NCBI RefSeq assembly: GCF_000002985.6
Contig: NC_003284.9
Location: forward strand, 14,198,001 to 14,262,000
DNA from: Caenorhabditis elegans
Taxonomy: Eukaryota > Nematoda > Chromadorea > Rhabditida > Rhabditidae
Length of the DNA: 64,000 bases
Direction of reading: 5' to 3'
Below, one piece after another: positions 1 through 64,000 of this stretch; positions within the stretch are counted from its first letter, which is position 1, and the number at the start of each line of letters is the position of its first letter. The translations under genes and the position numbers were made by a program. A model generated the notes under the pieces. The model had not been told where the DNA came from. It saw only the letters and a program-made list of their open reading frames with translations, and did no database searches.

Positions 1-106
1 AACGATAAACATTTTGAGAAATTTTTGAATTTTTTTTCTGATTATTGAATTAGAACAAATTATTACACCTAACTCCCAACATTTGTCTTTAAAAAATATA
101 ACTAAC

Positions 107-1729
107 CTCATTTTTTCCGAATCCCAAAATTTTGTGATCACCGTTCCATTGCAGCTCTGCAGCAGATGTATTGGAGCTAGTGGTGCTTGCGGTCGTCTCC
201 ACTGGAGAAATGCTCTTCGGCGTGCCTAGCTTACCGCTGGCCACTGCGCCGTCACTGTAAATTCGAATATGGGCGGGTTGGAGGTCTTTGTCAACATGAT
301 CTAATCGGATTTTTTTAAATTTAAGCCGCTCTATAACACTCCTCCCAACTAATTCTCTACCTCCCAAATCGAAAATTAAAACCTACCAACTCTCCAGTTC
401 ACTTTTGATTTGTGGCTGATAACCAGGCGAGCCTCCTTTCAGGGGCTCCCCATCCAAAACATCTGTTTGTTGTTGATCTTCACTTTTGTGCTCCTGGCTC
501 TTTTCGTTGCTTCTTTTTGGTTTTTGTTTCTCTTGGAGGCGGTACTTTGCACGTCGGTTTTTGAACCACACCTAAACCAATATTGAAAATTGACTAGAAA
601 TATTTTCGTATAATATAAATTTACAAAATGAAATATCAAATCCTATCTAGATAACACCTGAATTTCTCACCTGAATTCGACTTTCTTGAAGACGAATCTG
701 GTCGGCGACTCTCTCGCGAGCAAATACATCAGGATACTGAGTTTCGTTAAACAATGTCTCTAAAATTTCCAACTGCTGACGGCTGTAAGTGGTTCGTTCG
801 CGACGATTCTTCCGTGGGATCATTGCTGAAAATGTTGAGAGTTACTTTTTTTTAGATTTAAAGTGTTTTAAAACTTGTGGTTAGAATGAACAACACACCT
901 ATCAGTTTTATCACCTCGTTATTTACCTAGATTTACAATATAATTTTTTTGACTTCATAATTTTAACGGTGTAATTAGTATCAAGCAAATCTTATTATCC
1001 CTTACATTTTTCGTAATACAAATTCATAGTGTGCGATTAGTAAAAACTAGTGAAGATGTCGAAATACAGTAGATGACATACATGCACGCCGTCACAATAA
1101 ACTGGTATCGACAGAGATTCAGAAGTGTGAAGAGAGAACAGTGGGTATGCAAATTCCAAATGCGATTATGATTATTCACTTCCCCTCTTGTCCTCGATTT
1201 TTGTTGAAGATACCTTGAGGCGTACAGTAAGAAGTTAAAAGTGCTTCTGAAGGTAAGGACACCAAATCCCTCCCACTTATGGCGAAGAGGTCATCCGACT
1301 GCTGTTTACTATTATTTACTATTACTGTTTCTAATCTGGGATTAAATGGTGAGGAAGGAATGAAAGTCAATTATATCCCGGAATAAGTGGTGAAATGATA
1401 TAGGTCTAGGAAATTATGTTAGATGAAATCGGAGGAATTACCCCAAGCTGCACATTTTTTAGAAGTTAAGGTGTAAATCAACGTGGCTATGTCAAGTTAT
1501 TTAAATTATTCATCTTATGTAGCCTAAATAAAGTTCAAATATCAAAATGCTGAGTACATGGGCGCGCATGTATTCCTCAGTTATTTCAACTACAGAGACA
1601 TTAAAAAGTAATTTCTTCATGAATACCTGCATTGTATGGTGCTCCACTAAACATAGTCATTGGTTGAACCGGATAATTGAACCCGGTTGTGGCAGTTGAA
1701 GGAATTGTGAAGTAACTATAGCTGGTCAT
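107..1729 (-). CDS. ceh-36: Otx/bicoid-class homeodomain transcription factor, partial (C-terminus off the left edge)
   Basis: Exons, minus strand: 1731-1627 (ATG at 1729), 825-671, 571-387, 254-107, then a donor leading out of the window. All junctions keep frame. In the short form residues 40-99 are a paired-like homeodomain: [19 protein letters not shown], then ESRIQ, then VWFKNRRAK. Homeodomain position 50 is lysine (residue 89), the hallmark of the bicoid/Otx class that binds TAATCC. A polar Lys/Glu/Gln tail follows, then a Ser/Thr-rich segment. The worm has three Otx genes; this homeodomain is the divergent one (Asn, Tyr and Gln where ttx-1 and ceh-37 have Gln, Phe and Ala), which fits ceh-36, a terminal selector of ASE and AWC sensory neurons. 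The symbol rests on recalled homeodomain sequence. The acceptor at 1732 directly precedes GGATG, so the first exon shown may be trans-spliced or joined to an upstream exon. Confidence 0.85.
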
Positions 1730-2170
1730 CCCTGAAAAATATAACAATTGTTGAAAATGGAATTGTAAAGTATAGTGTAAGAAGTTCACGTGAAGAAGTT
1801 TGGTTGTCTAATTGTAATAATGAAAAGTAAAGTGCAACGAGTACTGTAGCTTTACTACGTCAGAACGAAGGTGCACAAGTGAATGAACTTTAGATACTTA
1901 CCATTAGTAGGTTTTGAACAATGATATGTTGTTACAGTAGCCCGGAGATTCGATAAATTTGAATACTCAATTCATATTTTTTCAAGAGTTAAAACTCGAA
2001 TCTAAACACATCTTCAAGTAACTGTTGAACTCTACATTTTAATATTTTAAACTCAAAGCCCGAGTCGAATTTAGTACATTACCCTAATAGACATGCTAAT
2101 GTGGCTGGCCCATCTTGGCCGGCTGGTGCTCGCCAAAAAAGTAGCCTAGAATTATGGTATTAGACAAGAT

Positions 2171-2176
2171 TAATCC
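2171..2176 (+). promoter_or_regulatory. TAATCC, K50 homeodomain binding site
   Basis: An exact TAATCC lies about 440 bp upstream of the homeobox exon. K50 homeodomain proteins such as the one encoded here bind this sequence. The site is seen; autoregulation through it is inference. Confidence 0.35.
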
Positions 2177-3128
2177 TCCAAGCCTGCCCTTCCGAAAAAA
2201 AGACCCATGCTCGTGTACCTACAAAGGTAAGCAGATTTGAATCAATGATGAGCCGATTCATTATAAGAGACTATGAGGGGGTATTGAAGAGTGGTGTGGT
2301 AAGAGGGTAATAAATTAGCACATTTTGAGGCGATTGTAAAACTGAAATGTTAGTTTTGGCATGGGTAAGACTCGAGCACACATACACACACCAAACCCGG
2401 TTAAGCGGTTTATTAGCGCCTCGATAAAATAACATTGAAAGAAAATTAATGGTGATAATATGATTGAAAGAAGAGCACAAAATGAAGCACACAAGGAGGA
2501 GCAGGAGTGTGGGAGGAACCCCGCCTTGTTCAAGAAGTACCGTAGTAGAATGGAGAGGTAAATGTTTAAGGAATCTGGGAAATGTTCGATTACTTGATGA
2601 GTTATAGGGGTGAAAGGTCGCAATTTGAATTGGGGAAAGAATATATGAATTTAACCGTCGAATAATCTGAGATGCCCATAAAATAAGACAGATTTGCTTA
2701 AATGCCGCCTTATCGGAGGAAAAACCAATAGGGTTCTATTATTTTCAAATTTAAAATTAGGGAGCTGATTTTCTTAATGGAACTTTACTGTAGCCTAAGT
2801 TATTTAATTTTCGAAAATATTTCAAGATTTCAAAGAGTTTAAAGTGATTCTAATAAACTAAAAATATCACAAAGCGAGACATAACTGACAAAACTAGAAA
2901 AGACTAGATATTCATGGGCCTTTCAAGTCAGCAAATTTTGAGAGAAGGTAGAAATGAAAGTGGTTCAAAAACAAATTCGAATTGTAATTATCATAAAATG
3001 TTTGGTAACATTTTAATCAACATTAAATCATATTGAAACAACAAGACCCAATTTGCAAGATTAGTTGCAGAACGGCTTATAACGGGTTTAAGACCCGATT
3101 TAAAGGTTAGTCCCCTTAAAAGGTAGGC

Positions 3129-3134
3129 GGATTA
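3129..3134 (-). promoter_or_regulatory. TAATCC (reverse), K50 homeodomain binding site in a GC-richer island
   Basis: GGATTA on the plus strand, that is TAATCC on the gene's strand, sits inside a GC-richer island (about 3050-3290) roughly 1.4 kb upstream of the homeobox exon. It is a candidate autoregulatory element. Confidence 0.35.
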
Positions 3135-6100
3135 GTGACTTTTCTCATCACAATACGCGTGGAAACACCCCCCTAAAATAAATGGATCATGAGCCACCGC
3201 AATAGGCGTGTCCGTCGTTCCGTTTCCCCAATGATCATACGTACGGGGCGGAGCGTTGTTACTGTACTGCCTCGTCATTCTTGTTTGTTAGACTGTCACT
3301 AACACTTGGGAGAAGATGTGTGAGCGTGTGGAAGAGGAATGAATCAAATTGACAGACCTCGGGTATGAATTTGTAGTTTTTGATTTGAGGTGTGAACTAG
3401 AAATGTCATCATGAGTTACTGTTGTTGTTTTGTGTTGAGAATGTAATGCATGAAGAAATAATAAAGTGTATTGTTCTAAACTCATGAATTCTGTGGTTTG
3501 GTTTTGGCAGCTTCAGTCTTCAAATTCAAGTTCATTGTACTAGAGCAATATTGTATAATAATAAGTCAAAACTAAATTGTCAAAGTTATATTATAAATTT
3601 GTGGCAATTATATTGTGTGACAAGAAAAATTGTGCGAGCACTATTTTTAATTCTAAATATTTGTGGTATTGTGCTTACCTAAATGTTGTTTATATTCCCT
3701 CAAATTCTCACAATTTTTTTTCAAGAAAAACATCTTCAAATAAGATAAGTATTTTCAAAAAAAGTTTTGACTCCAATTTTAATTAGCCTTAGAGGTAGGC
3801 GGCAAACAAATGGTTTCAGCAAATTAACATACTCAAGAAATTTAGGCGGTCGGCAAACGAAAGTTATTTTGAAGTTAGGCAAGAAATGTTACAGTAGTGA
3901 TGTTACTGTGGCTAAATTAATTACTGCTCACCTCTGAAATTTTTAAAAATATTAATACATAAAGACTTTTCACAGAAACTAAGAAATAAACTTCTTTAAA
4001 TGGTTCTATCTGAACTGATTAAAGTGAAGAGCAGTGTGATTTTTACTTCAATGTTCACATGTTAACTGAATATTATCTACATGACATTGTTAGAGTACCT
4101 ACCTTTTTAGGCACGTATGGCTGAAAAGTGAGAAATGCTGCCTGTCATCACAGAAAGTGTGGCTGTAAGGTGTGAGCTGCTATTGTTACGAGGTCAAAGT
4201 GAAGATCTGTGGGTAGGTGTGAAATAAATGTGAAATGCTAATTTTGAAATGGCAAATAACCATTTGCTATTCAGAAAAAAACTAGATTTTGGACTGCGGA
4301 GCAATGTAGTTTAGTCGTTTGATTCGCTACTTCTACTTTGGAAATATGCTAATTAATGATACATTTCCGGTCTAAAGTTTGATTAATATAAAATTTTGCA
4401 AAAAAAGTTATGCGATTTTCAGTGATCTAATTATAAATATAAAAATAACTAATTATATTTCAAAAATTATATTTTAGCACTTTCAAATAACTTGATCTAA
4501 AAACAATTTTTTAAAGTGTTAAATAAGAGAAATTTGTACCTAAAATGCGAAACAAAACTATTTATTCTAGACTGTTCAACTTTTCTCCATACCCCTCTCC
4601 CTATTCCATTTTCTCATCATCACATCATCCCTCAGCAGGAGGTCATAATTTGATGAAAATTCGAAAAAGAACTGCCCTAGTTTTTGTTTCTGTTATGCAA
4701 TACATTTATTTTTATGATTGGTAGAAGTTTTAAGTTTAAAATACAACTTTTCATATAAATTTTGGTGATAATAGGAAAGTTTGAAATTATTCTTAAAATT
4801 TAAATCTTGTGGCTTGAAACATTTCCAAAATACTAAGACAGAAACAGAATGAAAAATGCAAAAATTTACGAATTCTTAAAATTTTTGAAAAAAAAAACTT
4901 AATTCAAATCTTTTGAGCAGTAAAGCTCTATTGCTGTTAGGTTAGATTCCCAAGCATAGTTTACCTGTCGGACACGCGTAAGTATCAATAATCTGCCCGC
5001 AAGTGCCCGGAAAGAAGAATGTGATCATAAAACATCCGTAATTAACGGGTATTTATGGGGAAGTTACACAACTTCTAAGTGTACCTAGGAGGAGAGGGAG
5101 AGTTGTAAACTCAGACGAAGAGGGGCTGGCTAGGCTATATAAGTTAATTGGTCTGAGGTTGAAACAGTTACTGAGTGACCCCTAAAGCCATGATGAGGTG
5201 CGGGGAAATTTGAATTTTATGTTCATGGAAAAAGTTTGAAAGTTTTATTCAGAAGTTTAGCCTACCCCCGCACCTATTATCAAAGTTTACTAAAATTATA
5301 ATTAATATTTGGAAAAAAAAACTCTAGAGCCAAAAAAATCCGAGAACCGATAAAGAACCATCATACCGGAATACTTCCTGGTTTCTATCGTTATCACCAA
5401 ATCTAATCAAAACATTTCTGGTCCTGTCAGCGGTTACGTAAAGAATGATACAAGTTATGGGGCTGGTTGTGCTCAAATGTTCCAATGTTTGCACACTGTT
5501 ATAGTCAGCTAAATTGGGTAGTTGACCTGGTTAATGAGCACACGTCTTATCAGATTAACAATAACAGGAAGAACAAGTAATAGGGCCATGATTCGTGGTG
5601 TATTCTAGACAAGTTTTCCAAAATTCTTGCGTTTATTTTCAAAAATGTTAAGAATTATTGAAAATCATTAAGCAATTGAATAGATAAAATGATATGATAA
5701 AATGCATTTTAGTCCAGATAAATATAGTTTGAATATTTACTGGGATAGATTTTCATTATTTTACAATTAGTACATTTTGTGTTTTAGTCTAGAGAAAGTT
5801 ATAAGCACTTTTAACTGTAGTTTACGTTTTTTGTGTAGTCAATTTTCCTATGTTAAATCTGTTAAATTATCTTGTTTTTTGAATACTTAAAGGTTTAAAT
5901 AAATTTCTTTTGCGTATCCTATACTAATGAGTTCTATGGAATAGAGTTACCTTGAATGAGTACCATTGGAATAAAGATAAGACTCTCCAAATGTTAATGA
6001 AGTAGAAAACACATTGTGAAGAGCTAATTATAATAGAATAACCGAGGTTAAGGTTAAAAAATGAAATAAATGAAAAATGAAACATACATTTTCATATATT

Positions 6101-8700
6101 CATGTCATATTGTTTCTACACATGTTTCTATTTTCAATAAAAAATCTCAAAATAGAAGATCATCATTCTGACATCACAATCGACTCAATTTTTAACCGTT
6201 TCTCATGTTGCCACAAAATTGAGGTCAAAGACAAAAATGAGAGTCGTGAATAAAATTAAAAACAGAAATGAACTGCGTTCAAAAGTGTATATGACCCAAT
6301 ACTATCAGCTTGCAAGTTAATCCCACGACATTTTCAGATCTCCGAATGTGCACTTTTGAAGGGCAAAAAACATAGAGTAAGAGTTTTCCAGGTGTATAAG
6401 TCCTGAAGGCAAAAAAAAATCGAAAGTGTTGTTTTGCAACACGTTACGGATACACAAAAACTTTTGAACTTTATGGAATTTTCACAAAATTGTATAGGTA
6501 CGTACGGCTTACTTTATCTAGATGGATGAACAATTGACTGTTGCTGTTTTAAGTAATCCTTTCTTCAGTTTTATGAAAAATTCAATTTTATGAAAATCCT
6601 GTTCTCAAAAATTTTGAAATTGTTTTTTTTATTTATCGGTGTTCTTTCATGCATATATTGAACCAAGCCAAATTTTGAACCTTTTCACATATTTGAATGC
6701 ACATAAGATTGAATGTGGCAACGACACCTTTGTTCAAATGGAACAACAAATTCAGTCAATTTAAAACCCGTTTAGGTTGACGTAGAGCTGGGCTGGAACT
6801 TTGAAGACAAAATGAGAAATGTTAGATTCAATATAAATAAATTCGAAAAGTTATGTTTATTAAAAAAGAATGGCGACATTTTACAAAAGTTGGTGTACTT
6901 GACAATACATTTATTTAAAATGAAAAATATATTTTAAAAAAGTATTCAAATTATTGAATTTGTTCTACGTAGGTTTCACAAGTTCATAAAACTTTCTGGT
7001 TAATGAAACAACTTTTATATATTAGTACTATCATGATGCACTTCCCCTTGAGGATTCACATCGAATTTTTTAAAACTGAAATTTCTTCCTCTGTTATGCA
7101 TTTTTATGAAATCACGTGCTATACAATTGAATAATAGTAGAAATAAAAAAATATATCTGGGAGCGAGTTACGTGCCCTTGAATTAGATTTCATACTTTGT
7201 CAAGTTATGCTCCAGGAGCCTTTTACCCCCATAAAAAAACTATTAGACATTTAATAAAATACCTCAGAGCTTGATTCCGTCTACAATGCATATCACTTTC
7301 AACATATATAAAACAATTTTTGATACAAAATTAGCTATAATAATAGACGATTCAATATTTAGAATTTATTGTGCATGTTACTGTCTGGTGTCAACACGAT
7401 GTGATACCTCCAGTCAGGTGTTCAATGAACTAATTTGATCTCCCAAAGTGGACGTAGATCGTGCTCACACCTATTGGTGCTAGCTACAGTTGAGGAGACA
7501 ATGCAATACATGAATAAGTGAAAATTCCAGAATATCTAACTAAATGCATTCCAAGTGGTGTTTTGCTAATAAACTGGAACACATTTTTTCAACAATTGGA
7601 TATTAAATTAAATACTTTTTAATTTTGATAGTTTTTTTTTTTAAATCACCAGTTTTAAATTTGAAAAATGTACTACTCACACTTATCAGATTCTGAAATA
7701 TGACTACCGTGAAAATATTATGCCAGCGAAAAAAAAACCAACTTACCAATGAGCTTTGCGAGAAGTGTCAAATTATTTGTAAAACAGTCTGGCTTTAGAA
7801 ATTCCATATTTAGTTTGAATAAGTCAATGTTTGAATAAAATAACACAACATCGAATAGAACTTTTGACATCAGAAAATACAAATTCCATGTTGTGCTGCT
7901 ACGCATCACATTATAAGTCTTAACAATTACTAAAAATAGAGAGCACGAGACAATATGAGGAATGTATCAAGAATATGGGACACAGTCACGTAAGTGATCA
8001 AAAGATTTATGGAAATCGAAAAACATAAACATTATTTTTTCATTTTTCCTAGTTTTGATGTGTTGAAACCCCTAACTATCAGTGGACAATTTGGCTCTAG
8101 AGACATTCTAGATTCAAATTATTTTATACTCAAAGGGAGACTAAAAGATTATAATTACTCGAAATGACCTCAATAATAAGACTTTTAAACATTGCATCAA
8201 AAATGATTTATGGCAGCTCAGCTTTTTTTCTTCAATTTTTTGAACCGGTATATTGTTTTAATTTTTTCAAAAAAAAAGTCTAAATGAACCAACGAATATG
8301 GTGTAGTACTAATAGAGTAAACATGCCAGTCCACCTTCAATTTGCCTTGGTTACCAGTATGAAAAAACAAAGCACCAGTTGACACAATATTTCCGTGTTC
8401 AAAACCAATACCATACACCCCTGCCAAACAATTCCCGTTTTGCTCCGCCACATACTTCTACTCATAAAAATTTCACTTCCAATCAGTTGACAGCACAGTC
8501 GTAAATTACTGATAGCTGTGCTAATACCCAGCTTAGTTCACTTTTTGTTTGTGTAACAAAATGTGAAATGGCGAGAAATGGCGCCTGTGTGATGGTTACA
8601 TTGTGTGCGATGATTATTAAGAACGAACGATGTGTTACTGTGGAAAAAAACGGAAATGGCAATAAGTTACGGGAATTATTGTGCTTACTAACTAGTAACT

Positions 8701-8733
8701 TTATATATATATATATATATAATATAAATATAA

Positions 8734-8780
<47 letters not shown>
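8701..8780. repeat. TA-rich microsatellite
   Basis: An uninterrupted-looking TA dinucleotide tract, broken only by short AATAAATA segments near its left third. Tyr/Ile-alternating frames across it on either strand are translation artefacts of the repeat. Confidence 0.95.
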
Positions 8781-8784
<4 letters not shown>

Positions 8785-9811
8785 TCAATGCAGTTTAATG
8801 CAGTAACAAAAATGAACTCCATCACACAATATTTTAGGCGAAAATGATTTTTAAAATCAATTATATATGTATATGTCAAAAACACGCAATTTTTGTTTTA
8901 ACATTCCACATTTATAGAACAGCCATCTCTCATTTCCGTACCTAGTTCGTTTTCTATCGTTCCAATTAGCATCCATCTCTATGTCATTTTCGTGAAAGGC
9001 AGCTGGCTGCACATTGACGCTCCTCATTTTTATTCTCTTCCACCACTGTCTTGTATTTTCTATTCATCCAGGTAATTGAAAAATGGCAGTGTTAATGAAA
9101 GTGAGAGTGCAAAGAATGAGAATAGGCACACGAGAAAAGTTGTTTTAGGGAGTATTATGAAAAATGTGTTATCCGAATATGCTCAAAAATGTCTCATTAA
9201 AAGTTTTACAGATACAACTACAAGAAGCAATAATATTGCTCGACTATATTTCAGAAAAAATATAGTATTAATAAATCCGCTTATTGAGCAGTAAAAAAAT
9301 TTTTTTTTAAAGTGTGCAAATGTGTAATTTTGCAACAATGAACTGTTCATGTTCTTTTAATCCATGAACTCTTCGTTTAGGATACCATATCAGTTCTGCA
9401 GGAATTTCTTTGAAAACACTTATCTACCAGGTCATGATTTTTCAGAAGATCTGAGCTGAATATAAATTATATGGCCTATATCGCAAAGCTGGTAGGTCGC
9501 ATTTTTTTCAGATAGGTTTAACCTCACGAGTTTACGATATACATATGAGGTATACTATATAATATATAAAGATTTGTAAAAAATGTGCAAATGATTACAG
9601 GTCTTTTTTTTAGCTTCTCATAGTGAATACGGAATTTTAATGACTCTGGACCTAATTTTCCCTTTGTGAAACATTTTTTTCAACTTCTCGACACTAAAAT
9701 ACTGATTTTAAATGTCCTGAGTCTCCCTGAAGAATTGATAACACAATTATAATCCCTCATAAATCGATCGTAAAATTTCCTAATCAAAAAGGGAGGATCA
9801 TTTCTACTCAC

Positions 9812-9851
9812 CATCATTCATCGCATTTTTGTTGCTGTCACTAGGCTCCAT
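9812..9851 (-). CDS. Candidate distal first coding exon of the homeobox gene
   Basis: On the minus strand an ATG at 9851 opens 13 codons (MEPSDSNKNAMND) plus one base and then meets a consensus donor (G|GTGAGTAG). The phase is 1. The homeobox exon that starts at 1731 begins GG-ATG, so joining the two restores a glycine codon and continues into MTSYSY in frame. This would give a long isoform with a roughly 8.1 kb intron. Frame, donor and orientation are visible. The connection is inferred; the exon could instead belong to a transcript with other exons in between that I could not identify. Confidence 0.35.
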
Positions 9852-12376
9852 TAGGGAAGACAGTCGAAAGAGTAAGTGTGGATAAGCAATGGTTATTGAT
9901 TTTCGAAACAAAAGTTCCACAACTGAGATAGGTATACTGTGGAAACCAAAGAGTTTTTACACAAAAATGTTGCGTTATTCAAGTTACAGAGGTGAGTTTT
10001 GCTGGAGTAGTGTCTCGTTTTGTGGGTTTCTTTCGACTCTCTTCGTTTTTCAGTGCTCCGAGTCTTGTTCTGGCTCACAAAAGTTTTGATATCAGTTGTC
10101 GGAGCACGAGAAATGGCGATAAATCATTATCACACCCACCACCGTCTATAGAGTGTACTCATGACACAGACAGGCAACAGTAAAATATTTGGGTCGGTAT
10201 TCGATAATTTATAAGGTTTTCGGAGTAGTGATGATAAATAAAAACAGTTTTTACAATGAAAAGATGAGGGAGCTTTATTGTAAAACGGTAAAAACGCCTA
10301 AAAACAAGAAAAAAAGGATATAATTCAGATAAACTGAACCACACACGAAACGCCTACAAACCACGCAAGAGCTTTGTTTCGTGGTTTCCAAGCGTTCACT
10401 GCATGGTTCAATGCCGCCGGTGTGGTTACCGGAAAATGGCTGCAGGTAGGCCATGAAGGTGCCTTCAGGTAGGCCCATCGAAAATGTGAATGTCACAAAT
10501 TGAAGTGAGAATGGAATGGCATTCATATAATCAAATTCAAAATACAATATTAACTACATTTTCAAAGCCACAATTTTCAAATCACAAGTTTGTATTCCGT
10601 AGTATCGCAAAAATGTTAATAATTTTCCAGGAGAAAACTTTCGAAATTTAAATGATTGTTATATAGAGAAGAATTTAAAAAAAAGCTAAAACACTTTTAT
10701 TACAGTATTTCCACCATCAAACTTGCAGTGAGCTAGATCGTGTGAAAATATTAGAGGCTACAAAACTAATGTCAGATTGAATAGTATGGGTGTGAGACTG
10801 ATAGAAAGTCAAAACAGCGACGTTAAAATTGTGGAAAAATTGAAACAGTTTGAAAATAAAAATTCTGGTGGTCTTAATATTAATGGTTGAATATTTTTTG
10901 AAAAATTGAGTGCATATCTTTTCACAATTAAAATAAATACAATTAAAAATACAATTTCTATATATACAATTTCCTATACAATTTCCTAAAAGTAGACTTA
11001 TATGTACACGTCATCAGTTAAGAATTCACAAACTACAAACTAAAAACAATGATTAAAAAACCTTTGAAACTTACATGAATGACGATCATAGTTGCGAAAG
11101 ATGGCGACAAATGCGACAATTTTAGACAGAAGTCAAAGAAGGCAGAAAATGAAATCTGAAAATAACTTTTTCGATAAAATTCGGAAATATAGAAATTGAA
11201 AAATTTGAGAATGGAAAATTTGGAAAAAGAGAATTGAGAATTGTTGCAGTATCAAAACAGAAAAGTATAAAATAGCGGTTGCGATGGTGATGAATAGGTG
11301 TCAACGGAGATAGAGGATGAGGGAGCAGTCATCGACCGGAAGGACAACCGGAAGCACATTAGACTAGCAAGAGCCGGTGGCTCAGGTCATGAAGACACCA
11401 ATCAAAGATTGTTAAGGTGCACTTCATTCAATTAGTCAGCTGATGAAAATGTTTCGAATTTTGAGCCCGTCACAACATCCTGGCCGGAGTATGTCATTTC
11501 CTGAAAGTGGATTTCGATAATAGGAACCACATGCAAACTATGAAAGGTGCAAGTCACCGATTTGGGAGTGGTTCAGACTTTAGGGGCATAAAAGAACAAT
11601 ACGAGAATTTAAAATTTAATAAGCTTTGGCTATTACAATACAGTCAGACGAATACATTATTAAAAGCTTAAAAACTTCAAAAGATTCAATTAATTTTTTA
11701 ACCGCTTCAACACTTTTTGAAAATCCAAAAGTGTCCAAGAATCGATTTATTACCGAAGAGTTTTAAGGTTACAAGAAAAATTAAAAAAGTATGAAAAAAC
11801 CATAATATCCCAGTAATTAGTTGAAAGCTGAGGAAAATGTGATGTTTGAAAAAAACCCCCATTTTCAAAATACAACGCTACCAATATTAAACGTTCACTT
11901 TTTTTCTCTACGCAGTAATTTGTATGTATTTGAAAATATGCTTAAATATTTTCGAAACAAAATTCTGATTGTAGATAAAGTTTTCAAAGAATTTTCTCAG
12001 ACAAAGGGCCACAAATTAAAGAAAAAATATTGGATACTATTTTAGAAACAAGTGAAAAAATTTTAAATTCAGTATTGATTCCTATGTATCAGCTTTCAAT
12101 TAAACTTTAGTGTCTAAATTTAATAGCTACAATCAAAATAGGAAGATATATAAATGCGGAAAACATGTTGAAATGGAAACAAATCCAAATCAGTGATTAA
12201 GGATTGGAACTCAAGTTTGAGTGCTGAATCAAAATTTTAAAGGTCTCAGTTTTTGTATACTAGGCTATGCCTAAAAATGTATGACATGGTGTGTTCAAAA
12301 AATTAATTACAATTTGAAATTCATTTTCATTTAAAAGTGCGGTTTCAGAAATAACACACAATTTATGATCAAAAAG
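9852..12376. other. Intergenic, no gene recognised
   Basis: No splice-supported frames were found. Around 10330-10500 there is moderately GC-rich sequence with short repeated units (GGTAGGCC and similar) that looks like dispersed repeat debris. The rest is AT-rich. Confidence 0.4.
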
Positions 12377-12382
12377 AATCTA

Positions 12383-13697
12383 CGGTACTTGTGTATTATA
12401 CCCCCGCCGTTCTGAAAATTAAATTTTTAATTTATAAAATAAAAACGTGTGGAATTCTATTATATTTTTAGGAACTTTTTTAGGAACAAGGGAAACCTTT
12501 CAGCTCGTCCTCGGACTTCTGAATGAAACTTATTATAATTGAAAGAGGACATTAATAGAAGGTCACTCCAAAATTTTTAGTCTCGGAGGAGCACTTTGAA
12601 GTGGGTGAACATCGATCTGAAAAGTCCTATGCTCGAAAAACGGATTCCCTTTGGATACCTTTATCTCCGTGAAAAAAGTTTTTATGGCCAAGTGGTCAAC
12701 TACAAAGTTGTTTATCATAACTTAAAGAACAACTTTGTAGTTGATCGTTTTTTATCAAAAAATTTGTTGGTCGAGATATGAACAGGAAAAGAAGATAATA
12801 ATTCGAGCATGAATGTGCCGAACTTTACACAACTTTATCTCGAACAACAAATTTTTTGATAAAAAACGGTTAACTACACAGTTGTACTTTAAGTTATGAT
12901 AAACAACTTTGTAGTTGATCACTTTGCCATAAAAAAATTTTTCACGGAGATATAGGTATCCAAAGATCATGCGTTTTTCGAACATAGGGCTACTACTATA
13001 CCTCAATTTTGGATGTTAAACTCGTTTTCAAACATTCTAACTATAGAAACATCCAGTTTTGCATGGTTCTATAACATCTGGTCACTTTTTAGAAAGTTTT
13101 CGGAAAACAATTTTTTTTGAAAATTTTTGTAAATAAAATAGGCATGAGCACAAAAATCATTGAAAATTGAAAAAAAATATATTTCTGAAAGCGAACGACT
13201 TGACTTGTACATGCACGGGAATGAATGTATTAACCGTAAAAGTTGGAAAATGTGCATTTTCAGAATGCTTCCAGACTTCCATGAGCGCAAGAAAAATTAG
13301 AAAAAAAATTAACCACGACGGAAAACGAACCTACATCTATCATCTGATGGGCGAACCATTTACCACTGCGCCACCCATCTTCGATTTAAATCGAAATTAT
13401 ATCGTTACTTATTATTTATGTTCTTTAAACTTTCCACTAATGCAAAATTAGTGCTTTTGAGTGAGGGTGTAGAGGCATATTTTCAGATCGCCGTTTACCC
13501 ACTTCAAAGTGCTCCTCCGAGACTAAAAATTTTGGAGTGACCTTCTATTAAGGTCCTCTTTCAATTATAATAGGTTTTATTCGGAAGTCCGAGGACGAGC
13601 TGAAAGGCTCCCTGGGTATCACGTTTAATAAATACGGATAAATTAGTGGAAATTTAACTAATTTTTAAAATGGCGGGGGAATAATACACAAGTACCG
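12383..13697. mobile_element. Foldback DNA transposon, non-autonomous, with AATCTA target duplication
   Basis: The ends are inverted copies: CGGTACTTGTGTATTAT followed by a CCCCCGCC block on the left matches the complement of the right end with one mismatch. AATCTA occurs immediately outside both ends (12377-12382 and 13698-13703), consistent with a 6-bp target-site duplication. A second inverted pair links 12480-12620 with 13480-13620 (the CTCGTCCTCGGAC, TTTTTAGTCTCGGAGGAGC and ACTTTGAAGTGGG segments on the left recur as complements on the right). A third, independent palindrome, 12620-12990, is centred near 12805 and includes AACAACTTTGTAGTTGATC. No transposase frame is visible, so this is a composite foldback or MITE. 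The family is not assigned. Confidence 0.85.
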
Positions 13698-13703
13698 AAT
13701 CTA

Positions 13704-15796
13704 CAAAACAATTTCTACTTGTACGTAATGTGAAATTTCGTCAAAACAAAACGAAACATTTGAAATTTCCAAAAAATCTTCATACAATTAGAATAACAGA
13801 AATGTCTTACAAAAAAACTACCAAACGCTGGAAATATTGCTACCACCAACATTTATCTTTTTTCTAGCCAATTGCAGTTTCGATCCCATGGTTATACTCT
13901 TGAGGCGATTCCATCAATAAGCTCGTTAGTGATGTCTTCAAACTGAAAGGTATTCTAATTATTAGTATTATCGTTAGTGAGTCCGTTGCAAATTTTCTCG
14001 AATGTGAGTTGTAGAAGATATAAATAGATTTCGAACTTGTGATAAATTTACACCCATAGGCTGTAGCACGGCTAACGTTTTTTTTTAAAGAGGATGGGTT
14101 TTAATTCAAAAAATATTTCTACACTACAAATACATAGAATGGCGACAAAAGGCTCAATTTCACATCGACATTTTTTAACAAAATTTCGTTAATTTTTTTT
14201 TGTTATTGCGAGTAACAATTAGTTCATTACTCTTCTTTTGATGGAAGAGCCTAAAGAAATCATAAATGATATGCTCTTTTGCTGTCACAGCTTGGCCATA
14301 TTTCTATAAATAATTGAAGATTAAATGGAAAATGACTGTGAAGCTGTAACAATAATTGTGAAGACCTGACAGAGATGTGATTTTTAACCAGACTGCAGTT
14401 TTCAACAAAAAAAAACGGTATTTTATGGACACCCACAAAACTAAATGATCTCCTTGCAATTTTTCAGCGTTATGTGTATCTAAAAAATAAAATTTGTTGT
14501 CATGTTTACATTTGGCAAATTTCTCAAACGTGAAGACTGAAGCTTGAACGTGAAGCTGTTGTTGTACCATAATAAAGTGTATTTGTCACAGATTTTGACA
14601 TAGTGTTGCCTAAGTTTGCGAAATTTCTATGGAATAAGTCCTGTGTGTCGTTGTCCGTTGTTCCACTCCTACATGTTTATCCATGATGTGCAAGTGAGAA
14701 GAGCTAGTGTTCACTGGATCAGTGCAAGCAAGTTTTATACGCCACCTGAAATTTAACTTATGGGATATTAATTTTTTGTGAAAAAGAATACTAAGTAACA
14801 TTTTTATGATGATTTCAAAACAACTATGAAAACTGTAAATTGTAGAATTGACGCTGAAAGTTCTATTCACAATTGCACTTCTGCGTGATTTTATGAAATT
14901 TGAGATTGTCCTCGTATTTTCTCACTATTGATTTCGTCTTTGTATATTGATTGAACAGAGTAGACAAAAAGGAAAACATTGCTTAAATTAAGAAAAAAAA
15001 ATGCAGATTATGAATAATCTACTAACTTCGAGTGGCTCCGAAAAATAAAAATTTGTGAAATCTTAAATTTATACTAAATGTGTTGTTCCAACATTTTAAA
15101 CCGCCATAATGTATTAAAACTTTGATAGATGTTCATTATTTTTTTATTTAACTTCTTAATTCAGTTTGTAAATTGCCTTAAAAGTTCAATAAATTAGAAT
15201 TCAATTCAATTATAAAATTAAGTTGTTTGGGTCATTTTGAATGCATTAAATCAAACATCCATCAACTCAATTTTTTTTGCAATGTGACGTGTATTGTCAT
15301 CATCACTAGAGAGAACTAAGCCCCAGAGTTTCGTGAAACTGTCAAGAGTAATTGTGAATTGATGACGTTTTACATGTGTTGAGTGTTCTAAGCAGTTTTC
15401 AGCCATGTTTATTCAACATAAGACAGTTTCGAAATGATAACTACTTCCGTTGTAGTCAGTTTGTATGCAATTGGCTAGAGGGTACACTCCAATAATTTTT
15501 TTATTGATCCAACTGGAATAAAAAAGTTTTATGTACATGTACAGTGTAAGAATGCACAGTGTAAGAATGAACCGCCTGACCAGTTTTTGGCATTTTAAGC
15601 AAAACAATTTCTTAGTCACTTAAACTGATAATTTCGTTTATTTGCAAAGACTTCACTATTTTATTGGGCACGGAAAACGATTATTAAACTTGAATCGAAA
15701 GTTTAGTTCAATGTGTGAATTTTTTCCAGAACTTTTGAAATGTTTTGTGAAGTTCCCGACTATTTCACACATTTATGGAATTTGTTTAAAATTCGA
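13704..15796. other. Intergenic, no gene recognised
   Basis: Minus-strand frames at 14304-14870 (about 85-90 codons each) have mildly protein-like composition but no splice continuity or motif I can recognise. Otherwise AT-rich sequence with nothing supportable. Confidence 0.35.
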
Positions 15797-16020
15797 GGGG
15801 TAGATAGCTCAGTCGGTAGTGGTGGCCGCTAGCAATCTGGAGGTCACGAGTTCAAGTCTGGCCTCACCCCTAGGTTCACAGCCTCTATTGGGAAGTGGAG
15901 CAATCCACGACTGGATTATCGGCTACAGTCCACAGCTAACTTAAGACGTGGCTCAAATTATAGCCCAGTGGGATCACCACCAGGCAGTGTACCTGAATCC
16001 CAGGGCATAGCACTTAAAGA
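15797..16020 (+). mobile_element. tRNA-derived SINE-like element
   Basis: The 5' part resembles a tRNA: GGGGTAGA start, perfect box A (TAGCTCAGTCGG, 15805-15816), box B (GTTCAAGTC, 15850-15858, fitting GWTCRANNC) and a complementary CTCACCCC end near 15870. The acceptor strands pair at 6 of 7 positions, but the D and anticodon arms do not fold well, so it is not a working tRNA. About 150 bp of non-tRNA sequence follows. That architecture (tRNA-like head plus unrelated body) is that of a SINE. The right boundary is approximate. Confidence 0.6.
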
Positions 16021-16973
16021 ACGGATCGTCCTTTAATCCTTTTGATTTTAATCCACTCCCATGTGCATTAACCAGAACAATTTCCTTTTGATGTGCTGTA
16101 AATGAAAATGAGTGCAGTAAACATATTAGGTAGGGCGTTTTCAAAATTTTTGTAGATAAAAATAATCGGATTTTCATTCATGTCAAATGTTAGAAAAGGA
16201 AGCAGTTCTTCAAGATCAATAGATTGTGCTGTGTCGAAATTGTTTTAGTGTTCAGTTCAAAATATTCTCCATCTCAGGTGACTTGCCGTTGGTGCGCGGT
16301 GGGTAATATGTTTTCAACAGGCAAAAGTTTTCCACATTCCTGGAATTGTTGACAAACGACACACTTCCATGATATTAAAAAATAGCGAAACTTGAGTTCC
16401 GTTTGTATAAAAGTGGTCTAATGGCATTAAAAACGAGTAAATCTTTGATAAAGTTGTTCTTTTTCCTCAATATTAATATCCTCGATGCTTTTGCAACATG
16501 TGTAAACTCTCAAGGTTTTCACTGGATACACTTAGAATGTCATGAACAAAAAATTGCATGTTCTCCCTTACATTAAACATGCAAATTGTATTTCAACATT
16601 GTATCTTGCCGTGCCCCTCATCAATTGAATCATGCAATTAAACATTTCAATTTGTTATCAGCAATGATGCCATTATAGGCGTTTTATGGCGAAAGTAAAC
16701 TGGAAGAAAAAGAGCGCAGAGCAAAAACGGAGGAGACTGATGGAAATCTAGTGATAAACGCTGATTGCGGCATGATAAGAGTGAAGCAGAGTGTGTTAAA
16801 CTCAAATAAAACTGTCGGCTCCACCCAAAAATTGACGCTGCCTCTTTTTCCTGTCCTTGCCGTACTTTACAAAAATTTTGATATACATGTATCTGTAATT
16901 TTTAGTTTTGGCATTGTGCTTGTTTTACTTGATTTTTCATAAGTATCTATTTAATTGAACCTATGTTTTCAGG
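16021..16973. other. Upstream region of the first CUB/VWA gene
   Basis: No coding exon was found. The region ends in a TTTTCAG acceptor at 16966-16972 directly before G-ATG, as expected for a trans-splice site or a 5'UTR intron. A 63-codon plus-strand frame at 16751-16942 has no support. Confidence 0.4.
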
Positions 16974-19900
16974 ATGTTGACCTTCCTCATTCTTTCGTGG
17001 CTAGCATTTTCAGGTAAGTGCTTTAAAAAATTTAATCTTAAAAAATCCGTAATCAAATAATCAGATGGTTTTGTTCCACAATAAAGTTTCATTAGATTGT
17101 CAAAACGAGTACTGTCGTATTCAAAATTGCTTTTTTAGTATTGGACGGTGAAACAGCTCATTTTATCATTTCTTGCAAAGTTGACCGCAAAAATATAGTG
17201 TTCTGTTTTTACAAAAAACACACTTTATTTCTGGTTTTTAGTTTGGAAAGTCAAGCATATTATTATTTGAAAGAAAGTCATGATGTCTAATTATTTCAGC
17301 CCTTCCTATGATACCATAGGTTCCTAAAACGAAAAATCTAGTTTTAAGAATAACATCACTTCAGGAACTGATGCAGGAACTGATGCCGACTGTTCATGCT
17401 ACAACAAGCGTGACTCAAATGTCACGGGAACCAAAATTGGATTGAGCAATGGCTACAAGCCAGATAACTTTGAAACATGCTATCCTGATGCAGGATGTGG
17501 ATTCATTGCTGACAGCGGCGGTGCTACTGGATGGAGCGTATGTTGATTTCATTTGTCCAACACATTTTTAATTGAATAAAACTACAGACCATCACTGTTA
17601 CATTCAGCACCCCGACAGATACTACAGGAAAATTCACACTTTACAATGGGAAGGTAGCAGATAATAGTACAAAGATCACCACGTAAGCACACATTTAAAA
17701 CATGACGTTATTTTTATTTTTTCAGATTTACGGTAGCTGACAGTGGTACTACTAAATCTTATACCAGTTCGACACAGTATATCTATGTGGAATACACACA
17801 AGACAACGCAACTTCACCAAGTATGTACATATAGTCCGCAAAACTTTTATTACATCGGCGCTTTAAACGCGTTCAAAATTGGTTTATCACTTGGAAAGGA
17901 AATTTTGCCATATTTCCCAAAAATTTCGACTGGGTAGCAACAAAGTGTGAAACAGATAGAAAATACGGTTACCAAAATTATAACCTTTCGTTTACTACAC
18001 TGACACTAATTCAAAAAAAAAATTTCAGAAAATAATGCATAGAAAATATTTTTTCTGCTTCCCTGATATTTAGGAATATTGTTTTGTAAGCTTAGACGAC
18101 GTTTTTCAGGGTTAATAAAGTTGGAAACCAACAATCAATTTAAAGTCACCATAATTGTATTTTTCTTCATTTTCTGGTTTTTAAGCGATGAATTCTAAAA
18201 CTGCCGCTTTTGTAGTTGATACGCTATATTGTACATAAAGGAAAAAAATCAAATCCACCGTGAAGTTATCAAAAATCAATGGAAACGTACAAATTTTTAA
18301 AAATAAATTTTCAGTCCCTATTAATGATGTCGGGATTTGATTTTTTTTTTGAAATTCGAAAAACAATATTTTTCAAGGGATATTTTGTTCTTATTGGTTG
18401 ATAAAACATAATCGCTTATTAAACTAATTAAACTAAGGTTTTTTGAATTTATAGATGCATATTACGGTTCCATTGGTGCAGGAGGCCTTCTTCCTCCTTC
18501 AACAATCACTCCTCCTTCAACAACCGCCGCTCCAACCACGACACCATACACCAATCCAAATTTCGGCAGGGACCCACAACTCATTTCACATGATATTTTA
18601 ATTATGGTTAATCAGAGAACAACCCAAGGATCAGATGGATTGGCAGCAGTAAGTGAAAAGAAAATAGTTTCCATTGTAGAATAAACAAACGTCTCAAAAG
18701 GATTTATAAAACGTAATCGCACTACCTTCCAAAATAGCGAGTTCCTTAATCTGGAAAGGATTGACAAGATGATTCATACAATAGTGATTCATACAGTAGT
18801 TATTATTAGAATTATGTACATACCACCAAAGTTTTCAAAGAAACTTATTGCCGATACAGAGAGTGTAGATAGTTAGAGAGTGACAGACATCCGGGACCTA
18901 AAGCGGCGGGGCGCGGGAAAAGAGACGATTTGTGTTGATTTACAGAGCTTTCCTCCTTGTCATCATTTCGTAAATCGACACAAATCGTCTCTTCCCGCGC
19001 CCCGCCCATTTGGGTCCCGGATGTCTGTCACTCTCTAACTATCTACACTCTTTGTACCGGTAATACTGAAAACTGGTATTGCATAAAACACTAATACAAA
19101 AACTACAGTAATTGTTTTTTTACTCTGTTGGTGAAAAAGCGAGCACAAAAAAGAAATAATAAATCTTTGCAGCTCAACTCATTGGCTAAGAGTTTTGTTA
19201 ACCTTCTGAGTGTGACTGACGATATTACATCGCTGTACAAAACACGTCTTGGTCTTGCAACTGTAACTCCGTACTCACCATTCTATGCTGCTCAAGGAGA
19301 GGTTTCTGAGAAACGCATTAAACAATATAATTACCATAAATATTTAAAGATCTGGAAAATGTCTGCAGCTGATGTGAATGGATCACTTCCAAACTCTGGA
19401 GTCAGCATTGATGTCGATATTACAACGTATGACTATAATTAATTTTTTGTTCAAACATAGCGTTTTCCAGTGCATTGTCTAACGCGGTCAACACATTCTT
19501 TAACGTGAGCATTACCGGCGTCAGCAACCCGGCTCCCACAAGAAAAAACGTTCAAAGATCAATTCTTCTATTCACAGCATGGTGGTGAGTTGTTTTTTAT
19601 TCACAAAAAAATTACTGAAAAATCTATCAATAATAACTTAATACATATGTGTTTAATATTTATTAACGTGAGTATTTTGGTCCATGGGCCAGATTCAAAT
19701 GTAAGATTGTTGAAGAAAATATATTTCTCAATTTTGACCAAGTGGCAATACAAAATTAAAACATGTTAGGTTTTCCACAACAGAATTTGTTTTATAAACA
19801 TCATAAGATTTTTTAAACATGACATATATACGTTATGAAGTATTTCAGGAGCGAAAGTCAAACTCCTTCAGAGGATCTTCAAAAGAAATTCGCAGCAAAA

Positions 19901-20983
19901 GGTGTAAACTTGGCTATCATTGGATATAACACAAGCCCTGGTTCACTTAACTCAAATGACTGGTATAATTATGTTTCACTCAGTACCGATGCTGATGTTG
20001 CGCCATTTGTGAATAGGTTCTATCTGAATTCTGGATTGAATAATAATCTGACAAACAATTGTAAGTCTACCAAAAAATGTACTAGCCTAGATGTGTACTG
20101 AATCAATAATACCAATCGCAAATATCAAAAAAATACAGATAGACTTTGAACATAAAGTATTGTTACGCATATTATAGAAACTTTATATGCCTTTCATATG
20201 CATTTAATAAAAACTTCAAATATATGTTTTGTTAATGCTAAATTGCTCCTACAAACCGGATATTAAAATGAAATTTCTTTTAAATTACTGATAAAGTATA
20301 AAAAGATAACTTTTCTATAGAACGTTGTTAGATTAAACGTTAATGCATTAATGTTACAGTTTTTTCATTATTGTTTAATTGCAGGGTGTAAAATAATCGC
20401 TGATGCTAATGCTAATAATTCTATTTCGGAACCATCAGACTTTTTTGGACCCCCCAAAAACGGAGCTTCTTGGGGAACTGATAATGGACAAAAGTCTAGA
20501 TACTGTAACTTCCAAGACTCTACCTACACTTATCAAAGAAAAGAGGTATCACATCAAGTTTGTCCAAACCTGAATAAAAACACAATTTTCAGCAAGATAA
20601 ACTGGTTACTTTGACGGTGTTCTACGAACTAGAAGTGGAGAAAGATTTTCTGAAGTTCTTCGCAGATGGTGTTGAAATTGAGAGGTATGATTTGATTCAA
20701 CAGACTATTTGCTATGACACTATGACACTATTGCTATTACAGACTATGTGTTCATTGAACTATACATTTTAGTTATTTACATTTCTTCGTGATTTCTCAG
20801 CGCGGTACGAACATAACTTTAAATTAAAATTTTGATTTCAGTTTCACCGGAGTGGATGTGAACAACGCAAGTTTTGACGTTGACGCTAATATCATCACCG
20901 CCAGGTTCACCAGCGATGCTGCTGGCATTCAACGTGGATTTAGTGTGACATTTGAAGAAACTAAGAGCAAACCCACTTCATAA
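16974..20983 (+). CDS. Secreted CUB / VWA-like / CUB-like protein, 507 aa, 12 exons
   Basis: Exons: 16974-17013, 17365-17537, 17588-17682, 17726-17820, 18455-18648, 19173-19301, 19350-19426, 19471-19584, 19849-20060, 20385-20545, 20593-20684, 20842-20983. The lengths sum to 508 codons. Order: signal peptide (MLTFLILSWLAFSG); cysteine-containing CUB-like domain (about 18-134) ending in YIYVEYTQ; Pro/Thr-rich linker (about 140-166); von Willebrand A-like fold (about 172-376) starting SHDILIMVNQRT, with TPYSPFYAAQGEIW, RSILLFTAWW and VNLAIIGYN; C-terminal CUB-like domain from the WCK at 376 onward (RYCNFQDSTYTYQ, VFYELEVEKDFLKFF). The metal-site motif DxSxS of true VWA domains is replaced by NQRTT, so metal-dependent ligand binding is unlikely. 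This belongs to a large nematode family of unknown function; some members are induced by pathogens. Two paralogues lie at 58281 and 59969. Confidence 0.9.
18848..19063. repeat. Near-perfect palindromic element in intron 5
   Basis: Inverted arms of about 90 bp: GAGTGTAGATAGTTAGAGAG and GTGACAGACATCCGGGACC on the left recur as the complement on the right, with a short central loop around TACAGAGCTTTCC. GC content is higher than in the flanks (GGGGCGCGGGAA). It looks like a dispersed C. elegans palindromic MITE. It lies between exons 5 and 6 of the first CUB/VWA gene, so the pre-mRNA would carry a long hairpin. Confidence 0.9.
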
Positions 20984-21306
20984 TTTCCATTCAAACATGT
21001 TTTGAAAATCTCTGTAAAGAAAAATATGAATCGTTCGTGACGTGGATTTTATTATTAAAACTTTTATATTCAATAAGGTAGTACAGTGGCTTTGAGTTGG
21101 GTGATGATAATGAAAACTAAAATAACAAAAACAATTGAGAAGTTGGGAGCGTAGATCATTCAGGATATGCAGAAATTATATAATATTTTATCTGTTCAAA
21201 AACCTGATAACTTCAACTTAAAAATGAATTCATTTCATAAAACTTTATTGAAAAGTTAAAGTGAACCAGCTTGGAATGTTAAAGTTTAAATTTTCTTTTT
21301 GGGTAG
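20984..21306. other. Short convergent intergenic region
   Basis: Lies between the stop of the plus-strand CUB/VWA gene and the stop of the minus-strand micro-exon gene. TTTATT at 21048-21053 is AATAAA for the minus-strand gene. AATAAG near 21072 is a variant signal for the plus-strand gene. The two 3' UTRs may overlap. Confidence 0.45.
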
Positions 21307-24300
21307 TCAGTCGATAGTAATCTGAAAAATATTTGTATACTTCCATTCAAAATATATTTATGTATATAGTTCCCTGGAAACTTCCAATAGTGACAACATA
21401 AAACTAGTAGAATTGGTACAATCCAGTCACTACTTTTTTTAAAATTGCAGTTCAATTATTGTTTAATATGTACTTACCACAATTGGAGATCTTGATCTTT
21501 GACGATGATTTTCTTCTTCATTTCCCAGAATTATCTGAACAATTTCAACAGTTACCTTTTGCAATTTCTAACAAATACTTACAACTTCGTCACGACTATT
21601 ATGATTTCTGCGAGACTGTCGCCGTGATGGTGAAGTCGGAATCTGAAAATTCATAGCATATAAATTTATTAACTAAATTTTGAGATTACCAAAAAATTTG
21701 TTTTTTTTTCAATCGAGTGAGTTTTTTCTTCTATACTGTTGATTGATTCTGTAGAAGCAACAGCAAAATTTTGATTCAAACACGAAGACTCTTCGAGGAG
21801 ATTTTCAGTTTAATCAATAAAATAGTCTCAATAAAGATAGTTTTATGATTTTAAATAGTGTAATGTAAGTTTACTTCATATTGTTGCGAAATATGTGTTA
21901 AGTGGGTATACCCGCTGAAAAAAAACTACAGAGCAGTAGTGCTTCTGAACCAAAAACAAAACTTTTCAAGTCAGGTTACTTTTTGTAAAGAATAATTAAT
22001 TACAACACGTTTTCAGAATTTTAGAATAGTGTGAACAAAATATATTCAGCTTACCTGATTTGAAGAGCTTTCGTCGTTTGAGTCGCCTAGCGTGATCTGA
22101 AATTCCTTTACAACTTTCACCACAAGTTGCTCCCGATTTGAAGACTTACGTAGTCCACGGGAATACTTCCATTCCTGTGAGGATATCGTCTTCCTCGTCG
22201 AATTGGATAATCCTTAAAAACGTTCGTATTCAAAAATTTAAAACTTCAAAAATTCATATACAAAAAATAAGACAAAATCTACATTTTCTATTTGAAAACA
22301 GTACTCACAGTTTCAATTGGAAGCCGGGGATTTCTTCGAGGATTTGCTGAAGGTTGGCTAATCTGAAAAATCAGTGCAAAGTATATGTAGATCAGTAATT
22401 TATTTTGGTAGTTGCTTATTTAATCAGTAAAGAACGAGACTCTGCAATTCCGAGATTAACACAGCAACTGCATTTCATTTTTTTATGAGGTTCCAGCTAT
22501 TTATTTATACTGTCTAAATAAATTATTTACCACTCCAAGAGATAGAAATGGATATTTGCGAGGAACCCGTCGTTTTGATGGTAGATTGGGAATTACCTGA
22601 AAATTCGTTTTCACAAAGATAGTTTTTTTTGTTTCTTTTTGCAAATCATCTCCATAGTTTTAATTTGAATAATTTTGAATAATAAATTTTGAAAATCTTA
22701 CCTCTGGAGCTTGTGAAGTTTCAGAAGTTGCAGTCATCATGTCTCTGGAAGAGGACGCTCTCTAAAATCAAACCATTTTGTAATCTCGTAAATTTTATTC
22801 ATATTGAACAAAAATTTCATCGTTGAAACTCGATAATATTATATGTTAAGTTTTAAATAACAGGTGTGTTTGAAAAACTCAATCTTACCTCTGGAATATT
22901 ATCTATGTGTTGCTCAGAGTCATGTGCAATTTTTGCTAGTGGCGTGGCCCCATGTGTACCCTGAACTAAGAGCATTATACTCACTTCAAAATGATACTTT
23001 TTAGTGTGTAAACTTTGAAATGAAATTTGTGTTTAAAGAATACCTGCGAGACAGTTTCTTCATGTTCTTGTGCATCGAGGTCAGCAGTTTCAGTTTCAGT
23101 CTGTCTTTCATCTTCCATTCTTAGAAGACTCTCGGAAACTTCCTAAACATAAATAATTATTTCATGGTTTAAACTATTACACCTCGTTCCTAAAAACTAG
23201 GTACCTGGGAAAGAACTTCATTTTAAAACTATGTTTGTGTTTATAAAATTTAAGATTACCCGAGCATTAATGTCGCCGTGTAGTGGTGAAGCCAGTTCTG
23301 GTGCCGCGATTACCGGGGGCTCCAGGCCATTCTGAAAAAGGGTTTCTCAAATAATTTCTATTTGCTCTCTAAATTCTGGTACTGAGAAATAACTCCTACA
23401 ATATTTCTTAACAATGTAAATAACTTTTGCATGGCACTAAACATGTTTTTTTTCAACTGATGTAATTGGCATATTAGCTTTTTTATTATAATATAAAAAT
23501 AATTTTTTTCAATTCAAAATTTTCAATTTTATGGATTCAACAAAACTTACCTCTGGGGTTTGAAATGTTTCAGCCATTTCCGCAACAGCAACCATTTCTT
23601 TTCTAGATGTGTTAGAGGAAGTTTCCTGGAAATAAATTTTTTACTTAAACCACAAACTCCAAAATGAAACTTGATAAGAAAAGCATTTCGGAATAATTTT
23701 TAAGCTTAAAAATCAATATGATGATATCTCTTTTTCCTCTTCAACTTTCTATGTTAATCAATTGTCATCTGACCTCGGACATGTTCCAATCTGGTCACCT
23801 TATCATTTACTTTTCTTACCTCATCTCATTTTTATTCCTTATTTTGCTCTCAATTTTCAAGCCAAGAAATAGTTAATAAATAAATTAAATTAATGACCTG
23901 CGAATTCGTCTCCATCTTCATATCTATATCACTCACTGGATTCACTGGAGCCGAGTCGTGCTCATACTGAAAAAACAATTGTTCCCTTTTTCACTAATAA
24001 ACTTCCTATTGTTCTTTATCAACTCACATGTTCTCTAACATTTTCTAAATCCTAAAAATCATTTAGTGTTATGTCACATGCTTTTAACACACTTTTTTCC
24101 TAAAAAATTATATACATAAGTACTTGAGAATAAGTACATTTTCCAGCAACATTATTGTTGAAAAAAACAAAAATTACCTGAGCATCATCGATGCATCGTG
24201 CTTCAGCGAGTTCTGGTATCTCGTTTTGCGGGGGTTTCAAATCTTTCTGGAAAAAATTTCTCCAGTAATTTCTTTGCATTCTTTAAATTCTGTCATTAAA

Positions 24301-25256
24301 TAATAACTCCTACCATTTGTTCAACATCAGCTACAACTCCTCCAGGTGGGCTTTCATCAGCACTCTGGAAACAAATAATCAATTTATGGCATTAAGATTG
24401 TTTATTCTGTTTTTGGAAACTAATTACAGGATATCATTTGTAAAAAGTACATTTACAGTGTAAGAAAAGTATGTGAAACCCTTTATCATTACTGTCGTTT
24501 CACCGTTAAAAAAAATCAAAATTACCCGAGGAATACTATTTTCATTTTGTGCTGGCTTTCGAATGATGTAACTGAAAAAGTTATCTTACTGCTGATTGTG
24601 AAGCTCCAACCTGCTGAGCAGGAGCCACGGCTGCCGTTGCCACGTTCACAGAAGTTCCCTTAAAAATGTATTAAAATGCATTAAAGCATATGCTTAACTT
24701 TACAACATATTGTTTCGCTAGAATAAATAAAATAATAAATCTGTGAAAAGTTATGGGAAATCAGTTTTGAAAAGTTTTGAAATGTACACTTTTTGTGAAT
24801 GGCATGAAACTAATAATAAGAAAAATTTAGCTTACAGTTTGTAACATACATATTTTTGAAACAATGATTTCACATAGAAAACTTACATTGGACGAATGGC
24901 CAAAATACATTTGAACGTATAACCATTGATCATGGGTCATTCCTCCGTACTCGTTGTCGTCAGAAACTTGTCTCTGAAAATTTTATTTCATTCAACGTTT
25001 TAACTTTTTGATGTTTTTTCCCAATTTTATTTTTATTATATTTACAGTTTCAAGGTTTTTCACTATCTATAAATTTAAACAAGCTAAAACAAAATAAGTT
25101 CACAAAGAAAAATGCATATTATTAGGCTCAAAACCTGCTGTGAAATACTTTTTTGTAGTGCTAACTATTTTCAAAAATTGAAAATCTTACGTTCAAAACA
25201 GGATCCTGTGGTGAATTCGGTAGATTCTCATCCTCTCTGTCTCTCGGTTCAGACAT
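21307..25256 (-). CDS. Unrecognised acidic-to-Arg/Ser-rich protein from about 20 micro-exons, about 392 aa
   Basis: I do not recognise this gene. Exons in transcription order: 25256-25191, 24973-24887, 24658-24611 (or -24590), 24555-24526, 24364-24314, 24246-24178, 24051-24028, 23966-23898, 23625-23551, 23331-23260, 23142-23044, 22960-22889, 22761-22702, 22596-22531, 22362-22309, 22212-22150, 22096-22055, 21642-21583, 21534-21478, 21321-21307. Each is flanked by an AG acceptor (mostly TTTCAG-like; the fourth exon's is weak, see findings) and a GT donor, and each is a whole number of codons. Together they form one frame from ATG to TGA. The N-terminus is acidic with a short aromatic stretch (DQWLYVQMYFGH). 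The middle is low-complexity Glu/Pro/Ser/Thr. The C-terminus has clusters of Arg, Ser and Pro (RRGRRYPHRNG, SPSRRQSRRNHNSRD, HRQRSRSP) like an RS region. No folded domain is visible, so disorder and RNA- or protein-binding are guesses. The exon chain is the evidence; expression is untested. Confidence 0.8.
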
Positions 25257-27597
25257 TTTCAGCAACAAAGATAATTTGTTCTGAAATACCGTATATCATA
25301 ATAAAATTCGGCTACAAAATTAAATATGAAGAACTGCATTTCATAGTACTAGGGTTTTTTTTAATAATAAGCAAAAAAAGTAATAACAAAATAATTCAAC
25401 CTTCTCAGTTTTTTGTGTGAATTTTCCATCAAATTTGTTAGAAAAGTTTACGACAGTGTTCAAGGGATAGTATGGTGTATGCACTTATAATGAAATACAG
25501 AGTTGGTTGACCTACACAAAGAGAGGGATTTTACGACCGTTGAACAATGCACCCATTTTATTAATGTGAGACTAGAATGTGAAAAAATTGTGCACATTAA
25601 ACCAATATCGCCATTGTATGTATGTTCATAGTTTTTACATCGTTCTATTTATGAAGGTTGGCTCGGGGTGCGCCCAACTACTATGGGTTTAAGCGGTTTA
25701 GGGCATTTCCAAAATTTCTTATGGGAAACTAATATTGGAATCGGATTCAGCATACCAAAAAACCTCTGCGTCTACAGTTTTATAAAAAATTGAGAAGAAC
25801 AGAGCAAAAAATGTTTTAAAAAAAACCGACCCACTACTGCTATGGGAGTCTGGGATTTTTGATAATTTCACCAAAAAATCTCATATTTTGAAAAGCATAA
25901 AATTTTTCAGTTTCAAAATTGCATTTCAAGTTTTTTATGAAAAAAAAACTACGTCACTTTTGAAGTAAATCAAAGAATTCAAAATCATAAGGTGAATTAT
26001 ACCAAATTTGAAAATCAGTACACTGATTGTTAAAATTACTTAACAGGAAAGAATTTTGAAACAATGAGTTACTTTCAAGACTACAGAGAAATAGAGAAAG
26101 AGGCAGTTGCACTAATCTTTTTCATAATTCCCACTGAGAAATTCATATCAGCAACCAAAATTTGAATAGAAAGAAAGGTGAGGCAGGGCTTTTGAAAAAG
26201 AAGAGAGCAGAGAGGCAGAGAACAGATACGGAGGACATGTGTGAAAGTGATGCAACTTTATATTAGGACACAGCTATTGTGATGTGAATGCGCGGTAGAA
26301 AATACGTGCTACCGAGCTTACGAAAGAATCTCCATCAACTTTCAGCACTATGGCTAAACCTTAATTAAAATACCACTACACTGAAAAAAACCCGTGTTGA
26401 TCAAGACTATATGAATTTCAAAAAAAAATTGAAAAGATTATTGTTTAATAACTCAAAAAAAAGAAGACAATGTGAAATTGAGTTGAGCAACAGTGGAAAA
26501 TGCTCTGTGCGTCTAGCGCAGTATACTACGGTGTTTGCAAACGATTGGTAATTTTTGAAAAGTGAACCGCAATTATGGCGACACGTTCTCAGGGCACAAC
26601 ATGTTCTTATATACAGTTTAGTTCCTATGAAGTTAAAATCTTGACACCATTTCAAAATGTTCAAATATTACCATCCGGCAATTTGAAGTGTGTATTGATG
26701 TCAATTATGAAATCAACGTACATCTTTTTGACATCCTTTTGCAAGAAACTTAATAGTGACATTTTATGTTTTATGTATAGTTTAAAGCATTCCAGTATGT
26801 CTTTCAATTGGCAAGCTTAACTTGAAAGTCCGAACGTGAGCTTACGTGATTCTTATTTCCGCCACTAAAAATAACACAAAGGAACGTATTCACCCACGGA
26901 CATGTAAGATATGCCCAAGTTCTGACTAATTTCTATAAACTTTGGCTTTTTTCGAGTCTGCAAAGAGTGTTCCTGATTGCGAGGAACAACAAAAATAGTG
27001 GAAAAAAAAGATAATTACGGCAGCTTGTAAATCCAAAAAGTGTTCCTACTTCCACTACAAAATATGTTGCAGAATTTAGAAATAAACACCAACAACTAAA
27101 AAATGGACATCAAAAAACTTTGCAATTGTTTCCTACCTCCACTTTTAATCACTTCTGCGGACTCTTTTGATGCCCTTTCAATGAGAAAACACCTTTCGCG
27201 CATGTTTGTGATATCAACAAGTGCAAAGTAATATGAACTAACGTTGTACTTTTTGATTTTTTTTTCTACCGAATTTCCTACCAAAAGTAGCTACCAAATC
27301 AGCTGATTTTGTTGGCAGTATTCCGCTGCGCTTCATATAGAAGAAGTTTAAACTTTTTTCGAAAAATTCCCAGACAAATTAGTTATGTTCTCGTCGCATG
27401 TTGTCTTGCGTCCTTCGTATCAGTCATTTTTCTTCCATGTATTTTCTTAAGTGTAGGCCACTAGATACAAACTGACCAGACTACAACGTAAATGGGCGGA
27501 GTTTCCCGGAAAGGAGAAGATGAGATAATGACCTCATGTATAAATATCGCCTAGACCACACAGATTTATTAACCGTCCTCTTATTTTTCTGTGCGAG
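25257..27597. other. Intergenic between the micro-exon gene and the P450
   Basis: At about 25640-25870 there is a repeat-like block (GGTTGGCTCGGGG, CCCAACTACTATGGG and later CCGACCCACTACTGCTATGGG), probably dispersed-repeat sequence. The remainder is AT-rich. The last 250 bp form the P450 promoter. No exon is supported. Confidence 0.4.
27540..27547 (+). promoter_or_regulatory. TATA box of the P450 gene
   Basis: TATAAATA lies 51 bp before the P450 ATG, in the right place for a TATA-driven start with a short 5' UTR. An AGATAA GATA-type site, common in gut-expressed worm genes, lies just upstream at about 27523. Gut expression is inference. Confidence 0.55.
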
Positions 27598-30560
27598 ATG
27601 GGTGTTATTGTTTGCCTTGTTGCAATTATTGGTGTTGTTGCTGGGTAGATTAAAATACTTTTAAATTGAATTTAATTTTGAATAATGAATTTCAGATATT
27701 TTAAATGGATACACAGTTATTGGAAACGACGAGGAATTGAAGGTCCTGTTGGATTGCCATTTATTGGCTCGTTTTATGACCTAGCAGATAGAGAGAAACC
27801 AAGAGGATTTATTATAAATAAATGGACAAAGGTTGGCTTTTGCATTTCCTTTTTTGTGGGCTGTTTTCCTGCTGCTGGCATTTTTTGTTTGTAGGGTTAT
27901 GTTTAAGGTGACATTTTCCAAAAAGAAACAAATAAATTAAGTTTTAAGAATCCATGCTCTGAAAAGTTGTTGTATTGTATTAATACACATTTTCAAAATT
28001 CAAAATCACTATTACTCCTTTCCAATAAAAAACAACTTTTTTTGTCAATTCAGATGTTTGGAAAAGTATTCGGATATTATGAAGGTGTTATACCGGTTCT
28101 TGTTGTCAGTGATTTGGACATGCTTCAAGAAATGTTCATCAAGAAATTTGATTGCTTTTACGCCAGAAAAACCACCAATCTTATCCATGGAAATCTCGAA
28201 TGCTCACAAGAAGAGCCAAGAGTAAATTTATTCGCTGCTCGTGGAGCCAGATGGAAGCGATTGAGAGCCTTGGCGTCTCCTGCATTTTCAGTCAAAGCAT
28301 TGAAACAGGTAATATTTGATAGGGAGTATTTAATATTTTTAATATTAGTTTGGTTTTTCAGATTCATGAAACTATGGAGGACAGTGTGTTTAGCATGGTT
28401 GATCACATGTCGAAACAAGTAAACGGAGAAGCGTTCAATATTCATGAGTATGTTATTTTTAGTTTAAAAAGCATAGTACATGTACAAGTACAAGTAATTT
28501 CAGGTACTATCAGGAATTTACTTATGACGTCATCTCTCGCTTGGCGATGGGCCAAACATATTCCGAGCAGTTCAACAATGAGGGGGTGGACATTGTAAAG
28601 AAAGTAAGTCACATTTAGAGTTGAACTTAACATTCGAGCATCAAAATTCAGATCTTTCTACGCAAAAATCGTGTCTACCCCTGGTACCTGGCAGTAATGT
28701 TTCCAGGCTTTGAAAACACTATCAAAAATACTTTCTTCAACCATGAAGCTGTACGCGGTGGAGACGTTGGAAAACTATTGAAGTTTTGTGAGACCGCTGT
28801 TCACGACCGATTGAAGGAGAGGGTGAGTTTAATATATTTTAATAGGATGGTTAACGTTCAATTTTGAGTAAAACTAGTGAATTAAAAAATTGCCTTCACT
28901 TGTGTTTGTACCTGCCCAAAAATCAAACTTTCAGTTTGTAGACTACAGTTTTGCATTTAAAATTAGTGTTAGTACATACCAAATTTAAACACATGGTCTA
29001 TTTCATTATTAGACTTTAGTCTTCTTCTGCCGAGTAATTTTATTACAGTGATTTACTGAGTAATGACAAACCGTTAGTTTTGAACTATAACTAGTCATTA
29101 ACGATTTCAAAAAATTTTTTGTAGTGAACAATTACTTTGAAACTGGTTTCACTAATTTAAGAGACTGAATGTTTTTTTAAAAATTATACTCATTGAAGCG
29201 CCTATTCAAAAACAATGCATTAATTTTAGTCAAGTAACCACAACAGAGTATGAAATATTTTCATTTTAGGCGGACAATGTTGAACAAGGAATTGAAAATC
29301 CTCATAATGATTTCATTGATATGTTCCTCGACTATTACACCGACACCAACATCGAAGATAACGCTTTTGGAATAAAGGTTGAGAAAAAAGTGACATCTGA
29401 AGACGTGATCGGAGCTTGTTTTGTGTTTTTGCTAGCCGGCTTTGACACAACTGCAAATACTTTGGCTTACGCCTCTTATCTACTAGCAAAACATCCACAA
29501 GAAATGAGAAAGGTGCAAGATGAAATTGACAGAATATGCACATCAGAACACATTTCCTATGATGATATTGGAAAATTGAGGTATATGGATGCAGTGATAA
29601 GAGAAGCTTTGAGAATGTATCCAGTTGCCTGGTTGTAAGTTGAAATTCAAACGAAAAGTAATTTATGAGTAATTCATTAATATTTTTAGCGCTTGCTCAA
29701 GAGAATGCGTTCAAGCAACAACACTTGGTAATTACTATATCGAAAAAGGAGTCCGAATTGAAGCTGATGTGAGAGCTTTGCATTATTCTGAAGAGATCTG
29801 GGGAAAGAATGCTAACGAGTTTGTACCAGAAAGGTGAGTAAAATAAGTATGTCGGTTGTTGTCGGTACCGTATTTCTCCTATTAGTCTTGCATGAAATAC
29901 TGATATTCGATATAGGTGCAAGACTAATAGAGGAAATATGGAATATTTAAAAGATCAGAAATTATTTTTAAATCTGAAAATAGGCTAAGATACTCTATGA
30001 CCGAAATTTTAATGTGGCACAACTTCAGTATTTCGCATATTTTTCGCACACTTTTTGTAGGTTTTTAAAACTTTCATTTTGATACATAGTATATAATTTG
30101 AAATTGAAATAAAACATATGTGGGCTCATTTATAAATAATAATAATATAAAAACTTAAAAACTGCAAAAGATGAAATTATCAAAATAAACCCCTCGAATG
30201 AATAGTATAGACAACTTTTGAGAGGCTGAAAACTAACATCACATGTAGAAAACCTATCCAAGCTTAACCTTCCAAAAAGTGTTGTCCGAACCTTATTGCT
30301 ACCTATATGATCTACTCCCATTTTGCAGATGGCTCGAATCCTCACCTCGTCATAACATGTCTTGGATACCGTTTGGTGCAGGTCCTCGACAGTGTGTTGG
30401 AATGCGTCTTGGACTTTCTGAGGCAAAAACTGCACTTGCTCATTTGCTCCGAAGATTCTCTATTTTGGCTGGTCCAAAAACGGAAAAAGAATTACACTTA
30501 CAAGGCTGTACGACAACATCTCCAGAAAAGGTTACTGTACATTTGATGACAAGGGATTGA
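27598..30560 (+). CDS. cyp-13B1: Cytochrome P450, CYP13 family, 511 aa, 9 exons
   Basis: Exons: 27598-27644, 27696-27831, 28054-28308, 28362-28447, 28504-28603, 28652-28822, 29270-29634, 29690-29833, 30329-30560 (512 codons with the stop). The N-terminus is a short hydrophobic ER anchor followed by [19 protein letters not shown]. All P450 landmarks are present: I-helix AGFDTT (321-326) for oxygen activation, ExxR (REALRMYP, E378/R381), the FVPERW region, and the haem loop [10 protein letters not shown] with ligand Cys457. It should be an ER mono-oxygenase oxidising lipophilic substrates, as CYP3/CYP13-type enzymes do; the substrate is unknown. Nothing is broken. Family assignment comes from overall similarity to worm CYP13. 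The member name rests on memory that cyp-13B1 lies near ceh-36 and is only moderately sure; a TBLASTN hit to F02C12.5 would confirm it. Confidence 0.93.
29868..29942. repeat. Small inverted repeat in P450 intron 8
   Basis: CCGTATTTCTCCTATTAGTC and the following CTTGCA recur inverted as TGCAAGACTAATAGAGG then AAATATGG, around a loop of about 25 bp. This is a typical short palindromic MITE remnant inside the intron between exons 8 and 9. Confidence 0.8.
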
Positions 30561-30764
30561 ACGGCATATTTTGAACAATATTTGTATTTAAATACTTATT
30601 CATCACCACGTGTTACTTGAATCTCAAGTTTGTGACTTTCTGTTTCTAATTTTTCATGATATTTTTTTTCAATTTCTGTTTCTAACTTTTCATGTCATTT
30701 TTTGTATTGATACATATTATTTGCAATAAGTCTTGGCCTTACACGTCTTGCCAGAATACTAAAA

Positions 30765-30770
30765 AATAAA
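30765..30770 (+). terminator. AATAAA polyadenylation signal after the P450
   Basis: AATAAA about 205 bp after the P450 stop, the first canonical signal downstream. Confidence 0.5.
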
Positions 30771-30919
30771 GAAATTCAATTTTGTTTAATCTTGGCATTA
30801 ATTTTGTGATTTTGTTGTGTTAAATTTTGTGATTTTGTTGACGATTTTAAAATCCGTGTACATTTGCAAGTATTTTTTTATTTCAATCATACTACGACTT
30901 GGAGAAAAGAAAAAACATT

Positions 30920-30991
30920 TGACCACTGAGCGGATCGAACGCCCAATCTTTCGATCTGGAGTCGAACGCGCTACCATTGCGCCAAGCAGTC
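30920..30991 (-). tRNA. tRNA-Trp (CCA anticodon)
   Basis: The minus strand folds as a standard tRNA without an intron. The acceptor GACTGCT pairs with AGTGGTC (two G-U pairs) with discriminator A. The D arm holds GGCGCAATGGTAGCGC. The anticodon stem TTCGA/TCGAA encloses the loop CTCCAGA (anticodon CCA, tryptophan). The T arm holds GCGTTCGATCC. Box A and box B are intact, and a run of T follows the 3' end (AATGTTTTTTC), the Pol III terminator. Nothing suggests a pseudogene. Confidence 0.95.
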
Positions 30992-31479
30992 ATACTTTGA
31001 AGAGAGAGGAGGGTGGCAAACGTGTGTAGTATTAGGCTCACAATTTCTCTAGTTTGGAAAATATCTTTAGTGCATTGGTACAGTGGTAGTAGTACGTCAC
31101 ATGAAAAAAGTTACCAAGCTCCGAAAATTCTAAAAATTCAACAAAAAAAAAACAAGAATCACATATACATATTGGGACTAAAATAAAAGATTACAACGGG
31201 AAATTATTATCAGAAACGTGAGAAAAAACAGTGCTCGACACGCTGTGTTTCTAACAAGTTCTAATTGTAAGTTTGGGAGAATGAGATCAATGTTAAGAAG
31301 AAGATTTAGTATGCTATAGAAAGTTAACATTTCAAGATGATACATTAACGCGAATAGAGGATCGGAGGTCTGATAAGATGATTACCCAGATTCGGGCCTC
31401 CTGAGAGAAGAAGCTTGAGGAAGAAAGGTGGGGAATGTAGGAGAAAATAAACAATTTAATTTTTTTGTTTTTGTTTTTT

Positions 31480-31662
<183 letters not shown>

Positions 31663-31667
31663 TGTGA

Positions 31668-32876
31668 TCACCCTGTGATTGTAGGTGCTCCAAATGGACG
31701 AACAACTAAAACACTGTTTCTGGCAATCAATCGGTGAGAGCGGAGTGATTTCAAACACGGGAATGGCCAAATACAACATCTTCGGACCTGGAAATAGATA
31801 TTGATACCCGATAGTACCTCTTGAAACCTACAGTTTTGCTGAAGAACAATAGCAGCAACGGTTGTGTGAGAGTGAGTGCGTCGCTGGCGAAAGGAATGAG
31901 AATGACGATCCAACTAAGAATCTCGTCCGTCGATTCCGATTTGAACGATAAACCACATGCAATTATTATTGCTTTAATCAAAGTCAGTATAACCAGAAAA
32001 ATATCAATGAAGAAAATCACAAAGGACATTTGCAAGAGATTTTTTTCCGGGACTCTTCCTCCGGAGCTAAAAAAATGTGAGGACTATTTCAATAATTAAC
32101 CAGACCAATACTTACAGCTTCAAAATGATAACCTTGCGAACTGACATGAAATTCAAAAAGCTATTCATTGCAGTTATCACGGACAGCGTTGGTGCCAAAA
32201 TGGTATAGATCAGCGAGCGTTTCTACAATAAAATTATATTCTAAACACATTAGATTTTCAAAAATAGGAACACCGTGCAAATAACTTACTATTGTGGTAT
32301 CTAGAAAAAAGTAGTCACCATGTGAATGATACACGTAGTAAGACCGTCCCACCAAAATTGGTACAGCAAAAGCCCATGGAATTGCAAAAATTGCAAACAC
32401 AAACCACCAAAATCGTTTTCTCCAGAAGAGCTCCGATTTTATAGGATTCGTAATCAATGAGAAGCGATTGAGGGATATGAAGAAATTGTAGATGTACTGA
32501 GCATATGCAAAGTAGTAGTGCAGAAAGTGAAACACTTTAACTGGAAAGATCACCTCCATGTTGTGCTCGTTGTGTGTTAAGAAGAAGTTTGACAAAGTTT
32601 CGTTGATTCCATTGCTTTGCGGAAGTCGAAGGCTTATGAGACTGTTGAAATATGTCATCATGTTCTGAAGCAAGCATGTTAATCAACACGTAAGTTAAGG
32701 AAAAGTTGTTTTACCATGAAGAAGCCAACAATGAACAGTTTGTAAAACGAACTCCGAAACGATGATTCCGACTTTTTATGTGCAATGATGATGATGACCA
32801 CATAGGTGTACAGAACTAGTAGTGCTGCTCCGTAGACTGATGTGATAATAAACCTTAACAAGCTTGCCAGCGTCAT
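31668..32876 (-). CDS. Seven-transmembrane chemoreceptor (Srg/Srv-type), 332 aa, 5 exons
   Basis: Exons: 32876-32715, 32664-32290, 32222-32116, 32066-31832, 31787-31668 (333 codons with the stop). Hydrophobic segments: TM1 RFIITSVYGAALLVLYTYVV; TM2 after FYKLFIVGFFM with the class motif LISLRLPQ; TM3 YYFAYAQYIYNFFISLNRFS; TM4 WWFVFAIFAIPWAFAVPIL; TM5 in exon 3; TM6 FFIDIFLVILTLIKAI; TM7 SDALTLTQPLLLLFFSKTVR. The RLPQ and LNRF motifs and a TM7 ending in SKTVR fit the nematode Srg superfamily (srg/srv and relatives); I cannot fix the class. These are odorant-type receptors of sensory neurons. A tandem paralogue lies about 3 kb upstream at 35944-37309. All splice sites are good. Confidence 0.88.
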
Positions 32877-33373
32877 ACCAACAGGAGGAGTTGAAATTTT
32901 ACCTAAGCATTACACATTGGAAGCTTCATTTAAAAACCACTGTGGAAAAAAAACAAAAAACTTGGGAAACATGAAGAGACTGACTCTTCTGTATCATTGT
33001 GTACATTTTATATCATTTTCTTCGCGCGAAAAAATGGGCGTGTCATATTCTCAAAGTCAGAAACTCTGAAATTTTTAGGCGCTCAAAACACGGAATACGC
33101 TTTAATGTCTCGGTGAATCATTTACAATGACAAAACTATCATCATATCGCTGCATGGATAATGATTTAAAAGATCGTAGGCTAGATAAACGTGCAAAAAG
33201 TATAAGATCACAAAAATTATATTAAACTAATTAGAAAACAATTTATGATCAGTTGAAATCAAAAGCTGAAAGGTCAAAAAACCATTTGAAGGAAAGCTCA
33301 ATTTAGATAGAAGTGCTCTTCAGTAGTATTGCATCACTTTTTGTATGAAATCTAAATCACAGGAGGATACTTG
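32877..33373. other. Intergenic between chemoreceptor and solo LTR
   Basis: AT-rich upstream region of the chemoreceptor gene. No coding exon or clear promoter element was found. Confidence 0.4.
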
Positions 33374-33378
33374 ACTTA

Positions 33379-33912
33379 TGTTGTGACTTGGCCTCAGTAG
33401 AGGTCCGCCGCCCCAACTTTGCGGATTATAATTATCGGCAAGAATTGCCCACAATCCAGCGATAATCATCCGCCGGTAATTTACTCACACAATTCCGTTT
33501 GTTCGTTCTTTAACAATCATTCCACCATTTAAATGAATTAAATTAAATAATTCTCATTTGAATTTGCCGCCAAGGATGCAAGCGCGCGCCATTGTACACA
33601 TCGGAGTGTCGTAGCGCGTGTTTATTCCCTTGCTCATATTAATTTCGGGCCTAAAATGTGGCCACTCTTCTCTTCACTCTTCGTTCCCCTTCGTCACTGG
33701 CTGCCCGTCGCCGTTCTTCTCCCAAATATTTACTAAATATTCTCTACGTTTTTGCCTTGTTTATCCCAGCATAAAGCTGCCCTGCTCAATAAACTTGGAT
33801 TTTCGTCAAACTGTGTACAGTTATTAGCCCCGCTCATCAATTCTCCCGTTCCGTCCGTCGTCTTCTTGCCACTCCGAGGCTCTGGCTGCCATCTCGGACC
33901 GGAGTGTCAACA
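33379..33912. mobile_element. Solo LTR of a retrotransposon, 534 bp
   Basis: Starts TGTTG and ends CAACA (short inverted termini, TG...CA) and is flanked on both sides by the 5-bp direct repeat ACTTA (33374-33378 and 33913-33917). Inside, AATAAA lies at 33788-33793 in the right half, as in an LTR R region. GC content is above the flanks. No internal gag-pol sequence or second LTR is present nearby, so it is a solo LTR left by recombination. A 5-bp target duplication fits Ty3/gypsy or BEL/Pao classes. Orientation is plus if the AATAAA is the retroelement's own signal. Confidence 0.88.
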
Positions 33913-33917
33913 ACTTA

Positions 33918-35138
33918 CATCTTCTAGATATAAAAAAAGAATATTAAACAGAAAATTCAGGTCTTCTGTTGTAAGTTATGTTGTAAAAAGAAAATTTTTT
34001 TTGTACAAGTTTTCATAAAACCTTCTAAAGTTAATGATATTTTCAAAAACTAAGCTCTATAAAATCATAGAATACTCTAGGGCTCAAGGTCGCCGCGCCA
34101 CCTTTTCGCACTACGTTGCGCCCACACCAAGCTGCTCATTTCACGCCAAGCTGCGGAACCCCGAACGTGTCGGCTGCTTCAAATAACTACCTTTCGCACT
34201 CCATTTCTCACACACAGCGGCGCGGGGCGTCGGCGTGAGGCCGACGTGAGGCCCGAATTTTGCGCCTCGCTCAGCTGGGAGGTCCTAGAATACTTATCGG
34301 CATGTAGACTCTTGTCACAGGTTTCTAAAATGCTTGATATTTTGTCTGGACGTTCATAATTGATTGTAAATGAGCATCGTTGCTTGACCGGAGGGTGTGA
34401 GTCACGGGCTGGCACACCGGACGTCCGGTTTTTTCGGACGTCCGAAAAACTGGACGCCGGACGCAATCAACGTTCGGTTTTTCGGACGCGTGTGAGTCGG
34501 TTTATTTGTTTTTTACTTGCAATCTCAGTAACTCTCACTCAATTAGTACACAAAAAACAAAAAACCGGACGCTACACAAAACACTACTCAACTACACAAA
34601 ATCGTTTTTGTTGCGATTTTGCTCCAATTACGTAATTGAAAATATATCGTGGCTGAAAAATTGGAACTAAATAGCGTTCATCGCAAGCTTGATGAAATTT
34701 CTTTTTTTTTCTCAAAATTGCTAAATATTGTCTTTTGTAGTTCACAAATCTTTTATTGTTTCTCAACGGAATAGGTGAACAATCTTCCTCTTACTTTTTA
34801 CAATCGATCTCGTCATTTTTGAATCCCCATATTCTTAGAAAACTAAAATTCAGGAGATCAAAATTCAGGAGATCAAAAAAAAAGCACAATGTTCTTGCCT
34901 ATAGCATTTGAAAATCATCTTTTTAGTGACATTCAACTTTTTTTGCAAAAAAAATTAATTAAGAACAATGGAGTGAAGTCTGTCGGATAGGAAAATTTAT
35001 TCAAAGTCAGAAGAAGAAAAACGTAAAGTTCATTGTTTCTCAAGATCAAATAAGAATTTAAATATAATTATCAATTTAACTAGCATGTCTTTACATTATC
35101 CTGAAAAGGGAAAGATGGTTTACAAGTACATATATACC
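33918..35138. other. Intergenic repeat-rich stretch
   Basis: Includes a GC-rich patch (34080-34280, with GGCGTGAGGCCGACGTGAGG) and a cluster of CGGACGTCCG-type palindromes (34410-34500). The long frames at 34179-34635 on both strands come from this repeat. The rest is AT-rich. Confidence 0.45.
34405..34500. repeat. CGGACGTCCG palindromic repeat cluster
   Basis: CCGGACGTCCGG, CGGACGTCCG, GGACGCCGGACGC and CGGTTTTTCGGACGCG occur within 100 bp in alternating orientation. A related GTCCGGTTTTC motif appears near 63880. This looks like the end of a dispersed repeat; no target duplication could be read. Confidence 0.6.
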
Positions 35139-35531
35139 AAAGGTGTGCGGAAAATATTCCAAATTTGTATTTTGCCGAGCATTTCAAAAAAGTGTACCTG
35201 CCGAATTTGCCGAGCTTTACTAATTTTGAAATTTGTCGCACACATGAAACATTTTTAATAAAATATTTGTCAAAAACAAATGGTTTCGAACAGAAACTCT
35301 ATGAAAAAAAAACCACTGTGTTTCATTTTTGATTCAAGAAATTTAATTGCGCTTTAGGCACAATCGAACGAAAAGCAGTGAACTTTTTTCCATTAATTTT
35401 GGCATTTTTTTAGCTCCAAAAATATTGCGATTTACGGAGTTGAAGACCACGGCAAATGTGCCAAACTTGCCGTGCTCAGCAAATACCAAATTTGCCAAGC
35501 TCGGCAAATTACAAAGTTTGCCGCACACCCC
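35139..35531. mobile_element. Foldback MITE with GGTGTGCGG ends and TTTGCCG repeats
   Basis: The left end GGTGTGCGGAAAAT is complementary to the right end TTTGCCGCACACC. Inside, TTGCCGAGC, TTTGCCAAGCTCGGCAAATT and similar units appear in both orientations. This is the well-known C. elegans CGGCAAATTTGCCG-type palindromic repeat family. The flanks (ATATATAC and ATACATAT) are similar but not identical, so the duplication is decayed or mis-set. Confidence 0.75.
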
Positions 35532-35943
35532 TAATACATATCCGTTTTCAATATTTCAACGTTTTATGTATAATAGTTTTTTTTTTTCAAAAATCACAAA
35601 AAGAGACAAAAATCATATAGTTTCTTACATTAGAGATCCAGCAGAATTATTTGATGAATATTATAAAACAGCTAAAAAATTACTTCAAATTTCCGAAGCA
35701 ATTAAGTAGGATGATTAAAATATCCGCAAAAGATATGCAACGTTACTAAGACTAGTGATTAAAAGGGTTTAATGAATAAAACAATTATGAGCAGTTAGAT
35801 TGGATAACAATTTAAACACAATTTCAAAAAAAAAATTCAATTTCTTCTGTAGTATTCTATGTAAAGAAAATAACGTTGACCAATTTTTCGAAGGAGTTAT
35901 AAACTTAAGGTTTGGGTTTTTTTTAGATTGACAGAGGTGATAG

Positions 35944-37309
35944 TTAATATTTGGTTAGTTCCTGATGCATATTTCTTGATCTGACAAAAAATCGGTTATT
36001 AAGAAAAACCTTGAGAAAGGGTAAACGTTCGATGCACTTTTGACGAAGCTGTAAAAATCTTATTTCTGACTAATCTTTGAATATGTATTCAAGAAACTTA
36101 CAGTGCTACTGAAATACAGCAAAAGAAGCGGCTGAGTCAGAGTTAGTGCGTCACTAGCAAACGGAACCAGTAAATCTATCCAGTCCACTAAACGTTCGAA
36201 AAATTCAGAAGAGTTTTTCAGCTCCAACAGAAAAATTATCGCTTTAAATGTGGATAAAACTGCTAGAAAAGAGTCAATGCCAAACATAGCAAGCGACATA
36301 TAAAATAAATTTGTGTCCGGAACACTTCTCAATGTTCTTAAAATGGAAGTTATGTTCATATTGTTTCCATTGCTTGAAACTTACTTTTTCAATACAAGCA
36401 GTTTTTTATATGCCTTGATGTTCAGAACGGTGTTAAAAATTGTAATGATAAATAGATTTGGAGCAAGGAATCCATAGATTGCTTTATGTCCCTGAAAATG
36501 ATTTAAATGGAAAATCCACAACTGTATAGCAAAAAAAGGTTACCAGCGTTGAGCTTATGTAGAAATTGTCCTTTGAGCTCACATATGTGTAGTATGAACG
36601 ATTGAAAAAAATCAGGCCGGCTGGAATCATTGGATATACAAACATAATAGTCACAAATATCCATAGCGAACGTTTCCATCTTTTCTCAATATCAAGTAGA
36701 CTAGTGATTGCGCAGAATCGATTGTAAGAGATCAGAAAGTTATAGATGTACTGAGTATACGCAAAATAATAATGTAGTGCATGAAATAAGTTGATCGGGC
36801 AGCCCATGTTCATATTGAACTCATTATGTGTGAGAAAGAAATTAGAAAGATTTCCGTTTATTCCAGTGTTTTGAGGAAGACGGATACTTATAAAGCTGTT
36901 TAGATAGGTAAGGATATTCTGAAAGTTAACTTGTTTATTCTGTGCTAGGTTAGTCAGATTGGAGCTGAGATTAAATGATAAAAAACCAATGATGCATTTT
37001 ATTTTTTTCGATTCCAGTACATTTCGATTCATGTATATACCGGAACTATGTCTTATAAATATGTTGAAGAAAAAACAATCATATCATAAGTGTATGACCC
37101 TTTTAAAGTTTAAAACTGAAACTTCTATGAACCATGATGTATCCAATCGCGAATAGTCGATAAAAGGGACTCCCAATCATTGAACTACTTGCACAGATGA
37201 CAGCGGTTACAAGAGTATAAAGCAAGAGACAAACGATTCCATAAATAGTGGAAATTATCAGTCTTAAAGGACTTGAAGATGGCATGGTTTTTGTATTCGG
37301 CCAAAACAA
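35944..37309 (-). CDS. Seven-transmembrane chemoreceptor (Srg/Srv-type), tandem paralogue, 332 aa, 5 exons
   Basis: Exons: 37309-37133, 36918-36544, 36491-36385, 36336-36102, 36048-35944 (333 codons with the stop). Exons 2, 3 and 4 are 375, 107 and 235 nt, identical in length to those of the receptor at 31668-32876. Aligned motifs include FYRLFAIGYIM, ILTYLNSFISIRLPQ, FFLTHNEFNM, YYFAYTQYIYNFLISYNRF and PFASDALTLTQPLLLLYFSS. The final exon gives TLRQKCIERLPFL, matching the partner's TVRRCCIWPFPCL. The gene is intact except that the only in-phase donor of exon 1 is ATG|GTTCAT, a poor splice site compared with GTAAAA in the partner. It could be a recently weakened receptor or simply inefficiently spliced. 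Chemosensory role inferred from family. Confidence 0.82.
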
Positions 37310-38546
37310 TACAAAGCTGCAAGTAATGAGAAAATTTCAGAGAAATTCAGAAATACTTTGATATTCAAATAAAAACGTTAGAAAAATCACAAGGCAAATC
37401 TTTTTAGAAAGTAAGAAAAAATCATAAAATTGAGTATATGCAAACAAGTTCAGACAAAACGTAAAAAACAAACACGAAAACAAGTTGCAAACGGGATTGC
37501 AGAAAATAATTATATCTTCCTTTTTGTTCAGCGTCGATGAGGTGGCTGGCCGCGCATAGTCAGAACCTCCACAATTGCAAGGATAAAAATGCAAGCGTAA
37601 TGATCACGTAGCATGTTTGTGACTCAATGAAAAGTTAGTCTACAACTGCAACGCTGATTAACTAATGACGAAACGTCATGGATTTCGAATTATACTAAAG
37701 AACCGCACAAACTGAGTAAGAAATACTTTAAGCAGAAATTGAGTAAAAGTTGCAAAAAAGGTGGAAAGTTTTGAGGCTGAAATTGGAAAAAAGACAGACA
37801 AAAAGCATTGTCCGTTTGCGGAAAAAAAGTGAAACTAACTGTTAATTGACCTTACAATGAAATTGTGGCAAGACACACTCGGTAAATCCGTGTGTGTCTT
37901 TAAATTAGCATTTCTGAATATTGCTAAATTACCATCAGATATGTGCGGCATTCGTCATTTGGCACACGCAGAAAGGCGGCACAAAACCGGTTTTTTGAGC
38001 TCGGCATATACAGAAATGCAGAGTTGAAATTTTTTTGGTGGATGACGAAAATGCCATTTTACAGAAAATAAAGTGAGCGGCATAATGGCCTATGCCGCCG
38101 AATGTCGCTACTACGATACATGCCTGAACAATATCTATTTTTCAGATTCACAAGTCACGAGCTTCTGGCCTTCCTCATTGCATTTTTCGCGCTCCATTGA
38201 CAATCGCCTACCGGACAACGCGTGGGAAAGTCATGTACTCCACACTTCCACGAAGACGAGGCGTGAATAATGTACACCACGCCCGCCCCATCCCCCCATT
38301 CCGCACGCCCGCCCTATCACACTGACACACTGTGTACTGCGGCTGACGTTGCGCAGGCCGCGTCTCGCTATAGCTGCGTAATGTCGGCGAACCTGTGGTG
38401 TGGGGTGTGCGAGACGTGGTGTGGTGCGGGCGGGCGAGAGTACCGCCCTCGTGGAAGCCCTGTTCCATACGCACAAATACAATCAGTTTTACAATGAAGA
38501 ACCGCGCCGCGGCGCGACATGCAACGCGCCGTAAATCTACCCCGGC
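37310..38546. other. Intergenic; GC-rich repeat at its right end
   Basis: 37310-37900 is AT-rich with no exon. 37940-38110 carries GGCAT-type motifs of repeat character. 38190-38540 is GC-rich and ends in GCGGCGCGACATGCAACGCG then CCGTAAATCTACCCC, a frequent C. elegans dispersed repeat. Long frames on both strands here (up to 116 codons) follow from GC content, not coding. Confidence 0.5.
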
Positions 38547-38743
38547 TAGGGCTGGCAAGAGAGCGACCTAGGTCGCTAGGTCGCTGATTTTATTTAATGC
38601 GACCTGCGACCTATGCGACCTGCGACCTAGCGACCTGCGACCTATGCGACCTGCGACCTAGCGACCTGCGACCTATGCGACCTGCGACCTAGCGACCCAG
38701 GTCGCTGTGCGACCTGCGACCTTGCGACCTGTGCAAGTCCCTA
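38547..38743. mobile_element. hAT-like MITE with internal GCGACCT array and 8-bp target duplication
   Basis: The ends TAGGGCTGGCAA and (inverted) TAGGGACTTGCA are flanked by the identical 8-bp direct repeat ACCCCGGC (38539-38546 and 38744-38751), as produced by hAT transposases. The interior is a tandem array of GCGACCT units alternating with TAGCGACCT and TATGCGACCT, closed on both sides by GGTCGC inverted copies, so it folds into a hairpin. Non-autonomous, 197 bp. Confidence 0.88.
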
Positions 38744-40722
38744 ACCCCGGCTCTGGCCGAGTCAAAATGGCTTAATTCGGCAAACTCTTACATTTAAAAA
38801 TATGAGGGAAGCCAGAAGCGCATAATAAGTGACTTATAGTAGTTTATTTCGAGGATGTTCAAAAATTTAATACGTCCCAGTGTTTTAGGACGAACTACTT
38901 TTTTGATTTTTATAGCCCAAAGAACAAAATTGTATTAATATTTTCTATATACTTCTTGGCCGAAATGGATAGGTTTTCATTTGAAAATATCTATTCAGCA
39001 CAATTTAGGAAAACATGGTGAACTTCAAACAGCAATTGCAAGCATGAACAGGGCACAGAGTGAAACTACTGCTCGCCTTAAATAATTTAAAAATTATTAA
39101 ATTCATAAGATGGTCGGGTTTAAAAATTATGGAGATCGCAGAAAACGTGAGACACTTTGTCATCTTGTAAGAAGCGAATGAGTAATGGGATTGAGAAAAT
39201 AATGTCTGTATCATTATTTATTGTTTTTTTTTCTTCCTTGACACTGAAATATTTGGTTCGAGACTGATTAGTCATTTATCACTAAAATATATACTCGCAG
39301 TTCATAAATCATAACGTAAAGAAGAATATTTTTCTTTTGTTGTTTATTGATGATATTTTTTTTTGTTGTTTATGTATCATTAAACTTCAAAGCAGCTTCT
39401 CACACTTTTTGATTTTGAGGAGGACTAAAACGTAACTGAACCTTTCTTGCATTATGAACTCTCTGCTGAAAAATACACCAAATTCGGGTTCCAGGGTAAT
39501 TAGTTCAGAAAATGTCAGACGAATCAACGTCAGAAACTTCCTGAACAAACGTAGATTTTGAAATTTTTATGCAAACTTTAGAAACGTTTTAAATAACTTT
39601 AGTTTTCTTCCAAAACTTCCAAACAGTTCTCAGTCAATCGGCGGTTGATATGAATGTGGTCCAACTCGAAAAATGTTTCAAGTTTTTGAGATAATCTGTA
39701 TCACGTATTCGTCAAGGAAAACGTACGACACGAATGGCTACTGCGAAAGTTTTTCTATTTTTAATTATGAAAATCAAACTTTTGCATACGTAGAACAAAT
39801 TAGAAAATTGAATATCATAAACTATCTTAACCTACGTAATTTTGAAATAAATACAATTCACAACATAAAAACATCATTGCTTCTTGATCGCCTTTTTGAT
39901 AATTATGCATTTTCATGACAAAATATGCAAACATCTTTTTAACCCCGTTTAAAATTTTATCGGAGAAACAAGTTGTTTCATGGAGCTTAAAATGTTGTTT
40001 AACCCTAAAACAATTCTAGTGATCTTTTAGAATAATAATTCAAAAAGTGTTTAAAACTGTTGTCACCCCAAGAAACGTTCAATTTCCAATTACAGAACAT
40101 GATCTGGCTTTAGATTTGTAAAAAAATATTTAGCTTGTTTTATAGTATCCCATCCCATCATATTCAACATTAGCATTCTTCATCAATGCATTATGTGCAA
40201 AGCAAGAATAAAATGTTTTTTTTTAAATTGGAATAATCTGTAATTTATTTTCTAATGAGCTGTACTCATGAATGTTATACCTGCAATTCTTGACCCTGAG
40301 CAAGAACTCAGCATGTTTTTTCACTGAGTACATTTTTTAAACAAAAGTAGATATTACTCCCTCATGTGCACGGTTAATAGCTCATCAGTTTTTCACCTCA
40401 ATGACACTCACACAACTCAACAGCCCCAAGTGTGACGGCAAAACCGTCCCCCTTCAAGTATATCGATTCTGCTAATGCCGAAATAGTGTTAGTATTGCGA
40501 AGAGCGCAGACAAGCATAGAAATTGGTGAGCGTGAGCGTGTGCGTGCAAGCTGTGTGTGTAGGTCGTCTATAAATTTTGTTTTCTCTTCTGATTTTCTAA
40601 GTCTTTATACAAAACCCACTATTGATTTTGATTTTTTTAAGATGAAACTGTTTATTTGTCCATAACGTTTTTCTTGTTTCTTGGTTCTTGAAAATTAATT
40701 TTTGCAGGCTTCAAACGTTGCA
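38744..40722. other. Intergenic, upstream of the SAM-domain gene
   Basis: AT-rich sequence without supportable exons. The last part (40430-40710) has a GTGAGCGTGAGCGTGTGCGTG stretch and a TTTTTGCAG acceptor at 40698-40706 that serves the SAM gene's 5' UTR. Confidence 0.4.
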
Positions 40723-42953
40723 ATGAGCGAATCACGCAGGCCACCATTACCGGCAAAAATAGTATCAAATTTAACACTTTTTTCGAAAAACTAAATAGTA
40801 TTTCAGACTGTGAGCCGCGATGATATGCGTAGGTTTGTGCCAGCACTTGACAATTTTGGAAAGCCAATTTTTGCAACGTTTGTCTCAAAAGGTACAGGAA
40901 ATCCAGGCTCTTCTGATCGTCAGTTGTTTGCTTTCTTACAAAAATACAAAAAATAAAAATTTAGAACCGTCAACTTCATCTGCTGGAAACGTACATCGAA
41001 ATTCAACAATCAATCAAGGTGCAAATGATGGTTCAGAAAGAAACACCCGTGCAGTTACAGCTAGACAATCGGCAGGTAGAATCGAAAGTGCACCAGTTGA
41101 AGTCGCAAACCCTGCAACACAATCTGCAATCGTTCAAGTTTTGACAACAGGCGAGGCTAGTCAACTGCATGAAAAAATTCTGGAATCACCCAAAGACAAA
41201 TGGTACTATTACTTGGACCAAACAAGGGCAAACCAGATAGTTGAGGTGGATACACGTTTGCCTAGAACAGAAGGAAAATGTCCAGATCAAAAGGATAAAA
41301 AGCTTGACGAACAGGCTCGTATTGAACGGAACGTTGCTGGTATCTTGAAGAATGCGGCTCTCGAGATTTCAAACAGGTAAGCGACAACATTTCAAAAAAA
41401 AAAACAGCGTGAAGGAATCCTTGTTAATTCGACTTAAAATAGAGGAAGAAGCGCTGAAAAATTTACATTTTGAAGTGTCTCGTGTAGTGAATCCAGCAAT
41501 TACTTATTTCAGAAACGACGATCCCCAGAACTCAACACCAAAATGCAGTGATACCAAGGTTAGTATTCTAGTGCGATGTTCAGTACGGAGTACTTCGTAA
41601 CTGTTGGTTTTAAAAATTCAAATCTCAAATTAATAAAATAAGGAACAACATATTTTAATATCCAGAAACGACACGACTTATTATTTTTTGTTTCAGAAAA
41701 ATACCAAAATTTCACCAAAGAAATCTGCTTCGCCGATTAACCAACCCAACAAGCCCGACGCCGATGACATCAAAATGGGCGACGATGTTGCCAAACTGCC
41801 ATCGCCACCAAACTTGAGCAACAAGAGAAAAGCAGCCCCATTGAAGTTTGGAAACGAAAAAGTGAAAGCTGCAAAACTATTTGACAGTGTGCCACCTGTT
41901 CAGAAATGTTCGAAGAATTCAGTTGAAGCGACTTCACCTGGAATGGAATCACAAGATGTAAATGAGTCGCGTAGACTTGTTGCCAAAGTGCTCCCAGATC
42001 ATGAAGGGTCTTCTTCCCAAGATTTGTCGGATGATGGTTATTCATCTCCTGAATCTTCTTCAATGCAACTGGGTCGAAATTCAATGACATCAAACGAAGA
42101 AACTTCTCACCCGGTACAACAGGAAATGAACAAAACAGACATGGTCATCGCAGATGTGATTTCTCAGAACAGAGTCCACCAGCCATCTCAAGGACCTCTC
42201 CATCAAGAAGCTGATGCTCCTGAAGCAAATCGTAGGCAGCCTCGTCAATCAGCAGAAAGCCGACGGAGAGTGCCTGCCAACCCAGAATACATGACACCAG
42301 AAGCTTCAGAAATGCAGCAGCCCGTTCAGCCAGTCAGGCCGACTTTGTTAGCCGTAAGTTTATCGACTTTTTTATCCACTTGTTAAAATGATTTGTTGCA
42401 GTTTGAACATGAAAGTGCACGAGTTTACATTCCAGAAAATTGTGACATGAACTACGAATTGTGGGATGTAAGTAATGTTTTCTTAGAAAACAAATATTGT
42501 AATTTTATGAAAATTTGATAATTTTTTGAACATGTGAAAGCAATTTTACTCTATCAACAATGCTAAATGCTTACATGGCGAAAAACCGTGTTTTGAAGAT
42601 CAAATTTTGGTTTAAAAAAGTCAGACTTCAAGTTAAAAGCTTAAATTAGTTAATTAACCTCTAAAGCAAGTATGTTTCAGTGTCAGGATGTAGCTAATTG
42701 GGCCGCAATGTTCATCATAAATAATCCATACAAGACCGTAGATCCACTCATCAAAGATGCCATTGACGGAAGCATGATGCGTGATTTTCTTACTGATAAG
42801 GATCTCAGGGCCATTCTCAACATCCCATTTGGTCACTACCACAAGGTGAAATACAATGCTGCCAAGCTTATCAATCACGTGGCAGAAATTCGGTACAACA
42901 ACGCGATGAATGTATACGAAAGAGCCATGGCGGTCTGGAATGCTAGAAGATAA
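40723..42953 (+). CDS. SAM-domain protein, 525 aa, 7 exons
   Basis: Exons: 40723-40761, 40807-40891, 40965-41376, 41513-41558, 41697-42353, 42402-42467, 42681-42953 (526 codons with the stop). The ATG follows a trans-splice-like acceptor by 16 nt. The C-terminal 100 residues hold a sterile alpha motif: YELWDCQDVANWAAMFI, then LIKDAIDGSMMRDFLTDKDL, then ILNIPFGHYHKVKYNAAKLI, with the usual five-helix spacing. The N-terminal three-quarters is polar and low-complexity: a small conserved-looking segment (DDMRRFVPALDNFGKPIFATF), a Gln/Ser/Asn-rich region and a basic cluster near residue 238 (NKRK) that could be a nuclear signal. The architecture, disordered with a terminal SAM, recalls Polycomb-type SAM proteins such as SOP-2, but that is analogy, not identification. 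Confidence 0.88.
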
Positions 42954-43860
42954 AAGGATCTCAAGTTCAGCATAGTTTATCTTACAATATTTCTTTTCTA
43001 GAGAACACCTCCACCCATTTCCCCCCTGTCCTTTCATTATCCTTGTTTGTCTAGCTTTAATAACGGCTTTTGTAAACTGCATACCGTTTCTAATTAATTG
43101 TTTTGTTTTATTTATTGCCCATATCCAACTCTGTAAAATGACAAGAATTGCCAAAGAGGTTTTTCCACTTTTCCCCGTTAATGATTTTTTTAATTCTGTT
43201 TTGTTTTATAACCTACATCTGAAACTAAAATATTTCAAATTTTCACCCTTATCAACTTCAATTTGTTAATATTTATTGAAATCCCCAAATACCTCATCCT
43301 TTGTGAATTTTTTATTCCGAACGTGAAAATGAAGAGAATATTTTATTGGATTTATATTCATTTAGAATTAAATGACAGGCCTAATAATGGTACTATGATT
43401 CACAGGACCATTAAATGAACTAATAATACAATTACTCATTTAAGTTTAAAATGCGGGGTATAAATACTACACAAGTACCTCGGATTTGTATGTTAGAGCA
43501 CATTCTGAATCAGACATGGCTCCCTAGAAAGTTTATAATAATTCTGCAAACAAATCGTGTAGATAAAATGTCAAGACGCGATTTTATTTTTAAAACGTTA
43601 TGAATGGTGATAATTATAAATTTGCGAACTTCCATTAAATTAAAATTGCAAGAAAGTCAAAATTGTCTGATGCACACAGTTATTAAGTTGGAAAAGACAA
43701 ATCTGCAGTACAAGAAGAAAGGAGAAATTAAGAAACACAGGGTGCAAAATACATAGAAATTATTAACAGACACTTGAAAAAAGACACAAAATTGAGATGA
43801 CGAAAGTATGGCAGATATTGCAATTACTTGAGATCTTCGTGTTGATTTGAAAATGTGAAA
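42954..43860. other. Convergent intergenic region, 3' ends of SAM and zinc-finger genes
   Basis: UTR-like AT-rich sequence. At 43450-43480 there is a single copy of the terminal sequence of the 12383-13697 element (AAATGCGGGGTAT ... ACACAAGTACC). Confidence 0.45.
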
Positions 43861-45393
43861 TCATTTTTTGTTGACGATTTCGAGAACACGCTTTTTTGCC
43901 GAGCGAGTTTTGGTGTCCTGCATGAGCTCGAAAAGCAAATTTTCGTCGGAATTGTTTCTGTTGAACACGTTAGAAGAAGCTGCCGGTTGTGATGTTATTG
44001 TTCTGAAAAGTATTTGTTGTAAATTATGTTAAGGATTTGTTAATGTAAATAAATTAAACTCTAGTGTTTTCTTTCAAGAAAAGTTCAAAAAGCAAAATAA
44101 TTGTGTTTGGCTCCTGACTATCTAGTTTTTCGTGAAAATAACATACTTCTGTTCATTTGAAGCGGTTTGTGTGGTTTCCTTCAGAAGAATGTCTTCAGTT
44201 AAGTCGGTTGGAAAAATCAAAGCTTGCGCCAGACACTGATGAAAACTGATTGATGGACGATTCACATTCGGCTGAACCGTTTTCTTTTGTAGCAACATGG
44301 GCTTCACTGTCACAACGTTGTTTCTGCAATTGAAAATTTAAATGAAAACAAAATAATTAACGCTAAACTAACCGTTTATTCTGCTTGCGTCTTCGGTTTT
44401 CACGGAATCTGAAAATGTTCTTCTCAATCCATGTGAAGTCGAAAAATAGTTTGAAACTTCTTTCCACACTCTGAAAAATTGTTATTAATGATTTTTTTTT
44501 TGCTGTTTTATTTTTCAAGCACCACATAAAAATTACTGTTTGAATTAAATATTATTGTGAAAATTTAACGGCGAAAACTTGAAAGTTGGGAAACTATTTT
44601 TTTAAACACTATCTCATTTGTTCTGATTGAGCTACTAGAATAAATTTTACACTTATGCTCATGAATTACTGAAAGTCATTGATCTATTGTTTTTTCATTA
44701 AAATTGATGACAACTTAATCCACTAGCACATCGAATCCGTTGTTGTAAACTTTCCTTACCTTCAATTCAATTAGTGCATATCTACGTTGATATTTGGAGT
44801 TTGGTGGTTTGTCCATATAAATCTTCAAAGACTCAATTGCCAAAAAAGATGCCAACGGAGAGCCAAATGAGCAGTTCAGTGTGAAATCGGAATTTTCGAC
44901 TTTTCTGAATTAAGAATATAACAATTTAGACAAAGAAATATAATTTAACTTACTTTTTAATATAACTACTTCTTGTTTGAACATTCATAGCCTCTTTTAA
45001 AGAAGCATAATTATCTTTGTGAATAACTCCCAATTGCATGTATCTGGCTTCTTCAATTTTAATGAAATGTTGAAGGTAGTGTCTTAGGAGTTCCGTGTTG
45101 TTTGACTTTTCTCTACTACAAATCGGGCATTTCAGATTGGCAATCTGGAAAGTTTATGATTTGAAAATTGTTTTTTTATTCCACTTGTCAACTTATATTA
45201 CCTTGTATTGAACATCAGGAATGGATGCGCTACTTGGAGTTTCTTCAAGTACAAAATCTTGAGTGTGATGCACCACAATCTTCAAAAAATGCGATAACGT
45301 GTGTCCTTTATGGTTTGCGGCTTGATTTTCTGTACTTCTCAGTTTTGAGGAAAAACTTTGTGGAGACTTTTCATATTCCAAATTTGGAGTCAT
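43861..45393 (-). CDS. Single C2H2 zinc-finger protein, 314 aa, 6 exons
   Basis: Exons: 45393-45202, 45144-44954, 44904-44760, 44470-44373, 44323-44147, 44002-43861 (315 codons with the stop; all junctions keep frame). An acceptor (AATTTCAG) lies two bases before the ATG. Near residue 70 is CPICSREKSNNTELLRHYLQ followed by H, that is C-x2-C-x12-H-x3-H, a single classical C2H2 finger encoded at the start of exon 2. A folded-looking middle (FTLNCSFGSPLASFLAIESL and QRRYALIELK) follows, then a basic patch (FRENRRRKQNKR) and a lysine-rich end (TRSAKKRVLEIVNKK). One finger with basic patches suggests a nuclear nucleic-acid-associated protein; the specific role is unknown. Confidence 0.82.
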
Positions 45394-47731
45394 TTCTGAA
45401 ATTTGAATATTATATTTTAAAACTGAAAATTGAGAGGTAAAAATGTTTGCTAAGGTGAAAAGAAATCCCAATTATTAAAAGAAGTTTGTTCGTGTAAACA
45501 ATTGTTTAACGAATTTGAATAAAAATTGGGATAAGAGAACAAAATTGTGAGGAAAACAATATTGAAAAAGGAAGTAGAGTCAATTAGATTGTGCATTAAA
45601 AAAAAAACAAAAACAAAATCACACAACAACTTGTCGCTTCATGATGCAACCAAATTGGAGAGTATTAACAAAAGAGACCTAGATGAGCCAGCTGGCGGTA
45701 ACAATCGATGAATCGCCGTCGCATACCGCGTACTGCACGTAAACGAGTCGGAAAGACGACGGGAGAGCAGGGTGGCCGCTTCTTGTAGCAACAAGAGAGT
45801 GTACAGGACAATGAGACATATAGTGGGGGTCGCAGTAGAATTTTGACTGACGGTCGGGGTGAATGCATGATGAGTTTACTTAATGATGAAATTTTCCAAT
45901 TAGTACCGGGGTTTGTATTTTTTGGATTAAAGAAAAAAGAAAAATACCTACCTGTTGTGCATGTTGTATGCAAGAAATTGCGTTTTGGTTGGTAAAATTC
46001 AAACAATAGAGGACACCCTTTGTTGTGAAATAACCCTTTTTATGTTAATTCAATCGATTTTGGTTTTAAGAGCAAAGTTTTCTGAATCAAATATCATGTC
46101 GTTTTTGGCTATATTTCTTACAAGAAACAACTGAACAAGAAAACAAACACATGGCACATTACAATTATGATTTAATTCTAACTTAATTTGAAGGTCATAC
46201 TTGCTGTTTCTAGAATTTTTTGAGGGTTCATTTTTTTTAAATAAAGTTTATCGCTGTGTTAAAATTTTTGTTAGCGGTCTTTTGTTTCATCGAGATAAGT
46301 TACGCTGAGATTGAAGTAAAATTTAAACACTATTTTTTGAAAATACAAAGTATATATTTAGAAAATCGAATTCTACAATAACTGATCTAACTTTGAATTA
46401 AACATAATTCCCTGTTTAACTATTATGTCTTCTGTTTTAGCGTTCAGGAAAATAATCATTTTATTCGTGAATTTTCTGACTACATACGAAACTCAACTAA
46501 AAATTATGCGAACAATGTAAACAATATAATTTTAAATTTCAGTTTAAAATAAAATTATGAGAAATTGCTGTTCAAAATAAAACATATGTGGGTCATTATA
46601 AAATCAACAAGCAAAAAAAGATCCAATATGTACACTACAGCCAGGGCACGCCCTTCACACCTGCATTGCGCGTAGAAATTTGCGTCTGCAGAAAATTTCA
46701 CGCGGTGTTTGCGTACTTATGAAAAAATTATCTATCCAAAAAGATAGGAAAAGGTGAGGAGAGGCTAAGGGCCAATATGATTAGTATATCCAGACGGTGG
46801 CAAAACGCGCGAAAAACCGAGATGGCGAACATTTTCGATAATCCATATACGTTACTCTTTGTTAATAATGTGACGCCTGGGGTACATATAATTAAAATTT
46901 TCTAATCAATAATTATAATATAAAATGTTTCGTATATAAGCAGGAAAGAAGCATGAAGGTAAAATATAAACTATTTGAACATTTGAAAAGTAAACAGACA
47001 ATGTTGATTCGATTCGAATTTGAGAAAATTTCAAGAATCGCAGATAGAATAAGAAAAAAGACACGGAACCAAAACGTCTTCTTGTTGCCGACTTACTAAC
47101 TTACTTGGGTATTCTCCTTATTTTAAAATCCGGAAAATATTTATGATTCCAATAGGTAATTTATTTTTAATGAACATTTAACACGTATATCATTTCTCAT
47201 TTGGAACCATGTACTCTTTGTTAAGTAAAATAAAAAATTAGTTACTATTGCCCAAAGCATGATACGTTGTGTTCAAACTAAACATTTTGTTCAGATTATT
47301 TATATTACTCCGTTGGTGCTCAAAAAACATTCACAGTGGTTAACACTTTTGGTCTTGATAACACGTAAACTACATCTCGCGAAACATCATATGAGAAACA
47401 AAATCATATGTCAAAGAAGCACGTAGACAAGGGAAAATGGGATCATAGCTTTTCATCTTGATATCGAAGTAAAACCTCGTAAGAAAGTATGTGCAACACT
47501 AATCTTGCAAAGGACTAGAGAGAAAGTTACTTCTGCACGTAAGTCACAAAAAAATGTGAAAACTTTGAGAACATTGCCACGAATACTTACTTACATACAT
47601 ATGACATTTTATCTATATCACATCCTAGTAAAATGTTTATAAAAAATTATCAAAATACAGTATAGCAAATGATACCTAAATGTGCAATTGAAATTCAAAA
47701 AAAACCTCATGAATCGAAGAAAAATTATGAG
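45394..47731. other. Intergenic between the zinc-finger and light-chain genes
   Basis: 45660-45870 is a GC-richer block upstream of the zinc-finger gene (its promoter or an upstream non-coding exon); a 113-codon minus-strand frame there is probably incidental. 46000-47730 is AT-rich with no supportable exon. Confidence 0.4.
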
Positions 47732-48611
47732 TTATTGCATTATTGTTTTCACAAATGTTTCGATTTTAATTTTTCCGTTATCTTCTTGTCCGGCTACCAA
47801 TTTGTCAAACTCCTCGTCTGAGAGTTTGTCGCCTGAAAATTGTTGTGAATAAACACTAAAACTGAAGAGAAAACGGACATACCCATTGTAGTCAGCACTT
47901 GTCTCAATTCAGCTGACGTAATAAATCCTTCGCCTTCCTTATCAAAGTGTGAGAGTCCTTTTATAAAGTCTTCCATTGAATACGGGATTCTGAAAATGAA
48001 AAGTGTTTAATCATATGGTGGAATTCAATTATGTGAACAATGCCGGGCTTGTAAAATCAGAGATAAAATTAAAGAGTATTTTAGGTCGCTGGCGTGCAAT
48101 TTGTATTGATTCGTTGCTTTGTAATGTTCTAATGTGAAGTCAATCAGTCCGCTTTGTCAAGTTTTTTGATTTCCTGACAAAAAATAATTTAGTTCAAATT
48201 TTAGTACGTATACAAGGTTTATTGGAACTTTGTTTTGAGGACATTAATAAACTGCTCCCCATATTCAGTACTAAAAATTTTTTCAAACACGACTCTATTT
48301 TCAATGTTAAAATCGAAATCAGTGCTTACTCACTTATTATTGCGAACATGACTGAGTACTGGCAAGAAATTTTCAAATGAAATTCTGGCGGTTTTATCAA
48401 ATTTAGCAAGACATTGATGGACGTCAGAGTTTTTTGGATTTTCATCGAGTGAACGGAGAACTTCGAATACCTGAATGTGTTTTAAACTTGCTCTTGCATC
48501 AACAAAGCGATCAATGAAACTTGCCTGTGCAGCATCAATCTTGCCGTCGCCTTTTTTGTCAAATAGCATAAAAACTTCCCGACATTCTTCCATGTTGTCA
48601 ATGGCCTTCAT
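47732..48611 (-). CDS. Essential myosin light chain-like EF-hand protein, 143 aa, 4 exons
   Basis: Exons: 48611-48525, 48470-48334, 47989-47883, 47832-47732 (144 codons with the stop). Aligns along its length with worm essential light chains (e.g. MLC-3, about 150 aa): REVFMLFDKKGDGKIDAAQ, VLRSLDENPKNSDV, ISFENFLPVLSHV, MEDFIKGLSHFDKEGEGF, then ELRQVLTTMGDKLSDEEFDK. EF loop 1 (residues 18-29) ends in Gln instead of Glu and lacks acid at position 3, so it should not bind calcium tightly, as is usual in essential light chains. It probably stabilises a myosin neck helix. Intron 1 is 54 nt with a GC-AG boundary and, if retained, adds 18 in-frame residues (see findings). Confidence 0.88.
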
Positions 48612-50052
48612 TCTAAAAAACTTTCTTTTTTTCGTTTTTTAACTGGCTGATTATATTGGAAAAAAAATGATGTTCATATTAAATTTCTATTAAGTGCTTG
48701 ATGAATAAAGTTGAGAAAGTAAATTCGATTATCAGAATTTTTCCAGGTTTTTGCAAATATACTAAAAGTTTGAGAAAATTACTCATACGAAGAGAGAATT
48801 AAAACTGAATTTATAAATGGTATTGGCCTTCAGATTGGTTTCTCTTCAAAAACTGGACCGTTTCAGAGGCACATCATGTAATGTATTCTACTTCAGTTAC
48901 TAATCGGGCAGGATAGAAAATTTGCATTTTATGAATAACAAATCATGAAACTTTGATTTTTCTATGCATCGGCCTGCACATGCATATACATTATTGGAAC
49001 TTTAGAATGAACAAAATGAACAACATTCAAGCAACAAAAAAAACAAGTCAAAAAATTTGGTTGTTGCTCCTATAATTCTGGCTTCCGGAAAATTATATAA
49101 ATGCTTGGAAATTTAATGCGACGGCAAAATAAATTCCTACAATCATTATTGTCAAAAACATGTATTTTAAATGACTTTTAAAATTTGAAAACTGTAAGAA
49201 TGACAGGATGGGGGTGAATGAAAATTTCCATGGTAAATAATTAAAATCTAACCAATCATATTTTTTACAAGAAGAATAAAAAATTGCGAACAGGCAGGGA
49301 TAGTTTGGTAGAATGCCGTACAGAGAAAAACATTCCAGAATGCAAAAAATCACGAAAAATAGCAGGAAAAATAGAAAAACAATAAAAAGGATAATAAAAC
49401 ACTTAAACCGGTATGATCTCAAAATTGTATAAAAACAATTAGTTTTATACAATTCTTCAAAAACATGGGATTTGCCAAACCTTCGAAAAACAATAAAAAT
49501 AAAAAATTTAGCGAAATTTTTCTCGGGAACGTGCACATTACTCAGGAAAATTTTTTTGCACACCAATACGACGCCCGATATTTTATTGGACACTCCAGTC
49601 TTACAAATTTTTCAACCAACACATTTTGATCTACTTTTATGCTGCGGCCCGCGCACCGCGCACATTTCATCTTTCCATTGTTTCTTTTTCACCTCCACTG
49701 TCTCGCCCTTGCATTGCTAATTAGAATTGAGACAGTTCGAGCATTGATATCGTTTTTTTTTCTTGTTGGGATTTCCTTTTTTTAATGTGTTATAGTTTTT
49801 GTTAAGACTAAAGATTAATCAATGCTCTGTCAAATCATTTTTTTGTTTTCCTATTCCAGCATCCCAGTATGAAAGTCTTTAAAGTATTTAGTTTGCGGTG
49901 CTCTAGAAATTTTTCTGTGTTTGAAACCAATTTCCATTAAAGTGAAAAAACTTGTGTTAATAACCTTATTTGAATTTTTCAAAATATCAATTGAAATACT
50001 TCTTTGCTTTTTCAGTAATTTTAATTAAACCGGGTTAATCACTTTTTTACAG
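48612..50052. other. Intergenic; contains one long hydrophobic frame
   Basis: No splice-supported gene. A 166-codon minus-strand frame (49093-49593) is rich in Phe, Ile and Leu and is listed separately with low confidence. The region ends with the acceptor before the kinase ATG at 50053. Confidence 0.4.
49093..49593 (-). CDS. Hypothetical hydrophobic protein, 166 aa (doubtful)
   Basis: A single uninterrupted frame with two or three membrane-like segments (FIILFIVFLFFLLFFVIF, MFLTIMIVGIYFAVAL). Codon and residue composition follow the T-rich strand, so an accidental frame is quite possible. No homologue is recognised and no splice sites are required. It could be a decayed membrane protein. 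Reported only because the length is unusual for this AT content. Confidence 0.2.
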   Translation of the reverse strand: MSNKISGVVLVCKKIFLSNVHVPEKNFAKFFIFIVFRRFGKSHVFEELYKTNCFYTILRSYRFKCFIILFIVFLFFLLFFVIFCILECFSLYGILPNYPCLFAIFYSSCKKYDWLDFNYLPWKFSFTPILSFLQFSNFKSHLKYMFLTIMIVGIYFAVALNFQAFI

Positions 50053-51589
50053 ATGTTTACACACGGACAGCTCGTAAACGACAGGTACTTGATTCTTGAA
50101 GAAATTGGCAAAGGAAGCTATGGCCACACTTATTCGGTGTAAGATACCAATGTTCGAACGGGTTCAACAACAAAAGCAATCAAAGTTTCTCCAATGCTCG
50201 TGGGAGAACGACTTGAAAATGAACCAAACTTCTACCAAGAAATCGACTTTCTGAAGCATTTAGCTGGAATCAATGGTGTCCCTGTGGTTCACAAACATTT
50301 TCAATACGAACAGAAAAGAGTTTTGGGTAAGAAAATAATTTTTTTAAAGAGATTTTTCCATTACGTTTCAAGTTTGATGCTATGTTTTGTTTAAATTTCA
50401 GTGATGGACAAATACTTGGAGAATCTTGAACAATTCAGAAAGCGGAAAGAAGATGAGAAGCTTTCCCCGAGAGTTGTCATCAAATTGGCTTTTCGCCTTG
50501 TCAGTATCCTGGAGCATATTCATCGCAAAGGGGTTGTTCATCAAGACATTAAATTGGACAATGTGGTGTTTGGTGCAAAGGTGATCAATGAATTTTTTAT
50601 AAGAGAAATTCTTGAATTTCTTCCAAATGTTTAAGTTTCTCAAAAACAGACTCGAAAAGTTTTTGGCATTCAACAAATTTTTCAAGTTTTATTATATTTG
50701 CGTGTTTTGAAGTCTTAAAGAGAAATCAATGTTTTATCAAACACTTTTCAAAATTGGAACACTTTGATGAAATAAATGAAACTGGTTACCAGATTAAAAA
50801 AACCACCTTTGAAATTGAAATAGCTTATTCTTTCAGGTTGGGAACAAACTTGATATCGTCCTGATTGACTACGGAATTGCGGCATTCACTAAACCAAAAC
50901 CTCCACGAGATCTTGTAGACGGAGCTTTGCATTGTACTACCGATTTTTCAAGTAGTGTATACGCTTCACCTGGACTTGTACAAGGTCTAAAAGGCGACCC
51001 AGTTGATGATCTTCAGATGTTGTCATTTATGCTTCTGTGGGCTTCCAAATATAATCCATTTGGCGAGGACTCACTTGAATCTTTGAGAAAGAAGAAGGAG
51101 TTTGTGAGTGAAATATGAATTCAAAAAATGAATGAAATAAAAAAATCTTTTTTTTTTTAATTGTAAAACTAGTCACCAAAATTAAGACCTAAAACTAAGA
51201 TTCCTATCATTTTTTGAACTAACTTATAAATCAACCATGGTTAATTAGATTTACGGTGGCAATTCCAACAATAGTAAAATGTTTCAACACGCTTTTATCA
51301 TTAGAAATGCCTAGTTTCTATTGAAATGAAAAATCACTTTATTTGGTTATTAATTTGAAAGCGAATACTTATTTTGCATTTATAAATTCATATTTTCCAG
51401 ATTGCCAAACCAAGCATCTTCACTCAAGGAGATTACAAATTCTTGCGACCAGTTATTTCGAAAATTATGGAACAGAAGCGAAGCAAACGACCTGACTACA
51501 AAGCTATCTCCAAGAAGTGTGCCAACAAAGACAACTATTTCAATCCAGATACGGCAGTTCATCTTGGAAATGCATACGAATTTTTTTAA
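50053..51589 (+). pseudogene. CK1/TTBK-like kinase with an in-frame stop at codon 30
   Basis: Exons: 50053-50326, 50402-50580, 50837-51103, 51401-51589 (303 codons). The start follows a TTTTTTACAG acceptor, as with trans-spliced genes. The kinase is otherwise whole: Gly loop GKGSYG (19-24), Lys44, catalytic loop HQDIKLDNV (138-146, Gln for the usual Arg), DYG 162-164, then SPGLVQGLKGDPVDDLQML and a full C-lobe ending EFF. Codon 30 is TAA (50140-50142), where this family has Tyr in V-Y-D. A splice around it (GTAAG donor inside the codon pair) would need a 38-nt intron and shifts the frame. Downstream ATGs lose the Gly loop and Lys44. So it is a young or polymorphic pseudogene, unless readthrough occurs. 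Exons 1 and 2 match those of the neighbour at 52721-54136 in length. Confidence 0.82.
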
Positions 51590-52720
51590 ATTATTGAAGA
51601 CGTCGCAACAAGGATTGTTATGCGTATAACGCAAAATCTCTTTCTGTGTATCATTTGATTGTGTATGTTGATATGCATATCCAAATATTTTTTTTTGAAC
51701 TCTTTGGCTTCTTGTACTAATTTATCATTATTTTTACTCTCACCTTTGATTTGTTCTGGCTAACATCTGCAATTTGATTGTGTCGTTTTTGTTTATCCCA
51801 TCACTAATTTGTTTTTCACGACTATTACAATAAATTGAACGAGTTCTGGTTTTGCTTCAAAGGATTAAATCAAATTTCAGTTTTTCACAAACAATGATAA
51901 TGCTGTAATAATACAGTTATAGTTCAATGAAAAGCGGTACAGTGTGAGGAACGACATGGGTAATTTCTTTTTTTTAAGCCATCGGTTCTGGGTTGCGGTA
52001 TGCGATAGGTGGCCAGAAATGACCAAACAATTATTTAAACTTTTTTATTCGTAAAATTTTAACAGTTAAAACTTTGAATTAATTATTAAAGCATTGATAC
52101 TGGCCCGAAATTAAGAATCTGTCAATTTAAATGACGTGATTTTATAAGTTAATGTAGGTGCTACTTTTTTGATTTTGTAAAACATATACTGAATGAATTA
52201 TAGTTTATGAAAAGTATAAAGACAAGAAAACGGATAACAAATGTTTCTACTTTACACTGACGATCTTTTTAATGAATGATGTTTGAAATATCTCAAAATC
52301 AGTCATATCACAATAATTTTGCCGCATCCCCTATCCTAAAACGTTCGAACGCTTCAGTAAGTAACTGCGCTGAAAATTGAGCAACAGACGTGGTTGTTTT
52401 ATCTTACGGCTCAAAAACTGTTGGTTCAAAAGTTGTATTGCAATCTATTTGCAATCTATACTATTTGTAAGATTACTGATTTGTTTGAAATACTGATACA
52501 AAATTGATTTTGGAGCTCCTTACATTCATTCAACAATCAATCAGTGACATATTTGAGATATTGGAAAAATAAAACAAATTGAGGAGAAAATAGAATAAAT
52601 TAACACATTTAGCAAAAGTTTGAAGAAAACACGTTACAATAATCAAAAAATCATTGATGAAAACTTCTGGGGAAGACATTTACAATTCAGTTCAAGTGAT
52701 TTGAAGAGTTTGATGAGAAC
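51590..52720. other. Convergent intergenic region between two kinases
   Basis: AT-rich. Contains AATAAA at 51829-51834, 240 bp after the plus-strand kinase stop. No exon recognised. Confidence 0.45.
51829..51834 (+). terminator. AATAAA polyadenylation signal after the plus-strand kinase
   Basis: First canonical signal downstream of the kinase pseudogene (TTACAATAAATTG). Its survival suggests the locus may still be transcribed. Confidence 0.45.
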
Positions 52721-54136
52721 CTATAAAAAGCGCACACCGAGCAATGATATTTCAGTTTTAAGTGAATCTCTAATATCGTCAATTGGAAATGGACCAGCGG
52801 CTGCATCCAGGATAGCTTGATAGTTGGGACGAGTGCCTCGAGGTTGTGCCATAATCGCTGTCATCAATGGTCGCAAGAATGGACGGCCTTTCACGTATTT
52901 GACCGGATTTGTGATCTGAAATAGTTTGACTAGAATGTATGGAAATTTCAGAATTGGTATTGAATGGCCATTGTACTTAAAATATATATTTGCTTTTTCT
53001 ATACTAAAAATGTGAAATTGAAGATCTGGAATGGCATGACTCAGATTCAAAACTCAAAAATCTTCAAAAATCTGCTCAATTCTGAATTTCAATATCTATT
53101 GCTTCTAACAATTCTAACTGTTATACTGTAAACTTACAAACTCCGCCTTCTTTCGAGAAGACTCTTGCCCGATTGGACCAAACGGATGGTAGGCCGAGCA
53201 CCAGATGAGCATGATTGCCAACATTTGCAAATCATCGACAGCATCAGCTTTGAGACCTTCTTCGAGTGCTGGCGAAACGTGTGTGTGTCCGCGAAACATG
53301 ATTTCAGGAGATTTTGCGTCTGGCGCAAGGGCGCGGGGCGGAGTTCCGTTGAAAGTTGAGAGGCCATAGTCAATGAGCACCAAGTTGACTTCACTCTGCC
53401 CCTGAAAATGTTGTTTTCAATTTTTGGCTGTATGTATGAAATTGGTACTATATGAACAGACTTAACAAGACTTAACAAGAAAATTATCATAACTACCTCA
53501 TCTACAAAATAAACACTGCTTAAGCGTTACTCCGCAAAAATCTGAACTATATTTCTTAACAATCCTTACCCTTGAGCGAATCATCACATTGGTCGTTTTG
53601 AGGTCACGATGAATGACACCTTTTTGGTGAATTGCCTCCAAGACGTTCACGAGGCGAACAGCAATTTTGATGATATTCAAATCGGAAATTCTTCTATCGT
53701 CGCATCGCGTTCTGAACTGCTCCAGAGTTGCCAGGTACTTGTCCATCACTGAAAATTTACAATATATGTATAACTTTGAAATTGTGGAAAACTAATAGTT
53801 GTTATCTCAGAAGTTGCCAATAGAAATTTTTATTAAAAAAACGTTATATTATATGTGCTTACTCATGACTCTTTCCCGTCCAACTTGAAAATGCTGGATA
53901 ATATTGGGAACACCAATGGTTCCTCTCAAGTGATTGAGAAAATCAAACTCGTTGTAGGTTTGCGGGTCGTCGAGAAACTGTTCTCCAGCAACCATCGGAA
54001 GCACTTTGATCACTTTCACCCTGGATCTGCTTTGATCTTGTTGGTCGAGAACCGCGAAAATACGTCCAATCCTTCCTGGGCCAATATCAAATCGGATTTT
54101 GTATCTTCCGAGTAGCACATCATCCGGTTGAACCAT
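52721..54136 (-). CDS. CK1/TTBK-like protein kinase, 303 aa, 4 exons
   Basis: Exons: 54136-53863, 53748-53570, 53401-53138, 52915-52721 (304 codons with the stop). The ATG directly follows a TTTTCAG acceptor (trans-splice site). Catalytic features: Lys44 (VKVIKV), HRDLKTTNV (138-146), DYG (162-164, Tyr for Phe as in many worm CK1s) and EEGLKADAVDDLQML of the C-lobe. The Gly loop is GPGRIG with IFAV after it, lacking the usual aromatic and second-strand residues, so ATP binding may be weak. The protein ends about 20 residues after the kinase fold; there is no extra domain. Worms have dozens of such small CK1/TTBK-like kinases, many expressed in the male germ line; that is family knowledge. It faces its paralogue at 50053-51589 tail to tail. 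Confidence 0.88.
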
Positions 54137-55341
54137 CTGAAAACGTTATTTTAATTGAAAAATATTGAATATTTGTGAAATTGAGATCGAGAAGCACAAA
54201 AACGCTCAAAGAATTAAAAGGCAGTTTTTATTTAATAAAAAACGGAAAGTGTTCGCTGAAAGCTGCAACGTCCCTGCACGTAAAAAATTTCACAAATTGC
54301 ATGTAATACGCGTTTGATTTGGACAAAAATGTATCAAGTACAAAGAAAAAATCAAAGAAAAAAAACAATATCAGAGAAAAATCCCGAAAAACAAGTGACC
54401 CCGACGAATCTGATACAAGACTAACAATGCAACGTGGCAGTGAGAGAGGAGAAGTACGAGAGAAAAGAAGAAAAACAAAAACAAAACGGAATGAGTAGTC
54501 ATTTAAAAGTAGATCAAAAAATTGCAACGATTCTTGGACAGGCCTAGAAACAAAAAAGTTATATTACAGAATATTAAAATTATTTCAAATTATTATTTTG
54601 TAAAACCTTTTCGCAAACCATTTCTAGACGTTAAATTTGTTTGTTACTGTGCATTTCAGGATCACAAATTATAAAAATCAGAAAAAAAGTGTTTCTTCTC
54701 ATCCAGTTTAAGTTAAATATCCTGGTTTTTTGTACAAGGTTCAATTTTTGTGTTCAAAGTGTTTGCTCTGACAATTCATTTAAAATCAGTTGGCGGGAAT
54801 CAAAACAGAAGTAGAAGAAATGCGTGAAAAAACTCGATCTGAAATATGACGTTTTTCTAGTACAATTTTTTTCTGAAAAAATTAAGTAAAGTTTGAAATT
54901 TTCTGCAAAATTTGGTACAACTACGAACTCAAAACGATCTTGAAGACGATTTTTCAAAAAAAAAGTGTGTTCTGACATAATCTTTGCTTTTTTATGTAAT
55001 TCAAGGGCAACATGAAATTCTTGCATAAAATGAAAAATAATACTTTTCTAGCAGTATACTCACTACTTCAACTTACAATCTGTTTAGAAGTAAACTTTTC
55101 AATAAAAAACACGGCCCCCTTTCAGTGATCCGAAAGTATCCTAACCGAGCCGAAAATTACCATTTTAGTATTCACTAATTGATTGGTCGTACATTCATAC
55201 ATTATTTAAACCTTTAATTTATTGAAATTGAACTAAATTTTGAATTTACTCGTTCAATTTTAAAGAAGACAAACGCACAGTATTTCTTGTACATAAGTGA
55301 TGCGATATTTCCAGTTGTGACTATTTTCTATAATTTATGGC
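54137..55341. other. Intergenic, upstream of the minus-strand kinase
   Basis: AT-rich. Minus-strand frames of 90-99 codons at 54228-54527 and 54754-55026 have low-complexity Phe/Leu composition and no splice support. Confidence 0.4.
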
Positions 55342-55748
55342 TAGGCCTGTGGAGTGGGTCGCCCCATTTTTTTGGGTCGGTCGGGTCGGGGTCGCGACCC
55401 ATTTTTTTTGTCGGGGTCGCGGCCCCGACCCACTTTTTGAGTCGGGGTCATGTCCCCGACCCATTTTTTCATAATTTAACAGAAAATTATCAAAAACTTG
55501 AAAAACTATTTTTTGTCAAAAAACACGTGTAAAAGCTGAAAATTATAAAATTATCGTATTTTCATCAATTAAAAAAAAACTATATTTTCGATACAAACAA
55601 GCATAAGAGTCAACGTTTAAACACGATTTACAACAAAACAAACATGTTTTTTTCAATTTCAAACATTTTCCGAAAATGGGTCGGGAACGCGACCCCGACC
55701 CAAAATTGGGTCGCGGGTCGACCCATCTCGACCCATTCAACAGGCCTA
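55342..55748. mobile_element. hAT-like MITE with GGGTCG repeats and 8-bp target duplication
   Basis: Terminal inverted repeats TAGGCCTGTGGAGTGGGTCG and TAGGCCTGTTGAATGGGTCG (two mismatches in 20) are flanked by the identical direct repeat TTTATGGC (55334-55341 and 55749-55756). Both flanks contain blocks of GGGTCGGGGTCGCGACCC-type palindromes separated by poly-T. The 407-bp element has no transposase frame. An 8-bp duplication plus a TAGG start indicates mobilisation by a hAT transposase. Confidence 0.9.
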
Positions 55749-55756
55749 TTTATGGC

Positions 55757-56294
55757 AAAGTCTTACCGTCTGTACATTCTTTTTAAGGGCATTTGAGCCT
55801 ATATTTGTTCATATCTGTTTAAAATTGAATACAATTAGAAAACCCGTTTCAATTTTTATTTGAACGCTTGCCATAAATGTAATGAAATATATAAATTCAT
55901 TTGAATGAGAAAAAAAATTAGTGATCTAAAACGTCGAAATTTCAAGTAAAGTATTTTCCGATGGGAAATTAATTGCATATAAATTTGAATAAAATCCTGG
56001 TAAACTTGTCCTGCCATCATTATTGCATTGATCGAGGTTTCTGAAAAAAAATCTTATTTGAACTGAAAAAAAATAAAAGAAATGAAAGGAAACTATTTGC
56101 ACACTGCGAGCTTGTCATACAAGACAATTAGTGAAATAAGTTACAATTGAGCAAGACCCAAAAACTTTTAAATTTTTTTTTGGAGTGCACTTTTCGTCTA
56201 AAGATTAAAATATATTTCTCTTGAAAAACTTTTTTTAAACAAAAACTCACAATTTCCTTCAAAAAATGTTGTTGAGTTTGGTGTTTGCTTATTC
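55757..56294. other. Intergenic, 3' of the orphan ORF
   Basis: AT-rich sequence with no feature recognised. Confidence 0.4.
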
Positions 56295-57131
56295 TTAAAT
56301 GAGAAGCTGCAGCGCTGATATATCTTTTGTAGCATGTTTTTGACTTCTAGGTGACTCAATCACTTGGGCCATCAACTCTAATTTCAGTGGTTCAGTATTG
56401 TCCAGTGGACTTTCTTCATTTGGATCATCTCCGTTCAGAAGTCTCAAGTTTCCCAAAATATCTCTCATCGAATTGTCGAGAAATTCTTTTGTTGGTGGAA
56501 ATATATCAGGAAATTCAATTGGAACGGTGTCAACCATATCCAGTTCAAACATTCGAGGTGCTTCATTAAGATTATCTGACTCAGGTTTGAGTTTCTGTTT
56601 AACTATAAAGTGGTCCAGTTGATCTTTTGATGCTTTTTTAATATGAAACTGAAGTCTTGACTTTTGAGTAGCAGCACATGTTGTAGAAAAATTTGATGGT
56701 AGTTTTTCATCAATCTGCCTCAAATGTGCCTTCATTTTTTTAGATGTCCGTTTTGACTTTCCTTTAAAGAAACTGTTGATTGATGGGAGTTGTGTGGCAT
56801 AGCAATCTGTTGACACAGGGAAAATTCCTCGAGTATATCCTTGGTTTCTTGGTAACTTCTGCGAGTGGCTCTGAACATTCAAGTCCGTTTGTTCTTTTAG
56901 AGAAGCACATTTTGATTTGGACGACCAGTTTGATGCTCGATTAGGGATGTTTCTTTGTCTACCATGCTTCTTACCATCTCGGGCAATCTTGATTTTGTCA
57001 GCAAGTAAATCTCTATGATTGAAATTATATTTCTGCCTTGAATCGTCTATAAAGTTGCCATTTGAATAATTTTGCAGATTACAGGTGTCAATGTGAATGT
57101 GTTGTGAGTTCAGTTGAAGCGACGGTTCCAT
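56295..57131 (-). CDS. Hypothetical protein, 278 aa, apparently single exon
   Basis: I do not recognise this gene. A frame of 278 codons with mixed composition is far longer than chance at this AT content. The N-terminal half is polar and basic (RDGKKHGRQRNIPNRASNW, KGKSKRTSKKMKAHLRQ); the C-terminal third is acidic (DMVDTVPIEFPDIFPPTKEF, NGDDPNEESPLDNTEPLKLE). No signal peptide, membrane segment or Cys/His cluster is visible. The basic clusters could direct it to the nucleus. No intron is needed; an upstream 5' exon cannot be excluded because no clear acceptor precedes the ATG. Absence of introns in this neighbourhood may mean a retrocopy or a fast-evolving species-specific gene. Confidence 0.65.
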   Translation of the reverse strand: MEPSLQLNSQHIHIDTCNLQNYSNGNFIDDSRQKYNFNHRDLLADKIKIARDGKKHGRQRNIPNRASNWSSKSKCASLKEQTDLNVQSHSQKLPRNQGYTRGIFPVSTDCYATQLPSINSFFKGKSKRTSKKMKAHLRQIDEKLPSNFSTTCAATQKSRLQFHIKKASKDQLDHFIVKQKLKPESDNLNEAPRMFELDMVDTVPIEFPDIFPPTKEFLDNSMRDILGNLRLLNGDDPNEESPLDNTEPLKLELMAQVIESPRSQKHATKDISALQLLI

Positions 57132-58280
57132 ATGCCTTATTAAAAATAATCTTAGAGAAGAGTGGCGTCCTTGGCCAATTTACAGATTTTATGTAAAAAT
57201 GATTATCAGCTCACGTGAAAGGAAGTTTGTTGGCCAAGTTTGAATACAATATTCTGAAAAATTGAGATTAGTTTCCAAAAAGCGATAACGACGAAAACGG
57301 AAAAAAATGTAGAGTGGTCATGACATTAAAAAAAGTGAACATCCAGCTACCTAATTTCCAAAACTTTGAAGTGTCTCCAAAAATATTTGTACAAGAAAAC
57401 AGGATTTGAGTTAGAAGGCGTATATTACTCAACAAAAAACCTCGCATGACATCCTTCTTCATTGGTATGTGGTTTCCTTGACAACGGGCAGCTCTCTCTC
57501 TCTCTCTTTTTTCAAGATTTAGTGCAGAGTGTATATAAAGTGCGTATGAAAGAAAATAGATAAGAAATTGGAAGAGAGTTGTCGTGAGAAGTAAAATGTG
57601 CGATCAAATTCGAGTCGTTGTACATATGAACAAAATGTTCTTCGAGTTCGATCGAGCTTAGTTCTGGAAACAAAGACGGAAAACAAGAATAATTATAATA
57701 AATAAAATTTTGAGCAAAATTTTTATATTCACAGTTGGATATAGACAAAATTTGGTCTTATACAACCTTGTAACAAATTTGAAAACATTTTCATCCCCGT
57801 TAAATGTGGCAAGTTGATATATAGAGTTTAGGAATATCAGTCTGCACGCTTCCCAAGTTTGCCGAACATGTTTGATCACTGGCCTGTACGCTTAAAAAGT
57901 CATGATCTTCTACGTGCGCATTTAAAAAGGTACGGTTTGTGAAATTATTTTCATGCAAATAGTTCTAGCTCACAAAACTTGATGTTTAATTTTTTTCATA
58001 AAGAGTTTAAAAAATCAAAGTATGTGCTATAAATTGTGATTTTGATGTTTTAGTTCATTAAAAATTAAATCGGTTTAAAGCCAAACACTAATCTGCTTGT
58101 CATCGAAAAATAGTTTCAAAGGTAAGATTATGGTCTTTAAAAACACGTGATAACTTATTTTCTTATCACTAACACAAAGATTCCGAAGAAAACGTGTGTA
58201 GTTTCTTTCAAATTGATTCATTCACTTTCAAAAATTATTAGTTCCTAGTGTCAACCTTAAATGTGATTTCAGAAACAAGT
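57132..58280. other. Intergenic
   Basis: Contains a short (CT)n run at about 57491-57508. Otherwise AT-rich, with minus-strand frames of about 75 codons lacking support. The last bases before 58281 (TGATTTCAG) are an acceptor for the next gene's 5' UTR. Confidence 0.4.
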
Positions 58281-59331
58281 ATGCTCAAGTGGATGTTGAC
58301 AGTATTATTATTATTCACTTTCGCATTTTCAGGAGGTAAATTTGAATTTCTATCAGTTAAAATATATGCACATGAGTTTATTTGCGCTAACCAAATTATG
58401 CTGTTGTCGCTTGATTCGTAGTTTCAGTTTTCAGTTTCTACAACAGGTTGTGTTTGTTATGAAGCTGGAAATTATACCGGCCGATCAGCTCCAATTAGCA
58501 ACTCATACGATCCTGACGGATTTTCACCATGTTACACGGATTGCTCATATGTTGCTTATGCTGGCGATGATTCACACTATTGGACGGTAAGAATTCAATT
58601 TCAGAAAACAGCCAAGAATGTAATACTTTTCAGCGTTTGACTTTTCACTGGGGTACCACTACCAATTCAGGCGGATTAATTCAAATTTTCGATGGACCAT
58701 TAGCCACTGGTACTCCACTCATTCAGTAGGTTTATCAAACTATACACTTGTTCAAAAAAAATTTGTTTGGACTAAAGCAGTTTTATTGTAGAATATCCGA
58801 AGGAGAAAATGTTCTGAGCGGTTCTTCAAAAAGTAACATCAAAAGCACATTGCCAAGGATCACTGTGAAATACACACAGACTGGAAATGGAATAAGTAAG
58901 TTGAAAAAGTGCATAATGCCCAATGGTCTCTTTTTCGCTAATTTGAACTGAATGGAAAATACTACGAATTTTAAAGAAGTAAACAGTTCCAAAAATATTC
59001 AGACATTTAAAATTAGCCATCTTCCGTGATTGGAGAAACCTCTTGCCGTACACTTGCCCATTTGACCTTGACGATTTGATTTTTTACCGGCATGTAGGCT
59101 TGGTAAAACATTTCAAGCAGGTTTCGCGAAATCTTGACATACAATTTCATACAGAAAATGTGCGAAAATACTTTATGCTGTGAAAAATTTCATATTCATT
59201 GCTCTATTTTTCTTTAAAACATCAGTTTCGACAAATTGCGGCTTGGCAACATTCAAAACTAAATACAATTTATGTTTTCAGATATTTATTATGGTGTTAT
59301 AAAAGCTCTTCCAAATGCTCAAATCAACTGA
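58281..59331 (+). CDS. Secreted single-CUB protein, truncated paralogue, 146 aa, 5 exons
   Basis: Exons: 58281-58335, 58447-58586, 58634-58725, 58792-58895, 59282-59331 (147 codons with the stop). Signal peptide MLKWMLTVLLLFTFAFSGG, then a CUB-like domain: CVCYEAGNYTGRSAPISNSY, CYTDCSYVAYAGDDSHYWT, GGLIQIFDGPLATGTP, then LPRITVKYTQTG. This matches exons 2-4 of the neighbour at 59969 almost residue for residue. The last exon starts NIYYG, the same point where paralogues enter the Pro/Thr linker and VWA-like domain, but here it stops after KALPNAQIN. Open frame and good splice sites make it a potentially functional CUB-only secreted protein rather than an obvious pseudogene. Confidence 0.85.
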
Positions 59332-59968
59332 TCAATCATTTCATCGAACGCAGCTACTAAAAGTCAAAACCTTTCTTTTTCTTTTATTCTATCATTTTAA
59401 TTTTAATAAAATTTGTTTGTTAAATTTTTTTTTGAACGATCCCTTGTTGAACAAGTATTCGAAACACTAAAACCAAAACATGTGTCCCTTATTAATCATC
59501 TGAAAAGCACTAGACGCAAAATGCACCAAAAAAAGAAACGTTTTTGTACAATGTATAATTAAAAAAAAACAAAATACACTACACTTGTTCCATGAAAAAC
59601 CAAAAAATCGAGAGCTTATTTTCAGATCGCAAAACTGATCTGTTTGTAGAACTTTTGTACATTGGTTGGTTAACAAATAATGAGCCCAACCCTTTATGGT
59701 TTTTAGCCAAATTAAGAGAATTAAAATTCTTGTCAGTAAACACTGTGCATTGGAATTTTTTTATTACCCTCTATAAAAGAATGTACGTATGAGTGTGGCA
59801 GGTCTCGCAAATATTTGGCCTAGTTTATTATTGGTTTTATTTTGATTTGCATACTTCGTTAATTTTCTTATTCAAAATTTTCAATAATTCGAATTTTCAA
59901 ATTACAACAATTCATTCCGTATTTTTATCAACATTGTTTCTTGATGTGTATTTTGACTTCAGACCGAA
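59332..59968. other. Intergenic between paralogues
   Basis: AT-rich. AATAAA at 59405-59410 is the polyadenylation signal of the CUB-only gene. The 66-codon frame at 59592 is unsupported. Confidence 0.45.
59405..59410 (+). terminator. AATAAA polyadenylation signal after the CUB-only gene
   Basis: Canonical signal 74 bp after the stop (TTTTAATAAAATTTG). Confidence 0.5.
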
Positions 59969-62900
59969 ATGTGGAAATGGAAAGTAATCTTACTGTTTCT
60001 TGCGGAAATGTTTGTCTCTGGTAAGATTTTCTCATTTCTATTGCATAGTGAAATTTACAAACCGAGAAAAAATGTTCAGAAGTTCATATGTTTTCATTCT
60101 TAAAAACTAGTTCAACCGGATTTCACATTAACATATTTCAGGTGTTAATGGAGATTGTGCATGTTATGAAGCTAACAACGTTACCGGAAAATCTGCTCCA
60201 ATTAGTAATTCTTACATGACGGAGGATTTTTCGCCGTGTTATCTTCCTTGTTCCTACGTTGCATACAGTGGAGATGAAACTTATGGATGGACGGTTTGTT
60301 TTTCATTTTTAAACGTGTTTCAGCTTAAATCAGATCACGTTTGCAGGGCCTCGTTCTCAACTGGAAGACCACAACTAACTCTGGGGGAATTATTCAAATT
60401 TTTGATGGACCAAGTGCAACAGGAACTCCAATTATTCAGTAGGTTTTCCATTTGTCAGCTGGAGGGCGCTTTTTCCAATTTTATGAAAACTTCTCAAAAA
60501 ACGGCAATGCACTAAACAATTAGTTAATGTTGCGGGAATGTTGTACATCTCTCGAAAGTTGTTTTGCAAATCATCTATCGCATTTTTTGATTTTTTAATA
60601 TTATATTATATTAGGTCTCCAAATAAGTTCCGGGTCAAAAATCATAACTTTGTTCGCTGTGTATCGATTTTTATGAAACTTTCGAAATTTATGTTACCAA
60701 CCATGGTCTTTAATTTGACAATAGTCACAAAATTCTTTGGCCGCCCCAAGTGTCCTAACTCGAAGACAATTTTTTCAGGCATTTTTCCGATCTCGCTTCT
60801 TTTCAGCTTTGAATTGAGGTTTGTGATCGGAATTTGCTTTGTTTAGCATACATTATGAGAAAACAATAAAAAGTTTGGAAAAAAATCCGTTCAAAAAAAT
60901 TTTTTTTGTCGATCGTCAAAAAATCTTCAAAAACTGTTTTATCGAAAATTCTTGATTTTTCATACAAAAAAGATGTAACCAAGTGTAACCTATTTTTACA
61001 CAAACAGAACATATCAGTTTAGTTCGGAACACTAAAATTATATTAGAAAATATAATTTTTTCGGATAATTTCTGAGTTTTTTGAATATTTCTTGAGATTC
61101 ATATTTCAAACTCAAATGGTTTGTATGTGTAAAAATAGTTTACACTTGGTTACACTATTTTTGTATCAAAAATCAAAAATCTTCGACAAAAATTTTTTTG
61201 AAGATTTTTTTTTTCAAACTTTAATTCAAAGCTGTAAAGAAGCGAGATCAGAAAAATGCTTGAAAAAATTGGTTCCGAGTTAGGACACTTCGGGTGGTCG
61301 AAAAATTTTGTGACAATTGTCAAATGAAAGGTCATGATTGATAACATACTTTCCCAAAGTTTCATACAAATCAATACACAGCGAACAAAGTTATGATTTT
61401 TGACCCGGAACTTATTTGGAGACCTAATAATATTAAAATGTTGATTCTCAACTAAGCGGATATTACAGAGTTGCTGAAGGTGAAACTATTGCAGCTGGAA
61501 TTGGTAAAAGTCTCATTAAAAGTTCTCTTCCAGTCATTACCATTAAATATTCTCAAACAGGATCTGGAGCAAGTATGTTTATTTTGAATATCAACAATGG
61601 AACATTTGTTACAAATGTTTACTACGGATCTATTTCAACTGCTGCTGGCCTTGCACCAATCGCGGTTTCAACAACAACAACCGCTATGCCAACTACCAGA
61701 AGTTACAGTAATCCAAACTTTGCTTACGATCCATATTTTATAACTCATGATATTTTTGTTGTGATCAATCAGAGAACCAGTGGTGGAATGGCTGCATTAA
61801 CTAGTGTTCGTTTAATATTAAATCAAATTACTTTTTTAGTGTAAAGTTTACTAGGTAACGTATTGACTTGATTAGTTCAGATTCTATGTATTATGATCAC
61901 AATATTACTCGTTGGACCAATCTAAAATTAGTTTTCACGTAAATTACACTTTTTCTGCGAGCTTTTGGAATAGTTTATTCTCAATGTTACATAATTTTCA
62001 GCTGAACTTACAATTAAGAAAACTTTATGTATAATTATTACACAAACTTTTTTCTAAACGTTGGGTTACAACAGCCATGTTTTTAATTTATTTAATTGAT
62101 ATCCCGATTATTCTAATGAAATATCAAAAACCCATTAATGTTTTTTTCAGCTCAATGCCTTAGCGATCAATTTTGTCACCTTGCTCTCAACCACTACGGA
62201 CATTAATAGTGTCAGCAGCTCACGACTTTCATTAGCAACACTTACTCCATATGATCCATATTATTCTGTTCAAGGAGGTGTAAGTTTGTTCAGAATTTCA
62301 ATATATTGTATCTAACTTGACTGGAACAATGTCCACTTTTAAGTTTTCATTGAGGTTTCTTGACAATTACTTCATGCCGGAAATTGTATAATAGACATTT
62401 CCAAATGAGCATAGCCTGTGTTACTTTCAAGAATAATTTCCAGATTTGGGAACTGAGCGCAACAGATGTGTTAAATAACGTGCCACGTAGTGGTGTCACA
62501 ATTGAAGGAGATATCGACTCGTAAGATTCAATCAATTCGACAAAACTTATGATAAACTGACATTTCAGTGCTCTCATAGGTCTTGCAGATCTAGCATTCA
62601 CAGTCAATAAAAATGCTTCAACTGATACCAGGAACAATGTCCAACGATCCGTAGTCTTGTTGACAGCTGAGTGGTAAGTAGGTTTTTTAAAATATTTATT
62701 TTGTTCAGCTTCTTTTCAATTTTTGATGTTTTCTTTTTTTCGTTCATAGCCACTCCAAGTTTTTCCTGACTATTTTCAATTTGAAAAAAGTTTCTTAGAA
62801 ATTTTCATCAATTTTTTCTATGTAAGACTTTGTTTTGATTTGGCAATGTAATTTTCATAACAGTAGGTGAATTACATGTAGTCACATAACATCATCTTTG

Positions 62901-63750
62901 TTTATATAATTGTATTTAGATGGATTCTGTCCTGTTGGGGCCTGGTTTGGTTTGCTTGGTTGTTAGATTAGTATTTTAAGTACACAATTTATTTTTGAAA
63001 AAAACCCCCAGTCAACGCACATCTATCATTCATAATCATTCAGGCCGTCCAATGCTTTATTGGGAGACAATGTTGCCTCTAAATTTACTGAGCTCGGATT
63101 GAACCTGTTAGTTGTTGGATACAACTTGACGGATGCTGAAACAAGTCAACTTCTGAGAACTGATCGATGGTACAATGCAATCAACAGCTCGGATTCCAAA
63201 ATTACAAACGTTGCTGCCTTCGTGAACCCATTCTATTTTAACAATGGTGCAAATAATTTCTGTAAGTTGTGGCGACCATAGTTTTTTTTTCTCTCATGTC
63301 TCAAGGAGGTCTAGGCAAGTAGGGACAAAACCAAAAAAAAACATAGATTTTGATTATTTGTTTTTTTAATACTTTTATTCAACAAAGAACTTTGATACTG
63401 AGACTAAATTGATCTGATTATTAATAAAAACAGGGTGTCCACCTTTTGGCATCACAAACAGTGTTGATGGCACATATTCGTGGTTCCAAGAGCCATACAA
63501 CTATACTGGACCACATGGCATCAATGGAGTCTGGACAGATCCGTTTGATGGACAGACCGGAAGATACTGCAACTTTGCTAACAACCAATATGTCTACCAA
63601 AACAATGCTGTAAAACTTTTTTTGTTAGTCGGGACTGTAATTATATGTTTTCTTATAGGGCGGAAGTGTGAAAGTTCAAGTCTACTTTGAATTAGAGGCA
63701 GGGAAAGACTTCTTGAACTTCTATGATGCTTCAAACAACTTGATTGCCAG
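59969..63750 (+). CDS. Secreted CUB / VWA-like / CUB-like protein, third paralogue, 3' end uncertain
   Basis: Exons: 59969-60020, 60142-60293, 60347-60438, 61469-61805, 62151-62279, 62444-62520, 62569-62673, 63044-63261, 63434-63609, 63659-63750; 476 codons up to the last one read. Signal peptide MWKWKVILLFLAEMFVSG; CUB-like domain; linker VSTTTTAMPTTRSY; VWA-like part from SHDIFVVINQRTSGGMAAL to NLLVVGYNLTD, again with NQRT in place of the metal motif; start of the C-terminal CUB-like domain from WCPPFG onward (GRYCNFANNQYVYQ, VKVQVYFELEAGKDFLNFY). Compared with the gene at 16974, the intron before YYG is replaced by 42 coding bases, and the donor after MAAL is displaced. Joining 63750 to the only nearby acceptor (63982) gives an early TAA, so the end is lost or lies beyond the window. 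Confidence 0.82.
60611..61427. mobile_element. Long palindromic MITE (about 400-bp arms) in an intron of the third CUB/VWA gene
   Basis: The left end TTAGGTCTCCAAATAAGTTC and the following CCGGGTCAAAAATCATAAC recur as exact complements at the right end. Further matched segments (GTGTCCTAACTCG / CGAGTTAGGACAC; AACCAAGTGTAA / TTACACTTGGTT) run to the centre near 61019. TA flanks both ends, compatible with the TA target duplication of Tc1/mariner-type elements. No transposase frame. It occupies most of the intron between exons 3 and 4, so the primary transcript would contain an about 400-bp duplex. Confidence 0.9.
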
Positions 63751-64000
63751 GTGAGATACTGATATAAATTTTGACGAACAATAAGGAAATATGAAATTTA
63801 GCCCTCTTCATTTTTACTTCAATCGGATTTGAAGTTTTCAATTAATCAACCCCCGGCGTTCGGACCGAACAAACATGCGTCCGGTTTTCAGGCATTCAAA
63901 CATTTTCCGAGTGTAGGATTTCACAGCTGCCGACAATTTCTGAGTTTGGCCACTTATTGTACTTTCAATCATATAATTTCAGAAGGAGTGGCTAAACTCG

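Follow-up and report, generated by a model that had tools for sequence, protein, structure and literature searches.

Why should a gene consist of very short exons, each of them a whole number of codons? The question is raised by a locus on the minus strand of a 64,000-nucleotide stretch of Caenorhabditis elegans DNA (the window), running from position 25256 down to 21307, or C6:14,219,307-14,223,256 on a contig, C6, that we take to be chromosome X. We consider it highly likely that this is one C. elegans protein-coding gene, which grew as short phase 0-0 exons were duplicated along with adjoining intron sequence.

The frame opens with an ATG at 25256, closes with a TGA ending at 21307, and is carried by 19 exons of 66, 87, 69, 51, 69, 24, 69, 75, 72, 99, 72, 60, 66, 54, 63, 42, 60, 57 and 15 nt. 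All 19 lengths are multiples of three (15-99 nt) and all 18 introns, 48-412 nt long, are in phase 0. The preliminary description had the structure right, including the size range and the uniform phase; its counts, about 20 exons, 19 introns and 392 residues, become 19, 18 and 389. Exon 1 (25191..25256, 66 nt, MSEPRDREDENLPNSPQDPVLN) has a TTTCAG acceptor (score 10.2) 24 nt before its ATG; it would put the exon start at 25280 and could be a trans-splice site. Exon 19 (21307..21321, 15 nt) encodes ITID and the stop, with an AATAAA poly(A) signal 58 nt past it (21244..21249). Two exons have competing in-frame donors: exon 3 (24590..24658) measures 69 nt, or 48 nt with the alternative donor (24611-24658); exon 7 (23898..23966) measures 69 nt, or 30 nt with a higher-scoring donor (23937-23966; 8.1 vs 4.3). 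The product has 389 amino acids with the 69-nt exon 7, which is the form used in our exon list, and 376 with the 30-nt form.

Uniform phase might reflect chance, or splice sites chosen to fit, the more so as the first sites were picked by eye. We therefore turn to a gene finder based on splice-site and codon dynamic programming, with no phase constraint and with untrained C. elegans splice and codon tables. At an exon cost of -9 it returned 19 exons, exon 7 being the 30-nt version, and all 18 introns were in phase 0; with a free start it picked the ATG at 25256 as well. All-phase-0 chains appeared in 7 of 12 parameter settings (18/18 introns in six, 19/19 in one), each with 17 or 18 of the 19 listed exons exact. 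The other five settings, namely all four with codon weight 0 and one with 0.5, contained one or two introns of another phase and recovered 14 or 16 listed exons exactly. At codon weight 0, exons 3, 7 and 10 were not exactly recovered, nor, at high cost, were 11 and 12. The loosest exon cost tried (-4) gave an optimum of 26 exons, doubtful short ones having been added, with two non-zero-phase introns near exon 3 and near a 46-nt exon-like stretch described below.

Thirty dinucleotide shuffles produced nothing similar: none scored above 32.4, where the real sequence reaches 296.5, and chains restricted to phase 0 stayed at or below 6.9. Read on its opposite strand, the region scored 42.3. The finder is not tied to phase 0, since it placed only 5 of the 8 introns of a neighbouring cytochrome P450 gene in that phase. 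As controls, 100 jobs covered 200 kb from contig C6 plus most of the remaining window, in stretches that overlap and with models that may merge genes. Forty of them gave models of at least 100 bits, with 239 of 602 introns (40%) in phase 0 and internal exon lengths distributed 209/179/174 modulo 3; in the 25 models listed out of these 40, phase-0 runs went up to 8. Codon score was best in the used frame for 15 of the 19 exons of our gene, the exceptions being exons 14, 15, 16 and 19; another frame scores higher in exons 14, 15 and 16.

How improbable is the uniformity itself? For 18 independent introns the chance would be 0.397^18 = 6e-8 at the control frequency, or 4e-6 (0.5^18). Phase 0 is indeed the commonest in Caenorhabditis, exceeding 50% in all species studied according to excerpts of a preprint (PMC11230420); excerpts of PMC3064661 give no phase frequencies. 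Duplicated 0-0 exons make the introns non-independent, so figures for some 10-12 independent introns (our own estimate) are fairer: about 1.5e-5 to 1e-3 per gene, a uniformity that would not be extraordinary over all the many-exon genes of a genome. The finder, the shuffles and the figures for independent introns leave chance or fitting hardly credible as the explanation. The earlier argument held such a run improbable without selection or exon duplication; the second option is borne out in the DNA, as we describe next.

A block at 24326-24050 recurs at 23413-23141 on the minus strand, with 65.5% identity over 287 columns (self-blastn, E 1.15e-25). The first copy (24050..24326) holds the end of exon 4 (24314..24364, 51 nt), intron 4, exon 5 (24178..24246, 69 nt), intron 5 and the first bases of exon 6 (24028..24051, 24 nt). 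The second (23141..23413) holds the 3' part of intron 8, exon 9 (23260..23331, 72 nt), intron 9 and the first bases of exon 10 (23044..23142, 99 nt). The recurring unit of about 280 bp is thus the intron before exon 5/9, the exon itself and the intron after it. Likewise, 23573-23506 matches 22724-22658 (71%, E 5e-5), uniting the ends of exons 8 (23551..23625, 75 nt) and 12 (22702..22761, 60 nt) and the start of the intron that follows each. Exons were therefore copied together with flanking intron sequence. A ghost of exon 4 in the second copy was considered and dropped: the donor has a preserved counterpart, and the alignment upstream of it holds no convincing exon.

Comparing all exons with their 40-nt flanks (171 pairs, 60 shuffles), the highest z values among the best 15 pairs, neighbours with overlapping flanks aside, were 19.5 for exons 5/9, 7.4 for 8/12, 7.3 for 14/17, 6.8 for 13/17 and 5.8 for 13/15. 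Pairs 15/16, 17/18 and 6/7 also score high and are set aside, their flanks overlapping; no weight is placed on pairs at z of 5.2 or less, 11/12 and 3/16 among them. Exon 11 (22889..22960, 72 nt) belongs to the latter: its 3' end resembles exons 8 and 12, weakly (z 5.2 with exon 12). At the protein level the lowest shuffle p values were 0.001 for 5/9, 0.002 for 13/17, 0.004 for 14/15, 0.0045 for 2/4 and 0.0075 for 8/12, uncorrected, with about one of the 153 pairs expected at p 0.0075 by chance. Evidence of duplication is weak for exons 3, 11, 16 and 18, and self-comparison did not demonstrate it for exons 1, 2, 4, 6, 7, 10 and 19.

The related exons of the 3' half encode basic modules: KRRVPRKY in exon 13 (22531..22596, 66 nt), NPRRNP in exon 14 (22309..22362, 54 nt), RRYPHRN in exon 15 (22150..22212, 63 nt) and RRQSRRN in exon 17 (21583..21642, 60 nt), the last related to exons 13 and 14. 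Their cores align as an RR-x-P/S-R-R/K-N/Y-like motif, which favours the frame used there.

How could such a gene have arisen? Recombination or slippage inside introns would copy one or two exons at a time. Every boundary being in phase 0, the frame stays intact after exon gain, loss or skipping; such changes would be tolerated, and the structure would remain in phase 0. This lock-in would need no selection for isoforms. The outcome would be an acidic arm whose spacer exons are in part duplicates, followed by a basic tail of related RR-x-P/S-R-R/K-N/Y modules, putatively a nucleic-acid or partner binding tail.

Alternatively, selection could keep the exons symmetric in order to generate isoforms, with many different combinations of exons left out, in the manner of schistosome micro-exon genes. 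None of the 17 single-exon skips breaks the frame, just as the preliminary description had said of any exon, and the competing donors of exons 3 and 7 are all frame-keeping. Moreover, the successive exons 10, 11 and 12 have low acceptors (3.0, 5.2 and 4.3, that of exon 10 being the lowest in the gene) compared with a control median of 5.9. On the other hand, all but three of the 18 acceptors and all but two of the 18 donors exceed the control medians (5.9 and 5.1), the low donors being those of exon 7 in its long form and of exon 10, and even the three low acceptors lie above the control 10th percentile of 1.7. Copying 0-0 exons already yields much of the phase uniformity, with no selection for skipping. 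We thus regard an isoform generator maintained by selection as unlikely, and prefer growth by duplication. Under that reading skipping, where it occurs at all, would be harmless. Alternative splicing is permitted by the predicted gene structure, and it is possible, if rather doubtful, that skipping is used to make isoforms.

Is the gene still functional? A pseudogene, decaying with its exons diverging as fast as its introns, would account for the pattern of identity within the duplicated block. Exon 5/9 agrees at 46 of 69 positions (67%), compared with 73-74% outside it: 59/80 before the exon (a segment made of intron and, in copy 1, the last bases of exon 4) and 83/114 after it. Of 23 codons, 14 agree at the first position, 13 at the second and 19, the most, at the third, and pN is 0.41 with pS 0.23, over 69 nt that offer too few sites for a test. 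As the two exons resemble each other no more closely than the surrounding sequence does, nothing points to purifying selection after the exon 5/9 duplication. Exons 8/12 (pN 0.40, pS 0.53) and 13/17 (pN 0.37, pS 0.42) add two further pairs; the numbers, small as they are, fit relaxed or diversifying change and give no evidence of purifying selection. A possible further copy, moreover, breaks the frame (see below). Against decay, the 19 exons keep an open frame of 389 codons, and their splice sites are sound for the most part; an acceptor precedes the ATG and an AATAAA follows the stop. The single indel within exon 5/9 is of 3 nt, while those in the rest of the block are of 1, 1, 1, 2, 3, 4 and 9 nt. 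A pseudogene is improbable on balance, and we continue with a coding gene that grew by duplication.

The frame-breaking element is a 46-nt exon-like stretch at 24526..24571, with good splice sites (scores 11.9 and 7.9). Joined after exon 3 it shifts the frame, and translation would end at codon 84, or at codon 77 if exon 3 takes its 48-nt form. It matches the exon 9 unit over 50 nt (68%, E 0.05), 29 of which lie inside the stretch, and the exon 5 unit over 26 nt (85%, E 0.05), of which 5 lie inside and the rest in donor and intron. Taken with 40 nt downstream it reaches z 5.3 with exon 9, 5.2 with exon 11 and 4.5 with exon 5, and less than 1 with the other 15 of 18 exons; its peptide is nearest to exon 5 (p 0.010, best of 19 exons, uncorrected). 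These matches make kinship with exons 5 and 9 probable, though short of certain; the stretch could be a third copy in decay, or else a poison exon. The earlier statement that every exon is a whole number of codons is true of all 19 in the chain, yet this stretch breaks the frame, and the statement would fail if the stretch is used in mature transcripts.

The predicted protein falls into two parts of opposite charge: residues 1-253 carry a net charge of -37 and residues 254-389 one of +7, with 20 Arg and 2 Lys in 136 residues. Judged by charge and hydropathy, the composition of both falls on the disordered side. Pfam returned no family and the PDB no match for the 389-residue product at E up to 1. 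A disordered product with an acidic front and an Arg/Ser-rich tail, belonging to no recognised domain family, had been anticipated from the sequence; these results agree as to the disordered-type composition, the acidic front, the Arg-rich tail and the lack of a family. There is no sign of a membrane segment, as the highest 19-residue hydropathy mean, 0.66, is below that level. Nor is there a hydrophobic, signal-like stretch at the N-terminus (best 9-residue mean -0.58 over the first 20 windows). The tail contains RS and RR motifs, with 8 RS/SR dipeptides in all 389 residues. We take the product to be probably disordered and, more tentatively, nuclear. As a lead only, SUMO-interacting motifs may occur in exon 16 (22055..22096, 42 nt; ITLGDSNDE) and exon 18 (21478..21534, 57 nt; starting IILGNEEE and containing RSRSP). 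One regular expression gave three hits, of which two overlap (shuffle p 0.004), and another a single hit (p 0.44), both expressions having been written after seeing the sequence.

The genome (100,286,401 bases in 7 contigs) was searched with a method that scores only its best candidates. With the protein as query, 15 places were returned at E up to 10, every one of them inside the 19-exon gene, and exon 2 (24887..24973, 87 nt) had a single genomic match. No second locus was found with the protein, two DNA stretches or exon 2 among the best candidates scored; as only 15 places came back for the 19 exons of the gene itself, a diverged paralogue could be missed. A plus-strand gene at 40-43 kb of the window has similar Arg/Pro stretches and was rejected as a paralogue, its BLASTP E being 1.2 at best.

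The gene lies between two plus-strand neighbours. One, at about 17-21 kb, ends at 20983, beside the 19-exon gene. A predicted 229-residue piece of it resembles VWA, weakly (E 0.0078, which falls short of the Pfam cut-off); six separate open reading frame pieces gave no VWA match in Pfam, and the PDB returned an unrelated protein at E 0.35 at best. The other is the P450 gene, which starts at about 27.7 kb. It suggested K06G5.1 and K06G5.2 as candidate names. According to excerpts of PMC8945457, K06G5.2 is CYP-13B2, making the P450 a candidate for that gene. K06G5.1 appears in excerpts of PMC2375032 as a von Willebrand A gene; given the weak VWA match in the 17-21 kb neighbour, we tentatively take it to be that neighbour and reject it as a name for the 19-exon gene. 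Accordingly, the report of positive selection on K06G5.1 in strain CB4856 (excerpts of PMC4023591) is not carried over to the 19-exon gene. Among papers with K06G5 names, those examined mention K06G5.1 or K06G5.2, and K06G5.3 was not found. No description of the 19-exon gene was found in the literature on micro-exons, symmetric exons and duplicated exons, as covered by titles and abstracts for part of the matches and with few subscription papers.

Which known genes does it resemble? Collagen, elastin and the PEVK region of titin are encoded by genes grown by tandem duplication of one-phase exons. Our gene shares with them repeated exons of one phase, a disordered or fibrous product and a frame kept on gain or loss of a unit; unlike theirs, its modules, short and diverged, fall into at least three kinds, and Pfam recognises no repeat family. 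The RS and RR motifs of the tail recall arginine/serine-rich nuclear proteins. SR proteins, however, combine an RRM with a long RS domain, and here Pfam returned nothing at E up to 1, an RRM included, and the RS/SR dipeptides number 8.

The closest architecture is that of the Schistosoma micro-exon genes (MEGs), whose coding region, in excerpts of PMC4350168 and PMC10526429, consists mostly of very small symmetric exons, about 10-20 in number, with a disordered-type product. The 19 symmetric exons of our gene agree with this. Differences are equally clear: MEG exons measure 6-81 bp, mostly 15 bp, with introns of up to 5 kb (excerpts of PMC10526429), whereas here two exons reach 87 and 99 nt, only one has 15 nt and introns span 48-412 nt. 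MEG products carry a signal peptide, and appear restricted to flatworms; ours shows no signal-like stretch in hydropathy windows and was found at a single locus of a nematode genome. The likeness is one of architecture and exon symmetry alone. One could go further and imagine a convergent nematode counterpart, an exon accordion of interchangeable modules that makes isoforms by skipping and uses the decayed 46-nt copy as a poison switch lowering expression; we think this quite improbable. This is an unusual gene structure, yet not a new kind of system.

Growth by duplication, if confirmed, would let one compact gene show how exons are duplicated and diverge, how they may be lost and how the frame becomes locked in, and would mean that uniform phase need not signal selection for alternative splicing. 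The gene also lies in a genetic model animal, where isoform use would be testable by exon deletion. The likeliest sites of skipping or isoform choice to examine are exons 10-12, with their below-median acceptors, and exon 7, with its two donors.

The +1 reading frame is also open in exons 14 (22309-22362, minus strand) and 15 (22150-22212, minus strand), two of the basic-module exons of the short-exon gene, and in both exons it has a higher codon score than the frame used in the gene model. None of the models returned by the splice and codon gene finder at codon weight 1 uses this frame.

The predicted Ser/Pro/Arg-rich gene at 40795-42953 (plus strand) was searched against Pfam by its ORFs: one large ORF matched no family, and the other a single family below the cut-off (E = 0.032). 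Its last ORF, which looked SAM-like, matched no Pfam family.

Two pieces of Srg-family chemoreceptor genes lie on the minus strand, at 32161-32682 and 36484-37083. A long (CA/GT)n run at 31441-31700, near a minus-strand tRNA gene (30920-30991), appears as His-Thr and Cys-Val ORFs. Finally, 12581-13015 carries one ORF on each strand; their translations are closely similar (FGYLYLREK.FYG..NYKVVYHNLK), and the region is therefore an inverted repeat, perhaps a transposon remnant.
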